NCBI GenBank assembly: GCA_958296125.1
Contig: OY282444.1
Location: forward strand, 3,691,623 to 3,755,622
Direction of reading: 5' to 3'
Origin: an uncultured Poribacteria bacterium
GTDB lineage: Bacteria; Poribacteria; WGA-4E; PCPOR2b
Length of the DNA stretch: 64,000 bases
Positions 1-64,000 of this stretch are shown here, piece after piece. Every line of letters begins with the position of its first letter. Position 1 is the first letter of the stretch. The notes under the pieces are model-generated. The model searched no databases, was not told the origin of the DNA, and worked only from the letters and a program-made list of their open reading frames with translations. The translations under genes were made by a program, and so were the position numbers.

Positions 1-58
1 GTTCGTGTGCCCCGATTGCGATGTGGTAAACGGTCGGTTCAAAGTGATGTATTGCCAT
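1..58 (-). CDS. N-terminus of a gene running off the window, possibly acetamidase/formamidase
   Basis: An ATG at 58 on the minus strand is preceded by a strong GAGGAGGG ribosome site seven bases upstream. The 19 visible codons read MAIHHFEPTVYHIAIGAHE. The HHFEPT...IG(A/S)HE pattern recalls the N-terminus of acetamidase/formamidase (FmdA/AmdA) family proteins, which hydrolyse short amides, but 19 residues are too few to be sure. The rest of the gene lies to the left of the window. Confidence 0.45.
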   Translation of the reverse strand, partial: MAIHHFEPTVYHIAIGAHE

Positions 59-149
59 GGATCCCTCCTCTATTATCCGTATTTGAGTTGGTTACTTAAA
101 AGCGGGTTGTTTCGGTTCTGGCAGTTTTGGGGGTAGCTAATCTCCGAAT

Positions 150-1634
150 TCATGGGTAACCTCCTTGTTTTTGTCTTGGCCATGAAAGTTTTGGAGATAA
201 CAAAGCTGCCGCAAAAAAGCAGCAATATACTCGTGCCATTTTTGTCCTTTCATCCATCCTCTGTGGATGGGCGATTAGGTGACGTTGCGTTCTTATGACA
301 TCGGCGAGAGGAACATCATATTTATCAAATGTACCATACAGACTATACTCTACACGATAATCTGTATGACTCCGAATGAGGTCGTAAAAGGGCGATTGGG
401 GATCCTGATCTGTTCCCAACCCCCTTTTAAGCCATTCGTGTAGGGTAATAGGGAGATCGCTATCAATAACGAGATTGCTGAAATCTATTTCAAACGCTAC
501 TGGATTATCTCTTGTGGCTTTTACGGCGATATCTCTGATATTCTTGTTGTGGTATGAAGGAAATTTCCTTTTCAGCTGTTCATACTTGTCGCTGATCGAT
601 TGAATTTCGTCGTCTTTAGTTCTTATGCTCTCAGTATGGGTGTTGATTTCTCCTCGAAGTTGATCGATTTGCCTTTTCAACTCGGCATTCTCTCCATTTT
701 TGTTACGGCTTTCGGCTTGAAGTGATTTAATGTCGTCATCTTTAGTCAAGATTATTTCCTCTTTTTCTGACAAAGTTTTATTAAGGTTGCCAATAGTTGT
801 CTCGTGGGTGTTGACTTGCTTATCAAGTTCACGATTGCTCCTATTCAACCCATCCTTCTCTCTATCTCTTTCACCGATTGCGTCGTTGAGTGATTGAATT
901 TCGCCCTCTTTTTCTGACACAGTTTGATGAAGATTGTCACCGATTGTCTCATGGGTGTTGATTTCTCCCTCAAGTCGAGCGATTCGCGTTTTCAACTCGT
1001 TATTTTCTCTATATCTTTCACCGGTCGCGTCGTTGATCGATTGAATTTCGCCCTCTTTTTCTGACACAGTTTGACGAAGATTGTCGAGGGTTGTCGCGTG
1101 GGTGTTAATTGCTTCCTCAAGTTGATCGGTTCGTCTTTTCAACTCGTCATTTTCTCTGAGCAATCGAGTGTTGTCGTCTTTAGTCAATTTCAATTCATGC
1201 AAAGTGTTACCAAAAAGGCTGGCAATATCTTCTTGCAGGTGGGATTCCTCAACCGGTTCTGGCGCGAGATTGATTACACGGTCTGTCTGCCCTTCGCTTT
1301 CCCAGATTATGTTAATAATTCCTTCCAAAATCGCGCGATAGGTCTGCTCGCCACCCGGCTCCGGTGAATGGAGGGCGACATCATTTTCCAAGCTATAGCT
1401 TGGCAGTCTTCTAAGTCGGCCCTGCTCATTGCGATACTCTGCTCTCATCTCATCAGTAAATCGTTCACGAAATTCTTCCCAATCGATTTCGTTGGATTGC
1501 CACTGTGCAAGCAACCTCTGTGATGGTGCCAATTCCGGAATATTCTGCATAGATGGAACTTCCTCGTGACAGATTGCAAATTTTTGCTCCGTTGGACTGG
1601 CTTCGGCGTTTTCAATAGAATTCAGATATAACAT
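150..1634 (-). CDS. Coiled-coil repeat protein of unknown function
   Basis: A 494-residue protein with a good ribosome site (AAGGAGG, six bases before the ATG). Residues of about 1-140 are not recognisable. Residues of about 145-355 form a long charged coiled coil built from four imperfect repeats of about 49 residues, with recurring NTHET and SEKEGEIQS motifs. The C-terminal 130 residues form a separate globular domain containing HEWLKRGLGTD and RTQRHLIAHPQRM, probably alpha-helical. There is no signal peptide or membrane segment. The HLIAHP stretch resembles the surface helix of HEPN-like or abortive-infection domains, but this is only an impression. No function is assigned. The gene faces the same way as the PhyH genes upstream, with a 50-bp gap. 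Confidence 0.75.
   Translation of the reverse strand: MLYLNSIENAEASPTEQKFAICHEEVPSMQNIPELAPSQRLLAQWQSNEIDWEEFRERFTDEMRAEYRNEQGRLRRLPSYSLENDVALHSPEPGGEQTYRAILEGIINIIWESEGQTDRVINLAPEPVEESHLQEDIASLFGNTLHELKLTKDDNTRLLRENDELKRRTDQLEEAINTHATTLDNLRQTVSEKEGEIQSINDATGERYRENNELKTRIARLEGEINTHETIGDNLHQTVSEKEGEIQSLNDAIGERDREKDGLNRSNRELDKQVNTHETTIGNLNKTLSEKEEIILTKDDDIKSLQAESRNKNGENAELKRQIDQLRGEINTHTESIRTKDDEIQSISDKYEQLKRKFPSYHNKNIRDIAVKATRDNPVAFEIDFSNLVIDSDLPITLHEWLKRGLGTDQDPQSPFYDLIRSHTDYRVEYSLYGTFDKYDVPLADVIRTQRHLIAHPQRMDERTKMARVYCCFFAAALLSPKLSWPRQKQGGYP
545..1190. repeat. Tandem coding repeat of about 147 bp
   Basis: About four degenerate copies of a 147-bp unit encode the coiled-coil repeats of the 494-residue protein. 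The best conserved DNA blocks encode SEKEGEIQS and NTHET. Copies two and three are the most alike and the outer ones have diverged, which suggests growth by unequal crossing-over. Confidence 0.7.
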
Positions 1635-1684
1635 GATGTATCCTCCTTGCTGTTGTTTGGAAGGTAAACCCAGTGCTTCCCTTC

Positions 1685-2476
1685 CTATCCATACTTTAAC
1701 CAGTTATCGAAAAGCGGTTTGATTCGCGGGTTAAGACCGTCAAGGAACGCTGGATCGTTCAACCATTCCTGATTCGTAGGGCTATCCGGGTTCGGCGATT
1801 CCCCTTCGGGCGGTGCAACTACAAACGCGTAATGCAGTGTTTGGCGAATCGCTCCGGACTTGTTATACCCTTTGTGAAGCAGACTAGAGTTGTAGAGAAC
1901 GATATCGCCCGCCTTCAGTTGAACAGCCATCTGATTGGGCATGTCAGCTTTGGGCGAATTTTGTAGGATATGCCGCTCGGTGTCGGTGATTTCCCGTCGG
2001 TGGCTACCGGGGACGATGGCGAGCGTTTCATCGTCGTATAACGCGCCATTCAGTTGGACACCGTTCCTGAGTTTTGCAATCAACTGTTCGCGCGGCACTT
2101 CGCCATCTCTTGCGGAATCTCGATGCCAGTTGATGTGATACGGCTTTCGTTCTGGACTGACTAACAGTGTGCACAGATGATAGCGTAACCGCGTCCCGAT
2201 TAGGCTTTCGATGACATCCAAAATCTGGGGATGTCCAAGCGATTCGACGAGGGCTGCTTCTCTGATGCTTGGATGGAAGATGTTATTTACGCCCCAGATG
2301 TCATCTTGTTCGCCATCAACGTAGCGCAAGTATTCATGCCCCTTTTCGACGCGGCATTTGTGTAGGATGGAGTCTACAGCAGCGCGATATGTTTCGACCT
2401 CCATTTGGGATAATACCCCTCTACGGATGATGTAACCGTCCTGAAGGAATGATTCAATTTCAGAATGACTGACCAT
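1685..2476 (-). CDS. Phytanoyl-CoA dioxygenase family protein (PhyH-1)
   Basis: A 263-residue Fe(II)/2-oxoglutarate-dependent oxygenase of the PhyH family. The metal-binding HxD is seen in NWHRDSARDGE, the distal histidine in LLHKGYNKSG and the 2-oxoglutarate arginine in the following AIRQTLHY. The frame stays open up to a GTG at 2536, but the ATG at 2476 has an AAGAGGG ribosome site and avoids overlap with the upstream PhyH gene that ends at 2496, so 2476 is chosen. Substrate is unknown. Such enzymes hydroxylate lipids, amino acids and secondary metabolites, and the family name does not imply phytanoyl-CoA. It is translated with the neighbouring PhyH-2 as a pair. Confidence 0.88.
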   Translation of the reverse strand: MVSHSEIESFLQDGYIIRRGVLSQMEVETYRAAVDSILHKCRVEKGHEYLRYVDGEQDDIWGVNNIFHPSIREAALVESLGHPQILDVIESLIGTRLRYHLCTLLVSPERKPYHINWHRDSARDGEVPREQLIAKLRNGVQLNGALYDDETLAIVPGSHRREITDTERHILQNSPKADMPNQMAVQLKAGDIVLYNSSLLHKGYNKSGAIRQTLHYAFVVAPPEGESPNPDSPTNQEWLNDPAFLDGLNPRIKPLFDNWLKYG

Positions 2477-2495
2477 GTCGCCCTCTTTTGGTATG

Positions 2496-3236
2496 TTAAT
2501 TTCCCCGAACAATGTGCCGATCTTCGTAACCGCCACGTGGGAACCGCTCTAGGGACAGATCACCGGGGATATAGTGCCAAGCGGTGCTGTAGCGGGAGCC
2601 GTTACTGCGATTCTCGTAAGTTCCGTGGAGAAGGTTCGCTGAGAAAAAGACCACCGTCCCACCGGGCACCTCCACATCGACAGCGCTCGATTCGTCTACT
2701 TCTGTCCAACTTCCGTGTGTCCCTTGATTTCGATGATGTTCTACAATCGCTTGGGACAGATGACTTTTCGGAACGACTCTCAAGCAGCCGTTCTCACGAT
2801 CTGTGTCTTGGAGGTAAATGCCACAACTGACAATTCGGTTTGTGTTCGTGCCGAAGTAGAAATTGTCCTGATGCCAATGTACCGAGGTGCCGCCATTCGG
2901 CAGCTTGGGAAAGAATTTGGTGCCGAATACATCAATATCGGGCCCGACGAGCGTTTGAACTCGGTCAAGGATTTCCGTCTCTTGAGCGAGATCCAGTACC
3001 TTCGGCTCAACGACGCACACGCCCTGAATTTTGTGTAAAAATCCCGGAATCGGTTTGTGGTCCTCACTGAATTCAAAGGTCCAGTGTGGGATATCAACTG
3101 GGAGGGTGTGGCTGCGCTGAACTAGTTCATCAAAGAGCTCCTGATAGGCTTTAAGTTTTTCGCCATGTATTAAATTTTCAAAAACCAAGTACCCTTCTTC
3201 GTGAAATTGCTGCACCTGTTTGCCTGTTAATTGCAT
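2496..3236 (-). CDS. Phytanoyl-CoA dioxygenase family protein (PhyH-2)
   Basis: A 246-residue PhyH-family oxygenase. The HxD motif is in SVHWHQDNFYFG, followed by the usual DRENGCLRVVPKSH strand. The distal histidine lies in LLHGTYENRS, with an arginine for 2-oxoglutarate nearby (SRYSTAWHY). The ATG at 3236 follows an AGGGGA site. It is only distantly like PhyH-1, so the pair is not a recent duplication. The two are likely co-transcribed, as the preferred start of PhyH-1 lies 19 bp after this stop. Confidence 0.88.
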   Translation of the reverse strand: MQLTGKQVQQFHEEGYLVFENLIHGEKLKAYQELFDELVQRSHTLPVDIPHWTFEFSEDHKPIPGFLHKIQGVCVVEPKVLDLAQETEILDRVQTLVGPDIDVFGTKFFPKLPNGGTSVHWHQDNFYFGTNTNRIVSCGIYLQDTDRENGCLRVVPKSHLSQAIVEHHRNQGTHGSWTEVDESSAVDVEVPGGTVVFFSANLLHGTYENRSNGSRYSTAWHYIPGDLSLERFPRGGYEDRHIVRGN

Positions 3237-3327
3237 TGATAGATTCCCCTATTCTATTGCATGGTTTGCACCCCGTATCTGCCCCTGCGGGTGCCGTCTT
3301 TTTTCGCAATGGGACGGGTAGGGCATG

Positions 3328-3537
3328 TTATTGGAGAACTTGCCTACCACAGTGTATGCAGTGGATTTCTGTTCGAGGTGTTGGGCTTAGGCAGTATGGA
3401 CAGTCCATGTTTGGTATGCTTCTGTGACTAGGCGGGTCTTTTTTGCCTGTGAGTTTGTTGATTATACTTTTAATCACGACACCAAAGAATAGGATTATGA
3501 TTAAGAGCCCGATTGGGTCATTGGGTATCACCTCCAT
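3328..3537 (-). CDS. Small membrane protein with C-terminal zinc ribbon
   Basis: A 69-residue protein preceded by a perfect AAGGAG ribosome site, which supports it as real despite its size. Residues of about 8-28 form one hydrophobic helix (GLLIIILFFGVVIKSII). The C-terminus carries two CxxC pairs, in CPYCLSPTPRTEIHCIHCG, the pattern of a short zinc ribbon. The layout fits a membrane-tethered metal-binding or adaptor protein. Function is unknown. It stands alone between the PhyH pair and the GH88-like gene. Confidence 0.72.
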   Translation of the reverse strand: MEVIPNDPIGLLIIILFFGVVIKSIINKLTGKKDPPSHRSIPNMDCPYCLSPTPRTEIHCIHCGRQVLQ

Positions 3538-3656
3538 TTTTGTCTCCTTTAGGGTTGTGTCTTTTTCTGATACGCGCTGTAAGCGAGTCTATGTAACGGT
3601 GGTGTTCTCCGATAATTTCTTTTACTGTTTGCTTTCGCATTCATTTTCTTCCTCTA

Positions 3657-5033
3657 CTAGTTCCCCCAAAAAGTCAAATACGGTTGATTTTCCAACTCCC
3701 GTAACAAGAGCAGTCCAAGCTCTCGTGCGTGGTAATCCCCCCACATCGACGACTCGCCACACGGAATAGCCCTACCTTCGGGGATATAATCCCAACCGTT
3801 TGGACGATGATAGATTGAATGCAGGATTAAGCCCTGATGTTCGTCGGACTCCGAAAGATACGGTTCAGAAAAAAGCGTAGCGGCGGCCGTTAATCCCGCC
3901 TGATAATAACGTTTCCCTGCTGCTAGTTCCCCTTGGTTTTTGAGATAATTCCCCAATCGGATTAATCCCTGTGCGGTGATAGCGGCTGCGGAGCTATCGA
4001 CAGGTTCAATATCGTTGAATGGATCTGCGGGTTGTTGGAGGTAAGAGCCTAACTGAGGTAGCCCCGGTGCCCCGGTGTCCCAATACGGAATGCCATCTAA
4101 AGCTGTGTTCTCAATATAAAAATCGGAGGTTGCTTTGGCGGCTTTCAGTATATGGGCGGTTGCCCCCTCCCTCCCACCGTAAGAGGTGAGGTCATTGTCT
4201 GTTAATGTCGCGAAAAATTCAAGCTGCTCGGCATAGCCAGTGATAATCCACGCGAGTCCCCGCGTCCATGTTGTAAACGGTGAGTATCCCTGTTGCGTGC
4301 TCGGACAGCGGTAATTGCCATCGTTCATGTTAAAGATCGATTCGTGTGCAACGCGCCCCCGCACATCAAACGCATCGCGTCCTTCGCCGTAGTAGATGTT
4401 ATAGATTGCGGTCGTCTCCGAATGGTGCAACAGTCGCTCCAGTAAAGCGATTGGCTGGTCATTTTCGCCCATCAGCACATGCCCTAAGCTATGTCCCAAC
4501 GCTAATACCCGCAACGATCGGATGGTGTCCGCAAAGAGTGAATGGGGGCCATTGAAAGAGGGGATGTAACCTTTCCCATCTTTTAGCTTTGACCAGCGAC
4601 TCGCCTGCACCGCTGCCGACACTTTCAGCGCAATTTCATAGAAATGGAGTTCCCAATCGTTGTGTGGAATGCGCCCTTCACGGATCATGCGCCGCAAATT
4701 GCCGTAGGTTGAGACGTTGTTGAATCCGTGGTCGTGTACGCCAATATGTGTCAGATGGGGTGCCATCTTTTCGACCGTGTTTGTCCTCCCAATTTCGAGG
4801 AACTGCTCATCAGCTGTTGCGTCGAATTGCAGCAGTGAGGAACCAAATTGAAATCCCTGCGTCCACTCTGTCCACCCTCGTGTGGTATATTGACCGGCGA
4901 CGGTGAACACCGGCGTGCCTTTTGCGGGGAGCCATGTATCTTCGATTGCCAGAATCTTCTTTCCCGAAAGCTCAAACAGATGCTCAAGTTTCGGTTTGAG
5001 TTGTTCGACGGTAATTGAATCGTTGATCTGCAT
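3657..5033 (-). CDS. GH88-like unsaturated glucuronyl hydrolase
   Basis: A 458-residue (alpha/alpha)6-barrel protein without a signal peptide. HDHGF at residues 100-104 matches the catalytic HDxGF region of family 88, and TTWTRGLAWIITGY matches the conserved W-(A/T)RGxAW helix. The family hydrolyses the unsaturated uronic acid that polysaccharide lyases leave on oligosaccharides, using an aspartate to hydrate the double bond. A role in degrading sulfated or uronic-acid glycans would fit an organism with FGE-like proteins, but no lyase or sulfatase lies in this window. GH105 is the main alternative. Confidence 0.75.
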   Translation of the reverse strand: MQINDSITVEQLKPKLEHLFELSGKKILAIEDTWLPAKGTPVFTVAGQYTTRGWTEWTQGFQFGSSLLQFDATADEQFLEIGRTNTVEKMAPHLTHIGVHDHGFNNVSTYGNLRRMIREGRIPHNDWELHFYEIALKVSAAVQASRWSKLKDGKGYIPSFNGPHSLFADTIRSLRVLALGHSLGHVLMGENDQPIALLERLLHHSETTAIYNIYYGEGRDAFDVRGRVAHESIFNMNDGNYRCPSTQQGYSPFTTWTRGLAWIITGYAEQLEFFATLTDNDLTSYGGREGATAHILKAAKATSDFYIENTALDGIPYWDTGAPGLPQLGSYLQQPADPFNDIEPVDSSAAAITAQGLIRLGNYLKNQGELAAGKRYYQAGLTAAATLFSEPYLSESDEHQGLILHSIYHRPNGWDYIPEGRAIPCGESSMWGDYHARELGLLLLRELENQPYLTFWGN

Positions 5034-5081
5034 ATCGATTGTGTCCTATAGGAAGGAACGTGCGATCAGTCTGATGAAAAT

Positions 5082-5852
5082 TTAACCCGTTTTCACACCC
5101 TCTGATGCTGAATCAGTACTCTTCCTCTGACGGATGACTTCGTACAGCAGGATGCCTGCGGCGACCGAAACGTTGAGCGATGGAACATGCCCGAACATCG
5201 GGAGGTGGACCAGTAAATCGCATTTCTCCCTAACGAGACGACGGAGCCCCGCTGCCTCATTACCGAGGACAAGGCAAATCTGACCCGTCAAATCTGCCTG
5301 CGTATAAGGCGTGGGAGCTGTCTGATCCGCGCCGATGACCCAGACACCAGCCTCCTTGAGGGTATCAATTGTTCGGGCAAGGTTGGTCACTTGAGCAATC
5401 GGCACATACTCAGAGCTACCCGCCGAGGTTTTGTGTACAGCGGTTGTGATACCAGCAGCTCTATCTTTCGGAAGGATTAGCCCGTCGGCATTGACAGCAT
5501 CTGCTGTGCGGATAATTGCACCGAGATTCCGGGGATCCTGAACTTGATCGAGCATAATGAGTAGAGGGGGGTGATTCGAGTTTTGTGTGTTCGTGACGAG
5601 GCTTGGAAGGTCGATATAACTGGCAGGACTGACAAGGGCGATAACTCCTTGATGTGGGACATCGGTTTCCATCGGATCTAATTCCCGACGGGGTGTGAAA
5701 TCACAGCGGATACCGTTTTTCTCAGCGATGGCGCGGATTTGCCGCAGGCGCGGGTGGTTATTGCCTTGTGCGATCAGAATCCGTTCGATTTCACGGTTGC
5801 CGCGGCGTAGGAGTTCCAGCACTGAATTTCGACCAACAATTTTATCTGGCAT
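5082..5852 (-). CDS. rlmB: TrmH-family RNA 2'-O-methyltransferase, RlmB-like
   Basis: A 256-residue SPOUT methyltransferase. It has the N-terminal substrate-binding domain (VGRNSVLELLRRG) and the three TrmH motifs: QDPRNLGAIIRTA, the loop VLGNEAAGL and the knot MFGHVPSLNVSVAAG. The family transfers methyl from SAM to the ribose of 23S rRNA (G2251 in E. coli RlmB) or of tRNA. Length and motif spacing match RlmB. It lies 48 bp upstream of the GH88-like gene on the same strand. Its target cannot be proved from sequence, since related paralogues modify other sites. Confidence 0.88.
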   Translation of the reverse strand: MPDKIVGRNSVLELLRRGNREIERILIAQGNNHPRLRQIRAIAEKNGIRCDFTPRRELDPMETDVPHQGVIALVSPASYIDLPSLVTNTQNSNHPPLLIMLDQVQDPRNLGAIIRTADAVNADGLILPKDRAAGITTAVHKTSAGSSEYVPIAQVTNLARTIDTLKEAGVWVIGADQTAPTPYTQADLTGQICLVLGNEAAGLRRLVREKCDLLVHLPMFGHVPSLNVSVAAGILLYEVIRQRKSTDSASEGVKTG

Positions 5853-6058
5853 AGCTTTTCATAGGGGAATACCCTATGCAAATTTGGCTACTGGCACCAA
5901 ACGTTCAACAGCAAAACTCTTGTGACAGATATAGACATCGCCCAAGGCATCCCGTTTCACCGTGCAACGCTTTGGGGTGCCAAGTATCTCACGGGACTTG
6001 AAATAGCGGTAGACCGTTTCCCGATTCTGATTCGATTGTCGGATAGAAGTTTCCAACC

Positions 6059-6078
6059 CTGGTCTCGGAACGGACCAG
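6059..6078. repeat. Palindromic element inside the tnpB remnant (CCGTTCCGAGA core)
   Basis: CTGGTCTCGGAACGGACCAG is an inverted repeat (CTGGTC / GACCAG) around TCGGAACG. It sits between the codons for TQAG and WKLL of the tnpB remnant and adds about 18 bp, in frame. The same core, TCCGTTCCGAGA, recurs in other places in the window with different but self-complementary arms. Confidence 0.65.
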
Positions 6079-6392
6079 CCTGTGTCAGTGTGAACGACTT
6101 ATATTTACGACGGGGCTTGAAACGAGGTCATCCACACTTTTTACCCGCGGCACGGTCTTTGAACATCTTTTTGTAACCTTTATCTATCCGTGCCTCCACA
6201 TCCTGAACCGCCCCGTTCCGAGACCAGGTGGGCAAAACGAGAGCGTTTCTTGAGTTTAGAGATATGATTTATCAGTCTAAACTTACTGATATATTTGCCA
6301 TAGATAGCATAGTAGCGACGCTGAAGGGCGACGCAATGATTCCATACATGCGAGTGGCCGTCTATAGTTTTGTGCAACTCGCTTTTACCGTG

Positions 6393-6417
6393 CCTGTCCC
6401 GATCTTATCGGGGATGG
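6393..6417. repeat. Palindromic element near the tnpB start (CCTGTCCCGAT type)
   Basis: CCTGTCCCGATC, then TTA, then TCGGGGATGG forms an imperfect 10-bp stem. It separates the tnpB N-terminal codons for FKMYS from GKSELHKTIDG. A closely related palindrome lies at 6638-6665. Confidence 0.6.
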
Positions 6418-6435
6418 CTATACATCTTGAACTTG

Positions 6436-6457
6436 CCTAGTCTCGGAACGGACTAGG
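6436..6457. repeat. Palindromic element upstream of the tnpB remnant (CCGTTCCGAGA core)
   Basis: CCTAGTC, then TCGGAACG, then GACTAGG: 7-bp arms around the same core as the element at 6059-6078, but with different arm bases that still pair with each other. Confidence 0.65.
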
Positions 6458-6472
6458 TTTCCATCAGGGGGG

Positions 6473-6551
6473 CCTTTGTCCTTATCCTATGCAGTAGGTG
6501 TGGGAGACACCACTTAGCAGTGGTGCTGCATTCTCCCACAAAGGACAAAGG
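6473..6551. repeat. 79-nt multi-armed inverted repeat
   Basis: An outer 11-bp stem, CCTTTGTCCTT (6473-6483) with AAGGACAAAGG (6541-6551), is followed inward by a small arm (CCTA..TAGG, 6486-6498) and then a 9-bp stem, TGTGGGAGA (6499-6507) with TCTCCCACA (6532-6540). That stem holds another 7-bp hairpin (CACCACT / AGTGGTG, 6508-6525). The two main stems close end to end at 6540/6541, giving a three-way junction. It lies just upstream of the tnpB remnant, so it may be an IS605-type end or an independent folded element. Confidence 0.65.
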
Positions 6552-6637
6552 AATTATAACATATTTTGACAATAATATCAAGCAAAAACGCTAAAGCGAA
6601 ACTTATATCCCAAGCATACCTGGTCTCCCGCGAACGG

Positions 6638-6665
6638 GCCTGTCCCGATCCAATCGGGGACAGGC
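6638..6665. repeat. Perfect palindrome (GCCTGTCCCGAT type)
   Basis: GCCTGTCCCGAT, four loop bases and ATCGGGGACAGGC form a stem of about 12 bp. It is preceded by a CCCG-CGAA-CGGG mini-hairpin within CCTGGTCTCCCGCGAACGGG, which recurs at about 25788-25807. The rest of 6552-6783 holds no gene that I can recognise. Confidence 0.6.
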
Positions 6666-6783
6666 AGGCACGGACAATGCTTGAGTTTTACGGGCTAAAG
6701 CCCCTATCTATAAAGTCCAACAATGACACCCTTCTACGTCTATATCTTTTCTAATCCTTCCCATGATAACTGTTATTCTGCCC

Positions 6784-8463
6784 CTATCCAGTGACAGCCC
6801 CTTCAGATGCTGAAGATACGAGACGTGCATATTTCGCCATCACACCGCGGGTGTAGCGGGGTGCTGGGGGTGTCCAGTCGTCGAGTCGCGCTCTGATTTC
6901 CTCGTCCGAAAGTTCAACGTCGATCCGAAGCGTTTCGACATCAATCACAACGATGTCGCCGTCACGTAATATCGCAATTGGCCCTCCGCGTGCCGCTTCC
7001 GGCGCAATATGGCAGACCATAAAGCCGTGCGTGGCACCAGAAAACCTGCCATCCGTTAAGAGGGCGACATCTTCACCCAGTCCAGCGCCGACGATTGCGG
7101 CGGTGACACCGAGCATTTCTCGCATCCCCGGACCACCGGCGGGGCCTTCGTAGCGGATGACGACCACATCACCCGGCTGGATGGTTCCGTCCTTAATCGC
7201 TGCGAAGGTGTCCTCCTCGCGTTCAAAGATACGCGCGGGACCTCTATGGCCGGTCCTATCATGACCGGCTAACTTAATTACACAACCGTCGGGGGCAAGG
7301 TTACCTTTGAGAATTGCAAACCCACCGGTCGGTTTGATTGGCTTCGATGCAGGGAGGACCACTTCCTGCCCTTCTGTTTCGACAGCACCGCCAGCTGCTT
7401 CGCCGATAGTCTGTCCTGTTACGGTGAGTTCGTCGGTGTGGAGGCGTCCGGCTTCCATGAGGCGTTTGGCAACTAGTTGAATGCCGCCCGCCTGATGCAG
7501 GTCTGCCGCGACAAAGCGTCCACCGGGTCTGAGGTCTACAAAGATTGGTGTCTTTGATCGGATCTCTTCAAAATCGTCGATTGTCAATGGGATATTGGCT
7601 TCGTGTGCAATTGCGAGCAGGTGGAGGACACCATTTGTTGAACCCCCGGTTGTTGCCACCGAGGATATTGCATTTTCGAGCGACCGTTGGGTAATAATCT
7701 GGCTGGGCCGTCGATCTGCGGCTAGCATTTCCATAACCAATTGACCCGCTTGAAATGCGACATCATCTTTATTTTTATCTACTGCCGGAACGCTGCCGCT
7801 ACCCATCGGTGCCATCCCAAGAATTTCAATGGCGGTTGCCATGGTGTTGGCGGTATATTGGCCGCCGCAAGCACCCGGTCCGGGGCAGCCTTTACTAATG
7901 AGGTCATCGAGTTCCTCGATAGTGATGTTGCCTGCAGCGTGCACCCCTACCGCCTCGAAAACCTCCATGATTGTTACATCTTCGTCCTGAAAACGGCCAG
8001 GCATGATTGATCCGCCGTAAAGCGTCAATGAGGGTATATCTAAACGGGCAAGTGCCATCACCGTTCCGGGCACAGTTTTGTCGCACCCACAAAGCGTGAC
8101 AACTGCATCGAACATATTGCCGCGACAAACGAGTTCGATGGAATCCGCAATTACCTCTCGACTGATGAGCGATGCCTTCATTCCCTCGGTGCCCATTGTA
8201 ATTCCATCCGAAATGCTGACTGTATTAAATTCGAGCGGTGTGCCACCGGCCGCCCGGATACCTTCCTTCACTTTTGCAGCGAGGCGACGGAGGTGGTAGT
8301 TGCAGGGGCCAATCTCGATCCACGTGTTGGCGACCCCCACGATTGGCTTATCCAGATCTTCAGATTTTAGTCCATCATCGCCAAACATCAACATTGCCCG
8401 CGCTGCTGCTCGATCTGGGCCATCAGTAATCACGTAGCTTTGACGTTTGAGTGTGTTTCTCAT
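6784..8463 (-). CDS. ilvD: Dihydroxy-acid dehydratase
   Basis: A 559-residue IlvD of standard length that dehydrates 2,3-dihydroxy-isovalerate and 2,3-dihydroxy-3-methylvalerate in valine and isoleucine synthesis. The Fe-S and metal cysteines are in [14 protein letters not shown] and [37 protein letters not shown] and the acidic metal-binding motifs are present. It stands apart from other branched-chain genes. The nearest neighbour upstream is an unknown 74-codon ORF about 150 bp away. Confidence 0.96.
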
Positions 8464-8612
8464 GCTTCTTGCGTCTCCTATTATTTGTTTTTCTAATCAA
8501 TCATACTCAGCAAAATTCCCACGATTTTATCCACATCACCGAGATAATATTCCTTTATGTCAACATAAACCGTTTGATCTTCCAGTTTCAGATATTTCCA
8601 GTGATCTCCTGT

Positions 8613-8837
8613 TCATTTTTTGACAAGCATTTTCTCTGATTTGAGCAGCAATACGACAATGACCGGTTGGTCCGCATCGTTGTCAAGGGCATTCTCCGCA
8701 TCCCGAATCGCTATATTCATATCAAGATAAACCTTGCGATAGGTGACACATTCCCGCCAATCAAAAGCCGAGTAATCGGCTTCGACCATCTTTTGCGCTT
8801 CGATTAAAGTTGTGCCTGCGTAAACGGACATTGCCAT
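8613..8837 (-). CDS. Small conserved-looking protein after accB, unknown
   Basis: A 74-residue acidic protein starting at the ATG at 8837 (a TTG at 8846 is the alternative). It follows accB by about 20 bp and probably shares its transcript. It contains YSAFDWRECVTYRKVYLDM and a hydrophobic strand near the C-terminus (QPVIVVLLLKSEK). No domain is recognised. The position is where accC would usually be found, but the protein is not related to biotin carboxylase. Its ribosome site is weak, and translational coupling to accB is possible. Confidence 0.5.
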   Translation of the reverse strand: MAMSVYAGTTLIEAQKMVEADYSAFDWRECVTYRKVYLDMNIAIRDAENALDNDADQPVIVVLLLKSEKMLVKK

Positions 8838-8857
8838 AGTTTTCAATTATATCCGCT

Positions 8858-9325
8858 TCATAGCCGCCTCACGCGAAAAAGGGGTTGATCAAACTCAACG
8901 GTCGTTGTCTCTTCAACGAGGATTTCAAGAATTTCGCAGGGGAAATCCGGTTTGACTTCGTTGAAAATTTTCATTGCTTCGATCAAGCACAAAGTATCGT
9001 TTTCGGATACAACGCTTCCGACTTCCACATAAGGTGCAGCCTCCGGCGATTGTGACACATAAAGCAGTCCTACCATCGGTGATCGTACGAGCTCTCCCAC
9101 CTCTGGTGACAGTTGCGCTGCAGGAGACTCCACTTGTTCCACACTTGGTAAAGGCACCGTGTCGCTCGGCTGTGCAAACGCGACAGGTACGGGTTCACTG
9201 CCTCGCCGGACCTTCAAGGTAATACCATCCTCACGTAGCAGAACCTCCGTCAAATCTCGCTCTTCCATGATGTCGCAGACTTGTTGCAGGAGTTCTGTAG
9301 CGGATGGCGATTTCTCTCTCGGCAT
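8858..9325 (-). CDS. accB: Acetyl-CoA carboxylase biotin carboxyl carrier protein
   Basis: A 155-residue AccB. The C-terminal biotinyl domain has the lysine acceptor in CLIEAMKIFNEVKPD and the thumb region AAPYVEVGSVVSEND. A proline/valine-rich linker (residues of about 45-75) joins it to an N-terminal helical region (ATELLQQVCDIMEERDLTEV). It carries biotin between carboxylase and carboxyltransferase in fatty acid synthesis. It starts 3 bp after the efp stop, so the two are coupled. accC is not adjacent. Confidence 0.94.
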   Translation of the reverse strand: MPREKSPSATELLQQVCDIMEERDLTEVLLREDGITLKVRRGSEPVPVAFAQPSDTVPLPSVEQVESPAAQLSPEVGELVRSPMVGLLYVSQSPEAAPYVEVGSVVSENDTLCLIEAMKIFNEVKPDFPCEILEILVEETTTVEFDQPLFRVRRL

Positions 9326-9328
9326 CGA

Positions 9329-9886
9329 TTAAACCCTTTCTACATATGTTCCTGTACGGGTATCAACCTTGATTGTCGTACCATTTTCGACAAATAGGGG
9401 CACTTGGACTACCCCACCTGTTTCTAGCGTTGCTGGCTTTGACCCGCCACTGGCAGTATCGCCGCGTAAGCCGGGGTCTGTGTCCACAATTTTAAGTTCC
9501 ACAAATGTTGGTAATTCGATTGTCACTGGAGTATCTTGGTCAACTTTTACCCGAATTGTTTCTCCTTCCTTGAGAAACTTCATACCATCGTTCACGAGGT
9601 TTTCGGGTAGTCCGTGTTGTTCAAAAGTCTCGTTGTCCATGAAGTACAACAGTGTTCCATCACTATACATATATTGCATATCACGTTCTTCAAGGCGAAC
9701 AGTTTCGATTGTATCTTTTGAACGGAACGTCCGATCAATAACTGCTCCGTCGGTAACCCGCTTGAGTTTCGTGCGAGCAAACGCGCCCCCTTTGCCGGGC
9801 TTCACATGTTGACAATCGGTAATAGTGTACATCGCGTTATTGAGTCGAATGACTAGACCGTTTCGTAAAGCATTGAGTGCTGCCAT
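9329..9886 (-). CDS. efp: Translation elongation factor P
   Basis: A 185-residue EF-P with its three beta domains. It relieves ribosome stalling at proline runs. The tip loop of domain I reads HVKPGKGGAF, so the modifiable residue is Lys32 rather than Arg. A strong AAGGAG precedes the ATG. An efp-accB pair is common in bacteria. No gene for EF-P modification (EpmA, EpmB, EarP or YmfI) is seen in the window. Confidence 0.96.
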   Translation of the reverse strand: MAALNALRNGLVIRLNNAMYTITDCQHVKPGKGGAFARTKLKRVTDGAVIDRTFRSKDTIETVRLEERDMQYMYSDGTLLYFMDNETFEQHGLPENLVNDGMKFLKEGETIRVKVDQDTPVTIELPTFVELKIVDTDPGLRGDTASGGSKPATLETGGVVQVPLFVENGTTIKVDTRTGTYVERV

Positions 9887-9958
9887 AAAATTCTCCTTTT
9901 CGACCTTTCAAAAAATGAATTTCCAAACTTTTCGCGCATTTGATTCTCCTTGAACCCA

Positions 9959-10399
9959 TCAATCTGACCGTTGCAAAATCTGAATCATCGCGTCCAACGC
10001 CAAATCATAGCCGTACGCCCCAAAACCACAAATCACGCCGACAGCGATAGGGGAAATGTAAGAATGCTGGCGAAAAGACTCGCGGGTGTGCACGTTGGAG
10101 AGATGGATCTCAACAACGGGGAGATTAACCGCGGACAGGGCATCCCGTATTGCGATGCTTGTATGTGTGTAGGCCGCAGGGTTGATGAGGATACCATCCG
10201 CCCAATCAATATTGTCCCCAATGAAAGAGACAATTTCGCCTTCGGAATTGGACTGAAAGGCCTTGAGATTAACACGCTGTCCTGCAGCAATTTCGCGCAG
10301 ATGTGAATTGATGGCTTCTAGCGTCTGACCGCCGTAAATTTCGGGTTCTCGTCTTCCCAAGAGTTGGAGGTTGGGGCCGTGAATCAGTAAAATTTTCAT
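9959..10399 (-). CDS. aroQ: Type II 3-dehydroquinate dehydratase
   Basis: A 146-residue AroQ that converts 3-dehydroquinate to 3-dehydroshikimate. Diagnostic motifs are HGPNLQLLGRREPEIYG with the catalytic Tyr, QSNSEGEIV, NPAAYTHTSIAIRDA and the catalytic His in VEIHLSNVHTRESFR. Length is normal for the dodecameric type II enzyme. It is part of a minus-strand run aroK-aroQ-efp-accB. Confidence 0.96.
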   Translation of the reverse strand: MKILLIHGPNLQLLGRREPEIYGGQTLEAINSHLREIAAGQRVNLKAFQSNSEGEIVSFIGDNIDWADGILINPAAYTHTSIAIRDALSAVNLPVVEIHLSNVHTRESFRQHSYISPIAVGVICGFGAYGYDLALDAMIQILQRSD

Positions 10400-10494
10400 A
10401 TTGTCAATTCTTCGGGGCGAAGTCTTTCGGCTTCAGTAAGGTAATCTTGGCCTCGACACTAACGCCTCAATCTGTTCTTCCTATTTACATCCGC

Positions 10495-11013
10495 TCACCC
10501 CAAATGGCGGGTCTGCTGGAATATCGCTACAATTTTATCTGTGACCGCTTCAATTGATAACCCTGTGGTTGGGAGGTTGTGATCGGCGCGAGCGTAAAAG
10601 GGACAGCGTTCTGTGAGCATTTGCTCAATTTTACCCAACGGATTGGGGGCTTGCAGCAACGGCCGGTGGGTTTCACTACCAACGCGCCGCCAAATCTCCT
10701 CTGGTGTTGCTGTCAAACAGAAAACAACACCGTTGCGCTTGAGCATCTCCAAATTTGATTCTCGCAGGACAACCCCGCCGCCTGTTGAGATTATGTGGTT
10801 CTCTAAATTCGCTGCCTGACAAACAGCTGCGCTCTCTAAATCCCTAAAATACGTTTCACCATACCGAGCGAAGATGTCGGGGATATCCATTCCGCTGTTC
10901 TCTCCGATTATATGGTCTGTGTCGATCATCGGCATCTCCAGACGTTCGGCGAGCTTCTGTCCCACTGAGGTTTTGCCTGTTCCCATAAAACCAACCAAAA
11001 CGATATTTGGCAT
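10495..11013 (-). CDS. aroK: Shikimate kinase
   Basis: A 172-residue P-loop kinase. Walker A is GFMGTGKTSVG, the shikimate-binding region is IDTDHIIGENSGMDIPDIF followed by YFRDLES, and STGGGVVLRE is conserved. The lid region has RPLLQ. A GGGGG ribosome site precedes the ATG. It phosphorylates shikimate before AroA, which is encoded 1.4 kb upstream on the same strand, with the two-Sec peroxiredoxin between them. Confidence 0.95.
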   Translation of the reverse strand: MPNIVLVGFMGTGKTSVGQKLAERLEMPMIDTDHIIGENSGMDIPDIFARYGETYFRDLESAAVCQAANLENHIISTGGGVVLRESNLEMLKRNGVVFCLTATPEEIWRRVGSETHRPLLQAPNPLGKIEQMLTERCPFYARADHNLPTTGLSIEAVTDKIVAIFQQTRHLG

Positions 11014-11153
11014 GTATTCCCCCTACCCCGCAAGGGTATTAGTATACACATATTGTAACCAATTGTAAAGCAATTCTTTGCCCGGTATGGAAGGCTATAT
11101 CGCCGTTAATCGGATTGGCGATTCGGCTTGAGGAGAGCTATCTTTCGTGTAGA

Positions 11154-12152
11154 TTACATTGATTGAAAGAAGTCAGCTAAGTCCTTGCCGTGTGTTCTTG
11201 CATTGACCTGTTTATCGAGTTTGATAATCTGTCCGTTTTTGTCGATGACAACCGTTATACGACTGCTCAAACCATCCGGTTTGTCCGTCGCGCCGAAGAG
11301 CAAACTAATGTGGCGGCCTGTGTCCACAAGCAACGGAAAGTTAAGATTGTTATCTTCAGCAAACTTCTTGTGAGACGCTGCATCTTGTACACTGACTGCG
11401 AAGATTTGCGTATCATGTTCGGCAAATACACTCGACTCATCCCGGAGCGAGCAGACTTCTGCCGTTCAGCCGCCGGTAAAATCTTTGGGATAGAACGCTA
11501 GCACAACGTTCTTTTTCCCTTTGAAGCTGCTGAGTTGATAGGTTTTGCCATCTTGATCAGAAGCGATGAGGTCTGGTGCAGGTTGCCCGACCTGAATTGG
11601 GCCCGGAATGCTTCCCTTGATTAGCTTGACGAGGTCTTCGCCGTGCGTTTGCGTGTTCACGTTTCGATCTATTGCACGAATATATCCCGCTTTGTCAATA
11701 ACGAAGGTTGCCCGGTTGGAAGCCTGAAACTTTTCCATAATGCCGCTGTAGATCTTACTGACCGCAAATTCCGTATCGGCAAGTAGAGGGAACCCAAACT
11801 TCTCCGCCTCTTGGAATTTTTTATGAGAGGCTTCATCATCGACGCTAACCCCCAAAACAACTGTATCCGTTGCCTGAATTTGGCTCAACTCATCCCGGAG
11901 CGAGCGGAGTTCTGCCGTTCAGCCACCGGTAAAATCTTTGGGGTAAAATGCCAAAACGACATTCTTCTCCCCTAGATAATCGCGTAGGCTATGGGCGACT
12001 CCATCTCCGTCATTGAGTGTGAAATCTGGTGCTGCCATGCCAACTTTCAGGTCTTTGAATGTTTCCATCTGTTTCTCCTTCGCGCTTATTGTGCTGATAA
12101 TTATGAAGAGTGTAAAAACAATGGTGATGCAGAGCATTGGTATACGTAACAT
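11154..12152 (-). CDS. Secreted dual-domain BCP/PrxQ peroxiredoxin with two selenocysteines (UGA readthrough)
   Basis: Three open segments in one frame are joined across two TGA codons, at 11921-11919 and 11468-11466, each followed by TAE(L/V). Read as Sec, they give one 332-residue protein ending at TAA. The ATG at 12152 has a GGAGG site. Residues 1-24 are a signal peptide ([21 protein letters not shown]). Two PrxQ/BCP domains follow, each with FYPKDFTGG directly before the UGA, which is exactly where the peroxidatic Cys belongs (Sec78 and Sec229). Domain 2 keeps a Cys five residues after Sec, as the resolving Cys in E. coli BCP. Domain 1 has Arg there. Peroxide reduction in the periplasm is inferred. 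Two independent nonsense mutations at the same catalytic codon are very unlikely. Confidence 0.88.
11431..11451 (-). promoter_or_regulatory. SECIS-like hairpin after the second UGA
   Basis: The same fold as at 11884-11904 and at the same distance from its UGA, with a bulged C instead of U. In the 35 bases after UGA the two copies differ at only three positions, although the protein domains around them have diverged widely. Confidence 0.65.
11884..11904 (-). promoter_or_regulatory. SECIS-like hairpin after the first UGA
   Basis: Bases +15 to +35 after the UGA fold as CUC and GCUC pairing with GAGU and GAG (one G-U pair), with one bulged U on the 3' side and a CGGGAU apical loop. The loop guanines are 23-25 nt after UGA, within the range known for bacterial SECIS elements, where SelB recognises apical-loop G residues. 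Confidence 0.65.
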
Positions 12153-12335
12153 TGTGTGCCTCCGGTCGGGATTCAAAGCAACTGGAACTTTTTATTGGTT
12201 CATTGAAATGATAGACACTTGTCTGAATCAGGATACTCAGGATTCAAGGATTTACAGGATAACAACCGTGAAGTCTCGTATCGCACCGATGGGGCAAAAG
12301 GAATAAACCTCACTGCACCGTCCTGCTGAGACTTT

Positions 12336-12363
12336 GTAGGTCGGGCTAGGAAGCCCGACCTAC
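12336..12363. repeat. Perfect 12-bp inverted repeat
   Basis: GTAGGTCGGGCT and AGCCCGACCTAC are separated by AGGA. It lies in the 278-bp gap between aroA and the peroxiredoxin gene. It has no T-run, so it is more like a dispersed palindrome than an intrinsic terminator. The rest of the gap shows nothing further. Confidence 0.6.
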
Positions 12364-12430
12364 TAGCTAAATCCAATTTCTGTAGCTAGCTATCTAGGTT
12401 TGTCAAAGATAGTAGTCAATCGGGTTATTA

Positions 12431-13705
12431 TTACTTCCGCAGCGTCTCCAAAACGTCGAAGAAAGTTGGGAAGGTTTTGCTCACACACCCGGGATCTTTG
12501 ATCCGAATCCCCGGCACTTTTAAGCCGATTAATGAAAACCCCATCGCGACTCGGTGGTCCTTATATGTTTCAATCTCCGCGGGCATAATTTGGGCGGGTG
12601 AAATCTCAACGCCATCTCGATGCTCAACGACTGGGACACCTAGTTTTTGGAGCTCTGTTACCATGGCGTGGATGCGATCTGTTTCTTGATGGCGCGTATG
12701 TTCGATATTCCGAATGGTCACCGGACTCTCCGCAAAGGGTGCAATCGCGGCGAGGGTCAACGATGTGTCGGAGATCGCTTTCATGTCAAGCTCAATCCCC
12801 TTGAGTCGATTGGGTCCGATGACTTCGATAGCATCAGCACAACGTTTCACTTTACAACCTATCTGTTCTAGCACATTGACAAACTGGACATCGCCCTGCG
12901 CGGAATCCATGCTAAGGTTGGTCACTCGGATGCGACCACCGGTGATTGCAGCGGCAGCAAAGAAATAGGAGGCGTTGGAAGCATCTGGCTCAATGGCGTA
13001 TTCGTCGCGGGGTTGGTAGTGCTGTCTCCCCTCAATATGAAAGGATTTGTAGCCATTGTGAGTCACCTCTACGCCGAACCCTTTCATCACTGAAGTGGTA
13101 ATATCGATGTAAGGTGTCTTCATTTCTCCCACAACTTCAATCGCTATCCCTTTTTCGGCATAGGGGGCAACGAGCATCAGCGAAGTCAAGAATTGACTGC
13201 TTTTGCTGGTGTCGAGACGAGTTTTCCCACCCTTGAGCCCATTTGCCCGAACGACTAACGGTAGAAAGTCGTTGTCGAATTTTGAACGGACATCAACGTC
13301 GAGCTGCTTGAGCGCGTCAAGTAAGTCCGAAATTGGACGACTCCGGCGCATCGGCGCGTCGCCGTCAATGATGAATTCGCCGTTGCCGAGCGCAACGTAA
13401 CTGACGAGTGAGCGGGCTGCCGTGCCTGCATTACCGATGTAAAGTTCAGCGTGATCGACCGGAATCTTTCCGCCGTTTCCGACCACTTCAAATGTACATT
13501 TTTCCTCAGCTGCCTGGATCTCAACGCCAAGTTTTCGCAACGCCTCGCACATATAGTGGGTGTCATCGCTGAAAAGGGCACCCGTCAGTCGAGAACGTCC
13601 TTCAGCGAGTGCGGCAACAAGCAATGCCCGATTCGTGTAGCTCTTTGAACCGGGCACTGTGACCGTGGCGTTGATTGCTTTCTGGATGGGTTGGATTTCA
13701 ATCAT
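12431..13705 (-). CDS. aroA: 3-phosphoshikimate 1-carboxyvinyltransferase (EPSP synthase)
   Basis: A 424-residue AroA that joins phosphoenolpyruvate to shikimate-3-phosphate. PGSKSYTNRALLVAALAEG is the substrate-binding N-terminus, GNAGTAARSL the PEP loop, and SKSSQFLTSLMLVAPYAE and KDHRVAMGFSLIGL are conserved. The GNAGTA loop (with Ala, not Gly, after the first Asn) should be compared with class I and class II enzymes. No clear ribosome site is visible before the ATG. Confidence 0.95.
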   Translation of the reverse strand: MIEIQPIQKAINATVTVPGSKSYTNRALLVAALAEGRSRLTGALFSDDTHYMCEALRKLGVEIQAAEEKCTFEVVGNGGKIPVDHAELYIGNAGTAARSLVSYVALGNGEFIIDGDAPMRRSRPISDLLDALKQLDVDVRSKFDNDFLPLVVRANGLKGGKTRLDTSKSSQFLTSLMLVAPYAEKGIAIEVVGEMKTPYIDITTSVMKGFGVEVTHNGYKSFHIEGRQHYQPRDEYAIEPDASNASYFFAAAAITGGRIRVTNLSMDSAQGDVQFVNVLEQIGCKVKRCADAIEVIGPNRLKGIELDMKAISDTSLTLAAIAPFAESPVTIRNIEHTRHQETDRIHAMVTELQKLGVPVVEHRDGVEISPAQIMPAEIETYKDHRVAMGFSLIGLKVPGIRIKDPGCVSKTFPTFFDVLETLRK

Positions 13706-13731
13706 TGGGGGACTTTCTTTAATTTTTCGGC

Positions 13732-14628
13732 TTAAATTAGCCCGTGTTCAGCCAACAGTTCCCGTAACTCCCCCTTCGCCGCATCGTCGACCGGCAGGAG
13801 AGGACTGGTGGTATAATGGCTGCAGATGCCGAGAAGTTCCATGCAGGCTTTCAGACAACTGATTGCTGCGCCGTAGCCGTAGAGTTTGCTCAGTTCAAGG
13901 ATCTGCTTCTGCAAGCGGTGGACCTCATCAATCTGTTGGGCCTTCGCCGCATTATACAATTGAACAGAGGTTTGCGGATCGACGTTGGAGATTGAAATAA
14001 CGGCACCTGCTGCCCCAAACATGATTGCCGCACCCGCTAGCGTGTAAGAGCCGAGCATGATCGAGAAATCCTCGTGGTCGCCGAGGTAGGCGAGCATTTT
14101 GAGACAGTTCGTCCAATCCCCTGAGCTATCCTTGATTCCGACGATATTTTCGACCCCCTCTGCTAAATCGCGGACAACTTCCGGCGGGATTGCGGTCTTC
14201 ACCATCACCGGGATATTGTAGATAACGACCGGCAGATCGGTGCTTTGAGCGATGGTCTTGTAAAAAGCGACGATGTCGGCATCGCTGCTTGATGGGTAGT
14301 AGTAAGGCGGAGTTGCCGCAACGGCATCAACCTTAAATTCCTGTGCGATTTCAATATTTTGGACGACCCGCTGGGTGCTTGAATCCATCACGCCGCAGAT
14401 AATCGGGACATGCCCACTGACCGTGTTGGCGGCGATTTCAATTGCGCGTTGACGTTCTGCATTTGTCAGCGTCGTGAACTCTCCTGAAGTGCCGAGCAGG
14501 TAGATGCCGTGCACACCGTTATCGATTAGACGGTTGAGATGCTTCACAAACCCCAATTCATCAATCCGTTCTTTTTCGTCCAAAGGCGTTATTGTCGGTG
14601 TCAGAATGCCTTCAAATCGTCCCTTCAT
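13732..14628 (-). CDS. DapA-family aldolase/lyase (dihydrodipicolinate synthase-like), first copy
   Basis: A 298-residue TIM-barrel protein. The catalytic Tyr is in VVIYNIP, the Schiff-base Lys in IVGIKDSSGD, and the pyruvate-binding GTSGEFTTLT is present. The ATG at 14628 has AAGGAG upstream. A start further out at 14661 would overlap the next gene, so it is not used. Members make dihydrodipicolinate for lysine or cleave sialic acid and keto-sugar acids. With a second divergent DapA-like gene 30 bp upstream, a role in sugar-acid breakdown is at least as likely as lysine synthesis. Confidence 0.85.
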   Translation of the reverse strand: MKGRFEGILTPTITPLDEKERIDELGFVKHLNRLIDNGVHGIYLLGTSGEFTTLTNAERQRAIEIAANTVSGHVPIICGVMDSSTQRVVQNIEIAQEFKVDAVAATPPYYYPSSSDADIVAFYKTIAQSTDLPVVIYNIPVMVKTAIPPEVVRDLAEGVENIVGIKDSSGDWTNCLKMLAYLGDHEDFSIMLGSYTLAGAAIMFGAAGAVISISNVDPQTSVQLYNAAKAQQIDEVHRLQKQILELSKLYGYGAAISCLKACMELLGICSHYTTSPLLPVDDAAKGELRELLAEHGLI

Positions 14629-14657
14629 GGTATATTTCTCCTTGATGACCCGCCATA

Positions 14658-15596
14658 TCAATGGTACTTCTGAAGCGGCTTAATCGCTTCCTGTACCTGT
14701 GCCGAAATTTCTGATGGAACACGCGGATTAAACGGACCCCCTGTACCGCCTACAATATCGCTAAAGCCGCTGAGGTTCAGTGCTTCTATCACAGCGGAAT
14801 AGTTATAGAGGCGTTCATTCATGAAGCGAATTTCTTCAAGAGCGAAGAGGTCTGCCTCAATTTGGCCGGATGTTTCGTAGTCACCGCGACGTTGGGCGTT
14901 GTTGATCTCATCGGAGGCTCGTGCACATAAGACAGCGATTCCTGAGGTATGCCCTTTCGTGCCGAGTTCCGCCGGGCGTGTGCATCGATCGCCGATGCCC
15001 CAGACCACAAGCCCACTGTCTCCTACACCATCAATGATTGACTCTACATCCTCTACACCTGTGCCAATCTTCACGCCGATAAAGTGTGGTGAATCATTGA
15101 CCAGACGGGTCATCGCCTCAAGTTCGCGTTTCTGGCGGAAGTAGTAAAGGAATCGCGCCCCGCAGGATTCGCCATACGTTTCGCCAAACTTCATGTACTG
15201 TTCATATACGCCTTCGGGATTTGAGATTCCTGTTAAAGGCATTATCAGATATACATCGGGTGGACGCTGCAAGTTGGACTGTGCTTCGACCAGTTTCCCC
15301 GCATCCCCGATTGGGTTCGGCACAATACCCGACATCAGAATTCCAGCGTCCCCCATCTCGCGGCCGGTGGCATCGAGGATCCGGGTTTGGTCCTCCAAGC
15401 TGATGTGATGGATGAGGCTTGTTCCGGCAATGGCGATCACACGCTTCCGATTGCCTTCGAGATAGTTGTTCTGCATCAGGTAGTTGATATTTTTTGCGTG
15501 CCCCGCGTAATCAATTTCGTCATTGTTGAAGGGGATGATTGGAATAGCTGTCACAGAATCTAAAGCGTCTAAAAGGGTTGGGGTATCAATGGACAT
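14658..15596 (-). CDS. DapA-family aldolase/lyase, second divergent copy
   Basis: A 312-residue DapA-family protein. The Schiff-base Lys is in FIGVKIGTG and the candidate catalytic Tyr in RFLYYFRQK. The loop that is usually GTTGE is changed to AIAGTSLIHH, so substrate recognition probably differs from DapA. A GGGAG site precedes the ATG. The protein is only weakly similar to its neighbour and is co-transcribed with it. The pair suggests a heteromeric enzyme or two steps on related keto acids. Confidence 0.8.
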   Translation of the reverse strand: MSIDTPTLLDALDSVTAIPIIPFNNDEIDYAGHAKNINYLMQNNYLEGNRKRVIAIAGTSLIHHISLEDQTRILDATGREMGDAGILMSGIVPNPIGDAGKLVEAQSNLQRPPDVYLIMPLTGISNPEGVYEQYMKFGETYGESCGARFLYYFRQKRELEAMTRLVNDSPHFIGVKIGTGVEDVESIIDGVGDSGLVVWGIGDRCTRPAELGTKGHTSGIAVLCARASDEINNAQRRGDYETSGQIEADLFALEEIRFMNERLYNYSAVIEALNLSGFSDIVGGTGGPFNPRVPSEISAQVQEAIKPLQKYH

Positions 15597-15996
15597 AGAT
15601 GTTCTCCCGTTAATCTAAATTCAGAATGATACTTTCTGGCTGATTCACAATTTTAGGAGTTTCGCACTTCGGTAGGGCGAGTTTACTTCGCTCCTACACG
15701 CTGCGTAAGTCCTGATTTTAATGATGGATTAAGTTTAGCAGAATTTTCGCACGATGTCAATGGAGTAACACTTTCGATGATCACAAATTTCCTCCATTCA
15801 GCTTGAGAGCCAGAATCAACCTTGGCTTGTGTATGAAGTCCACAGATTGCCACCCCTCTTATTTTGGTAGACATAAATACAAAAATGTTGTGAAAGACAT
15901 ATATCACAGCCATACAAAAAGCGTTCAACTGCGTAAGTCCTATGTTTAAAAGATAACAACATTTCCCTTGCAAAAATAGATTCGTTGTGCTACACT
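15597..15996. other. Gene-free stretch with direct CTGCGTAAGTCCT repeats
   Basis: No convincing gene is seen. CTGCGTAAGTCCT occurs twice in the same orientation, at about 15701-15713 and 15929-15941, 228 bp apart. The same motif forms the ends of the MITE-like element at 25639-25856 and appears once at about 60258. A 96-codon minus-strand ORF spans this repeat and has no ribosome site or recognisable domain. Confidence 0.5.
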
Positions 15997-16002
15997 TATA
16001 AT
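15997..16002 (+). promoter_or_regulatory. Possible -10 box for the pyr cluster
   Basis: TATAAT lies about 45 bases before the PyrR-box-like sequence. No convincing -35 box at 17-bp spacing is seen, although TTGCAA occurs 23 bp upstream. The position suits a leader transcript of about 180 nt. Confidence 0.35.
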
Positions 16003-16036
16003 GATTTTAATGTTGGTGGTGAACGTGAAAAACTTT

Positions 16037-16075
16037 CCCTTTTAATCTGATCCCGTGAGGTTAGGAAAGGGTGTC
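16037..16075 (+). promoter_or_regulatory. PyrR-binding leader element
   Basis: GATCCCGTGAGGTTAGGAAA at 16049-16068, followed by GGG, fits the conserved PyrR-binding pattern from Bacillus pyr leaders (RUCCNGNGAGGYU, then AAGG). Flanking CCCTTT (16037-16042) and AAAGGG (16066-16071) can close the loop as a stem. pyrR is the second gene downstream. With UMP bound, PyrR would hold this hairpin and allow the terminator at 16135 to form. Confidence 0.65.
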
Positions 16076-16134
16076 AAACATGATTTACAGCGATACCCAT
16101 ATACCCATTTCTCAAAAACTATTGGATTGTAGCT

Positions 16135-16165
16135 GCCTCCCTCTTTTTGTAGGGGAGGCTTTTTT
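16135..16165 (+). terminator. Intrinsic terminator in the pyr leader (attenuator)
   Basis: GCCTCCC and GGGAGGC pair around a 10-11 nt loop and are followed by six T residues. The hairpin lies just 20 bp before the first gene of the cluster, so it must be regulated. Together with the PyrR-box-like element it makes a classical transcription attenuator. Confidence 0.75.
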
Positions 16166-16185
16166 ATGCCCGGATTTAATGCCCG

Positions 16186-16764
16186 ATGAATGCACAAGCT
16201 GTATTGGATTTCATTGAAGAGATTGGCGTTCTCAAAAATCTATCACGTACCGGTTGGCGTTTTCGCGGTATCAAGGACGCTGAGAGTGTCGCGGATCACT
16301 GCTATCGGGTATCACTTTTGTCGATGATTCTGGCAGATGTGTTGACGGAGCAGGACGTTCCGTTGGACGTGGAAAAGGTGATGCGTCTTGCATTGTTGCA
16401 TGAAGTCGCTGAGGCACGGATTGGGGATTTGCCGTTTCCAGCCCTCAAATATATTCCCGAAGACCTCAAGGTAGCGGGGGAACGGACTGCTGTCGAGTCG
16501 ATGTTTGAACGCTTTGGTCCACTCCAAAAAAAGTATATCCAACTTTGGGATGAATTTGAGCAGGGCGCATCTATTGAGGGAAAGTTGGTGCGGGCTGCGG
16601 ATAAACTTGAGTTGATGATTCAAGTCATGGAATACGAAAAAATTGGCTATCGATCGCTGGATAATTTTTGGGTGAATCCTTGGAATTATCGGAACTTTGA
16701 CGATTCTCCGCTGATACAGGAAATTATGGACCTCCTGTATCAAAGGCGGGACGATTTAGCTTAA
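16186..16764 (+). CDS. HD-domain 5'-deoxynucleotidase-like phosphohydrolase (HDDC2/YfbR type)
   Basis: A 192-residue HD-superfamily protein. The metal ligands are seen in ESVADHCYRV, then LALLHEVAEARIGDL (HE in place of the usual HD) and AADKLELMIQ. This layout matches HDDC2/YfbR nucleoside monophosphate phosphatases. As first gene after the pyr attenuator it may tune pyrimidine nucleotide pools. The ATG at 16186 has only a weak ribosome site. It is 24 bp from the preferred start of pyrR. Confidence 0.8.
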   Translation: MNAQAVLDFIEEIGVLKNLSRTGWRFRGIKDAESVADHCYRVSLLSMILADVLTEQDVPLDVEKVMRLALLHEVAEARIGDLPFPALKYIPEDLKVAGERTAVESMFERFGPLQKKYIQLWDEFEQGASIEGKLVRAADKLELMIQVMEYEKIGYRSLDNFWVNPWNYRNFDDSPLIQEIMDLLYQRRDDLA

Positions 16765-16788
16765 ATATTGTTGATGCGAGGGGGTGTA

Positions 16789-17343
16789 ATGCAAATGCGT
16801 GAGAAGACACAAGTGATGACAGCGGAGGATATTCGGCGGGCGGTGGTCCGAATATCACATGAGATTTTGGAGCGGAATCACCAAGAAATCGCTGATCTGA
16901 CGGTCATTGGCGTGAAAAGCCGGGGGGATCACTTGGCACGTCGAATCGCTGAAAATTTGGAGCAAACTGAAGGGATTAAAGTTCCAGTCGGTGTCGTTGA
17001 TGTGCGGCTCTATCGAGATGACGTGAATCTGTATGATGAAACGATTAAAGCGAATCGCACAGAGATTTCTTTCGATCCCACAGGGAAGCGTGTCATCTTG
17101 GTTGATGAGGTGCTTTATACCGGACGCACCGTCCGCGCTGCCATGGACGCGGTCATGGATTTTGGACGGCCCGCAGCAATTCAGTTAGCAGTTCTCATTG
17201 ACCGAGGTCACCGTGAACTCCCGATTGCGGCGGACTATATCGGCAAGAATATCCCGACTTCACGCAAGGAGATTGTTCGTGTCCAGTTGGTTGAAGAGGA
17301 TGAGATCGATCGGGCGGTCATCTACGAGGAGGACAATCCATGA
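16789..17343 (+). CDS. pyrR: PyrR bifunctional attenuator protein / uracil phosphoribosyltransferase
   Basis: A 184-residue PyrR. The PRPP-binding motif is RVILVDEVLYTGRTVRAAMD, with GVKSRGDHLARRI and DVRLYRDD upstream. It binds pyr mRNA leaders in response to UMP/PRPP and has uracil phosphoribosyltransferase activity. The ATG at 16789 follows GAGGGGG. A TTG at 16768 would add seven residues but has no site. The leader at 16037-16165 is the expected target. It overlaps pyrC by 4 bp (ATGA). Confidence 0.93.
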   Translation: MQMREKTQVMTAEDIRRAVVRISHEILERNHQEIADLTVIGVKSRGDHLARRIAENLEQTEGIKVPVGVVDVRLYRDDVNLYDETIKANRTEISFDPTGKRVILVDEVLYTGRTVRAAMDAVMDFGRPAAIQLAVLIDRGHRELPIAADYIGKNIPTSRKEIVRVQLVEEDEIDRAVIYEEDNP

Positions 17344-18608
17344 GTCGGGTCCTCATCCGTAACGGCCGCATTATTGACCCTGCCAACCAGATCGATGCCA
17401 TCCGGGATCTCCTGATTCGCGATGGGAAAATCGATCGAATTGACGACCGTATCGACACTGAGGTTTCTCAAACTATTAACGCAATGGGGTTGATTGTTAC
17501 GCCGGGCTTGATTGATATGCACGTTCATCTCCGCGAACCCGGGTTTGAGCACAAGGAGACAATCGCATCAGGCACCCGTGCGGCGGCGGCGGGCGGATTT
17601 ACTTCCGTTGCGTGCATGGCGAATACCAATCCGGTGGCAGATTCACCTGACGTTATCGAATGGATACGGTCGCAAGCGCGGAAAGATGGCGTGACGAATG
17701 TGTTTCCAATCGGTAGCATTACAAAAAATCTCGATGGCGAAGTGTTGACCGATGTGCCAGCGTTGTTAGCGGCTGGTGCTGTTGGGCTATCGGACGATGG
17801 CAAAACGGTCATGGATGCCGGGTTGATGCGCGATGCGTTAACGTTAAGCGCGAAACATAATTTCCCCGTTATGGTTCACTGCCAAGAGCATAACCTTGAC
17901 GTGGGGACAGTCATGAATCTCGGCGAAACGTCACGTCGGTTGAATCTACCCGGAAGCCCCAACACTGCGGAAGATATTATCGTTGCCCGCGATATTATGC
18001 TTGCCGAGTTGACCGGCGGGCACCTCCATGTCCTCCACGTCAGCACGGCAGGAGCCGTTGATCTTGTCCGTTGGGGTAAACGCAGAGGGGTCAACGTTAC
18101 TGCCGAAGCGATGCCGCATCACTTTACGCTCACTGACGCAGCAGTCGAAGAGCATGGTGCGAATGCGAAGATGCACCCACCCTTGCGGACACAGGTTGAC
18201 ATTGATGCTGTCATTGCAGGGATTAAGGATGGCACACTCGATGCGATTGCGACAGATCACGCGCCACACGCTCCATTTGAAAAGGCGCAGGGTATGCTCG
18301 AAGCTCCGCCGGGCATCATCGGATCGGAGACCTGCGTGCCGCTTGTGTTTGACCGACTGATCCACACCGGCAAGATCGCTTTATCGGAGGTAATCGCGAA
18401 AATGACCTGCGTTCCGGCCAAGATTCTACAAATCAATCGTGGGACGCTCTCGATCGGCGCGGTCGCTGATGTGACGCTGATAGATCCGGAGAAGGTTGCA
18501 ACGGTAGATGTGAGCCAGTCTCCCTCCAAAAGTCGCAATACCCCCTTTGACGCTTGCAAATTAAAGGGCTGGCCCGTGATGACCATCCGGGCCGGTATTG
18601 TTAACTGA
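17340..18608 (+). CDS. pyrC: Dihydroorotase, class I
   Basis: A 422-residue metal-dependent amidohydrolase that cyclises carbamoyl-aspartate. HxH is in GLIDMHVHLREPGFEHKE, with further ligands in VHCQEHN, VLHVSTAGA and the catalytic Asp in AIATDHAPHAP. This is the long class I (Bacillus PyrC) type. Its start overlaps the pyrR stop, which implies coupled translation. pyrB is not seen next to it. Confidence 0.94.
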   Translation: MSRVLIRNGRIIDPANQIDAIRDLLIRDGKIDRIDDRIDTEVSQTINAMGLIVTPGLIDMHVHLREPGFEHKETIASGTRAAAAGGFTSVACMANTNPVADSPDVIEWIRSQARKDGVTNVFPIGSITKNLDGEVLTDVPALLAAGAVGLSDDGKTVMDAGLMRDALTLSAKHNFPVMVHCQEHNLDVGTVMNLGETSRRLNLPGSPNTAEDIIVARDIMLAELTGGHLHVLHVSTAGAVDLVRWGKRRGVNVTAEAMPHHFTLTDAAVEEHGANAKMHPPLRTQVDIDAVIAGIKDGTLDAIATDHAPHAPFEKAQGMLEAPPGIIGSETCVPLVFDRLIHTGKIALSEVIAKMTCVPAKILQINRGTLSIGAVADVTLIDPEKVATVDVSQSPSKSRNTPFDACKLKGWPVMTIRAGIVN

Positions 18609-18661
18609 GGTGTGAAATAAAATACAATCACAGTCTACCAACTTCCCAAGTGGGGTGAGAT

Positions 18662-19213
18662 ATGGCTAAGGACGAGCGTTTCAGGGATTTACCTGCGATA
18701 GAGACCGAAAGGTTGCTTTTGAGAACGTTGGAGATGGAGGATGCCGAGGATATATTTGAATGGGTTTCAGACCCGCACGTGACAACGTACCTTTTCTGGC
18801 GTGCACACCAATCGATAGAAGACAGTAGAGACTTTATTTCATGGGTAACAACCGATAATTTAGCGTGTTGGGGGGTTGGCCTGACCGAAAACAGTAAGAT
18901 CATCGGAAATTGCTTCTTGCACAACGTGAACTTTGAACACAAAAGGGCAGAGATCGCTTTCAATATTGCTCGAAAGTATTGGGGGAGGGGGTATGCCACT
19001 GAGACCGCTCAAGCGATCATCCGATTCGGTTTTGAATATTGGCGACTCAATCGAATTGAAGGGACCTGTATGGTTGAGAACAGTGCCTCCGCTCGCGTGA
19101 TGGAAAAAACTGGCATGACCCTTGAGGGGGTCTTGCGACAATATGTCTACGTTAAAGGGCGGTCTCACGATATGAAATTGTACTCAATTCTGAATCCGAA
19201 TCGCAACAGATAA
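18662..19213 (+). CDS. GNAT N-acetyltransferase (RimJ/RimL type)
   Basis: A 183-residue acetyltransferase. It begins with the typical ETERLLLRTLEMEDAEDIFEW, has the acetyl-CoA loop in RKYWGRGYATETAQAII and ends with VENSASARVMEKTGMTLEG. These match the Acetyltransf_3 group, which acetylates ribosomal protein N-termini, amino acids or antibiotics. GGGGTGAG precedes the ATG. Substrate is unknown. It sits between pyrC and the R-M fusion gene. Confidence 0.88.
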   Translation: MAKDERFRDLPAIETERLLLRTLEMEDAEDIFEWVSDPHVTTYLFWRAHQSIEDSRDFISWVTTDNLACWGVGLTENSKIIGNCFLHNVNFEHKRAEIAFNIARKYWGRGYATETAQAIIRFGFEYWRLNRIEGTCMVENSASARVMEKTGMTLEGVLRQYVYVKGRSHDMKLYSILNPNRNR

Positions 19214-19224
19214 AGGGATAGCCG

Positions 19225-20697
19225 ATGAATCCGAATCAACTCTACTATGGTGACAATCTGGACATTTTGCGAGCCTATATCCCCGATGAAAGCGTCGATC
19301 TCATTTACATTGATCCGCCGTTCAACTCGAATCAAGCATACAACGTGATTTTCAGCGAAACGGATGGCTCATCGTCGCAGGCGCAGATTCAAGCCTTTGA
19401 GGACACATGGCGTTGGGGCGAGACCACCGAGCAGGCATATCATGAGTTGGTCGTGACCGCGCCACACCTTCTAGTTGAGACAATCAAGAGTTTTCGCGGC
19501 TTCCTTACAGAGACGAACTTGATGGCATACCTCGTAATGATGGCGTTGCGATTGGTGGAGCTCCACCGCGTCCTGAAGCCGACGGGGAGTTTTTATCTCC
19601 ATTGTGACCCGACAGCGTCGCATTATCTGAAAATTATCTTGGATCAGATTTTTGGCATTGAGAATTTCAGGAATGAGATTGTGTGGCACTACCGTCGGTG
19701 GACAGGGGCAGCACATCGGTTTTTAGCTATGCATGATATTCTTTTTTTTTACACAAAAGAGAAATCAGGCTATGTCTTTAATCCGCTCTATGCTGATTAT
19801 ACTGAGAAATCCTTGAAACGAAAGCAAAACTACCACACCCGAATCAAAGGAGATGAGGTCTATGTCACATCAATTAATAAAAAAGGGGTTAAAGAAAATG
19901 ATGTTTGGATGATTTCTGTCTTAAACCCTCAAGCGAAAGAGCGTCTCGGCTATCCCACCCAAAAACCTGAAGCATTGCTTGAGCGGATTATTCAAGCCAG
20001 TAGCAACGAAGGCGATGTTGTCTTGGATGCCTTCTGCGGTTGCGGGACATCTGTCGCTGTTGCACAACGGCTGAATCGTCTGTGGATTGGGATTGACATT
20101 ACACATCTTGCTATTACCTTATTGAAATACCGCCTTGCTGACACCTTTGGTGACGATGTGAAATACGAAATCATTGGTGAACCCAAAGACACAGCAAGCG
20201 CGAAGGCTCTAGCGGTTCAGGATCGGTATCAATTCCAGTGGTGGGCGTTAAGTCTGATTCGAGCGAGACCTTATCAGGGCAAAAAGAAGGGCGCGGACGA
20301 GGGTGTGGATGGGGTAATCTATTATCAGGACGTTGACCCGAACAACCTGAAAAAGACGCTGCACCAGAAGATTGTCATTCAGGTCAAAAGTGGGAAGGTT
20401 TCTGTCAGGGATATACGGGAGCTGAAATCGGTTGTCGATACTCAAGGTGCTGTGATTGGCATTTTTATCACGTTGAATCCGCCAACCCAACCGATGGTTA
20501 AAGAAGCGGCGGCGGCGGGGCGTTTTCAATGGCTTCATGTCACCCACACGACATATCCAAAGATTCAGATTCGGACGATTGAGGAGCTGCTTGGGGGACG
20601 TGGCATCGAATATCCGCAGATGCCTGTTGATGTCACATTCCGCAGGGCAGAGCGAGCAGCTCCCCCAAGCCATCAACTTGAAATAGAGGCACGATAG
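19225..20697 (+). CDS. DNA methyltransferase fused to an Mrr-like nuclease domain
   Basis: A 490-residue protein starting 11 bp after the GNAT gene. The N-terminal part is an N4-cytosine/N6-adenine methyltransferase with motif IV first (DPPF, residues 30-33) and the SAM-binding DAFCGCGTS near residue 270, as in the beta class. From about residue 340 a second domain has ADEGVDG and, 25 residues on, VIQVKSGK, the D...QxK layout of Mrr-type PD-(D/E)XK nucleases. Restriction and modification may therefore be in one chain. No separate specificity subunit is seen. Target sequence is unknown. Confidence 0.85.
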   Translation: MNPNQLYYGDNLDILRAYIPDESVDLIYIDPPFNSNQAYNVIFSETDGSSSQAQIQAFEDTWRWGETTEQAYHELVVTAPHLLVETIKSFRGFLTETNLMAYLVMMALRLVELHRVLKPTGSFYLHCDPTASHYLKIILDQIFGIENFRNEIVWHYRRWTGAAHRFLAMHDILFFYTKEKSGYVFNPLYADYTEKSLKRKQNYHTRIKGDEVYVTSINKKGVKENDVWMISVLNPQAKERLGYPTQKPEALLERIIQASSNEGDVVLDAFCGCGTSVAVAQRLNRLWIGIDITHLAITLLKYRLADTFGDDVKYEIIGEPKDTASAKALAVQDRYQFQWWALSLIRARPYQGKKKGADEGVDGVIYYQDVDPNNLKKTLHQKIVIQVKSGKVSVRDIRELKSVVDTQGAVIGIFITLNPPTQPMVKEAAAAGRFQWLHVTHTTYPKIQIRTIEELLGGRGIEYPQMPVDVTFRRAERAAPPSHQLEIEAR

Positions 20698-20834
20698 CCT
20701 AGTTGCTATCTATTAGAGAAGCCAGGTTGTGTCAGGGCAACCCCAAGTTTCTTAATCCCGATCTATCGGGCTCGGGGCTTCTGAGTCCCGAAGTCTCAGA
20801 GCAGATTTGTGGGAACCTGTATATCCTGTGAATT

Positions 20835-21005
20835 TGTCTGGCGATTGATGGGCATCTCGTCAACGCGCTGATTGCTTGGTGTCAAGATGAAGGCATTGGG
20901 GACATGATTGTGGGCAGACAAGCTGTTTTTAATGCTTTTCACATTGAGTTTAGGCAGAGCGAGAGACGGATAATATTCAAACCTGTTGAGGATAAGGAAG
21001 ATTAA
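20835..21005 (+). other. Open C-terminal gene fragment before carA
   Basis: After a stop at about 20832 the frame is open for 56 codons with protein-like composition (IDGHLVNALIAWCQDEG and HIEFRQSERRIIFKPVEDK), ending at TAA (21003-21005), 4 bp before carA. It has no proper start codon or ribosome site. It looks like the tail of a lost gene. Upstream (20754-20794) are short GC-rich inverted repeats (CCCGATCTATCGGG). Nothing else is seen in the 312-bp gap. Confidence 0.3.
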
Positions 21006-21009
21006 TCCA

Positions 21010-22188
21010 ATGAAAGCGATTCTCGCATTAGCAGATGGAACAATCTTTGAAGGCGAACATTTTGGAACAACCGGGGAAACTTCCGGTGAGGTGGTTTTTA
21101 ACACCAGCATGACCGGCTACCAAGAGATTCTCACCGATCCATCCTACAAGGGGCAGATCGTCACGATGACCTATCCGCTGATCGGAAACTACGGCTGCAA
21201 CGAGATCGATGTCGAATCAATTCGACCGCAAGCGGAGGGGTTAGTTGTGCGTGAATATAGTGCGTATGAAAGCAATTGGCGTTCACAGTCCAACCTCGGT
21301 AGCTACCTCGAAGACAATGGGATTATCGGCATCCACGGTATTGACACGCGCGCATTGACCAAGCGACTCAGAGTACATGGCGTTATGGACGGTATACTTT
21401 CGACCGAAGACCTTGACCCTCAAAGCTTAGTTGCCAAAGCGCAGGCGTGGCATGGAGTGGTTGGTGTGGATATGGTTCAGTACGTGACGTGCCCCAATCC
21501 GTACTTATGGGAGACACCCGACCCCGAATCAAGTGCTCTGACTGACTTGACCGTTGCCGCCGATGATAAGAACTCCCAACTCACCATTGACTTTGGCACC
21601 GCGGAGCTTGAGGCACCGTCAACGCCCCAATTCCGTGTTATTGCGATGGATTTTGGAATTAAATATAACATCTTACGCCAATTCGCCGAACACGGTTGTC
21701 AGGTGCAAGTTGTTCCGGCGCACACTTCCGCAGAAGATATTCTCGCCGCAGATCCAGATGGCATTTTCTTATCCAACGGGCCCGGCGATCCGGAGCCGAT
21801 TGAATATGGCATCAAGACGATTCAGCAGTTGGTTGGAGTGAAGCCGACCTTTGGTATCTGTTTAGGGCATCAATTGTTGGGACTTGCATTCGGTGGAAAG
21901 ACCTTCAAACTCAAGTTTGGACATCGCGGTGCCAACCAACCTGTTAAACGATTTGACACAGATCAGGTCGAAATCACCTCACAAAATCACGGTTTCTGCG
22001 TGGACATTGATTCATTGCCAAACACTGTAAAGGTGACGCATATCAACCTGAATGATCAGACCCTTGAAGGGATGGAACACAGAGAATATCCAATCTTCTC
22101 TGTGCAATACCATCCGGAAGCGTCTCCCGGCCCTCATGACGCGAGTTATCTTTTTAAGAGGTTTACAGATATGATGCACAAGACGTGA
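21010..22188 (+). CDS. carA: Carbamoyl-phosphate synthase small subunit
   Basis: A 392-residue class I glutamine amidotransferase subunit that supplies ammonia to CarB. GICLGHQLLGLAFGG carries the nucleophile Cys, and the histidine and glutamate of the triad are in YHPEASPGPHD. The N-terminal domain has FNTSMTGYQEILTDPSYKGQ. The ATG at 21010 is chosen over a TTG at 20986, as it has AAGGAAG upstream and matches the family start. Confidence 0.96.
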   Translation: MKAILALADGTIFEGEHFGTTGETSGEVVFNTSMTGYQEILTDPSYKGQIVTMTYPLIGNYGCNEIDVESIRPQAEGLVVREYSAYESNWRSQSNLGSYLEDNGIIGIHGIDTRALTKRLRVHGVMDGILSTEDLDPQSLVAKAQAWHGVVGVDMVQYVTCPNPYLWETPDPESSALTDLTVAADDKNSQLTIDFGTAELEAPSTPQFRVIAMDFGIKYNILRQFAEHGCQVQVVPAHTSAEDILAADPDGIFLSNGPGDPEPIEYGIKTIQQLVGVKPTFGICLGHQLLGLAFGGKTFKLKFGHRGANQPVKRFDTDQVEITSQNHGFCVDIDSLPNTVKVTHINLNDQTLEGMEHREYPIFSVQYHPEASPGPHDASYLFKRFTDMMHKT

Positions 22189-22308
22189 TGCGTGAAACGT
22201 GAGAAAGAAAACAACGCAATGCTGCAATGAGGTAAAGGGAAAAGAAAAAAGTCCTTGCGCCTTTGCGTTAAATTCTATCCTGATAACAATACGATAAGGT
22301 TATTTACC

Positions 22309-25300
22309 ATGCCAAAGCGAACTGACATCGAAAAGATTTTAATCATCGGCTCCGGTCCGATTATTATCGGTCAAGCCTGCGAGTTTGACTATTCGGGCAC
22401 CCAGGCGTGTAAATCCTTGAAGGAGGAGGGGTATGAAGTTGTCCTTGTCAATAGTAATCCGGCAACGATTATGACGGACACGGAGCTTGCAGACCGAACC
22501 TATGTTGAACCAATCGATGCGGATATCGCCGAAAGAATTATTGCTAAAGAACGCCCCCAAGCTCTACTCCCAACTTTGGGCGGACAGACCGGGTTGAATG
22601 TCTCTGTTGAACTTGCTGAATCGGGTGCGCTCGATAAATACGGGGTTGAGTTGATTGGTGCGAAACTTCATGCCATCCAAAAGGCGGAAGATCGAGAGTT
22701 GTTCAAAAAGGCGATGGTGCACATTGGCTTGGCGGTGCCAAAAAGTGGGATCGCCCATTCGTTTGATGATGCCATTGCCGTTATTGATGAGATCGGTTAC
22801 CCAGCGATTATCCGTCCAGCATTTACACTCGGTGGCACCGGCGGTGGAATTGCTTACAATATCGAAGAGTTTCGGGAGATGGTCGAGTACGGATTGGGGT
22901 TGAGTCCGGTCAACGAGTTGTTGATTGAGGAATCGGTGATCGGTTGGAAAGAGTTTGAGCTGGAGGTGATGCGGGATGGGACGGATAACGTCGTGATTAT
23001 CTGCTCCATTGAGAATTTTGATCCAATGGGGGTTCACACCGGCGACAGCATTACAGTTGCACCTGCCCAAACCTTGACAGACAAAGAATATCAACAGATG
23101 CGGGATGCAGCGATTAAGATTATTCGTGAAATTGGTGTGGACACCGGCGGCTCGAATATCCAGTTTGCGGTCGATCCACATACGGGGAAACAGGTTGTCA
23201 TTGAAATGAACCCGCGGGTCTCTCGAAGTTCTGCGCTTGCCTCGAAAGCGACCGGATTTCCGATAGCGAAGATTGCAGCGAAGCTGGCTGTCGGATACAC
23301 GCTCGATGAACTTCCCAACGATATTACGCGCAAAACCCCCGCGTCGTTTGAACCGACCATTGATTACGTTGTGACAAAGATTCCGCGTTGGGCGTTTGAG
23401 AAATTCGCCGGTACTGATGAAACGCTGACTACGATGATGAAGTCCGTGGGTGAGGCGATGGCAATCGGACAGACATTCAAGGAATCCTTGCAGAAAGGGT
23501 TGAGATCTTTAGAAAACGGTTGGGCGGGCCTCGATAGCCACCCCATCCAGAAATTGCCGGTCGCAGAGCTTCCACAGAAGTTGGCCATCCCCAATATGGA
23601 GCGCATTCTTTACATAAAACAGGCTTTCCAAAGCGGAATGAATATCGATCAGATTCACGGATATACGCAAATCGATCCATTTTTCCTGTATAATATAAAG
23701 GAAATTCTTGATCTTGAGGAAGAAATTCGGAAAGTCGGAAGCGAGCGCAAACTGGACGCTCCGGATAGTTCTCAGCTTCCTGATTCGTCCGTTTCCCTGA
23801 TCCGCAAGGCAAAGCAGTACGGCTTCTCGGACCTTCAGATAGGGGAACTTTGGAACACCTCTGAAACAAGTATCCGAGGGCTACGGAAGGACCATGGGAT
23901 TGAAGCCACGTTTAAGACGGTGGATACATGTGCTGCGGAGTTTGAAGCGGAGACACCTTACTATTATTCGACCTACGGGATGGAGGATGAGGTCCGACCC
24001 AGCCAGAAGAAGAAGATCCTGATTTTGGGCAGCGGGCCGAATCGGATTGGTCAGGGAATTGAGTTCGATTACTGTTGTGTTCACGCGGCACTCGCACTGA
24101 AAGAGGATAACTATGAGACCATTATGGTCAACAGTAATCCTGAAACCGTGAGCACGGATTACGATACTTCAGATCGGCTCTACTTTGAACCGCTCACGCA
24201 CGAAAATGTGTTGAATATCGTCGATCGGGAAAAGCCAGACGGGGTTATCGTGCAGCTGGGCGGACAGACCCCCCTGAATCTGGCGCTCGGACTCCAGAAG
24301 GCAGGCGTTCCAATTATCGGAACAAGCCCAGAGGACATTGCGAGATCGGAGGATCGGAAGCAGTTCACAGAGTTGCTGGATGGACTCGGCTTGAAGCAGG
24401 CTCCAAATGGGACGGCAACTTCGGTCGAAGAAGCGAAGCCGATTGCCGCGGCACTTGGATACCCGGTTATGGTGCGTCCTTCCTACGTTTTGGGGGGACG
24501 GGCGATGCAGATTGTGTATGATCAGGAGGCTTTGGAGGCATATATGGATTCGGCGGTCGCAGCCTCGCCGGAGCATCCCGTGTTAATCGACAAGTATGTA
24601 GATGATGCCATTGAAGTTGACGTTGATGCGATTTCCGATGGGAAGCTTACCGTCGTTGGTGGCATCATGGAACATATCGAAGAGGCAGGGATCCACTCTG
24701 GAGACAGCGACTGTGTCCTGCCACCTTACACCCTTGTTGAGGAGCAGATTGATACGCTCAAGGAGTATACTGACGCGCTTGCAAAAGCACTCAACGTGCG
24801 TGGACTGATGAATATACAGTATGCCATAAAAAACGATGAGATTTATGTGCTGGAGGTCAACCCGCGGGCATCACGAACCGTGCCATTTGTGAGCAAAACC
24901 ATTGGGGTGCCGTTGGCAAAACTCGCCGCCCGCATCATGGCGGGAAGCACCCTTGAGGAACTTGGATTTACGAAGGAGATTGAGCCCGATTATTTTTCGG
25001 TAAAGGCACCTGTGTTTCCGTTCAATCGCTTTCCAGGGGCAAATTCTCAACTCGGTCCTGAGATGAAATCGACGGGTGAAGTGATGGGGATTGATGCAGA
25101 CCTGAGCATCGCCTTTGCCAAAGCACAACAGGCGGTTGGCTATGGATTACCTCTCAGTGGTCATGCGTTCATCAGCGTGAAAAATAAAGATAAGCGCGCA
25201 ATTATCTTCATCGCCAAAAAACTGGTTGATATGGGCTTTCAACTTATCGCTACGCACGGCACAGCGAAGGTGCTTCGTCGTAACGGCATGGAGGTAACAC

Positions 25301-25554
25301 TGGTTCATAGTATCGGCACAGGGCGCCCGACCATCCACGATTATGTCAAAAACCACGCCGTCGATCTGATTATCAATACACCGACCGGATATGCACATCG
25401 CCCCAATGAGCAATTGATTCGGAAAATGGCAATTGATTATGGGATTACCCTATTTTCTACGATTGCCGGTGCGTCAGCGGCAATCAGCGGCATTGAGGCA
25501 CTCCGCCGTGGCGAGATTACGGTGACCCCGTTGCAGGATTATTACGTAACATAA
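22309..25554 (+). CDS. carB: Carbamoyl-phosphate synthase large subunit
   Basis: A 1081-residue CarB close to the usual length. It shows two ATP-grasp halves, each starting with a GSGP motif ([18 protein letters not shown] and [17 protein letters not shown]), and a C-terminal MGS-like allosteric domain ([26 protein letters not shown]). It makes carbamoyl phosphate for pyrimidine and arginine synthesis. The ATG at 22309 is preferred over one at 22255 because the family starts at [15 protein letters not shown]. It follows carA by 120 bp. Confidence 0.97.
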
Positions 25555-25638
25555 GACGTGAAGAAGTAGAAGGCAATCGGGAGATAATTCTTGGGAAATT
25601 TTATAGCACGTCCTTAACTCTAGCAATATAACATAGCG

Positions 25639-25856
25639 TTAGGACTTACGCAGTTGAACGTTCAAAGCCTCGTAGGGGCACCCTCCCGCCTGTCTCTTAT
25701 CGGAGATAGATTGGGATTTAAATTGCTTTGAATCCACGATTGCGTAGGGAACGTAGATCTGCGTTCCCTACATCCCCTGGTCTCCCGCGAACGGGACAGG
25801 TCGGCACAGACGCTCCCTAAATTGTGCGACTGCAATCTGAAGTGTGTAAGTCCTAA
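25639..25856. mobile_element. MITE-like element of about 218 bp
   Basis: The ends are inverted: TTAGGACTTACGCAG at 25639-25653 and the complement of TTAGGACTTACACACTT at 25856-25840. There is no transposase inside. It includes CTGGTCTCCCGCGAACGGG, shared with the repeat near 6620. Lone copies of the end motif occur at 15701, 15929 and about 60258, so it is a dispersed family. It fills the gap between carB and the next gene. Confidence 0.6.
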
Positions 25857-25888
25857 GCATATTGCATATTTGTAGGAAGGAGATAAAA

Positions 25889-26677
25889 ATGGCAACTAAT
25901 CAAGTTGAAAGAAACACACGGTTGGTTCGTGCACTTGATGAGATTTTGGATAGTTTATCATTTGATGAGACTCACCCGATAAAAATCTTGAGGTTGGCGG
26001 AAGGGAAAGAAGTTGTTGTTGTCCAATCAAATGCGTTCACAATTTCACGCATCTATACGTCGGGCCGCCCCGATGGCAAGAAACCCCATGGGCGAGAGTC
26101 CTACTATGAGTACTTCTGCGAACAACTTGAGGATTATAAACAGCAGCATGGTAGCGACGAAGGGTTTGGGTTAACACCGGAAGATTGGCGTGCTTTATTC
26201 CGTGAATCCTATGATAGGTATACCCGTTACCTGTTGTTCGCGGGGATTAAACGGTGGGCGGATGTCAAACGAGACACCGACATCAACCTTGCTACTACAA
26301 ATATGGCAAAGAAATATGCCCCTTCTGAGGTTGCGTGGGAAAGCTACCAATATAAAGGCTACATGCTCATGATGAACAGTATGGCGAACGCTGAACTTTG
26401 CCTGATGGAGGATGAACGCCAGGGTGCATTGGAGCAGGTTGATTTGGGGATTCAACGCATCGGGAAATTCTGTGGTGAGTGTTTGCGAGAGAACTATGGC
26501 GACGCAGAAAATGTCACCCGTGAACGTTATTTGAGTAACCTAATTGAATTTCGGTCAGATCTTGAATCAGTGGAAGAGGGACTAGAGGAAGGACGGGAGA
26601 GCCACGAAAATGAGGGTGATGATGTGGATTTCCTAGCAGAGTTGGAAGAACTTTTGGATGAGGAGAACACAAATTAA
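25889..26677 (+). CDS. Unknown acidic helical protein
   Basis: A 262-residue protein preceded by AAGGAGATAAAA, so translation is secure. The N-terminal 60 residues are predicted mixed alpha/beta (THPIKILRLAEGKEVVVVQS). The middle is helical with many Tyr and Trp residues (SYYEYFCEQLEDYKQQHG, AWESYQYKGYMLMMNSMAN). The last 40 residues are very acidic. A region of about residues 135-200 could hold tetratricopeptide-like helices. There is no signal peptide, membrane segment or recognised domain. It lies between a MITE and the Rhs array. Confidence 0.7.
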   Translation: MATNQVERNTRLVRALDEILDSLSFDETHPIKILRLAEGKEVVVVQSNAFTISRIYTSGRPDGKKPHGRESYYEYFCEQLEDYKQQHGSDEGFGLTPEDWRALFRESYDRYTRYLLFAGIKRWADVKRDTDINLATTNMAKKYAPSEVAWESYQYKGYMLMMNSMANAELCLMEDERQGALEQVDLGIQRIGKFCGECLRENYGDAENVTRERYLSNLIEFRSDLESVEEGLEEGRESHENEGDDVDFLAELEELLDEENTN

Positions 26678-26877
26678 GTTTCAGCTTACGGATTGTTTCC
26701 ATGAAGGGTATAGGGTGACGGTTTGGGGTAAGTTTTAGATAGTGTGATTCAATCACGGCCTCAAACCCCAACAACAGCTGGATAGGCAACGCGACGAGGT
26801 GGAGAGATCAGGGCAGCCGTCAATGGACAGCGGATTATGAGAAGAAATATAACCGCCCAATCTGGCAGGTTGACCCG

Positions 26878-28800
26878 ATGGGGCATAGGACCGAGTTCAC
26901 CTACGAGGCCAAGGGCAACCTGACGGAGGTCCGGAGCAAAGCTAGCACCGGCACCCAACCCCACGACATCGTCACCACGCACGAGTATGGCACCTTCCAC
27001 CGTCTCTCTCAAGTCAGCTATAAGACGGGGGAATCAGTCCGTTACACCTACGACCGAGGCGACAACCTCCTGACCCTGACCACCAACGATGGGGCACAGA
27101 CCTACACCTATACCCATGACCAACTCAACCGCGTAATCACCCGGAACGATGCCCTGTTAGGTTACAAAACTAACCCCAACGGCATCACCGCCCACCGGAC
27201 GCTTGACACCCGCAATCGGCTTGACCTCTTAACCCACAAGAAGAGTTCGACCACCGTCCTTGCCTCCCTTGACTACACCTACGATGCCGAAGGGAAACTG
27301 ACCCGACGGAGCGAAGGCACCGATTCGGATGCCTTTAGCTACGGCTTTGGATCGCAGCTCAAGCAGATACAGAAAACCCGTGGGGGCACCCTTCAGCAGA
27401 CCCTCTCTTACGGATACGACGGCAACGGCAAGCGGGTCAAAGTCACTGATAGTGGTGGCACCCGCTACTTCCTCTATGACGGTGGGATGCCGCTGTTGGA
27501 GTTGGACACAAACAAGAAAATCACTGCCAGCTACCTTTACGGTGCCGATGGCGTGGTCTATCGACGCAAGCACAACGCGGTCGCGCATTGGCACTTCGAC
27601 GAAGGCAACGGCACCGTCGCCCACGATGTCGACCAGCAGAACCACGCCACCCTCGCTTCGGGGAATGCCGCACCGGCTTGGAGTCTCGAAGGGGGTGGCA
27701 GCCTCCTTTTTGATGGGGTCAATGACCATCTGTCTGCCACCGCTACCTCTGCACTCAACCTCACCGGTAATCAACTGACCCTCGCCTGCTGGGTGAAACG
27801 GACAGCAAACCAATGGGGCATGGTATTCAAGAAAAGCGGTTGGACCGGTGGGTATCGTATCTTGCTTGAATCAAACGGCCGAGTCGGATTCTGGGTCAAA
27901 GGTGTTTCTGGGGAGAAAGTGACAAGCACCAGCGTGGCACCGCTCAATCAGTGGACTCATGTCGCTGCGCGCTATGATGGGGCACAGATGCGGGTGTTCA
28001 TCAATGGCGTGAAGGATTCGGCGGTGCGGCTGAAAACCGGCAATCTCCTTTCGGTGTCAGATCCGCTAATTTTTGGAAGGGACGGTCTGGTAGCGACGGC
28101 CGGTCGGTTTCACGGTTACCTTGACGAGGTATCGATTTATGACCGCGCGTTAAGTGATGCGGAGATTACCAACTTGGCGAACAACCGGGGGGGACGGTAT
28201 GAGTACCACCACGTCAACGCTTTAGGCAGCAATATCGTCTTAACGGATGACCACAAAAACGTGCTTGTCCGCTACGAGTACGATGGGTTTGGGGCGATAC
28301 GCTCTGAGCCCGGCACCAGCGATAACCCTCGTAAATTCACTGGCAAGGAGTATGAACGCGATGTGCGGCTCTATTACTACGGCGCGCGGTATTATAACCC
28401 CTATATTGGACGCTTCACACAACGCGACCCGGCGGGTGATGGTGTCAATTGGTATGCCTACGCAGCGAATAATCCGTTGAAATTTATTGATCCAACGGGT
28501 CAGGTAGCGATACTCTCTGATAGCTACTTCAACGGACCTAATGCTTACATTGTCTGGGATCCCGATATTGAACATTTTGCTTATAGTGATGGCAGCGGTG
28601 TCACCTGGATTTCAGAGGCCGATCTGGTCTCGGCAATCGCAGATTTTGTACCTGTTATTGGGGATGCGAAGGGGTTTGTGGATTCTGTCATTGGAGAGGA
28701 TTTACTAACCGGCGATCCGTTGTCTCCGGTAGACCGTTTTCTCGGTCTGATCATGCTCTCAGAAGTCCGGGGAGCTAAGAAAAGGTGCGGAGCTGGTTGA
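26878..28800 (+). CDS. Rhs/YD-repeat protein with LamG-like insert, 5'-truncated, first toxin tip
   Basis: 640 codons from the first ATG, with the frame open back to 26743 and no ribosome site, so the N-terminus is missing. Residues 1-230 hold YD repeats (TEFTYEAKGNLTEV, YTYDRGDNLLTL). Residues of about 234-439 form a concanavalin/LamG-like domain (AHWHFDEGNGTVAHD to FHGYLDEVSIYDRALSD). Residues of about 488-541 are the Rhs core end (LYYYGARYYNPYIGRFTQRD, PLKFIDPTG). A variable tip follows (FVPVIGDAKGFVDSVIGED) and ends early at KKRCGAG. One extra base near 28780 has shifted it out of the toxin frame that continues at 28784. Confidence 0.82.
   Translation: MGHRTEFTYEAKGNLTEVRSKASTGTQPHDIVTTHEYGTFHRLSQVSYKTGESVRYTYDRGDNLLTLTTNDGAQTYTYTHDQLNRVITRNDALLGYKTNPNGITAHRTLDTRNRLDLLTHKKSSTTVLASLDYTYDAEGKLTRRSEGTDSDAFSYGFGSQLKQIQKTRGGTLQQTLSYGYDGNGKRVKVTDSGGTRYFLYDGGMPLLELDTNKKITASYLYGADGVVYRRKHNAVAHWHFDEGNGTVAHDVDQQNHATLASGNAAPAWSLEGGGSLLFDGVNDHLSATATSALNLTGNQLTLACWVKRTANQWGMVFKKSGWTGGYRILLESNGRVGFWVKGVSGEKVTSTSVAPLNQWTHVAARYDGAQMRVFINGVKDSAVRLKTGNLLSVSDPLIFGRDGLVATAGRFHGYLDEVSIYDRALSDAEITNLANNRGGRYEYHHVNALGSNIVLTDDHKNVLVRYEYDGFGAIRSEPGTSDNPRKFTGKEYERDVRLYYYGARYYNPYIGRFTQRDPAGDGVNWYAYAANNPLKFIDPTGQVAILSDSYFNGPNAYIVWDPDIEHFAYSDGSGVTWISEADLVSAIADFVPVIGDAKGFVDSVIGEDLLTGDPLSPVDRFLGLIMLSEVRGAKKRCGAG
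28343..28500 (+). repeat. Rhs core-end repeat, copy 1 of 3
   Basis: This block, encoding KEYERDVRLYYYGARYY to FIDPTG, recurs with high nucleotide identity at about 30623-30783 and 32576-32730. Part of the 110 bp before it (LTDDHKNVLVRYEYD) recurs at about 30490-30590. The copies give homologous sites for swapping toxin tips. Confidence 0.75.
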
Positions 28801-29083
28801 AGCTGCGATTGATGCTGCCGGCGGCTTGTCAAAGCTTGGCCATAAAGGAAAAGGCCGCGGCGTAAGGGAAGTTATCGGAGATACCTCTGATGCTGAAGCC
28901 ATGTTTGATGCATTAAGAGGAAATAATCCTGTTACAGAACGCAACCCCGGTGTATTCGTAGCGGAATCAAAGAAAGTAAAGGGGAAATACGTCACGTTTC
29001 GCATATCCGACGATGGAATACCATCAGTTGATGTCCATGGCATTGAAGGGAAACTTAGAAAAATTAAATTTGTGGAGGAGTAG
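28784..29083 (+). CDS. Toxin end of the first Rhs tip, in the shifted frame
   Basis: In the +1 frame the tip continues GAELVEAAIDAAGGLSKLG, then GVREVIGDTSDAEAMFDALR and a beta-rich end (KYVTFRISDDGIPSVDVHG, LRKIKFVEE). A compact helix-then-strand domain ending in a basic strand is common among secreted nuclease toxins, but I cannot name the family. It is either expressed only after a frameshift at AAGAAAAGG or is a mutated toxin. The cognate immunity gene starts 3 bp after its stop. Confidence 0.6.
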   Translation, partial: GAELVEAAIDAAGGLSKLGHKGKGRGVREVIGDTSDAEAMFDALRGNNPVTERNPGVFVAESKKVKGKYVTFRISDDGIPSVDVHGIEGKLRKIKFVEE

Positions 29084-29086
29084 CCA

Positions 29087-29626
29087 ATGTCAAAAATAGG
29101 ACCTATAATCTATGACTTTAATGTGGTAAACAGAAAGAAGTTACGATTGTGGGACCACGGTTGGCTTGACAGCGTCTATTGTCACGTTTCGGGTTTGAGT
29201 GTTGGTTTCATGGCCACTGACATTTTTGACGCGCTGTTGGGGCATCGACTCTATAAACGGGGTTACTACGGTCTACCACCTGATGAAGATTTTATGGTGG
29301 ACGAGCATGGTCCCTTTAGAATTGACCGACTCAAGTCGAGCAACTTCGTTGAAATCCGGTTTGAGGAATTGACGAAACGCATACAGACTCGCTATGCAGA
29401 TCCAAAGTATTTTTATGAGCCGCCTGATACGGTTCAAATTGAAGCGGTTGATGCGTTTTTGAATCAGCTCCCAAAGGAGGGAACGAGGTACTTCCGATTG
29501 GCCGTTTCTCATGAGGACCCTGACTACCATCATGGCACATGGTTCATCCATCTGATTTTCGATGAGTACATTCTCTTGAATCCACAGCAAGAAGCCATGT
29601 GGATTATCACGATCGGATACGATTAG
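29087..29626 (+). CDS. Probable immunity protein for the first Rhs toxin
   Basis: A 179-residue cytoplasmic protein with GGAGG just upstream, inside the end of the toxin frame. It begins IGPIIYDFNVVNRKKLRLWD and is rich in aromatic and acidic residues. No family is recognised. The 3-bp gap to the toxin reading frame is the layout of polymorphic toxin-immunity pairs, which is the main evidence for its role. It is intact although the toxin frame is broken. Confidence 0.6.
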   Translation: MSKIGPIIYDFNVVNRKKLRLWDHGWLDSVYCHVSGLSVGFMATDIFDALLGHRLYKRGYYGLPPDEDFMVDEHGPFRIDRLKSSNFVEIRFEELTKRIQTRYADPKYFYEPPDTVQIEAVDAFLNQLPKEGTRYFRLAVSHEDPDYHHGTWFIHLIFDEYILLNPQQEAMWIITIGYD

Positions 29627-29641
29627 CGGTGGTGGCTGAAA

Positions 29642-30365
29642 ATGACCCTTCAAACACTGATAGATGCATGGATAACATCAGGGGCATTTCACTCGGTGAA
29701 TTCCCCGGCAACTGAATCGGAAATTCGCGCAGCGGAGGCAAAAATCGGTACGACGCTTCCACAGCTCTTACGCGAATTCTATCTGTTATTCAATGGTGGT
29801 ACGACTTTGGTGCTGGTTTTTTTTATCCCTCGAACCCGACCCACTTGATGATGACGATTTCGGTCTGACCCATGCAAATGAGAAGTACATTGAGTAGGAA
29901 TGGCGTATTCCTCAAGAGATTTGATTGTTTGCAGATAACTAGGCGGAGAAAGCGTATGGCATCTACTTGCCCGAAACAGGCAATCCAATTTTTAACCATC
30001 CGATTATCGAAGTCGGAGAACTGCCGGATGAAGACGGCTGCATGGGAGTTGTGGGAACCAACCTGTTGTCATTTTTGCGCGGTTGAAGTGTTTTCTCCTT
30101 GGTGAGTGAAGAAAGCGGTGAAGTGTGGGCAGTCGAGTCAACAAAGGAGAAAGACACACCGAATCGATTAAAACGAATACAGATGGCTCTGGACACGCTA
30201 CAAGTTCCCCCATCACTTCGGGCTGAGCATCATTATGAGGATTCTAAAGGGAACTTTGCCCAACTGCGGCAGTGGGCAGATCCGTCGTTGCCAGACCCTT
30301 ACGGCGATCCCTATAGCCAGAGATACACCATTTCAGATCTCAAGCGGATTTTCGGTGAAACTTAA
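29642..30365 (+). pseudogene. Decayed SUKH (SMI1/KNR4) immunity gene, copy 1
   Basis: The start reads LQTLIDAWITSGAFHSVN, ATESEIRAAEAKIGTTLP and LLREFYLLFNGG, the SUKH-superfamily N-terminus. A frameshift after NGG and several stop codons follow, but the rest is recognisable: THANEKYIE, IPQEI, GNPIFNHPIIEVGELPDEDG, LRAEHHYEDSKGNFAQLRQW and SQRYTISDLKRIFGET. Copy 2 at 31881 is alike throughout. SUKH proteins neutralise diverse polymorphic toxins. This copy cannot make a full protein. Confidence 0.72.
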
Positions 30366-30395
30366 TTTTATAATCAACTCGGCATTGAGTGAAAC

Positions 30396-30447
30396 AAAAA
30401 GGCAAGCGACGGTCAGCCAAAACTGAACTCGTTGCTTGCCTTTTTTG
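30396..30447 (+). terminator. Intrinsic terminator between Rhs cassettes
   Basis: AAAAAGGCAAGCGAC and GTTGCTTGCCTTTTTT pair (one mismatch) around a 20-nt loop and end in a T-run. A-rich and T-rich ends on both sides mean it could act in both directions. It separates the first SUKH remnant from the second Rhs tip. Confidence 0.7.
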
Positions 30448-30457
30448 TTTGTAGTAA

Positions 30458-31330
30458 GTGTTCTATTTTCCCAACACTTTAGGAAGTCATATCGTCTTAA
30501 CGGATGACCATAAAAACGTGCTTGTCCGCTACGAGTACGATGTCTTCAGTGCGATACGCTCTGAGACGGGCACCAGCGATAACGTCCGCGAGTCATTCCC
30601 CGCTTGCAGGGGCAGGGGGTCGGGCAAGGAGTATGAGCGCGATGTGCGGCTCTATTACTACGGCGCGCGGTATTATGACCCCTATATTGGACGGTTCACA
30701 CAACGCGACCCGGCGGGTGATGGGGTCAATTGGTATACTTACACCTACAATAACCCACTGCGGTTCATTGACCCGGACGGGCTGCGTGCGTTGAATACAC
30801 ACGAGACAGAGGTAGCACAGGACTTTTTCGGGGACATGATTAACCTTGATCAAGTCGAAATCAAAGATGAAGGTTGGATTGGTCGCAAGTTAGGCGAGAA
30901 GAATATGGCGGTGACGGTTCACAACAACATTTATAGCAAAAATATGAGTGCTGAATTGTTCATCCACGAATTAGCCCACGTCTGGCAGTATGCCAATGGA
31001 CGAATCGAACCTGCAACAGCAGGCATCACACACGTTATAGCAGCGGCGACACGCCAGCATGATGAGTTGTACGATTACAAGGTCGACGACCTCAGTGACC
31101 CGAATCGGAAGACCTTCCGCGAGTACAGCTTTGAAGAACAAGCCTCGATTATCCAAGATGCATACCGGGTTCTCGTTCTGGGTAAAAACCCATTCTATAA
31201 CAAGAATTACAATAGAGGTAACATCTCTGGAGATCTTAAGGCCTTTTACGAACAATTTATGTCTGAATTCAGGCAGTGGCATCGACAACTGCGACAGGGA
31301 CGCTCTTCTTCTCATCTGAATCAGAACTAG
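30458..31330 (+). CDS. Orphan Rhs tip with HELAH metallopeptidase-like toxin domain
   Basis: 290 codons from a GTG with no ribosome site. Residues of about 7-105 repeat the end of the Rhs core (GSHIVLTDDHKNVLVRYEYD, LYYYGARYYDPYIGRFTQRD, PLRFIDPDG). The new tip has ELFIHELAHVWQYANG with His170, Glu171 and His174, the zinc-protease HExxH pattern, and a helical C-terminus (SFEEQASIIQDAYRVLVLG). The toxin would be a metallopeptidase or a catalytically inert relative. Eight extra codons within SDNVRESFPACRGRGSGKEY, compared with the first Rhs copy, form a small palindrome. The lipoprotein gene downstream may be its immunity. Confidence 0.72.
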   Translation: MFYFPNTLGSHIVLTDDHKNVLVRYEYDVFSAIRSETGTSDNVRESFPACRGRGSGKEYERDVRLYYYGARYYDPYIGRFTQRDPAGDGVNWYTYTYNNPLRFIDPDGLRALNTHETEVAQDFFGDMINLDQVEIKDEGWIGRKLGEKNMAVTVHNNIYSKNMSAELFIHELAHVWQYANGRIEPATAGITHVIAAATRQHDELYDYKVDDLSDPNRKTFREYSFEEQASIIQDAYRVLVLGKNPFYNKNYNRGNISGDLKAFYEQFMSEFRQWHRQLRQGRSSSHLNQN

Positions 31331-31341
31331 GAGGGGGCAAA

Positions 31342-31836
31342 ATGATACGTTGTGCTGTTGGGCTCATCATCTGTCTTGGATGTTTGGTTACGAGTGGATG
31401 TGAGACCCTATCAGGAATTGGTACAATACATCCACTCTCAGAAGTGACCTTGCCAACATTCTGTCTCTACGCTGGAAAGTCAGAGCCCGCCCCAATCAAG
31501 GAAATTAGGGTTTATCAGTATCAGGAGGTCTTAGAAGGGCAATTCAAATTACCCCTGTTGGTTTGGGTTTTGGAATACGCGCCCGATTCCTCTCAAAAAC
31601 GGTCGAAACCCTTCTCTTGCATCACCTATGGGAAAGTACTGCCGGGGTACAAGGAGAAAGCCCCCGCTTTGCCCTTAACTCCGGAAAGGCGTTATTACGT
31701 TACTTTATGGCGCAGTGGGGCAAGCCAGCCGACGGAGATGGATTTTAGGATTCGTTTGAGTCCGAGGGGTATCCCTGTCAAATTGGAATATCACCCCCCC
31801 GGTGTTAGAGGTGTTCAAGTCATAACTGGAAGATAA
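31342..31836 (+). CDS. Lipoprotein, possible immunity to the HELAH Rhs tip
   Basis: A 164-residue protein starting at an ATG with AGGAGGGGG upstream. Residues 1-18 are a lipoprotein signal with lipobox LVTSGC. The mature part is beta-rich (IRVYQYQEVLEGQFKLPLLV, RRYYVTLWRSG). The frame stays open upstream to 31276, but the site favours 31342, 12 bp after the Rhs tip stop. Immunity proteins exported as lipoproteins are known to meet toxins in the periplasm. This assignment rests on position only. Confidence 0.65.
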   Translation: MIRCAVGLIICLGCLVTSGCETLSGIGTIHPLSEVTLPTFCLYAGKSEPAPIKEIRVYQYQEVLEGQFKLPLLVWVLEYAPDSSQKRSKPFSCITYGKVLPGYKEKAPALPLTPERRYYVTLWRSGASQPTEMDFRIRLSPRGIPVKLEYHPPGVRGVQVITGR

Positions 31837-31880
31837 GAGCTTCTCCTTGCTTTCGCCTTCCCAATTAGCAAGGTATGAAA

Positions 31881-32578
31881 ATGACGATTCAAACAATCAT
31901 TAATTGCTGGAAGGCAGCCGGGGCGTGTCACTCGATGAATCGCCCGGCCACTGAGGCGGAAACCCGAGCGGCAGAGACAAAAATCGGTGTGACGTTGCCA
32001 CCGCCCCTGCGCGAAGTCTATCCGTTATTTAATGGAGGTTGGGTTTTGGACTTGTGTTTTTTTCCCTCGACCCCCCGCCTGAACATTACGCGGTGACCAA
32101 TGCCAATGAGAAGTATATCGAATATGGGTGGCATATCCCTCAAGAGATTCGATTATTTGCAGGTGACGGGGGTGGACATGCGTTTGGCATCTGGCTACCC
32201 GCCTGTGGCAATCCGATTTATAACCATCCGATTATCGAGGTAGGGGAGCTGGCGGGTGATGAAACCTGCATGGGAGTCGCAGGGGCTAACCTGTTGTCAT
32301 TTTTGCGTGGATGGAGTGCCTTCGACTTAGTGTATAAAGAAAACAGTGAGTTGTGGGCAGTCAAGTTAGGAGAGGATAAAGACGCACCGAATCGATTAAA
32401 ACGAATACAGACGGCTCTAGACACGCTACACATCCCACGGTCCCTGAGAGCTGAGCATCATTATGAGGATTCTCAAGAGAGTTTTGCCCAACTGCGGAAG
32501 TGGGCAGATCCGTCATTGCCAGACCCTTACGGCGATCCCTATAGCCAGAGATACACCATTTCAGATCTCAAAAGGAAT
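31881..32578 (+). pseudogene. SUKH immunity gene copy 2, frameshifted and fused to Rhs sequence
   Basis: The first frame (31875-32096) reads TIQTIINCWKAAGACHSMN through YPLFNGG. One base missing in GGTTGGGTTTT moves the rest into the frame that carries GFGLVFFSLDPPPEHYAV, NEKYIEYGWHIPQEIRLFAG, GIWLPACGNPIYNHPII and SQRYTISDLKR. Here it meets Rhs DNA: in copy 1 the gene goes on IFGET and stops, whereas here it runs into the codons of KEYERDVRLYYYG in a wrong frame. Apart from the single shift it looks otherwise intact. Confidence 0.72.
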
Positions 32579-32781
32579 ATGAGCGCGATGTGCGGCTCTA
32601 TTACTACGGCGCGCGGTATTATGACCCCTATATTGGATGCTTCACCCAACGTGACCCGATGGCAGATGGTGTCAATTGGTACGCCTACGCAGCGAATAAT
32701 CCGTTGAAATTTATTGATCCTACAGGACTTCGCGCCCGCGGGGTGAATGCAACAGCAGAGGAGGTTCGCTCCTACGATTAA
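32576..32781 (+). pseudogene. Third Rhs core end, without a toxin domain
   Basis: EYERDVRLYYYGARYYDPY, GCFTQRDPMADGVNWY and NNPLKFIDPTGLRARG repeat the Rhs core end. It stops 15 codons after the FIDPTG motif, so no toxin domain is left. It has no own start and joins the end of SUKH copy 2 by a short shared AAGG. The array ends here, facing moxR tail to tail. Confidence 0.75.
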
Positions 32782-32796
32782 TCAGGGTGCCCCCGT

Positions 32797-33789
32797 CTAC
32801 GGCACCTCGACCCCTTCAAAAACCTGTTTGATGATCTGCTCAGAAGAAATCTCCTCCGCCTCCGCTTCGTAGCTGACGATAACGCGGTGTCTGAGGACAT
32901 CCATGCCCACTGCGTAGACATCTTCTGGTGTCACATATCCGCGATGACGGAGGAAGGCGTGGGCTCTGGCAGCCATCGCGAGGAAAAGCGTCGCCCGCGG
33001 CGATGCGCCGTATTCGATGAGGTCTGTGAGTTGCTCTAATTGGTACTTCGCTGGCTCACGCGTGGCGCAGACAAGGTCGACAATATAGTTTTCGATCTTC
33101 TCGTCCATGTAGATTTCACGGACTGTTGCACGGAGTTGGAGAATTTCTTGAGAGGATATGACCTGTTGAATCGGTTGGCTCTCTTCCCGTGTGATTTGCC
33201 GTAAAATGGAAAGTTCTTCGGTCCGCGAGGGATAAGTCACTTGCAGTTTGAGCATGAACCGATCTACTTGCGCTTCTGGCAGGGGATAAGTTCCCTCTTG
33301 CTCAATTGGATTTTGAGTTGCTAGGACGAGGAAGGGTGAATCGAGGGGGTAGGTTTCATCGCCGATTGTTACCTGACGCTCTTGCATCGCTTCGAGGAGT
33401 GCGCTTTGGACCTTGGCGGGTGCCCGGTTAATCTCATCGGCGAGAACCAGATTGGCGAAAATGGGGCCCTTTTTAACATAAAAATCGCCCGAACGCTGGT
33501 TATAAATTTGGGTGCCGATTAGGTCAGCGGGCAGGAGGTCAGGGGTGAATTGGAGTCGCTTAAAAGAGACAGCAATCGTATTGGAAAGTGTTTGGACAGC
33601 GGTTGTCTTAGCGAGACCGGGAACGCCCTCTAACAGGATATGACCGTTGCAGAGCAACCCGATAATCATCCGCTCGATCATATACTTCTGTCCAATGATA
33701 ACCTTCCGAATCTCTTCAAAGATTTCTTCAACGAAGGCACTCGACTCCTGAATCCTTTCGTTTAACGCTGTCAGCTCAGATTCTCTCAT
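32797..33789 (-). CDS. MoxR-family AAA+ ATPase
   Basis: A 330-residue MoxR ATPase. Walker A is LLEGVPGLAKTTAVQ and Walker B VLADEINRAPAKVQSALLEA, with sensor motif ATQNPIEQEGTYPLPEAQVD and arginines in SPRATL. MoxR proteins act as chaperones that fit cofactors or mature partners with VWA and DUF58 proteins. The ATG at 33789 is chosen over a TTG at 33822. The Bat-like membrane protein precedes it. A DUF58 gene lies at the right end of the window, far from it. Confidence 0.92.
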   Translation of the reverse strand: MRESELTALNERIQESSAFVEEIFEEIRKVIIGQKYMIERMIIGLLCNGHILLEGVPGLAKTTAVQTLSNTIAVSFKRLQFTPDLLPADLIGTQIYNQRSGDFYVKKGPIFANLVLADEINRAPAKVQSALLEAMQERQVTIGDETYPLDSPFLVLATQNPIEQEGTYPLPEAQVDRFMLKLQVTYPSRTEELSILRQITREESQPIQQVISSQEILQLRATVREIYMDEKIENYIVDLVCATREPAKYQLEQLTDLIEYGASPRATLFLAMAARAHAFLRHRGYVTPEDVYAVGMDVLRHRVIVSYEAEAEEISSEQIIKQVFEGVEVP

Positions 33790-33809
33790 GTCCCGATTCC
33801 ATATTTTAA

Positions 33810-33852
33810 CGCAATGACGCAAAGGTTTTTGTTTTTTTTCTACGTCATTGCG
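33810..33852. repeat. 10-bp inverted repeat upstream of moxR
   Basis: CGCAATGACG and CGTCATTGCG flank a T-rich 23-nt loop. It overlaps the region between the Bat-like gene and moxR, so it could modulate readthrough or mRNA stability in the operon. It has no clear terminator T-run on the moxR side. Confidence 0.5.
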
Positions 33853-33873
33853 TCCTAGCGTTCCTTTTTTCTT

Positions 33874-34602
33874 CTAATCCTGAGAATCTTTAAATCCTGG
33901 GTCAGAAGCAATTTGGCTTTCAAGAAACTCCCGCGCTGTCTGATAAATTCGATCTAGTTCTGAACGGGAGGGACGATGCCTAGAAAAGTGAATCATGTCG
34001 CATGAGCGGAGAATCTCGCCAACATGATCTGTAATGCTATCGGTGAGGTCGTTGGGGAGCGCGGAGAGGATTTGTCCTGTGGTTGCATCTAAGCTCTTGA
34101 TTTGGTATTTTTCTCCCACATACTGTTTGATAATCCTCGCAATCGATTCGTAGTATTCTTGGATGCGGTTCGATTCGCGCAAAGATAGCACCTGCTCCAG
34201 GTCCGTTAATGAGACCGACTCAAGGGTATGCTCATTGCGTTCTAACGGTGTATCCAGTTCTGTCAACGGGTCAGGTCTGTCGAGGCGAGCGGTGTCACGA
34301 GGGGGCACCGGAGCTGGCGAGGGAGGCGTATATCTCGGTGGCGATATATCCCAATTTTTAGGTGTCTGTCGCCGTGGGAATGGGCTAGTCAATGAAGGTT
34401 TGTTTCGGCGCAACCAGACATAGATACCACCGCCGATGCCAATGACGAGCAGCACCGGGACCACAACGCCGACAATTGCGCCAAAGATACCCGGATTCCC
34501 ATTATTGCTGTTGAAATCGTTACTCGCTGCAAAGAGGTGGGCGGTGCCCAGAGTAAATTGGACACAAATTAAAATAGGAGTTGAATTGATTATTCGTCGC
34601 AC
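33874..34602 (-). CDS. Membrane protein of the MoxR/Bat type (DUF4381/BatD C-terminal-like)
   Basis: A 242-residue protein with a signal peptide (residues 1-25), a transmembrane helix at about 42-64 (AIVGVVVPVLLVIGIGGG), a Pro-rich linker and a cytoplasmic helical domain. That domain (YYESIARIIKQYVGEKYQIK, DATTGQILSAL, CDMIHFSRHRPS) resembles the C-terminal domain of BatD and DUF4381 proteins, which work with MoxR ATPases. Its start overlaps the end of the sigma54 activator by 13 bp and moxR follows. It lacks the large N-terminal domains of full BatD. Confidence 0.75.
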   Translation of the reverse strand: MRRIINSTPILICVQFTLGTAHLFAASNDFNSNNGNPGIFGAIVGVVVPVLLVIGIGGGIYVWLRRNKPSLTSPFPRRQTPKNWDISPPRYTPPSPAPVPPRDTARLDRPDPLTELDTPLERNEHTLESVSLTDLEQVLSLRESNRIQEYYESIARIIKQYVGEKYQIKSLDATTGQILSALPNDLTDSITDHVGEILRSCDMIHFSRHRPSRSELDRIYQTAREFLESQIASDPGFKDSQD

Positions 34603-36017
34603 AAACGGTATTCCTTAATTTTTCTGAAGATTGTTCGTTTTGAAATTCCTAAAATCTTCGCGGCTTTCGCTCTGTTATTGCTAACATATTGGAGCGTCGA
34701 TCGAATAACTTCCTTCTCAATTTCTGCCATCGACATTCCCACTTCAACGTGCAACCCTGATGTAGGTAACGCTGCCACGCCCGTATCTGTAGCGGTGGGA
34801 ACGGAGAGGATAACAGGAGAGCTGGCTCCGGTGGATTTGAGAATATGTTCCGGAATATCATCAAGGTCGAGCTCTGAACGGTTCGACATGATAACCATCC
34901 CCTCAATGCAGTTTTTCAACTCTCGCACACTTCCCTGCCAGTCATACTTCATCAACACTCGTATGGCGCGAGAGGTCATGCCCTTGGTCATCTTTCGGTT
35001 TTCCCTGCAAAATTCTTCTGTAAACGCTTTAACTAGGAGTGGAATATCCTCCCTTCGCTCACGGAGCGGTGGCAAGGCGATCCGGATCACGTTCAAGCGA
35101 TCGTAGAGATCTGGCAGAAACTTTTCCTGCTCCACCGCTTTCTCAAGATTGCGGTTCGTTGCACAAATCACGCGAACATCAACCGGTATCGATTCATTCC
35201 CCCCGACGCGCTGAAACTCCTTCTCGGCGAGTACTCGCAAGAGCCTCGCTTGGTTTGACAAACTTAACTGTCCCACTTCATCAAGAAATAGCGTCCCCCC
35301 GTGAGCCGCCTCAAATCGCCCTTTCCGCGTCTGATACGCACCTGTAAACGCACCCCGCTCATGGCCAAAAAGTTCAGATTCCGCAAGGCTTTCGCTCAGG
35401 GCTGCACAATTGAATATAACTAGCGGCCCTCGCCTTAAACTTCGGTGGTGCATAGCGCGGGCGACTAGCTCTTTTCCGGTGCCTCGCTCCCCACGGATCA
35501 TGACGGTAGCTTTTGTTGGGGCAATCTGTGCAATGAGATCTCGAATCTCTTGGATTTTCGGTGAATGGCCCGTTAATTGGAGGAGTCCGACTCGCTCATC
35601 AATCTGGGACTGTAATTGCCGATTTTCCTGGGTGAGCCGTTGGTTTTCGAGTACCTTGTGAAGGAGGGCTTTCAGTTGGGATGGGGTGAGGGGTTTAGGC
35701 AGAAAATAACTTGCCCCCATGTGAAGCGTGGCTTTGAGGCCAACATCGGTTTCTAAAACGTTTGGGGCTGTGATGAAGATCACGCCGACATCGGGGGTCT
35801 GATTATAGGCTGCTTCAAGGAGTTTGAGTCCGTCAACTCGCTCCCCTATGAGTGGAGCGATCAACACATCAATATTCAAGCGTTCAATACGGTCTAACGC
35901 TTCATACATCGTGCGAGTCGCAAGCACATGCAACCCTTCGCGCTCAAGTGTGAGACAAATTGTTTCGCGCTGCCGTTGGTCCGGATCAACAACGAGGATA
36001 GTGATTTGGTCGTTCAT
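34590..36017 (-). CDS. Sigma54-dependent NtrC-type regulator with degenerate receiver
   Basis: A 475-residue protein with receiver (1-120), AAA+ sigma54 activation domain (about 145-385) and Fis-type HTH ([20 protein letters not shown]). Walker A is [15 protein letters not shown], and GAFTGA contacts sigma54. The receiver keeps acidic residues in VVDPDQ and the Lys in FLPKPL, but the phospho-acceptor Asp is replaced by Pro in [14 protein letters not shown]. It is therefore unlikely to be switched by phosphorylation. It is in one operon with yqeY before it and the Bat-like gene and moxR after it. Confidence 0.9.
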
Positions 36018-36021
36018 TGTG

Positions 36022-36465
36022 CTAGCCTAGTTTCTGTCTGACAATTTGGCTAACAACCGAATTGTCTGCTTTACCTCTCAACTGGGGGACGAGTTTACCC
36101 ATGACTTTGCCCATATCTCGCATTGATGTGGCCCCTAACTCCTCAATCGCATCTGTGACAACGGCTTCGATTTCTTCCGCCGAAAGTTGGGCGGGGAGAA
36201 ATTCTTGCAAGATATTAATCTGTTCCATTTCGGCTTCGACGAGGCCATCACGATTGGATTGGCGCAACTGCTCCAGCGCATCCTTCCGTTTCTTAATCTG
36301 GCTAGCGATTACCTCTAAAACGCCATCATCATCCAACTCAACTTGACTATTGATTTCCTTATCTCGGACGGCAGCGCGCACCATACGAATCGCAGACAGA
36401 CGATTTTTGTCTTTTGCCCTCATCGCCTGTTTCATATCTTCATTTAACTGTTCTTTGAGTCCCAT
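36022..36465 (-). CDS. yqeY: GatB/YqeY domain protein
   Basis: A 147-residue YqeY protein (LKEQLNEDMKQAMRAKDKNR, SAIRMVRAAVRDKEI, ASQIKKRKDALEQL). The fold equals the tail of the GatB subunit of tRNA amidotransferase and is thought to bind tRNA or affect charging. Its role in the cell is unclear. Full length and normal motifs are seen. It lies 4 bp before the sigma54 regulator. Confidence 0.92.
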   Translation of the reverse strand: MGLKEQLNEDMKQAMRAKDKNRLSAIRMVRAAVRDKEINSQVELDDDGVLEVIASQIKKRKDALEQLRQSNRDGLVEAEMEQINILQEFLPAQLSAEEIEAVVTDAIEELGATSMRDMGKVMGKLVPQLRGKADNSVVSQIVRQKLG

Positions 36466-36589
36466 AAAAGATCCTTCATTTCTCTACATAATTTGCTATA
36501 AGCAAGATAAAATAATACCCCATCTCCCAACCATCGTCAAGCCGAAAAGTGAGGTGATAGACAAGGATTGAAGCGTGAAATGTTAAGTT

Positions 36590-37270
36590 TCACGCCTTCA
36601 GTTTGCTATATGTTTGAGGTGCGGGGCTGCTTTTCCCTGCGAGGTCTATCCCAAACAGGTGATCCCGTAATAGCTGCAATCCTGCGGGAGTATCCACATC
36701 GTACCATGGCGGCAGCAACCCCAATCGCGCGTTAATCCCCTGAATTTTCCCAAGTGTTTGACGGAAGACGACATCGGTGCTCCACGCGATTTCCTCAAAG
36801 ACGGTGGGAATCGACAAGGATGCCCCGTGTTTTGAAAAACCGATCAGGTAGTAGCCGCCGTCCACGCTGGGACCGATGACAACATCACGCGATTCTAGTA
36901 AATCGAGCGAGCGTTCAACATACTGAATTGGTAGCGTTGGGCTATCTGAACCCACGAATAGGAATTTTGCATAATCCCGATCACACGCCCAGCGTGCAGC
37001 AGCAATCAAGCGTTCCCCAAGCGTTGCACCTTGTTGGGGGATATAAACCGGAGCTTCACCGATCAGGGTTTGCAAAGCATTTAGGGCCTCGGGCGGTGTA
37101 TAGGCAATCACGCTGTGAGCTGCGGAAATTGTGGAAAGGGCGTTGCACCAATCGACGAGGAACGCCTGATATAGTGACGCTGCCTGCTCTGCCGAAAGAT
37201 GAGGTATGAGCCGGGTTTTAACTTGACCGGGAACAGGGTTTTTGACAAAGACTATGACACAAGCATCCAT
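36590..37270 (-). CDS. TIGR04282-like glycosyltransferase (DUF2064)
   Basis: A 226-residue GT-A-like protein. It has VFVKNPVPGQVKTRLIPHLS, LFVGSDSPTLP and VIGPSVDGGYYLIGFSK, the motifs of the DUF2064/TIGR04282 group (proposed in arsenosugar or glycolipid assembly). The ATG at 37270 has GGGG before it. An upstream start at 37375 would overlap the preceding gene deeply. No arsenosugar partner genes (ArsM, radical SAM) are seen here, so the biosynthetic role is open. Confidence 0.82.
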   Translation of the reverse strand: MDACVIVFVKNPVPGQVKTRLIPHLSAEQAASLYQAFLVDWCNALSTISAAHSVIAYTPPEALNALQTLIGEAPVYIPQQGATLGERLIAAARWACDRDYAKFLFVGSDSPTLPIQYVERSLDLLESRDVVIGPSVDGGYYLIGFSKHGASLSIPTVFEEIAWSTDVVFRQTLGKIQGINARLGLLPPWYDVDTPAGLQLLRDHLFGIDLAGKSSPAPQTYSKLKA

Positions 37271-38268
37271 ATCTTGCCCCCTGATTGTGTGTTGTGACGG
37301 GCATCGGGTTGGTAGGGCAGGAAGGCGGACTGCAAATCCGATGGTTCTGATTGGCTTGGCTGGCGTTGTTTCCAAGCCATGGTGATCACAATGCAGGCGA
37401 TAACGATTGCTAGAAAAGCGATTAGATTGCCTTTGAGCGTTCCATTGCTGCGATCAATCTGAAATTTTGCAACGCAGCCGGTGATAGCAGCGAGTAGAGC
37501 GAGGATCAGACTAGCGTACCACGGCAAATGGACAATCACCCCGAGGAGGGAAACCAATGATACCCATAAACTAAACTTGGCAAGACGGTTGATTTGCGCG
37601 TCTGCAGCACTAGCATTGCCAGAAGTGGATTCGGTTTGTTGCTGGTTGTGCGGGGGGGATGGCGGCACGTCACGATAGGTGGATTCGACTAAACGGATAA
37701 ATTCTGCGAACAGCTGCTCCCGTCTGAGCCATTGGAAAAGGTTCGGATATTCGTGCCTGATGAGGATTGAGAACTCTTGGCGTTGGGCACTAAAATCGGT
37801 AAACTCTTCCCAGCGGTCTTCTTCAACCATATAATACGGTGCTGCCCCAACCTGCAGCTCATAGCCCTGTCCGACGTGATGGGCGATTTTGCCAATACCC
37901 TCGCGCTCCGCAATTATGGTGGTCTTAGCACTGGTCGGTGTCGCTTGTGGGAGGTCACTTTCCGAAGTCCTCGCGGCACGTTCCAGATGAGGATCGCTTT
38001 CATCATCCGCATGCTGATTTTCATATTCCCCATGCGTTATCGCCAGACCTGTGCGACTAACGATTTCTAAGGCATCAACTCGGTCTTCGGTGTCAACGAA
38101 AAGGATAATCTGGCGTTGCCTATCAGCGTTGCGTGTATATTCAGGACGGCAACGAATCTGTTCGTTACCGAGCGTTGTCTGAATTAGGTTTGATTCCCAC
38201 TCATCTGTCGTGCGATAGATTTCAACCCAATCGTTGGTACTAAAAAGTAAGTCGTTGTTTTGAGCCAC
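37252..38268 (-). CDS. Unknown membrane protein with DUF2007-like N-terminus
   Basis: A 338-residue protein. The N-terminal 75 residues (WVEIYRTTDEWESNLIQTTL to ALEIVSRTGLA) resemble the DUF2007 putative signal-transducing domain. A hydrophilic middle region follows. Two or three transmembrane helices lie at about 235-300 (LWVSLVSLLGVIVHLPWYAS, LIAFLAIVIACIVITMAW), spaced like DUF4190. The C-terminus is polar. It overlaps the transferase gene by 19 bp. The membrane anchoring is clear and the function is not. Confidence 0.7.
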   Translation of the reverse strand: MAQNNDLLFSTNDWVEIYRTTDEWESNLIQTTLGNEQIRCRPEYTRNADRQRQIILFVDTEDRVDALEIVSRTGLAITHGEYENQHADDESDPHLERAARTSESDLPQATPTSAKTTIIAEREGIGKIAHHVGQGYELQVGAAPYYMVEEDRWEEFTDFSAQRQEFSILIRHEYPNLFQWLRREQLFAEFIRLVESTYRDVPPSPPHNQQQTESTSGNASAADAQINRLAKFSLWVSLVSLLGVIVHLPWYASLILALLAAITGCVAKFQIDRSNGTLKGNLIAFLAIVIACIVITMAWKQRQPSQSEPSDLQSAFLPYQPDARHNTQSGGKIWMLVS

Positions 38269-38370
38269 GATTTTCCTCTGTGGTGCTGCTTCGTTACACT
38301 CGATGCAACTTATTTTAGCCTAAGTTTCCTGTCGCGATTTGGAAGGGATGCCCCTTACCATATTGTGTAG

Positions 38371-38397
38371 GAGGGAATTCCGATTCCCGACCATTCC
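38371..38397. repeat. Short GGGAATTCCGATTCCC repeat
   Basis: GTAGGAGGGAATTCCGATTCCCGAC is partly self-complementary (GGGAAT with ATTCCC). A close copy, GTAGGAGGGATTTCCGAATCCCGAC, lies at about 56013-56037 with compensating base changes in its arms. Confidence 0.5.
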
Positions 38398-38437
38398 ACT
38401 GGTTTATCAACTAGCGACTTGGGTTATTGTAAGTGGA

Positions 38438-38902
38438 CTACAGTTCCGGGCTGTAAAGAATCACCTCATCAATTCGCGGGTAGTCAAAGAGTTCGCTCGG
38501 ATCAAACAGAATGTTCAACTCACGTTCCGCGTTCTCAGGAGAATCTGAGGCGTGGACAACGTTGTGAGTGATGTCAATCGAGAAATCTCCACGAATACTG
38601 CCGGGTTGAGATTCAACTGGCCTTGTTGCCCCGTTTACCAGACGCACCAGCTCGATAGCATTTTGCCCCTCAAGAGCAACTGCCACGATTGGCGTTGATG
38701 TCATGAATTGGATGAGGTAGTCGTAAAAAAACTTCCCCTGATGTGGTGCGTAGAGTTGATCCGCTCGGTCTCTTGGAAGTTTGAGTAATTTCAGTCCGAC
38801 CAGTTTGAGGCCTTTACGTTCAAAGCGGGAAATAATTTCGCCAATCAATCCACGTTGAACGCCATCCGGTTTAATCAAAACTAAAGTCTGCTCTGGATTC
38901 AT
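38438..38902 (-). CDS. ndk: Nucleoside diphosphate kinase
   Basis: A 154-residue Ndk that moves the gamma phosphate from ATP to other NDPs. The catalytic His is in HNVVHASDSPENAERE, and LIKPDGVQRGLIGEIISRFE is the conserved start. The C-terminal extension (ELFDYPRIDEVILYSPEL) is slightly longer than in E. coli. The gap of 80 bp to the DnaJ-like gene suggests separate transcription is possible. Confidence 0.96.
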   Translation of the reverse strand: MNPEQTLVLIKPDGVQRGLIGEIISRFERKGLKLVGLKLLKLPRDRADQLYAPHQGKFFYDYLIQFMTSTPIVAVALEGQNAIELVRLVNGATRPVESQPGSIRGDFSIDITHNVVHASDSPENAERELNILFDPSELFDYPRIDEVILYSPEL

Positions 38903-38985
38903 TTAGTTGCCTATTTGTCGTAGTGTGTAATGGGTGAGTGGCACAGACAGAGCTTGCACTGCCCTACCGCTCACCGGTTACTGGG

Positions 38986-39852
38986 TTATAGCGTTTCCTC
39001 AAATGCCTTTAACAATTCCCTCTGTTTTCTTGTCAAGGAACGTGGAATTTCGACCTTGATCTGGACGCGTAAATCGCCTTTGCGCTTCGACGCATCGGTA
39101 ACACCACCCCCACGGACTCTCAACTGTTGCTCCGGCTGCGTCCCCGCAGGGATCTTCAGATCGATGTGTCCCTTCAGGGTCGGAACACGGACTTTCCCGC
39201 CCAAAGCTGCAACGGTGAAGGGCACTGTGGCTTGGGTCACGAGATCTAGACCCTCCCGCTTAAAGTTTGGGTGCGATTGAACAGCGATTCTCACAATTAG
39301 TGAGCCGCGCTGTCCGCCCACAGTCAGGTCTCCTTGATCGGCCAGGCGCAATGCCTGTCCGTCTTGAATGCCCGGCGGAATCTTAATAGTAAGGGTTCTA
39401 TCGTTCACCTGAATCCGCTTTTCGGCACCCAATATCGATTCCTCAAACGGGATTGTCAGCCTTGTTTGCAAATTGCCGCGGTGCTGTGCCCTGAAATCGG
39501 TGGAGTTGTCCCTACTGAATACATCCCCGAATACATCTCCGAAGTTTCCAAAGACCTCACGCCCAAAGATATCTCCAAAATTGGTGAAGATGTCCTCAAA
39601 GTTCGTGTATCCCTGAAAACCAGCGTTATGGACTCCCGCATGTCCGCGTATATCGTAGATCTTCCGCTTCTCGGGATCCGATAGCACGTCGTAAGCATTT
39701 GAGGCTTCCTTGAATTTCTCTTCCGCTGTCTTATCTCCCGGATTTTTGTCGGGATGATACTGCAGCGCGACCTTGCGGTAAGCACGTTTAATCTCCTCTG
39801 GAGACGCGTTCCGATTCACCCCAAGAACTTCATAGTAATCTCTTTCTGCCAT
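38986..39852 (-). CDS. DnaJ-class co-chaperone, CbpA-like (type B, no zinc finger)
   Basis: A 288-residue J-protein. The J domain has [18 protein letters not shown] with the HPD motif. A Gly/Phe-rich segment ([20 protein letters not shown]) follows, then the two client-binding beta domains ([39 protein letters not shown]). The CxxCxGxG zinc region of DnaJ is absent, as in CbpA. It stimulates DnaK. An AGGGA site precedes the ATG. Confidence 0.93.
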
Positions 39853-39879
39853 CTAATTTTCCCTGTGTATCGAACAGTA

Positions 39880-40311
39880 TTATGTGTCATCGCCGCGATA
39901 AGGGTTCAGTTTTTCATCAAGGCTATACTTACCGGAGCCGATCAGAATCAAGCTCAGAAAAACGATGCCAGCTTCGATCGCGTGCGAAGCACCTCCCAAC
40001 CCCTCTCCACGACTCAAATGGGCCGCAGCAGCGACCACCATCGTGATTGTCAAAAGGATACAGGCGGGTCTGAAAAAGAAACCGAGGATGAGACAGATGC
40101 CTCCCAAAGACTCCGAAACCGCAGCCATGAATCCCCAAAACGCCGGTATAAATGTGATGCCGAAGGCCGCCATTGCTCCGCCGAGCATTTCCCATTTCTC
40201 GGGACCGCCAAACAGTTTTGGGAGCCCATGAAAGAGGAACATACACCCAATCCCAATCCGAAGGATTAATAAACCGATGTGTCGATGTTTATTCAAAAAT
40301 GTCAAGATCAT
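39880..40311 (-). CDS. DoxX-family membrane protein
   Basis: A 143-residue protein with four transmembrane helices (LLILRIGIGCMFLFHGLPKL to AGIVFLSLILIGSG). The helix-1 motif GIGCMFLFHGLPKLFG and the sequence ESLGGICLILGFFFRPA match DoxX. The family is linked with thiosulfate oxidation or redox membrane complexes, but most members are unassigned. The start at 40311 is taken, as an extended start at 40362 would add a charged non-family segment. Confidence 0.88.
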   Translation of the reverse strand: MILTFLNKHRHIGLLILRIGIGCMFLFHGLPKLFGGPEKWEMLGGAMAAFGITFIPAFWGFMAAVSESLGGICLILGFFFRPACILLTITMVVAAAAHLSRGEGLGGASHAIEAGIVFLSLILIGSGKYSLDEKLNPYRGDDT

Positions 40312-40732
40312 TCGTTTGTGTTTCCTTTCACTTTTGATTGTTGGATATTTAGGTCTGTCCAAGTTTACCCTCGTGAAAACAGGGGTAAAACAAAGAAATG
40401 ATAGGCGATTCTGAAAAAATAATCAAGAAAAAAATACGGGGTTTGACCGATGGTCTAGTATAGACTATTGCCGAACACCCCTATATCTGGAACTGAACTT
40501 TTACAATTTACGTGCGTAATGGATCTGGTTGAAAAGCATCCTCAATATCGGTTTGGTAAATATAATGACGCTTTCTTGTTGACAACGCCCTTCGGGTGAG
40601 GTATGTTAGGAAAAAGAGTAGTAGGGGCCCCTTTCCTTCTAACCCCCCTTTGTTCTCACTTTGGTTCATAGGCGGAAAGCGGTGGTCTGTTTTTGAAAAA
40701 TCAATGGACACGACAAAACAGGAAAATTTCCT
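40312..40732. other. Intergenic region without recognisable gene
   Basis: 421 bp between divergent genes, so it should hold promoters in both directions. I see no clear -35/-10 pair. GTAGGGGCCCCTTTCC near 40621 has a GGGGCCCC palindrome. A 138-codon minus-strand ORF crossing into the enolase-family gene is a shadow. Confidence 0.4.
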
Positions 40733-41950
40733 ATGGCAAAAATCAAAGAAATTCGATGTATTCGTACACGAGTCAATGGGACTTGGGTTATTGTGAAGGT
40801 CACCACTGATCAGCCGGGACTTTACGGTATCGGCTCTGCCAGCGACCACTATCATGCGCAAACAGTCATTACGGCGATTGAGGAGTGCATCGCCCCCCGC
40901 CTGATTGGTCGAGAGGTTGGGCATATTGAGGACATCTGGCAGTCCACCCTTACCAGTGGTTACTGGCGGAATGGGTCAATTCTGAACACCGCACTGGGCG
41001 GCATTGACATGGCACTTTGGGACATTAAGGGGAAAGAGGCTGGAATGCCGGTCTATCAGCTTCTCGGCGGTCCCTGTCGCGCTGCTGTGCCGTGCTACGC
41101 CCATGCTGGCGGCGATGACCTTGTCGCGCTTGAGGACGACATCCGACGCTACATGGAGGAGGGCTATTCGGTCATTCGGTGTCAGCTTGGCGGGTACGGC
41201 GGCGGCGGATTCATCGATGCCGATAAAGCGGGCCAACCGAAGAATGCCTGGTCCAATGCCTCTGCCTTCGATGATGAAGCATACCTTGAAAGCATCCCGA
41301 AAATGTTTGAATATCTCCGATCGAAGTTGGGGTTCGGACCGAAGCTCACGCATGATGTTCACGAACACCTCCGCCCGCAGTGCGCGGTGACGTTGTCGAA
41401 ACTCCTAGAACCGTATCGGCTCTACTTTCTTGAGGATGTCCTCTCACCTGAACAGATCGATTGGTTTCGTCTCATTCGGCAGCAATGCACCACCCCACAG
41501 GCGATGGGGGAACTATTTATCAATCCTCACGAGTGGACCCCCCTCATCACTGAGCGGCTGATCGACTTCGTCCGGGTCCGGGTATCGAAAGGCGGCGGCA
41601 TTACCCCGTGTCGCAAGATTGCCACCCTGTGCGAATGGTTCGGTGTCAATACGGCGTGGCAGGAGGGTGGAGACAATGATCCTGTTAACCAAGTAGCGGC
41701 AATGCACTTGGATCTGGCGAGTTGGAGTTTTGGGATTCAGGAAGAAAATCACTTCGGTCAGGAGGAGCTTGACATCTTCCCGGGTCACGCAATTCTTGAA
41801 GGCGGATACCTTTACGCCAATGACCAGCCGGGGCTAGGGATTGATATTGACGAGGCGAAGGCGGCGCAAATTCTGAACGCGGGACAAGCGAAAAGCCCCA
41901 ATTACGCCGCGGAAGATCGGAAAGCGGATGGAACGGTGGTACGACCGTAG
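40733..41950 (+). CDS. Enolase-superfamily sugar acid dehydratase (ManD/RspA-like)
   Basis: A 405-residue protein of the mandelate racemase/muconate lactonizing group. ALGGIDMALWDIKGKEAGMP ends the capping domain. Metal ligands lie in THDVHEHLRP (Asp), YFLEDVLSPEQ (Glu) and AMGELFINPHEW (Glu). The pattern is that of D-mannonate dehydratase and RspA-like proteins, including the C-terminal WQEGGDNDPVNQ. It probably dehydrates a sugar acid. The propeller and Gfo/Idh genes that follow fit a carbohydrate cluster. AGGAAA lies before the ATG. Confidence 0.87.
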   Translation: MAKIKEIRCIRTRVNGTWVIVKVTTDQPGLYGIGSASDHYHAQTVITAIEECIAPRLIGREVGHIEDIWQSTLTSGYWRNGSILNTALGGIDMALWDIKGKEAGMPVYQLLGGPCRAAVPCYAHAGGDDLVALEDDIRRYMEEGYSVIRCQLGGYGGGGFIDADKAGQPKNAWSNASAFDDEAYLESIPKMFEYLRSKLGFGPKLTHDVHEHLRPQCAVTLSKLLEPYRLYFLEDVLSPEQIDWFRLIRQQCTTPQAMGELFINPHEWTPLITERLIDFVRVRVSKGGGITPCRKIATLCEWFGVNTAWQEGGDNDPVNQVAAMHLDLASWSFGIQEENHFGQEELDIFPGHAILEGGYLYANDQPGLGIDIDEAKAAQILNAGQAKSPNYAAEDRKADGTVVRP

Positions 41951-42013
41951 TTGACAACTAAATCGGGACTGAGGATAAAATTTAGTCCCCCAATTATAGG
42001 AAGGAGATTAAAC

Positions 42014-42637
42014 ATGTTAAAAGCATCAATCGCAACCAGCTTTAATTGTCCGGGCCCTGGCACCAACGGGCTTGCTTGGCAAGGCGCATCCATCTGGAGT
42101 GTCGAGGGTGGCGGGACGTTACACAAAATTAACCCGCAGACTGGTGAGGTTATCCTTACCGTAAACCCACCCGCATCGGGATCCAGCGGACTTGAATGTG
42201 ACGGCAGCCATTTCTGGTATACTGACATCAGAGAGAAAATGCTGTACAAATTAACTGTGTCGGATTTGCAAATTGTTACTTCATTTCCGCCGCCGGGGCC
42301 GAGCCCCCATGGTCTCGCTTGGGATGGAGAATCGCTGTGGAGTGCCGATGTGCAATCGGATCGGCACTATAAGGTGTCTCCTGAAACTGGAGAGATATTG
42401 GCAGAATTTCCCTCCCCCGGCACCCGACCCCATGGGATTGCTTGGGATGGAACGACGCTGTGGAGTGCTGACACCGACACGCACATTATCTCCCAGATTG
42501 ACCCACATTCTGGGGAGAGTCTCGATTCCTTTGAATGTCCCGGCGAACCGCACGGTTTGACGTGGGATGGCACGCATCTCTGGTACGGCGATGACGCGGA
42601 GAAGACAATATGCAAAATTGCGTTGGAACGCGCTTAA
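42014..42637 (+). CDS. Beta-propeller protein with PHGLAWDG repeats
   Basis: A 207-residue protein with AAGGAG upstream of the ATG. About five repeats of some 40 residues carry (P/N)GLAWDGxxLWSxD, for example SPHGLAWDGESLWSADVQ and RPHGIAWDGTTLWSADTD. They alternate with a KV/KI-x-P-x-TGE strand. This is like glutamine cyclotransferase or Vgb/SMP-30 type propellers, but the set looks too short for a full six blades. There is no signal peptide. It sits between the ManD-like and Gfo/Idh genes, so sugar lactone chemistry is possible, though unproved. Confidence 0.75.
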   Translation: MLKASIATSFNCPGPGTNGLAWQGASIWSVEGGGTLHKINPQTGEVILTVNPPASGSSGLECDGSHFWYTDIREKMLYKLTVSDLQIVTSFPPPGPSPHGLAWDGESLWSADVQSDRHYKVSPETGEILAEFPSPGTRPHGIAWDGTTLWSADTDTHIISQIDPHSGESLDSFECPGEPHGLTWDGTHLWYGDDAEKTICKIALERA

Positions 42638-42661
42638 CGGAAGTCCCTACTGAGGTCAGTT

Positions 42662-43825
42662 ATGACGCGAACGATAGGCATTGGTGTCATCGGTATGGGG
42701 TGGATGGGGACTGTACACAGCCGCTCCTACCGACAGATTCCGATCCGCTTTCAGGACTGTGATATTCGACCGCGCTTGGTCATCTGCGCCGATGAGATGG
42801 AAGCCCGTGCCCGTGAAGCGCAGACGTTGTTGGGCTTTGAACGATACACCACGGATTGGAGACAGGTTATTGCCGATCCAGAGGTGCAGCTTGTCAACAT
42901 TACCGCGCCAAATAATATGCACCTCGATATTGCGAGAACGGCTGCCGAAGCGGGGAAGCATATCTTCTGTGAGAAGCCTGTCGGTCGGAATCCACAGGAA
43001 ACCACCGCGATCGAAGATGCCGCTCGACGGACTGGTGTTTTGACCTGTGTGGGCTATAACTACCGATGGGCACCGCTTGTGCAGTACGCCCGGCAACTGA
43101 TTGAGGAAGGGTGTCTCGGCAGGCTCACACACTATCGCGGGCGTTTCTTTGCGGGTTATGCTAGCAATCCGCACGCTGTGCTGTCGTGGCGTTTTCAGCG
43201 CGAGGTGGCAGGGTTGGGAACTTTGGGTGACCTGATGTCACATGTCGTTGATATGGCGCAGATGATAGCCGGTCCGATCAAGCGTTTAGTGGGCAACCGT
43301 GAGACTTTCGTTTCACAACGTCCGCTTGTTACCCCCGGCGAAGGCACGCACTTCACGGTTCGCACAGATGGCCCAACGGGCGAAGTTACCAACGAAGATT
43401 ATGTCGGTGCGTTGGTGCAATTTTCCAATGGGGCGCATGGCACGTTAGAGGGGTGTCGTGTCATAAATGGCCCCGAATGTCAGATGGCGTTTGAGGTGCA
43501 CGGGACACGCGGTGCGCTAAACTGGGACTTTGAGCGCATGAATGAGCTCCATCTGTTTCTCTCCGAGAGCGATGGTGGGCATAAGGGTTACACCCGTATT
43601 GTGAGTGGTCCTGAGCACCCATTTCATGCAGCGTTCAATCCCGGGCCCGGTGTCGGTTTGGGCTACGAAGATCTGAAGGTCATCGAAGCCTATCAGTTCT
43701 TAAAATCGATTCGGGATGGGTGCCAAGGTGAGCCTGCCTTTCGTGAGGCGTTAGCTGTGGCTAAGGTGTTGGGGGCGATTGAACGCTCATGGGAAACGGA
43801 GCGTTGGGAAGAGGTGCAGACCTAA
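42662..43825 (+). CDS. Gfo/Idh/MocA-family oxidoreductase
   Basis: A 387-residue NAD(P)-dependent sugar dehydrogenase. The Rossmann motif is [16 protein letters not shown], and the conserved substrate-binding EKP is in [14 protein letters not shown]. The C-terminal domain has the typical [19 protein letters not shown] strand and [16 protein letters not shown]. It follows the propeller gene by 24 bp. With the ManD-like dehydratase it suggests breakdown of a sugar or inositol-type compound. The exact substrate is unknown. Confidence 0.9.
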
Positions 43826-44080
43826 GTTGCCCGGGGCCTGGCTGAATGCGGAACGTGAAACGTAATGCGTAAGAAGTTCATTATGGGTTCATTGGTTGGT
43901 TGAACTAATAAATCCTATACATGCGCTTTCATGAAGAGCGAAAAACGAGCGTTTTTCCTAAGGCATCGAGTTACGAGAGAATTATACTCTATCAACATTT
44001 TTTAATCAACAAAAAGGAGGCGCAGTTTCCTCCCCGATCAACCCCTCTGGTAAGAGGAGGGCTCCACTGCGAAGATTTTA
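43826..44080. other. Leader region with GC-rich hairpins before the Sec gene
   Basis: No gene is seen. CCTCTGGTAAGAGG (about 44044-44057) forms a short hairpin inside a larger CCTCC/GGAGG fold covering about 44020-44070, directly upstream of the UGA-containing gene. GAGCGAAAAACGAGCG near 43936-43951 is a short direct repeat (GAGCG). A regulatory role of the folded leader is speculative. Confidence 0.35.
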
Positions 44081-44638
44081 ATGAAGATCCGTGAAGATTT
44101 GATACCGGGCAGCATATTCCCAAACTTTGAACGCCCCGATCAAGATGGCATAACCAGAACGCTGGAGGGTTTGATGCGTGGCTGGCCGACGGTGCTTGTC
44201 TTTTGGCGCGGGGCATATTGACCGAAGGATGTTCTCCAGTTGGAGAATTATGCAAAGGAATTGCAGCCCGAATTGGCGGTCAACTACTGTAGGTTAATCG
44301 CTGTTTCAGTTGATGATCAGGAAACAACGGGGGGGCTTCGTGAACGTATCGGTGCGACATGGCCCTTCCTGATTGACCTTGACCGGGCATTGATTAATGA
44401 GTTGGACATCGTAGACAATACGGACCCCACCCATTCGCCGATCCCCATCCCCTATACTTTTGTCCTTGACGGGGACCGTGAGATCTACAAGATTTATAAC
44501 GGTTGGTGGTTTGTTGGAAGGCCCACCGTGGAAGAGCTGCGGCACGATTTGCGGGCACTGTTAGCGCGTCGGGACGACTATGAATATGATCGGGCGTGGG
44601 ATGTCTCGGAGGAGGCGAGAGAGAAGGCGTTTCTCTGA
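44081..44638 (+). CDS. Peroxiredoxin-like selenoprotein with Sec47 (UGA readthrough)
   Basis: The ATG at 44081 opens a frame that reads IREDLIPGSIFPNFERPDQD, then TVLVFWRGAY, a TGA at 44219-44221 and PKDVLQLENYAKELQ. It continues to a TGA at the end, 185 residues in all. AhpC/TSA-like proteins have (F/Y)RGxWCP(x)CxxQL at this point, so UGA stands for the peroxidatic Cys. The rest of the fold is present (LIAVSVDDQET, FLIDLDRALINELDIV, YTFVLDGDREIYKIYNGWW). A perfect hairpin follows the UGA. There is no signal peptide. Without readthrough only a 46-residue stub is made. Confidence 0.82.
44232..44247 (+). promoter_or_regulatory. SECIS-like hairpin after UGA 44219
   Basis: UUCUCC and GGAGAA pair perfectly around AGUU, 11-26 nt after the UGA. 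A G at +18 lies in the loop, close to where SelB reads the loop guanines in E. coli fdhF (+19/+20). The hairpin is within coding sequence, as expected for a bacterial SECIS. Confidence 0.6.
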
Positions 44639-44908
44639 AGGGATGTAAGTCCTTTGGCTCATTGCACGATTTCTTAACATGAGCGAAAAAATATTAAAAA
44701 AAGAGCTAAACTTTTTCAAACGAGCGCAATATATTTAATAAAGGCGAAATTCTTTTGAAGGTGATGGAAATTGAAGATTCACACCTGCGACCTATCGGGG
44801 TAGAGGGAGATGGAGGGTGGACATTTTGTCCAGGTCGGGGTGGACATACCACTGTCCATTAAAGGGAACAACGATCGTTATTCCCTACACAGAACCGATC
44901 TCTAATAT
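44639..44908. other. Gap of 270 bp, AT-rich, no gene
   Basis: Convergent genes end on both sides. TGTAAGTCCT near 44644 is a partial copy of the MITE end. GGTGGACAT occurs twice at about 44815-44860, near TGTCC motifs that could pair with it. No terminator with a clear T-run is seen. Confidence 0.35.
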
Positions 44909-45670
44909 CTAAATTTTCCCCTCTTTTTCCCATCGTTCTATTAATTCTTTCCTGTATGCCTCCTGACGTTCTTTATCCGCCTTGGCGCGTTGGGCATAAT
45001 AGACAAGCCCCAATGCCCGGCGCGGGTTCGCAGTGGGATTGGGGCCTGCACGATGAATCGTCATGCAGTGATGCACGATCAGATCGCCCGGTGCGGCATG
45101 AATAGCTGCCTCCGCTTGATAGTCCGCCTCGTCGTAGTCTGTGACCCCTAGGGAGAACCCGAATACCGCTGTCTGTCGGTGGGGTCTCATACCTCGGCGG
45201 TGAGAACCGCGCACATAGTGGATGCAGCCGTTCTCATCATTCACCGTATCCAGTGCCAGCCACAACGTCAGTGCCTCGTTTGGTTCGAGCATGAAGTAGA
45301 ACCCATCTTGGTGGGGTGGTGTCTCTGCCTCGCTGCGGGCGGGTTTCGTGAACCACTCCATATTTTTACTTATAACCCCATCATCTAGCAGCAATTCCGC
45401 CAGCTTGGCAAACTGGTCGCTCTCGGTAAGTTCCTTAAAATGGCTGTCGTAAGATGCCATGCGCTGCAACCGCATAATGCTTTCAGTCTGTCCCTTGACT
45501 TCGTAAAAGGCTGCGTCCGATGGCAATTGGGGCAACGTCTCCGCAATGAACCGATCAATGTGAGCGTTTAACGCCTCCGTCTCTTGCAGGGTGTAGAAGC
45601 CGGGAATGACCACAAATCCATCTCGGTCAAAGGCCGCCTTGAGTTGTTGTGAATCGTTCTGCCAATCCAT
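44909..45670 (-). CDS. Phytanoyl-CoA dioxygenase family protein (PhyH-3)
   Basis: A 253-residue PhyH oxygenase. Metal ligands are in ETPPHQDGFYFMLEPNE (HQD) and CMTIHRAGPNPT, and the 2-oxoglutarate Arg is in NPRRALGLVYY. WLALDTVNDENGCIHYVRGSH is the conserved core. It starts 29 bp after the stop of the BNR protein, so the two form an operon. Closest in layout to the PhyH proteins of secondary or sugar metabolism. Substrate is unknown. Confidence 0.88.
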   Translation of the reverse strand: MDWQNDSQQLKAAFDRDGFVVIPGFYTLQETEALNAHIDRFIAETLPQLPSDAAFYEVKGQTESIMRLQRMASYDSHFKELTESDQFAKLAELLLDDGVISKNMEWFTKPARSEAETPPHQDGFYFMLEPNEALTLWLALDTVNDENGCIHYVRGSHRRGMRPHRQTAVFGFSLGVTDYDEADYQAEAAIHAAPGDLIVHHCMTIHRAGPNPTANPRRALGLVYYAQRAKADKERQEAYRKELIERWEKEGKI

Positions 45671-45699
45671 CTGAACTGTTCCTTTCCGCTACCGCGTAA

Positions 45700-46806
45700 T
45701 TAACCTTCCAATTGTAATTTCACCCAGCGCGTATGGGTTACTCCCGCCACAGTACACCAGAAATAGGTCATCACATCCCCGTCCGGGAGCAGGGTCCCGC
45801 CGGGCTTACCGAAAGCGATTTGCATGTGTTCAGCGAGGAAGTTCTCGTTCTCAGGTTCGCCGAGGGTTGCTTCTTTTCCAGCGTCAAAGACCACCACCTC
45901 GTTCTCTACGTCGAAATGCTCCAAGTCCTCGGTCAGTGCCACATGGATGCCTTGGGGTTCGTGCCGAAAATTGTAGATTGCCGCCACGCGACCGTCGGGT
46001 AGCGGGATGGGTGTGCAAACCTGACCTCGCAGATTGGTCGGTCGGGGGTCGGACCAGGTGTGGCCACCATCTTCTGAAATCACCCAGTGGTTTGTCAGAT
46101 CCTCGGAGGTCCCGTACTGGTGCGTCCAGATTAGGGTATAGATACGCCCATCCGGCAGGAGCGCGCACATCTGATCCCACCAGAGCAACGCTCCTGTGAG
46201 GTCATCTGCGACGACAGTAAACTCTCCCCACGTTTGTCCCTGATCCGCGGAGAATACCGCCGCTGCCTTCTGATCGGGGGGACCTTTATAGCCTTCCGGC
46301 TTCCACGTTTCGAGGGGGTACATCCAGCGATCCGACCCTAGTTGTAGAAGGCTGCCAGCTCCATTCCATGTGTACTTTTCGGGTGGCAGATCTACCGGCA
46401 CGACCTGCGGTTCTGACCAAGTTTTGCCCTGATCTTCTGACCAAAATAGTAGCATCTCCGGACGCTGCAAGGCTTCCGATTCCGCGTCAAAGAGTGTGTC
46501 GCCTTCCTTCTCAAAGCGGGTAGCGTTCATCACGAAGCGGCCATCTGGAACCTCACTAATTTTTGGGCCCCGGTAAGACCATCCATCCGTGGGTGTGCCG
46601 CCGGGGTGGATGCTTCCTTCGTTGACCCACGTCATGCCCCTATCTGTTGAACGGAGGACCTCAATGTGATTGTCCGGTGTACCTAACCCCTGTCCGACGT
46701 GTTGGCAGGCGATGAAACTGCCATCTGTGAGAGGCGTAATCACGGGCATGTATGCTCCGCGTTCGCTCTGGTGGGAAATGATGCCGTTGTCAATAATTTT
46801 TAACAT
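45700..46806 (-). CDS. BNR/Asp-box sialidase-like protein
   Basis: A 368-residue six-bladed propeller with four Asp boxes: STDRGMTW, SEDQGKTW, SADQGQTW and SEDGGHTW. There is no signal peptide, so it is likely cytoplasmic. The first blades have an Arg (SERGAYMPVITPLTDGSF), but the full Arg triad of sialidases is not clear. Many such proteins are non-sialidase glycan hydrolases or unknown. It may act with PhyH-3, which follows directly. Confidence 0.8.
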   Translation of the reverse strand: MLKIIDNGIISHQSERGAYMPVITPLTDGSFIACQHVGQGLGTPDNHIEVLRSTDRGMTWVNEGSIHPGGTPTDGWSYRGPKISEVPDGRFVMNATRFEKEGDTLFDAESEALQRPEMLLFWSEDQGKTWSEPQVVPVDLPPEKYTWNGAGSLLQLGSDRWMYPLETWKPEGYKGPPDQKAAAVFSADQGQTWGEFTVVADDLTGALLWWDQMCALLPDGRIYTLIWTHQYGTSEDLTNHWVISEDGGHTWSDPRPTNLRGQVCTPIPLPDGRVAAIYNFRHEPQGIHVALTEDLEHFDVENEVVVFDAGKEATLGEPENENFLAEHMQIAFGKPGGTLLPDGDVMTYFWCTVAGVTHTRWVKLQLEG

Positions 46807-46917
46807 CTCTTGTTTCCGATAGATTTAACCTACACATTTCCAAATAAGTATATACAAATCTGGCTATACACGGTTCGCAAAACTACAAAACTTCTATTGC
46901 GTTATGTTCTAGGTGTT

Positions 46918-46937
46918 GTCGATTTTGGAAAATCGAC
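46918..46937. repeat. Perfect 9-bp hairpin
   Basis: GTCGATTTT and AAAATCGAC flank GG, in the gap between the BNR gene and the coiled-coil membrane protein. With its T-run inside the stem it could be a weak terminator for the coiled-coil gene (minus strand), or a dispersed palindrome. Confidence 0.45.
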
Positions 46938-46972
46938 CTCTACTTCATTCCTTTGGAACTGTACAATCCCAT

Positions 46973-47356
46973 TTATCGATTATGATGTGTCAAGTGTTCG
47001 ATGTGGTTTTGGTTAAGCAAACGCATTTCGGATCGGACATCACCGATTTCCGCTTGCATATCCGAAAGCCTTTGATTCATCTCCGATCGGACATCAGAAA
47101 AGCCCTGATTCATATCAGTTCGCAACCCTACGAATTGCTGATTGACCTCAACGAATTGCTGATTAACCTCAACGAACCGCTTATCCATCCGTTCTTCAAG
47201 CCGTTCAAGCGCATGAAAGAACGTCTCACCTTGTTTGTCCATCCGCTTTTCTGTTTGCCCGATGCGATAGAGCCAGATGGCAACCTGTCCAATGAAACCG
47301 ACAGCTACAAAAATCACAAAGATTGTGTGTGATGGGCTCCATGTGCCAAAATCCAT
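46973..47356 (-). CDS. Single-pass membrane protein with coiled coil
   Basis: A 127-residue protein. One transmembrane helix lies at about 10-30 (HTIFVIFVAVGFIGQVAIWL). A long coiled coil follows, with repeating units EVNQQFVEVNQQFVGLRTD and DVRSEMNQRLSDMQAEIGD. The seven- and eleven-residue repeats are of the DUF1640/Bdr-like kind. Its function is unknown. It may be a scaffold. It lies downstream of trxB on the same strand. Confidence 0.65.
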   Translation of the reverse strand: MDFGTWSPSHTIFVIFVAVGFIGQVAIWLYRIGQTEKRMDKQGETFFHALERLEERMDKRFVEVNQQFVEVNQQFVGLRTDMNQGFSDVRSEMNQRLSDMQAEIGDVRSEMRLLNQNHIEHLTHHNR

Positions 47357-47400
47357 CTATTTTACCCCCATTCGGTTTCGATTGTATCCTACTGAAATAC

Positions 47401-48372
47401 TTACTGCCCCGGATAGGCACGGTTTTCCAACTCAGCGATGAACTTTTCCGCCGAGATAGCCGCTGCGGCACCGGCACCTGCCGCCGTTATCGCTTGGCGA
47501 AAGACGTGGTCATGTACGTCTCCGGCTGCAAAAACGCCGTCGATATTGGTGCGCTGGAGTTTGTCCACCATGATATAGTCCTGCTCATCCATGTCGATCA
47601 CGCCTTTGAATAGCTCGGTGTTCGGGATGTGTCCGATGAAGATAAATACACCATCAATCGGAAACACTTGCTTTTCATCGGTCTGCACGTTTCGGAGCAG
47701 CGCACCGGTGACCTTTTCATCATCTCCTTGAATCTCTTCAACGACCGTATCCCAGATGAACTTGATTTTATCGTTCTTGAAGGCGCGTTCCTGCATAATT
47801 TGGCTGGCACGAAGCTGATCTCGGCGGTGAACGACATAGACCTCTGACGCATACTTTGTCAGAAATATCCCTTCCTCAAGGGCGGCGTCGCCTCCACCGA
47901 CAACAATAAGGCGTTGGTTCTGGAAAAAGAATCCATCGCAGGTAGCGCAGTAGGAGACACCACGTCCCCCGTACCCTTCTTCGCCTGGGATGTTGAGTGT
48001 CCGCGGCGAGGCACCGGTGCAAATGATAACCGATTTGGCGTGGTATTCCTTGTCGTAGGTCTTCAGATAGAACGGGTGGCGATTGAAATCTACCTCCGTT
48101 ACCATGTCAAACCGGACCTCGGTCCCAAAACGCTCGGCTTGTTTCTGCATTCCTGTGATGAATTCCGCGGCTTCAGTCCCGAAGAAGCCCGGATAGTTCT
48201 CAAGGTCGAGCGTCAGTGAGAGTTGTCCACCGAGCGCGTCCCCGGTGATGAGTAGCGGCTCTAGCATTGCCCGTGAGGTGTAGACCCCTGCGGCGAAACC
48301 CGCCGTGCCGCCACCGATAATGACGATATTACGCTCTTCCAAACCATCGCCTCCGTTTTTTATATCTGCCAT
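47401..48372 (-). CDS. trxB: Thioredoxin reductase
   Basis: A 323-residue FAD/NADPH disulfide reductase. FAD binding is IVIIGGGTAGFAAGVYTSRA, the redox motif is SYCATCDGFFF and the NADPH motif is LIVVGGGDAALEEGIFL. GVFAAGDVHDHVFRQAITA completes the FAD site. AAGGAG lies before the ATG at 48372, so it truly overlaps the grx gene by 44 bp. It could reduce the thiol partners of the Sec peroxiredoxins in this window. Confidence 0.95.
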   Translation of the reverse strand: MADIKNGGDGLEERNIVIIGGGTAGFAAGVYTSRAMLEPLLITGDALGGQLSLTLDLENYPGFFGTEAAEFITGMQKQAERFGTEVRFDMVTEVDFNRHPFYLKTYDKEYHAKSVIICTGASPRTLNIPGEEGYGGRGVSYCATCDGFFFQNQRLIVVGGGDAALEEGIFLTKYASEVYVVHRRDQLRASQIMQERAFKNDKIKFIWDTVVEEIQGDDEKVTGALLRNVQTDEKQVFPIDGVFIFIGHIPNTELFKGVIDMDEQDYIMVDKLQRTNIDGVFAAGDVHDHVFRQAITAAGAGAAAAISAEKFIAELENRAYPGQ

Positions 48373-48637
48373 CTGTTTCTCCTTCTATGTTGAAAATTTC
48401 ATCCAGTTTCCTTGATTGTGCGAGTTCTGCTAAATCGTCATCATCGCCGATATGTTGATCATCAATGAAGATTTGCGGTACATCGCGGCGACCAGTAAGC
48501 CTTTCGATTTCATCGCGCATCCCGGGCTTTCCCTGAATATTGATTTCTTCAAATTCGATTCCCTTCCTGTCAAGGATACCTTTCGCCTTGTAGCAGTACG
48601 GGCAGAAACTGGTTGTATACATTTTAACGTTTGGCAT
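48329..48637 (-). CDS. Glutaredoxin
   Basis: A 102-residue GrxC-type glutaredoxin. The active site is TTSFCPYCYKAKGIL (CPYC), with the cis-Pro in RRDVPQIFIDDQHIGDDDDL. A basic tail (GRYKKRRRWFGRA) is unusual and overlaps the trxB start. The pair grx-trxB forms a small thiol-redox operon. Confidence 0.93.
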   Translation of the reverse strand: MPNVKMYTTSFCPYCYKAKGILDRKGIEFEEINIQGKPGMRDEIERLTGRRDVPQIFIDDQHIGDDDDLAELAQSRKLDEIFNIEGETDGRYKKRRRWFGRA

Positions 48638-49026
48638 CTATTTAGTCCTCTCTTATGCCATTTCGGATTAGGTAACTATCAATAACCTAAGTTGCTAGTT
48701 GATAAACCAAGCGTCAGCAACCGCCGCAAGAGTCGGGAAGTGGAATTCTCTCTCCGTTCCGAGAGTTTTCAACCTACACAAAACAGACGGTAGGGGGCGT
48801 ACCTTCCGAGGCGCGACTCTGACCGTTTACGCATGACGTTTCACGGATTTGATACACACATCCCCCCGCTGAGGCTATGTTGGTTCATTGGTTTATTAGT
48901 GCAATTAATGAACTTTTGAGGTTACGGCATATTGCTTTGAACCCCTGGCCTGCCCCGTTCGCGGGGCCCTCGGCACGGACCCGATCCATTGGGACGGAGT
49001 ATGCCGACTACTATCAACTTGTGTTA
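48638..49026. other. Intergenic region with TCCGTTCCGAGA repeat
   Basis: No gene is recognised in 389 bp. CTCTCCGTTCCGAGAGTTTT at 48752-48771, followed by CAACCT, has a nearly identical copy at about 49935-49960. GCCTGCCCCGTTCGCGGGGC at about 48949-48968 is another hairpin of the palindrome family. Confidence 0.5.
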
Positions 49027-49851
49027 TCAATATCGTCTTTCCCAATGCCAGCTATCGCTTCCAGAAATAAGCGGCTTAATATCTTCGGGTAGGGTTTCGA
49101 TGAACTTAGGGCTAACCTCGTTTCCGGGCCATTCGCGCACCATCGGCGGAGTGTATCCAGCGACTAGGATTGTGCGCTCCTTGTCGCTGCGGATGGCGGT
49201 CGTACTGTGGATGAGGGATTCTGGAAAGAGCAGGACCGAGCCGGCGGTTGCTTCAGCCTGATAAATCAGTTTGTCATCTGAAAGAGCGGCTTCGATCATC
49301 TCTTCCCTGTCCCAAGTGAGCCGGTGACTGCCGGGAATTACGCAGGTGCCGCCGTCGTCGGGTCCTACATCGGTGAGATAGGTCAGCGTCTTGACGAAGA
49401 TGCAGTGGAATTTGCTCTGTTCGATGTAGGTTCCCCACCCGTGCTCTGTCCCGCGATGAAATCCGGTGGGGTTATAGCGTCGTTTGTGGAGTTCCTCGAT
49501 ATCCGCTTCCGGATCTCTGCCATTGATAATTGCTTCGGTCTCCTCAAGGCGGACCTTGCCGCCAACCACCTCCTCAACGAGTGGCACCAGTTTGGGATGG
49601 GCGGCATATTCCAACAGGGCGGGGTCATACTCTACCAGATTGCCTAGCAGTGTATGGTGCTCACCACGCTTATGGGTGTAGACCTGTTTGGACTTGAGAT
49701 CTGGATCGGCTTTCATCCGATGGAGTGCGTTTTTCATGCGAGCTACTTCGTCAGGGGTTAAGACGTTCTCTAGCAGCACAAAACCGTAGATGTCGAAATG
49801 CAGCCGTTGTGCGGGGGTGAGCGTAACGGTTTCGGCGTTTTTCATACACAT
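49027..49851 (-). CDS. Phytanoyl-CoA dioxygenase family protein with HxG motif (PhyH-4)
   Basis: A 274-residue PhyH-like protein with AAGGA before the ATG. The family core VGPDDGGTCVIPGSHRLTWD and the distal His/Arg in SLIHSTTAIRSDKERTIL are present. Where HxD is expected it reads NPTGFHRGTEHGW, that is HRG with Gly in place of the Asp ligand. HxG/HxA is known from Fe/2OG halogenases and also from uncharacterised PhyH groups. It may be a halogenase-like, altered or inactive enzyme, or the acidic ligand (E in GTEHGW) may have moved. Confidence 0.8.
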   Translation of the reverse strand: MCMKNAETVTLTPAQRLHFDIYGFVLLENVLTPDEVARMKNALHRMKADPDLKSKQVYTHKRGEHHTLLGNLVEYDPALLEYAAHPKLVPLVEEVVGGKVRLEETEAIINGRDPEADIEELHKRRYNPTGFHRGTEHGWGTYIEQSKFHCIFVKTLTYLTDVGPDDGGTCVIPGSHRLTWDREEMIEAALSDDKLIYQAEATAGSVLLFPESLIHSTTAIRSDKERTILVAGYTPPMVREWPGNEVSPKFIETLPEDIKPLISGSDSWHWERRY

Positions 49852-49911
49852 GAATCCTTCCCTGTCATCAATTGGTGATAGAGTTTGGAAATCTTATTAT
49901 TGAAATTCTCG

Positions 49912-50088
49912 TCAGCAGCTAGCCGCAACATCAGTCTCTCCGTTCCGAGAGTTTTCAACCTGCTTGGTACACCGAGCTAAAAGACGGTCACGCACACCGT
50001 TTGGGTCAAACGGAGCCCGCCAACGCGAACCAATCCCATTAGCGTCTACCTTCAATGGGATTGGTTCGGATTCAATCAAAAGTGCCAT
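49912..50088 (-). pseudogene. DUF433-like antitoxin remnant
   Basis: A strong GGAGGTAATGAT leads to MALLIESEPIPLKVDANG, the typical opening of DUF433 proteins. The following VRVGGLRLTQTV is found only in another frame, so there is a frameshift near residue 19. The end is overwritten by the CTCTCCGTTCCGAGAG palindrome. DUF433 proteins are often antitoxin-like partners of PIN toxins. No partner is seen. Confidence 0.5.
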
Positions 50089-50142
50089 ATCATTACCTCC
50101 ATAAATGCGTTCGTTTGGACTTTTGAATTCACACATCATGTT

Positions 50143-53100
50143 TCACTTCGCCAGAAACTCATAGTACCGATCGACCAATCTCCGATACTCAGGCGGCACA
50201 TCTTCTTTTAGCACCTGTGCGAGTTGCTTCTTTTCCTGAATTGTGGCGAGACGTTCTTCAATCGCCCGCTCAAGTTTCCTAAGTTCACGCAGAGAAAAAT
50301 CGTAGCGGGGAAACGGTGCTCTCCGAATGCCGGGACGATTGTTCATAGCACGGATCGCCCCAAGCCAGAGTTCTCTGAGCTCGAGATCTGACTCCGCTCC
50401 TCCAGTTTGTGCCTGTTCATTCCCCTGAGCATCCCCTGGTTCCTGTGCTTCCATTGCCTCTTGGGCACGCTGCTGTATCTGTGCCTGCTGTTCGGACAGC
50501 TGTTGCTGCCGTGCCGCCTGTTCAGGCGTTAGCGGCGTTTCCTGATTATCCATTGCATCAAGTTCACGCTGGATATCCTCCATCTGGGCTGCCCAACTTT
50601 CGATCTGGTCCAACGCTGCGTCAAGTCGCTCCTCCTCTGTCTCGGCTAGATTTGTCCTCGCTTGTTGTAGGTCATCTCGCGCCTCCAAGAGGGTGTCAAG
50701 CACCTCCCGTTGCTCCCACTCTGAGGATTGGAAGTTCCGCCACTGCAATGCCCGTTGTGCGTCCTCCATATTTTCAGGCACCTGCTCCTCAATGATGCGA
50801 CGGTTTGCGTCCGCCACGTTTCGCGCCGCTTGGGGTTCATTTTCGCTAAGTGCCTCCCGTAGATTCGAGAGGTTACGTTGCAGTTGTTCAAGGTCTTGGC
50901 GAAGGGTGCGCTGTTCATTTGCCAACTGAGAGGCATTCCGCAGATCCTCAAGATGTACCCCATTCCGTCGGGTTTCTTCCTCAAGGGCTTCCGTTTGCTC
51001 TCGGACCTCCGATTGTTTAGCCGTGAGTTGATCGAGTGCTTTGGTCGCCTGTTCAAGGGCTTGATCCGTAAACTGTGCGGCGACCTTCTCAAGTTCCTCG
51101 ATTGCTTGCTGAAGGTTTTCTTCGGCTTTTTGCCCCTTCGCAGCCCCCATCTGCGGTTGTTCAGCCCCCATATTCTCTGAAGCTGCCTGCATATTCTCAG
51201 CTGCCTGCTGCAACGCTTCGCCCGCTTGGGTCATACGCTGTCCTGTATTGTGTTGTCCGGCACCCTGCCCGGACGATTGCCCCATCTGTTGGGCCTGTTC
51301 TGCCAGCTGCTGAGCTTGGTCTGCCAACTGCTGCTCCTGTTGGCTATTTTGCTGCATCTCTCGCCGCGAGGGCTGCCCCTCCCTTGCCATCTGCTGACTC
51401 TGCTGCGTGAGTTGTTCCTGCTGGCTGAGCATGTCTCTTGCTTGATCCAATAGCTCTTGCGCCCCCTCGCGCATCTGCTCATCTAACTCGTTTTCATCCT
51501 GCTCAATGGCATCCTTGAGGTCTTCCATTTCCATCTCCATATTATCGGCGACTTCTTGGTTTCCACTCGCTCGCATTCGTGTCAAGACCTTATCTAACTC
51601 CATCATGGCTTGGGTGAGGAGTTTGAGAGCGTCCTGTTCATGCGAGAGTGCCTCTTTCGGCTTTATGGCATGGAGCTCGTCACTCGCTTCACCCATCTTG
51701 GCGACGGCTTCCTCCAGATTCATCAGCATTTCGGGGTCTACATTTGCGTCGCGCATTGACATACTCAACTCATCGGCAACCCGCTGTGTTTTGTCTTTGA
51801 GTTGATCTTGTTCCTTCCCTATCTGTTTGACAGCAGATTGATAATCCTCTATCATGGGGGACGGACGAGAGTGGATAGACTTCCATGTGTTCTTGATAAT
51901 TGCCCGTTGATCTGCGATTAAATTGGGGAACGGTTGTCCTGGACCTTGCTGTGCTTCTGCCTCCATCTCCATATACCGTTCATTGAACGGACGCACCTCG
52001 ATGAAATAAAGCTCAGAGGTGCTTGTCCCTGGACCGGTCCGCGTATTGTTGTCGGTGGCTTGCGCGTAGTAGGAGATGAGTTCCCCCGGTTCCACATTGA
52101 GCTCTTCGAGATAAAAGACGTAAGCACCGGAGATTATTTTTTTCGCTTTAACCTCGACAGTTTCCGCTTCCAATTCTTGCGGTTCACCGGAGCCGATGCT
52201 ATACTTCAGCGTCATGTGTTCAACGCCGTAGTCGTCCATCGCTTCTGCGACAACCCTGACTTCCTCTAGTTTTGTGGCTTTAATATCCCTGCCCGGTTCC
52301 TTGATGACAATCTCAGGCGGCTCATCGGGGATTGCTGTAATGGTGTATTCGATCGGGGTTTGGTTATTGAAGCCATCGACGCAGAGCAGTTTAACGGTAT
52401 ATTTTCCGTCGTTCAGCACCTCAAGGGTCGTGGTAAGCGTGCGTCCATCGGAGATAAGCATGGGGGTCGGATCTTGTGCGTCCATTGTGAGGGTCGCTGA
52501 TTGGATGGCTTTGTGCGTCGTGATGCGGACTTCTGCTTGAGACCCAGTAACAGCGCGGATATTCCCCTCCCCCTGCTGCGTAATCGGGTTCAGGTGTGTG
52601 TATGCGGGATAGGTGTAGGTAACCTCAACGGCGGTGACTTTGGGCATGTCAAACACTTCGATGGTGTAAGACTCCGATGCTGCTCCGTTCGCTGTCACAT
52701 AGTATTCCATATTTTCATTGATATTGAAGATTTCGTAGCCAAATCTGCGTTTCTCACTCTCGATCCGCATCATATCAATTTCTTGACGCTGCAATTCTGT
52801 GTCAACCGCTGAATCTCCCTTTGTATAAATGAGCCGCGCTTTATCGGCAGCTTTGCCGGTCACTTCAGCATTAATCGCAAGGCTGCGACCACGCAAAATG
52901 CGAGCGTTGCCCGGTTCGACGATTAGCTTTGTCGTGAACACTGGCTCGGTTTTTTCCCAAGGGCTCAATAGGCGATTCAGAGAAATATTAAGTTCGGTGG
53001 GAAAAATCAGTGCGATAAGTGTGCAGCCGGCGAGCACGGCAGCCGCAATACCGATATGCTTGCGTTTTTTGCTTTTGTCGACCGTTGCTTTGAAGTCAAT

Positions 53101-53514
53101 GCCATCAGTCCGTTCCATAGCATCCGTAACCAGCCGCTGCAACAGATGCGATTTGATCGGATCTTCGGTTTCCGTCTCGCCGAATTGAAGGGCACTGACG
53201 AGGCGATCCTCAAGATCTCGGTGTTTTCGTTCAACGTTGAGTGCGACATCGTGTGGTGTCAGTTTCACCCGAAGCGGTTGGATGAGGTATCTATAGAGCA
53301 GATAGCCCAGAACACCAATGATACCGATGAGTAACGCAATGCGGATGCTGCGTGGTAGCGGCATCAGCAGGTCTACAATCGCCGCACCGGCGATAATTAA
53401 GATTAATCCAACGATAGCAATCGCGCAGCCGGTCCAAAATAGGGTCCGTTTCCAGACGCGGCGGGCTGCCAAAACTCTTGCTTGTAGCTCTGTGTAACCT
53501 TCCCTTGCTGCCAT
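50143..53514 (-). CDS. DUF4175-like giant membrane protein with Gln-rich coiled coil
   Basis: A 1123-residue protein, with GGAGGG before the ATG. Three transmembrane helices are in the first 180 residues (TGCAIAIVGLILIIAGAAIV, IRIALLIGIIGVLGYLLYRY, IGIAAAVLAGCTLIALIF). Immunoglobulin-like beta domains span about 190-500 (VEVTYTYPAYTHLNPITQQG, DEPPEIVIKEP). Residues of about 540-1080 form a long, Gln/Glu/Ala-rich coiled coil. This build is typical of DUF4175-like proteins linked with MoxR/DUF58/VWA clusters. Role in envelope integrity is inferred. Confidence 0.78.
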   Translation of the reverse strand: MAAREGYTELQARVLAARRVWKRTLFWTGCAIAIVGLILIIAGAAIVDLLMPLPRSIRIALLIGIIGVLGYLLYRYLIQPLRVKLTPHDVALNVERKHRDLEDRLVSALQFGETETEDPIKSHLLQRLVTDAMERTDGIDFKATVDKSKKRKHIGIAAAVLAGCTLIALIFPTELNISLNRLLSPWEKTEPVFTTKLIVEPGNARILRGRSLAINAEVTGKAADKARLIYTKGDSAVDTELQRQEIDMMRIESEKRRFGYEIFNINENMEYYVTANGAASESYTIEVFDMPKVTAVEVTYTYPAYTHLNPITQQGEGNIRAVTGSQAEVRITTHKAIQSATLTMDAQDPTPMLISDGRTLTTTLEVLNDGKYTVKLLCVDGFNNQTPIEYTITAIPDEPPEIVIKEPGRDIKATKLEEVRVVAEAMDDYGVEHMTLKYSIGSGEPQELEAETVEVKAKKIISGAYVFYLEELNVEPGELISYYAQATDNNTRTGPGTSTSELYFIEVRPFNERYMEMEAEAQQGPGQPFPNLIADQRAIIKNTWKSIHSRPSPMIEDYQSAVKQIGKEQDQLKDKTQRVADELSMSMRDANVDPEMLMNLEEAVAKMGEASDELHAIKPKEALSHEQDALKLLTQAMMELDKVLTRMRASGNQEVADNMEMEMEDLKDAIEQDENELDEQMREGAQELLDQARDMLSQQEQLTQQSQQMAREGQPSRREMQQNSQQEQQLADQAQQLAEQAQQMGQSSGQGAGQHNTGQRMTQAGEALQQAAENMQAASENMGAEQPQMGAAKGQKAEENLQQAIEELEKVAAQFTDQALEQATKALDQLTAKQSEVREQTEALEEETRRNGVHLEDLRNASQLANEQRTLRQDLEQLQRNLSNLREALSENEPQAARNVADANRRIIEEQVPENMEDAQRALQWRNFQSSEWEQREVLDTLLEARDDLQQARTNLAETEEERLDAALDQIESWAAQMEDIQRELDAMDNQETPLTPEQAARQQQLSEQQAQIQQRAQEAMEAQEPGDAQGNEQAQTGGAESDLELRELWLGAIRAMNNRPGIRRAPFPRYDFSLRELRKLERAIEERLATIQEKKQLAQVLKEDVPPEYRRLVDRYYEFLAK

Positions 53515-53577
53515 TGTTTACCCTCCAGTTCGTTTTTTATTCCGTGGTGCTACAGCAGTTGATAGATATATTCCTCG

Positions 53578-53968
53578 TCAACGTGGGGGTTGTTTCCTCC
53601 CACAACAAACATGTTGCGGAAACGCCTTGTTTGCAAGGCTATTCTGATTTGGCAATGCAATCAAACCATGATTGGTCTCGGATACCTTGATAGCGGATAA
53701 AGTCAAACGGGACTGTGTGTCTGAAATCTGGGAAAGGATGCGCCGTATGTTCGTATAACTTTTTAACGGTCCATCTTTTTCTACTTCGGGCGAGGCGAGA
53801 ACAAGACACCAAGAATTTGGTTCCAACCGGTAGACCCACAAAGCCGCCTGAACATCAAACTTTGCTTTATTGAGATGACGCAAGGCATTAGCACCTGCAT
53901 CAATCATTTCTTGTGTAAGCGGTTTTTTTTGCTATGATTTTCTCTATTACCATCGCTTCTTCAGCCAT
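53578..53968 (-). pseudogene. Unknown small protein broken by a frameshift in an A8 run
   Basis: The ATG at 53968 has GGAG upstream and reads MAEEAMVIEKIIAKK. Then a run of eight A shifts the frame. With seven A it would continue PLTQEMIDAGANALRHLNKA, VQAALWVYRLEPNSWCLVLA to a stop at 53578, about 125 residues. The second part is open and protein-like. It is either a sequencing error, a mutation or slippage on the A-run. No family is recognised. Confidence 0.6.
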
Positions 53969-54041
53969 AATGGAACTCCATTTTTTCGTGCTGTGCACGC
54001 CCTATAAAGATCCCGTGCCTTTGAAACTGATGTTTAACCCA

Positions 54042-54968
54042 TTAGACGAGGTTCCTTTCCATAAGGTTATCTACGATCCCACCTATTGATGAAAACTGAG
54101 AAGTGTCCAGCCATTCAATTCTTGGATCGTTGCGAAACCATGTCAACTGGCGTTTGGCGAACCGACGGGTGTTCTGTTTTAAGAGCGCAATTGCTTCGCC
54201 AAGCGTTCGCCTCCCATCGAGATGGTCGATGAGCTCCTTGTATCCGAAGCTCTGCATTGCGATGCAATTCCATGGATAGCCTTGATCTAGTAACCCTTTA
54301 ACCTCTTTAATTAAGCCTGCTTCTACCATCCGATCCACGCGCTCTTCAATTCGTTGATAAAGCACCTCCCGTGGCATGTTAAGCCCGAACGCCCGGAATG
54401 GGTAACGCGGTTCATTTGTTTTCCACTGCCTTTGGAGGACAGAAATTGGTTTCCCTGTCAGTTCATAAACCTCTAAGGCGCGAATGACTCGGACGAGGTT
54501 ATTTGGGTGAACCCGATTTGCTGCCTCCGGATCGCATCGGCGCAGCCGCTCGTGCAGGAAGGTGTTGCCGTGTTCGTCCGCTTCCCGTTGGAGTTTCGCT
54601 CGAAGCTCCACATCTGCACCGGGCCCGTCGAAAAGTCCATCGATGATGCCGCGAAAATATAACCCCGCCCCACCGACAGCCATCGTCTGGTTGCCACCTC
54701 CGCGAATCTTTGTAATCGCAGCATCTGCCAACTGCTGGTATTCTGCGACAGAGAAGGGGTGGTCCACGTCCACACAATCAATGAGGTGGTGGGGCACTGC
54801 TCGCTGTTGGTCCGGTGTTGGCTTTGCCGTGCCGATGTCCATCCCCCGGTAGATCTGCCGCGAATCCAGCGACACAATTTCGGCACCAAGGTGCTGCGCG
54901 AGTTGAATCGCTATTTTGGTTTTACCGACAGCGGTTGGACCGACGATGCAAATCAGTGGAGATTTCAT
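54042..54968 (-). CDS. miaA: tRNA dimethylallyltransferase
   Basis: A 308-residue MiaA that puts dimethylallyl on A37 of tRNAs reading UNN codons. P-loop is IVGPTAVGKTKIAIQLA. The conserved SLDSRQIYRGMDIGTAKPT, HHLIDCVDVDHPFSVAEYQ and VGGAGLYFRGIIDGL motifs are present, as is RRFAKRQLTWFRNDPRIEW near the end. Full length. Alone on its strand, between the FGE-like gene and the frameshifted ORF. Confidence 0.96.
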   Translation of the reverse strand: MKSPLICIVGPTAVGKTKIAIQLAQHLGAEIVSLDSRQIYRGMDIGTAKPTPDQQRAVPHHLIDCVDVDHPFSVAEYQQLADAAITKIRGGGNQTMAVGGAGLYFRGIIDGLFDGPGADVELRAKLQREADEHGNTFLHERLRRCDPEAANRVHPNNLVRVIRALEVYELTGKPISVLQRQWKTNEPRYPFRAFGLNMPREVLYQRIEERVDRMVEAGLIKEVKGLLDQGYPWNCIAMQSFGYKELIDHLDGRRTLGEAIALLKQNTRRFAKRQLTWFRNDPRIEWLDTSQFSSIGGIVDNLMERNLV

Positions 54969-55002
54969 GGCGTGAAATGTGATGCGTTATGGACTTAGGG
55001 GT

Positions 55003-55716
55003 TTAATTGACCTGCCTGCAATCAATCGTCATTGTGCATCGGAATCCGAAGTCGCTGAACTGTTTCTCAGGACCGAGACTACTCCGCGCCGCACAACGAG
55101 CAAAGCGGATGCGGTGCCGCCATGAACCGCCGCGTGCCACATGGCGACTGCTGTGTTTTGGACCGGTCGGATTGCAATCCGGTGAGATTTCGTAGTAGGA
55201 TGGATCATACTTATCAGTGCACCATTCGTGGACACCCTCTGACATATTGTAGAGTCCATAACCGTTGGGGCCCTCAGTCCCAATCGGAAAATGCGGGGCA
55301 TTCCGTCCCCCCACATGATCCTCATGCAGTTTATCGCCCCATGGATACTCTCTGCCTTCCAATCCACCCCGTGCTGCTTTTTCACGTTCCGCTTCTGTCG
55401 AAAGGCGATAGGCTTTGCCAGTCAACTCCTGTAACCACTCGCAATAGGTGACGGCATCATACCAACTAGGGCCAACGACTGGTTGGTCTGGGTGTTGGAA
55501 CTTGGACTCACTCCAAAACGGTGGTGGTGAATGATCGGTCATCTCCATAAAGCACTTATACTCTCGGTTAGTCACGGGGTATCGTGCCATGCCAAAAGTG
55601 TCCACCCATACACGATGAACAGGCCGTTCGTTCGCTGCACCGTTTTCGCTTCCCATAAGGAAATCTCCTTCGGGAATGATGACTATATCAGGCTCAATGA
55701 ATTTCGGTGCTTGCAT
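55003..55716 (-). CDS. FGE-sulfatase domain protein
   Basis: A 237-residue SUMF1/FGE-like protein (VIIPEGDFLMGSENGAANER, SWYDAVTYCEWLQELTGKAY, LSTEAEREKAARGG, EYPWGD, SSRHVARGGSWRHRIRFARC, DFGFRC). The domain is found in formylglycine-generating enzymes and in EgtB/PvdO-like relatives. Cys residues are in RFARCAARSS and at the end, but they do not show the exact copper-binding pair of true FGEs, so the substrate is open. The ATG at 55716 has GGAGG 10-13 bases upstream. A TTG at 55797 would add 27 residues. Confidence 0.82.
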   Translation of the reverse strand: MQAPKFIEPDIVIIPEGDFLMGSENGAANERPVHRVWVDTFGMARYPVTNREYKCFMEMTDHSPPPFWSESKFQHPDQPVVGPSWYDAVTYCEWLQELTGKAYRLSTEAEREKAARGGLEGREYPWGDKLHEDHVGGRNAPHFPIGTEGPNGYGLYNMSEGVHEWCTDKYDPSYYEISPDCNPTGPKHSSRHVARGGSWRHRIRFARCAARSSLGPEKQFSDFGFRCTMTIDCRQVN

Positions 55717-55797
55717 GGGGGTGTTTGTCCTCCGTTGAAACGTACCGTCGCTTTGTGCTCTTGCGTATTTCTGTGCCCTCCGATTTTGCCTTGACAA

Positions 55798-56096
55798 ATC
55801 TCCGAAGGTATGCCATTATAGCACCCTAACTTCTTAGATGTCAACTTTAACCTTAAGGGAACTAGGGGCATTTATAGTAAACACAAGAAATAAATAGACG
55901 TTTTTTTCAAAGGTATGCAATTCTCAAGCGGCTCCGGTCATACAATGCTGATAAGCCCCTTGAGGATATTATCAATATGTATCGTTAATTGTAGGATCTA
56001 CTATAGTTCTCTTGTAGGAGGGATTTCCGAATCCCGACACACTGCTCAGACAGAGAGAAAACCGAAAACTAAATAGCCCTATTAAGGTAAGAGAAA
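55798..56096. other. Intergenic region with GGGATTTCCGAATCCC repeat
   Basis: No gene is seen in 299 bp. GTAGGAGGGATTTCCGAATCCCGAC at about 56013-56037 is the partner of the repeat at 38371-38397. The arms differ between the copies but remain complementary. Confidence 0.45.
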
Positions 56097-56591
56097 ATGG
56101 CATGGATCCGGACTGTCCCCGAATCAGAGGCAACAGGCATCGTCAGGGAAGAATATGAAGCAGGAATCAAGCGCGCCGGGCGAGTTTACAACATTGTCAA
56201 ACTGTTCAGCATCAAGCCGGAAAGGCTCAAAGCGGTCATCAATCAGTATGAGGTTGTCATGCACGGTCCCTCCAAATTGAGTCGGGGGCAGCGGGAGATA
56301 ATCGCGACAGTGGTTTCGCAGATTAACGCCTGCCGATACTGAGTCCAAGTGCACGGCGAAGACCTACGTGAATAGGTCCATGAAGATGAGCTCGTTAGTC
56401 AAATCAAGACAGATTACCGCTCTGCGAATTTGGACGCAACCATGCGATCCATCCTAGAATTTGCAGAAAAGGTCACCCTTGCCGCGTATACGGTTCAACC
56501 ATCGGACCTGGATTTACTCAGATCGCACGGCTTGGATGACGAAACAATTTTCGATGTCGTTGAGATTGTCGGGTTCTTCAATTCCGCTTGA
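56097..56591 (+). pseudogene. AhpD-like (carboxymuconolactone decarboxylase) gene with CxxU, decayed
   Basis: The frame from ATG 56097 reads AWIRTVPESEATGIVREEYE and SRGQREIIATVVSQINACRY, then TGA at 56340-56342, VQVHGEDLRE, TAG at 56373-56375, and VHEDELVSQIKTDYRSANLD, TMRSILEFAEKVTLAAYTVQ, DDETIFDVVEIVGFFN. In AhpD-like peroxidase-related enzymes the motif is NxCHYCxxxHG, so the TGA is exactly the second Cys of CxxC (Cys79/U82). A C-terminal tail of 20-30 residues is missing, and the TAG would end translation even with Sec insertion. It is probably a former selenoprotein gene. Confidence 0.65.
56361..56378 (+). promoter_or_regulatory. SECIS-like hairpin after UGA 56340
   Basis: GACCUA and UAGGUC pair perfectly around CGUGAA, 19-36 nt after the UGA. 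The in-frame TAG codon is part of the 3' arm. The loop G residues (+26, +28) are within the known bacterial range. Confidence 0.4.
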
Positions 56592-56944
56592 AGACTTTAT
56601 TCAAGAAGGTCACTCTCGAAAATAGGCGGGTGCTTGATATCGGTGGTGGTGGCGGTCTGCACAGTTTCTACGCGGCCTGTATGGGTGCTAAGGAGATTAT
56701 ATGTCTTGAGCCGGAAACGGAAGGGAGTCGCTCTGGGATGGGTGCCAAGTTTAGGAAGTTAAGTGAAACTCTCGGAGACAATCAGGTAAGGTTTGAACCT
56801 GTTACATTTCAAGCTTTTGAGCCCGCAGGAGAGCAGTTCGATATTATCTTACTTCACAAATCGATAAACCATCTAGATGAAACCGCCTGCATCAACCTGC
56901 TCAACAGTGAAGTGCCCAAGGCGATTTATATGGAAAAGCCGTGA
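56588..56944 (+). pseudogene. SAM methyltransferase fragment
   Basis: A 118-codon frame from a TTG, without ribosome site. SAM-binding motif I is RRVLDIGGGGGLHSFYAAC, then ICLEPETEGSRSGMG and FDIILLHKSINHLDET. The N-terminus before motif I and the whole C-terminal half of a class I methyltransferase are missing. It overlaps the end of the AhpD-like pseudogene by 4 bp in another frame, which suggests joining of two broken genes. Confidence 0.55.
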
Positions 56945-56973
56945 ACAACAACGCCCCGCTTTATCAGAGCAAC

Positions 56974-58215
56974 TCAAGGGCGATTCCGTCGCCATCTTGG
57001 GTTGGATGTTGGGCTTCGTGCTTCCTTGATCACCGCATCCAGAGTCACCATCGGCTCATCCCCTTCTTGTCGCAGGTATGCGAGGATGCCTGCTGGTATA
57101 CAGAAATGTTCGTGGGGACCGATTGCCCTCTCGACACCAGCCATCTGCACAATCCCCCGTCCGCGGACAACAGAGACGATGCAGAAGCGGTCGGTCCGCA
57201 GGTTCAATCCGTACGCATTGACGCGCGCCACGGACAACTCCAACCCGCCGATCCCCTCTCCGTCGGTGGCTGAAGCCGGGATGATTGGGTAACGCACAGA
57301 CGGAAACTTTCCCGCAGCCTTCTCGATTTCGCGTTCAAGATAAATCGTCCGGTTCATTGGACGGCTGTAGACGGGAACCTGATCAAGTTTGTCTAGTTCA
57401 ATCGGTTGCGCCTCCACGTCTAGAAACACCCCCCACCCGCCGCGTGTCAGCGATCCGAAGATGAACGGAACATGATGCTGCATCGTGCTATCGTTGACAT
57501 ACCCGTGTCGCACTTTCGGGGGAATGGGCATGGCATAGCCTTCGTCCACTTTTGCATAGAATTCACCGAGAACCGTATTGCCGTGCAATGGTCCGTAGCC
57601 CAGATGAATCTCAACACCGTCTTGATGGAGATGAAATGGCACATCTGACCGGGGTCCGTCGAGGTAAGCCAGATTCCACGAATGATAATCCCCATAAACT
57701 AGTGGTACAATCGTGATACCGAGGTTTGGTACGATGAAACTTGCTTGATCCGGAGCGTGCGTATCTAGGGTCGTATGAATGCCGTTGCCGTTGACAATTT
57801 CTTCCATCAACTCGGTGAACCGATCTCGAACCTGCCGCATTGATTCCAGCTTGCACGTCTTAACTCCCGCGCTCAATGACTCGATGACCCTTGGGATGTT
57901 CGTGGCGTAGCGGTAAAACGTGGAGATCAAAGCGCGAAAGTCAGCTTCCACCGCATCCATCGTTTGATTCGCTAGGTCTATCAAGAGTTCTACCGCCCGC
58001 TTGCGATGTGCCTCCGTGAGTGGGTCGCACATCTCAATTTCATCGATTGCCAGCCGGGTGGCGTGAAAGGCACCAATCGTATGACCGCGAAATGCGTAGC
58101 TATACAACCGTGCCAGTGCGACATCTTCGGGCGTAATTTCCGCTGGTGTGCGGCCTTTCTGGTGACTCTCGCGCGCCAAGTCAACAAGCCGTGCATAGTT
58201 GGGATGGACCTGCAT
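56974..58215 (-). CDS. Bicupin-like protein with helical N-terminus
   Basis: A 413-residue protein. The first 150 residues are helical (VALARLYSYAFRGHTIGAFH, RKRAVELLIDLANQTMDAVE). A cupin follows with likely metal ligands in PFHLHQDGVEIHLGYGPLHG and KVRHGYVN. A second cupin-like fold is at the C-terminus (IVSVVRGRGIVQMAGVERAI, PHEHFCIPAG). Such proteins include sugar isomerases and dioxygenases. It is the third gene in a run after the FAH-family and SDR genes, suggesting breakdown of a sugar or aromatic compound. Confidence 0.75.
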   Translation of the reverse strand: MQVHPNYARLVDLARESHQKGRTPAEITPEDVALARLYSYAFRGHTIGAFHATRLAIDEIEMCDPLTEAHRKRAVELLIDLANQTMDAVEADFRALISTFYRYATNIPRVIESLSAGVKTCKLESMRQVRDRFTELMEEIVNGNGIHTTLDTHAPDQASFIVPNLGITIVPLVYGDYHSWNLAYLDGPRSDVPFHLHQDGVEIHLGYGPLHGNTVLGEFYAKVDEGYAMPIPPKVRHGYVNDSTMQHHVPFIFGSLTRGGWGVFLDVEAQPIELDKLDQVPVYSRPMNRTIYLEREIEKAAGKFPSVRYPIIPASATDGEGIGGLELSVARVNAYGLNLRTDRFCIVSVVRGRGIVQMAGVERAIGPHEHFCIPAGILAYLRQEGDEPMVTLDAVIKEARSPTSNPRWRRNRP

Positions 58216-58263
58216 AATTATTTTTTTCCGTCTCCCTTGGCAAGTCGGGCTTGGAGTCCAGCC

Positions 58264-59013
58264 CTAACCCGCCGTAAACCCACCGTCAATTGGTAGCGCA
58301 ACCCCTGTCACGAAAGCCGATTCGTCCGATGCCAAAAATAGCGCACCGTAGGCAATCTCCTGCGGCGTAGCGAGGCGTTTCATCGGGTGTTGCTCGGCGA
58401 GTGCCTGATATTCCGCCGGAGTTTTCAGTACACCTGCTAGGAGCGGGGTTTCGGTGAAACCGGGACAGAGGCAATTGACACGGACATTGCTAGTGGCATA
58501 GTCGAGTGCCATCCCGCGAGTCAAATTGGCGACCCCACCTTTGGTAGCGACGTAAGCTGCGCGGGTCGGCGCACCGACGATACCGTAGATCGATGCCATA
58601 TTGATAATCGCGCCGCCGCCGTTCTTGATCATTTCGGGAATGGCGTACTTTGAGCCGAGAAAAACCCCTTTCAGGTTGATATCAACACAGCGGTCCCAGT
58701 CTTCCTCCGGCAGCTCCACGACGGGTAAGCGCATCGCAATGCCTGCGTTGTTGAACAGCACATCCAACTTGCCGTAAGCGTCAATCGTCGATTTCACCAT
58801 CGCTTGTGCATCTACCGCCGACGTTACATCGGTGCGAACGAACATCGCCTCGCCGCCATCAGAATTGATCTGGTCAACCACTTCGTTTCCCCCGGCTTCA
58901 TCCAGATCTGCCACGACAACCTTCGCCCCTTCCTTGACAAATAAGAGTGCCGTTGCCCGCCCGATTCCAGAGGCAGCACCGGTGATGATTGCAACTTTAT
59001 CTTCGAGTCTCAT
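58264..59013 (-). CDS. Short-chain dehydrogenase/reductase
   Basis: A 249-residue classical SDR. Cofactor motif IITGAASGIGRATALLF with Asp in VVVADLDEAGG favours NAD(H). LFNNAGIAMR, the catalytic Ser in INMASIYGIVG and Tyr/Lys in AAYVATKGGVANL are present. The ATG at 59013 avoids the overlap with the upstream gene that a start at 59049 would give. Substrate is probably a sugar or hydroxy acid in the same pathway as the FAH and cupin neighbours. Confidence 0.9.
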   Translation of the reverse strand: MRLEDKVAIITGAASGIGRATALLFVKEGAKVVVADLDEAGGNEVVDQINSDGGEAMFVRTDVTSAVDAQAMVKSTIDAYGKLDVLFNNAGIAMRLPVVELPEEDWDRCVDINLKGVFLGSKYAIPEMIKNGGGAIINMASIYGIVGAPTRAAYVATKGGVANLTRGMALDYATSNVRVNCLCPGFTETPLLAGVLKTPAEYQALAEQHPMKRLATPQEIAYGALFLASDESAFVTGVALPIDGGFTAG

Positions 59014-59030
59014 AGTACGTCTTTCGCCCT

Positions 59031-60056
59031 TTATTGTTTTTCCTGCCACGCCGCTGGATTCTCCGCTTTCTCCTCAATCTGATTACGAAGCCTCCCAATC
59101 CCTTCAACCTCTAGCTCAATGACATCGCCGGGCTGAATCCATCGATCCAACTCCCAGCCACAGCCTTTGCCAACCGTGCCAGATCCAAGAAAATCGCCCA
59201 CACAGAGGGTTTCGCACTGCGAGACAAAGGAGATCATCTCCGCGAAAGTGTAATACATATCCGACGTATTTCCATCCGCCCAAACTTCACCGTTGACCTT
59301 TGCAATCATCCGCAAGTTATACGGGTCGTCGATTTCGTCAGGTGTTACGAGGCACGGTCCCATGATATTGCTGTTATCGAAATCCTTCCCTTTGGCGGGG
59401 CCAAGTGCCAATGTCATGTGACGAAACTGGATGTCGCGTGCGCTGATATCGTTATAGATTGTGTAGCCACCGATATAGTTTGGCGCGTCTGCAATCGAGA
59501 TATTCTTTCCTTCCACCCCGATATAAACGCCCCATTCCAACTCGAAGTCAAGTTTGTCGGTGTAGTTGGGCCAGGTCACCGGTGCGTCGTGTCCAGCGAT
59601 CGAAGCGGGGCTCGTGCTGCCGCGGTAGTAGTTCGGCAGCTTAAACCATTCGGGAGAGATTTCCTTGCCGGTGATCCGGGCAGCAGCGTCCATGTGCGTC
59701 TTAAACACGCCGAAATCGCGCAGGCTAGCAGGACGGGGAAATGGTGCGAGCAGGTTCACCTGATTAACCGAGTAAACAATCTGTTCACCTCGGATGCCGG
59801 TGGGGTTAGTGCTGTCAATGTGTTCGAGGCTCGCCTGCGCTGCTTCTCTCGATCTATCACCTCGATCGAAGTATTGGATCATATCCGATGGCAGGATGGC
59901 ATCCGCGCTCTGATAGGCGGTGGATTGTCCCTGTGTGTCTGAAAGATAAAGGGCATAGGCAGAATTGAGATCGACGATTTGATCGCTGTCAATCATCGCT
60001 CCGAGCCGCTGCTGTTTCCCAAGTCGTGTCGTGAGTTCAAAGGTAACCAGTTTCAT
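59031..60056 (-). CDS. Fumarylacetoacetate hydrolase family protein
   Basis: A 341-residue FAH-family enzyme. Metal ligands are seen in YTDKLDFELEWGVYIGVEG (ExE) and the nearby IYNDISARDIQFRHM, with GKDFDNSNIMGPCLVTPDEI and LGSGTVGKGCGWELDRWIQP in the core. The family cleaves C-C bonds of diketo acids or dehydrates keto sugar acids. It probably starts a three-gene operon (FAH, SDR, cupin), a layout known from L-fucose/L-rhamnose-type acid pathways. Confidence 0.88.
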   Translation of the reverse strand: MKLVTFELTTRLGKQQRLGAMIDSDQIVDLNSAYALYLSDTQGQSTAYQSADAILPSDMIQYFDRGDRSREAAQASLEHIDSTNPTGIRGEQIVYSVNQVNLLAPFPRPASLRDFGVFKTHMDAAARITGKEISPEWFKLPNYYRGSTSPASIAGHDAPVTWPNYTDKLDFELEWGVYIGVEGKNISIADAPNYIGGYTIYNDISARDIQFRHMTLALGPAKGKDFDNSNIMGPCLVTPDEIDDPYNLRMIAKVNGEVWADGNTSDMYYTFAEMISFVSQCETLCVGDFLGSGTVGKGCGWELDRWIQPGDVIELEVEGIGRLRNQIEEKAENPAAWQEKQ

Positions 60057-60898
60057 TAATATTCCTCAATCTTCTCTTTTTGTTATTTCAAGTTCTATCT
60101 CGCCATTCTACCTGCTGCGACAACGGTTTTTCGTCCGAATGCCGCCACATCTCTCAATTAAATAGAATAACACATCATCGGGGCACTGTCAACGCAGATT
60201 CCGGATAATTAATAAGGGTAGTATATAAATAGATCGTGTGGTTGGTACGCGATTCATAGGACTTACGCAGTTGATATAAAGTATCGTCCTCGCCTGAATT
60301 TGCAGCATGTCGAAGGAAAGAACTTGGCGTAGGTTTCCTAGCCTGCGATCGGGTATTCGCTATGCTCAACCGAATTCCTATTTTATTTATTAGCAGAGTT
60401 CGCAGAAAACTGCGATATCGGGGGATTAGCTTCGCAGAAAGCTGCGAAGCTGACGGAACCCAGTATACATAAGGTTTCCATAAGGTTTCTCGGCGAAAAT
60501 TGCTGAATTTAAAGCAAATCTGAACGCAGAAAGCTGCGAAGTTACAGTGCAAGAAAGGCGAGAGATGATGGGGAATACAGAAAAAATAAAGGAGGTGTGG
60601 TGGATCCCTGGATTCAGGCACCGTAAGGATTTCGAGCGTCAGATCGCAGCATAGGGATGGGAAAAACAGAGTGCAAAAGGAAGAGTGGCACACAAATTGC
60701 TTAATTCAATCATGTAAACGATTTTGGGCACGTTTCTTCCAATACTCAATGGGAGAACAACCTGAATCATTAGAATGAAGCGATTTGGTTAACTCAAGTT
60801 GCTGTCTATTCATCGGATACGTGAATCAACTTAGAGTTGACCGTTTTCCCCCAACGGGATGCTAACGCGTTCCTCACAATTCAACAGGAGGCACACAA
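60057..60898. other. Long gene-poor region with hairpin repeats
   Basis: 842 bp without a supported gene. It holds a MITE-end motif (TAGGACTTACGCAGTTGA, about 60258-60275) and three GCAGAAAGCTGC hairpins (60400-60538). A 172-codon minus-strand ORF runs through the hairpins, has no ribosome site and a Cys/Phe/Leu-rich start, and is probably chance. A divergent promoter for the next gene is likely near its right end. Confidence 0.5.
60400..60538. repeat. Three related GCAG-AAAG-CTGC hairpins
   Basis: TCGCAG-AAAA-CTGCGA (60400-60415), CTTCGCAG-AAAG-CTGCGAAG (60430-60449) and CGCAG-AAAG-CTGCG (60525-60538). Stems of 5-8 bp and the AAA(A/G) loop are kept. They may be remnants of one spreading small palindrome. 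Confidence 0.6.
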
Positions 60899-61411
60899 AT
60901 GACTGCGACTTGGGTCAAGCAATACAAAAAAGCAATGGTGTTCACTGTTCTGGCACTTCTATTGATAAGCGCAGTGTGGGTTTATGCCAGAAACTCCGTT
61001 CATGGATATAACGATGATGTATATTGGGATGTAACCGTTGAGAATCTCCGTAGATCCGGAAACCATACTTATAGCTCTCACCGGTATTACATTGAAAATG
61101 ATAGTGATGTGACTGTAACTTTAATCGAGCAAGAGTTTAAGCATCGGGTCATGCAGACGTTTCCAGACGAGCCGGGAAAGTCAGATAAAGAAAAAATCGT
61201 TAGACGAAACGATGACATGACCAATACTGTTAAAATAGGTCCGGGAAGGAGTAAACGCAGGGAGTTTCCGTATGAGGTTGATATTAGCGGATTAGAACGG
61301 GGTTGGTATTATATTGATGCCTACACTCGAATCAATCTCAAAGATATTAGAGAAAATCCTACTCCAAAGGCTGAAGATAATACCAAGCCAAATAAGTTTT
61401 GCATACTATAA
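60899..61411 (+). CDS. Exported or membrane-anchored protein, unknown
   Basis: A 170-residue protein with AGGAGG before the ATG. An N-terminal hydrophobic helix (AMVFTVLALLLISAVWVYA) is a signal anchor or signal peptide. The rest is beta-rich and polar (YWDVTVENLRRSGNHTYSSH, REFPYEVDISGLERGWYYID) like an immunoglobulin-type fold. No family is known to me. It is 10 bp from the TolB-like gene, so they share a transcript. Confidence 0.7.
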   Translation: MTATWVKQYKKAMVFTVLALLLISAVWVYARNSVHGYNDDVYWDVTVENLRRSGNHTYSSHRYYIENDSDVTVTLIEQEFKHRVMQTFPDEPGKSDKEKIVRRNDDMTNTVKIGPGRSKRREFPYEVDISGLERGWYYIDAYTRINLKDIRENPTPKAEDNTKPNKFCIL

Positions 61412-61421
61412 AGGAGATATA

Positions 61422-62429
61422 ATGCGCTTTTCTTTTCTCGTGGCTTGTTGGCTGGTTGGAAGTTTGCTAACTAGCGAGTGGGTCACGAGCCCCCTTTGGG
61501 GCAAAATTGCTTTTCATTCCAATCGTGATGGAAACTGGGAGGTGTATGTGATGAACTCCGATGGGAGCCACCAACACCGGCTCACGTTCAGTGAAGCAGC
61601 CGATGCCGATCCTGTTTGGTCTCCCAACGGACGACAGATTGCTTTCATGAGTAAACGTGATGGAAACTGGGAGGTGTATGTGATGGACGCCGATGGGAAG
61701 CACCCGCGGCGACTGACGCATCACCCCGGCATTGATGCGGAACCTGACTGGTCACCGGACGGGTCTCAGATTGTGTTTATGAGCGACCGTAACATCATCA
61801 ATGAAGATCACTTTTTCAATCTTTTCGTTATGGATGCCGATGGGAGCAATGTTAAGCAGGTGACAGACCTTGGGTTTGGTACCAATCCGATGTGGTCACC
61901 GGATGGGGAGTGGCTTCTCTTTAGGGGACGGGAGATTTACGCCTGCCGGACAGATGGCACGGATTTGTGGAAAGTCACTCCACCGAAACCGGCTATAAGT
62001 ATGTCGTTGGGCGGGTGGTCACCGGATGGGAAACAGGTGCTGTATACGGAAGCGATTAAATCAAACGTAAACACTGCCATCCCGTTCATTGCCCTGCTTG
62101 CTCCTCGCGGGCGTGCGGAGGTCATCCAGTGGAAACGGATTAAGTTGCCACAGCTTGCTATTAAGGCTGTTAGCTTCTCCGCTGATGGGAAGTCGATACT
62201 CTTTGCTGGGACACAACCTTTTGCAGGAGCTGAAGAAAGGGGTGATTGGAATATCTACCGGTTCGGACTCGTTGGCAAAGAGCTCACGCAGTTGACCAAC
62301 AATCAGGGTGATAATAATAGTGGTCCCCGCGAATGGAACTCACGACTGTCCATCTCGCCACAGAGGTTGACTCCAACGCAATGGGGAGAGATAAAAGGAA
62401 CCAAATTACCTTTGGAATTAACCAGGTGA
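61422..62429 (+). CDS. Secreted TolB-like beta-propeller protein
   Basis: A 335-residue protein. The ATG at 61422 with AAGGAG is chosen over 61314, as it starts with a clean signal peptide (FSFLVACWLVGSLLTSEWV). PD40/TolB-like repeats follow: IAFHSNRDGNWEVYVMNSDG, PVWSPNGRQIAFMSKRDGNW, PDWSPDGSQIVFMSDRN and PMWSPDGEWLLFRG. It resembles TolB's propeller without its N-terminal domain, so it may bind a periplasmic partner. The first two repeats share DNA nearly exactly (GATGGAAACTGGGAGGTGTA). Confidence 0.85.
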   Translation: MRFSFLVACWLVGSLLTSEWVTSPLWGKIAFHSNRDGNWEVYVMNSDGSHQHRLTFSEAADADPVWSPNGRQIAFMSKRDGNWEVYVMDADGKHPRRLTHHPGIDAEPDWSPDGSQIVFMSDRNIINEDHFFNLFVMDADGSNVKQVTDLGFGTNPMWSPDGEWLLFRGREIYACRTDGTDLWKVTPPKPAISMSLGGWSPDGKQVLYTEAIKSNVNTAIPFIALLAPRGRAEVIQWKRIKLPQLAIKAVSFSADGKSILFAGTQPFAGAEERGDWNIYRFGLVGKELTQLTNNQGDNNSGPREWNSRLSISPQRLTPTQWGEIKGTKLPLELTR

Positions 62430-62583
62430 TATGTCGGGCGACTCGGGTCACGCATCAGCCGTTGACGAAAATCACAAGTGATGCGGACAGCTTCGTTGTC
62501 CAGGGTAAACTCGTAGCGGAGAGCCTTGCCATCCCGCGCGCTCACCCTCAATTAAACGCTCCTATGAAAGTGGTGCTGCCAAT

Positions 62584-62618
62584 AAAAAAGGGGAATCGAA
62601 AATCTGCTTCCCCTTTTT
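62584..62618. terminator. Bidirectional intrinsic terminator
   Basis: AAAAAAGGGGAA and TTCCCCTTTTT pair around a 12-nt loop, between the TolB-like gene (+) and PhyH-5 (-), which converge here. T-runs on both strands make it work in both directions. Confidence 0.8.
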
Positions 62619-62638
62619 GAATTTTCGGCACACAACTC

Positions 62639-63484
62639 CTAACGCACATACTCCTCTCCACGATGCGCCATAATCCACTGTTTCAACGGCACATCTTCGT
62701 CCGTTGGCTGCCACCAGCCCTTGACATCTACCCCATCCCCAAGTAGCTGCCGACGAATCGGATCGCATTTGGCGAGGAGTTCAGGCGGCATCACATTGTA
62801 GTCGAGCCCGCGCAGCCAGCGATAACTGTAGCCGATGAACAACACCTTCCGCGTCACGTCTGAATAATTCCAACCCCGAGAATGCCATAACCGACGGTCA
62901 AAGAGCACCGCTGTCCCCGGCTCAACCTGTAGCTCGATTGCACTGTCTGGATTACCATCCGGATCGCTTTGAGGTGGACGACTATCGAGTTTATGGCTAC
63001 CGGGGACGATTCGCATAGCACCTCGATCCGGTCCCCTCACATCACTGAACCAATAACTCACTTTGAGAGAGAGCCGCGGATGCGGACGCTCCATTTCTTG
63101 CACAGGCCTGCCTCCATCCTGATGCCAACCTGCTCCCTTTCGGGTTCGCGGCACATCGGGCCCTTCCGGTGGATAAACGATCAGGTGAGAGATGTAAAGC
63201 TGGATGTTCCAACCGAGGATATCCCACAGCAACGGAAACACCTTCGGACTGTCAAGCAACTCAAGGAACAGATCATCTTCGGCGATGGTACGGAACTTTT
63301 TCATCAGGTCGTATGGTCCAAGTCCCTGCCTTTTTCGTTCCTCCACATCAATTCGATCAATAGCGATGGTCAGTTTGTCAACCATCTCCGGTGATAGGGC
63401 ATCCTCCACGATTAGATAGCCCTCATCGTTAAACGTCTGGAGTTGTTCATCAGTGGCGCAGTATTTTAGCCAACCGTTGTCCAT
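62639..63484 (-). CDS. Phytanoyl-CoA dioxygenase family protein (PhyH-5)
   Basis: A 281-residue PhyH oxygenase. HxD is in GAGWHQDGGRPVQEM, the distal His in RRLWHSRGWNYSD and the Arg in VTRKVLFIGYSY. DRGAMRIVPGSHKLDSRPPQ is the family core. It is longer at the C-terminus than PhyH-1 to -4. The fifth member of this family in 64 kb. Substrate is unknown. Confidence 0.9.
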   Translation of the reverse strand: MDNGWLKYCATDEQLQTFNDEGYLIVEDALSPEMVDKLTIAIDRIDVEERKRQGLGPYDLMKKFRTIAEDDLFLELLDSPKVFPLLWDILGWNIQLYISHLIVYPPEGPDVPRTRKGAGWHQDGGRPVQEMERPHPRLSLKVSYWFSDVRGPDRGAMRIVPGSHKLDSRPPQSDPDGNPDSAIELQVEPGTAVLFDRRLWHSRGWNYSDVTRKVLFIGYSYRWLRGLDYNVMPPELLAKCDPIRRQLLGDGVDVKGWWQPTDEDVPLKQWIMAHRGEEYVR

Positions 63485-63686
63485 GTCCCTCTCCTTTCAA
63501 CTGGACTTTCTGGGAGAGTTCTTTGCGTAACCGCAGATCTCCCAAAATTTTCAAACCTTTGCAAAACTCTTTCGTTAATAAGAATATCAGCAAAGGGACA
63601 AAAATTCAACAAATTTCATTTGATTGTGTAGCATCATCTTGATAAAATGGGGGATAGCACAACGCACGGAGCGTGAGACATTCTTT

Positions 63687-64000
63687 ATGAACACAAAAGA
63701 AATCCTGAAAAAGATCCGCCGAATCGAGATCTCCACCAACCGACTCGTCAACAACATCTTCGCGGGAGAGTACGAAAGCGTATTCAAGGGGCAGGGCATG
63801 GAGTTTGAGGAGGTGCGCGAATACCAGCCCGGCGACGAGATTCGCACGATTGATTGGAACGTGACCGCCCGGATGGGACAACCGTATATCAAAAAGTATG
63901 TCGAGGAACGCGAGTTGGTGATGATGCTGCTCGTTGATACCAGTGCTTCCGCGGACTTTGGGACGCATCAGCAGACGAAGGCAGAGATTGCGGCAGAGAT
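63687..64000 (+). CDS. DUF58 protein, N-terminal part (cut by window end)
   Basis: 104 codons from the ATG at 63687: NTKEILKKIRRIEISTNRLV, GEYESVFKGQGMEFEEVREY, PGDEIRTIDWNVTARMGQPY, VKKY-like IKKYVEERE and LLVDTSASADFG. This is the DUF58 start, whose VWA-like metal site begins at DTSAS. DUF58 proteins work with MoxR ATPases, but the moxR gene of this window is 30 kb away. A further moxR or BatA gene would be expected to the right. The upstream 200 bp show no clear site. Confidence 0.9.
   Translation, partial: MNTKEILKKIRRIEISTNRLVNNIFAGEYESVFKGQGMEFEEVREYQPGDEIRTIDWNVTARMGQPYIKKYVEERELVMMLLVDTSASADFGTHQQTKAEIAAE

Follow-up and report, generated by a model that had tools for sequence, protein, structure and literature searches.

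The gene at 44081-44638 of the window (the whole stretch of Poribacteria DNA analysed, 64,000 nucleotides long) almost certainly encodes a selenoprotein, in which an internal UGA is read as selenocysteine (Sec) in the active site. This assignment was reached by comparison of sequences: UGA/Cys alternation among the homologues, purifying selection, covariation of a SECIS hairpin and the Sec machinery of the host genome strongly support the selenoprotein call of an earlier note on this DNA. The product is probably a mono-selenol thioredoxin-like redoxin with a 'UxxD' motif and an external resolving thiol, as judged from alignments and a structural model. The features of the gene are as follows.

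44081..44638, + strand: complete gene of the predicted redoxin selenoprotein, 185 codons, Sec47, with a Pfam match that spans the UGA
44219..44221, + strand: UGA codon 47, predicted Sec residue at the N-terminal position of the UxxD motif (U-P-K-D), from UGA/Cys alternation
44228..44230, + strand: codon of the invariant Asp50; in alignments this residue takes the place of the second CxxC cysteine and of the peroxiredoxin peroxidatic Cys
44231..44248, + strand: putative bacterial SECIS-type hairpin with a G-containing AGUU loop that lies 16 nt past the UGA, supported by covariation
44240..44638, + strand: truncated open reading frame with TTG start, 132 aa, without the active site, from the table-11 ORF list

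Reading frame and homologues of the redoxin gene

The gene ends with a TGA stop codon (44636-44638), and the orthologues share the same end point. Translation around codon 47 gives ...VFWRGAY-U-PKDVLQLENY... (UGA = U), which confirmed all sequence facts given in the earlier note for the motif FWRGAY-UGA-PKDVLQLENY with Sec47. Two Pfam profiles match across the UGA, AhpC-TSA with 60.5 bits (1.9e-16, curated cut-off 26) and Redoxin with 43.6 bits (3.3e-11, cut-off 26.6), and the product is a member of the AhpC/TSA - Redoxin superfamily by these profiles above their cut-offs. No signal peptide is apparent. The dN/dS values of the window gene towards its closest relatives were 0.07-0.12 before the UGA and 0.05-0.06 after it; being low on both sides, they indicate that both halves belong to one constrained protein. 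In this frame the table-11 ORF list offers 44240-44638 as sole ORF, in agreement with the prediction that a gene finder would call only the part from the TTG at 44240 and lose the active site. The UxxD redoxin is an example of an active site cut off by standard annotation.

The search for orthologues in 40 genomes of relatives revealed seven, with 78-91% identity and each with a single in-frame UGA, while a partial match (50%, with TAA) in genome G008 was rejected as a truncated copy whose frame is lost before the active site. The named sequences most closely related to the gene come from MAGs of Candidatus Poribacteria. A wider scan of the genomes of 84,980 species yielded 44 loci. For the 40 sequences covering the motif, which include the window gene and come from about ten phyla, codon 47 was TGA in 20, TGC in 13 and TGT in seven, and nothing else was found; the Cys homologues whose absence the earlier note had named as evidence against its call thus make up half of the set (20/40). 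According to labels that come from MAGs, so that single placements may be wrong, the UGA members belong to Poribacteria, Gemmatimonadota, SAR324, Acidobacteriota, Rokubacteria, Neomarinimicrobiota, KSB1, Nitrospirota and Chloroflexota, and the Cys members mainly to Chloroflexota but also to Pseudomonadota, Acidobacteriota, Calditrichota and Atribacterota. At least five Sec/Cys exchanges are needed on the redoxin tree, the deep branches of which are only partly supported. Natural Sec and Cys versions of one enzyme permit direct comparison of the cost and benefit of selenium.

No viral copies of the redoxin were found in IMG/VR. On the KSB1 contig that carries locus L067, a second copy (L089:6001-6255) has the whole active-site part deleted in frame.

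SECIS hairpin and selenocysteine machinery

The perfect 6-bp hairpin described in the earlier note was borne out. The stem UUCUCC/GGAGAA (44232-44237 with 44242-44247) starts 11 nt past the UGA, and its loop AGUU fits the small apical loop with a guanosine that is a feature of bacterial SECIS elements (PMC1088965). An Rfam scan of the window gave no match. Folded alone, the hairpin had a z of -1.0 and 34 of 200 shuffles folded as well; the lone hairpin being within chance, comparison was needed to establish its significance. The inner five stem pairs are formed in all 19 distinct UGA members, with compensatory changes at three stem pairs and two-sided changes in 20 cells against 8.9 in shuffles. 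The covariation score was 0.378 against 0.160 in shuffles and against a maximum of 0.195 with the register slid, a measure in which related sequences can exceed shuffles and for which the Cys members served as control; sliding the register destroyed the pairing. In this control of 17 Cys members, 39.5% of cells were paired and no covariation was seen. The covariation strongly supports the SECIS call.

One Cys member (L056, 2910-3410, from a MAG labelled Betaproteobacteria) retains a hairpin, CGUC-AGUU-GACG, which is a probable fossil SECIS of a recent change from Sec to Cys.

The host genome consists of one contig of 5.16 Mb and carries a complete Sec set. A single tRNA-Sec with UCA anticodon (76.6 bits, cut-off 47) adjoins genes for SelB (370 bits) and SelA (601 bits), and SelD was found with 370.5 bits, itself with an internal UGA. 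All four components are therefore present, and the lack of such machinery had been named in the earlier note as the other observation that would speak against the call. Among redoxin-bearing genomes, SelA was found in 15 of 18 with the UGA and in 17 of 20 with Cys. Of 100 genomes sampled from the class of one Cys-bearing genome (HGW-Chloroflexi-2 MAG), 87 had SelA and only three had the redoxin. The redoxin family as a marker of Sec-using genomes was rejected, as no association could be claimed against this class background. Apparent Sec use in that class is very high.

If the UGA were a normal stop codon, the result of a sequencing error or the mark of a pseudogene, the two halves would not form one protein. 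The hairpin taken from a lone sequence, being without significance, would agree with this, but the same UGA is seen in 20 records from several phyla, selection is purifying on either side of it, and the UGA/Cys alternation, the SECIS covariation and the Sec machinery in the genome point the same way; such a reading is already contradicted by the sequence comparisons, and its probability is considered negligible. Decoding of the UGA as Cys or Trp is hardly credible either. Reassignment of UGA occurs in some bacteria, but this gene itself terminates at UGA, the genome contains the tRNA-Sec with UCA anticodon together with SelA, SelB and SelD, and the internal UGA comes together with a hairpin that members with a Cys codon have mostly lost.

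Active site, predicted structure and proposed mechanism

The position of Sec47 was examined with an alignment set comprising 5epf (TxxC), ResA (CxxC), the double TxxU peroxiredoxin of the window and 26 UxxC relatives, in three alignment modes. U47 aligns with the Thr of the peroxiredoxin motif PxxxTxxC, which corresponds to the N-terminal Cys of the thioredoxin CxxC, while Arg43 falls on the Pro of PxxxTxxC and Pro124 on the catalytic Arg, the thioredoxin cis-Pro. The placements of U/C47, Asp50, Arg43 and Pro124 were identical in all three modes for 28 of 28 aligned members. These members all carry RxxxUxxD or RxxxCxxD in place of PxxxTxxC(U), and all have Pro124 at the cis-Pro position, where the catalytic Arg of peroxiredoxins is found (PMC2757866). 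All four canonical catalytic residues of peroxiredoxins are missing. The second Cys that follows three residues past the Sec in UxxC proteins is likewise replaced by the invariant Asp50, which together with an invariant Lys49 lies next to Sec47. According to a comparison of the thioredoxin fold class, the position of the CxxC pair that peroxiredoxins use is the C-terminal one (TxxC), and they have Arg at the cis-Pro (PMC2757866); by this convention and the alignments, the nucleophile of the 44081-44638 protein is in the thioredoxin position. The UGA had been placed in the earlier note at the peroxidatic Cys, a position that Asp50 occupies instead. The match to RGxWCPxC proposed there holds for the site as such, but Sec47 stands for the first Cys of that pattern, the one of thioredoxin type, and a second one is lacking (UxxD).

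The AlphaFold2 model, built from 28 alignment rows, had a pLDDT of 90.4 and a pTM of 0.84. Its best fold matches in PDB were BcpB/PrxQ (BcpB with a TM of 0.83 by target), Bcp4, 1-Cys peroxiredoxins and ResA. The only Sec/Cys residues of the redoxin are 47 and 70; in the model, Sec47 lies just before helix 48-68 and Cys70 just after it. These 21 helical residues would span about 30 Å. With this helix between the two residues, no internal partner is expected for Sec47. Cys70 as resolving Cys was rejected, since it is at the opposite end of the helix in the model and one Cys clade has Thr in its place.

In the proposed mechanism, SelB carrying Sec-tRNA would bind the hairpin just past the UGA and insert Sec, the selenol of which would be located at the N-terminus of helix 48-68, in the place of the nucleophilic first Cys of the thioredoxin CxxC. 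The oxidised substrate that the selenolate would then attack is most likely a hydroperoxide, or else a disulfide of a protein or small molecule. Since Sec47 has no second Cys within its reach, the resulting selenenic acid or selenenylsulfide would be resolved by an external thiol such as glutaredoxin, thioredoxin or a low-molecular-weight thiol.

The chief alternatives to this mechanism differ in the chemistry assigned to Sec47. The 1-Cys-type peroxiredoxin with Sec as true peroxidatic residue, as read in the earlier note, agrees with AhpC-TSA as the best Pfam family and with BcpB and 1-Cys peroxiredoxins among the best fold matches, but is improbable given that U47 falls on Thr, D50 on the peroxidatic Cys, R43 on Pro and P124 on the catalytic Arg in 28/28 members and three modes. 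A monothiol-type thiol:disulfide or substrate-specific oxidoreductase, derived from a thioredoxin/ResA-like protein by change of CxxC to UxxD and without peroxidase activity, has a chance somewhat below even. The nucleophile and cis-Pro positions are as in thioredoxin/ResA, and structures of ResA rank high among the fold matches; on the other side, normal dithiol turnover is gone with the second Cys, and peroxide reduction is a task for which Sec is often employed. This oxidoreductase and the UxxD redoxin with external resolving thiol overlap in all but substrate. Whether peroxide and not disulfide is the main substrate of the UxxD redoxin appears evenly balanced, and the loss of all four canonical peroxiredoxin residues weakens the peroxide step.

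Genes for a thioredoxin reductase (TrxR) and a glutaredoxin are situated at 47401-48637, about 3 kb from the redoxin gene, and their products are candidate reductants of the UxxD redoxin; the proximity holds within one genus only, and the genes are not in an operon with it. In two relatives with contigs long enough to include it, the TrxR gene is kept nearby. The gene order in the genus is mandelate-racemase-like, NHL-type, Gfo/Idh, redoxin, PhyH, sialidase-like and TrxR. A conserved operon partner was rejected, as synteny holds inside the genus and not beyond. Around the redoxin genes of Anaerolineae, a DUF1684-like gene and genes for transporters are found repeatedly, an observation that is uninformative for Poribacteria.

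Relation to known selenoproteins and other selenoprotein genes

The 2026 inventory of 119 prokaryotic selenoprotein families and subfamilies, which assigns proteins with one domain to separate subfamilies when their Sec motifs differ, lists for this fold group members with TxxU, UxxC, UxxU, UxxS and UGC and no UxxD redoxin (PMC13188914). None of the NCBIfam models takes the UxxD redoxin above its cut-off, and a search of a literature library for 'UxxD' with selenoprotein and peroxiredoxin found no paper. It is apparently an unlisted variant of a well-known kind, the thioredoxin-fold redox selenoproteins, and its absence from the inventory and NCBIfam is not proof of novelty.

The Prx-like thiol:disulfide oxidoreductase selenoproteins (UxxC/UxxU; PMC13188914 Table 1, PMC1088965) share with it PF00578 and the Sec at the first position of a CxxC-derived motif. 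Many UxxC relatives, with about 27-35% identity to the window redoxin, occur in the same order of Poribacteria. Unlike them, the window redoxin has an invariant Asp for the second Cys, and it forms a separate subfamily with the signature IYKIYNGWW + GRPTxEE. Sec-containing peroxiredoxins (TxxU, PF00578) also belong to this fold family and have an in-frame UGA in the active site, but their Sec is three residues later, in the peroxidatic position, and Pro, Thr and Arg are kept. The peroxiredoxin-like family selenoprotein (cd02970, UxxS; PMC13188914 Table 1) likewise has a single Sec and no second motif Cys, and differs in the motif, with Ser where the window redoxin has Asp. The closest solved relatives by sequence, which are also among the closest by fold, are M. 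tuberculosis BcpB (5epf) and ResA (3c71), with about 20% identity and with TxxC and CxxC sites, respectively. There is about an even chance that the UxxD redoxins constitute a distinct, unlisted subfamily across some ten phyla, with repeated Sec/Cys exchange, a single selenol at the thioredoxin N-terminal position, no resolving Cys, an invariant Asp and a chemistry that differs from both peroxiredoxins and UxxC redoxins. The UxxD motif adds to the catalogue of thioredoxin-fold selenoproteins.

Poribacteria seem to be rich in selenoprotein genes, and the library search found no paper linking them to selenoproteins. The window holds one further gene of this kind.

11154-12191, - strand: AhpC/TSA-like protein of two domains; its frame contains two UGA codons, which read through as U91 and U242

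Both UGA codons are at the peroxidatic position of PKDFTGGU (TxxU), and a signal-like segment is found at the N-terminus; by its sequence the product is likely an exported two-Sec tandem peroxiredoxin. It is probably the 'first' selenoprotein implied by the earlier note, which called the redoxin the second. Outside the window, redoxin-like frames with one in-frame UGA are present in the same genome at G000:C1:4919055-4919519, 4811107-4811601 and 1188163-1188561. In many Poribacteria genomes among the order-level relatives (L025-L045), UxxC peroxiredoxin-like genes with an in-frame UGA lie side by side, frequently in groups of two or three.
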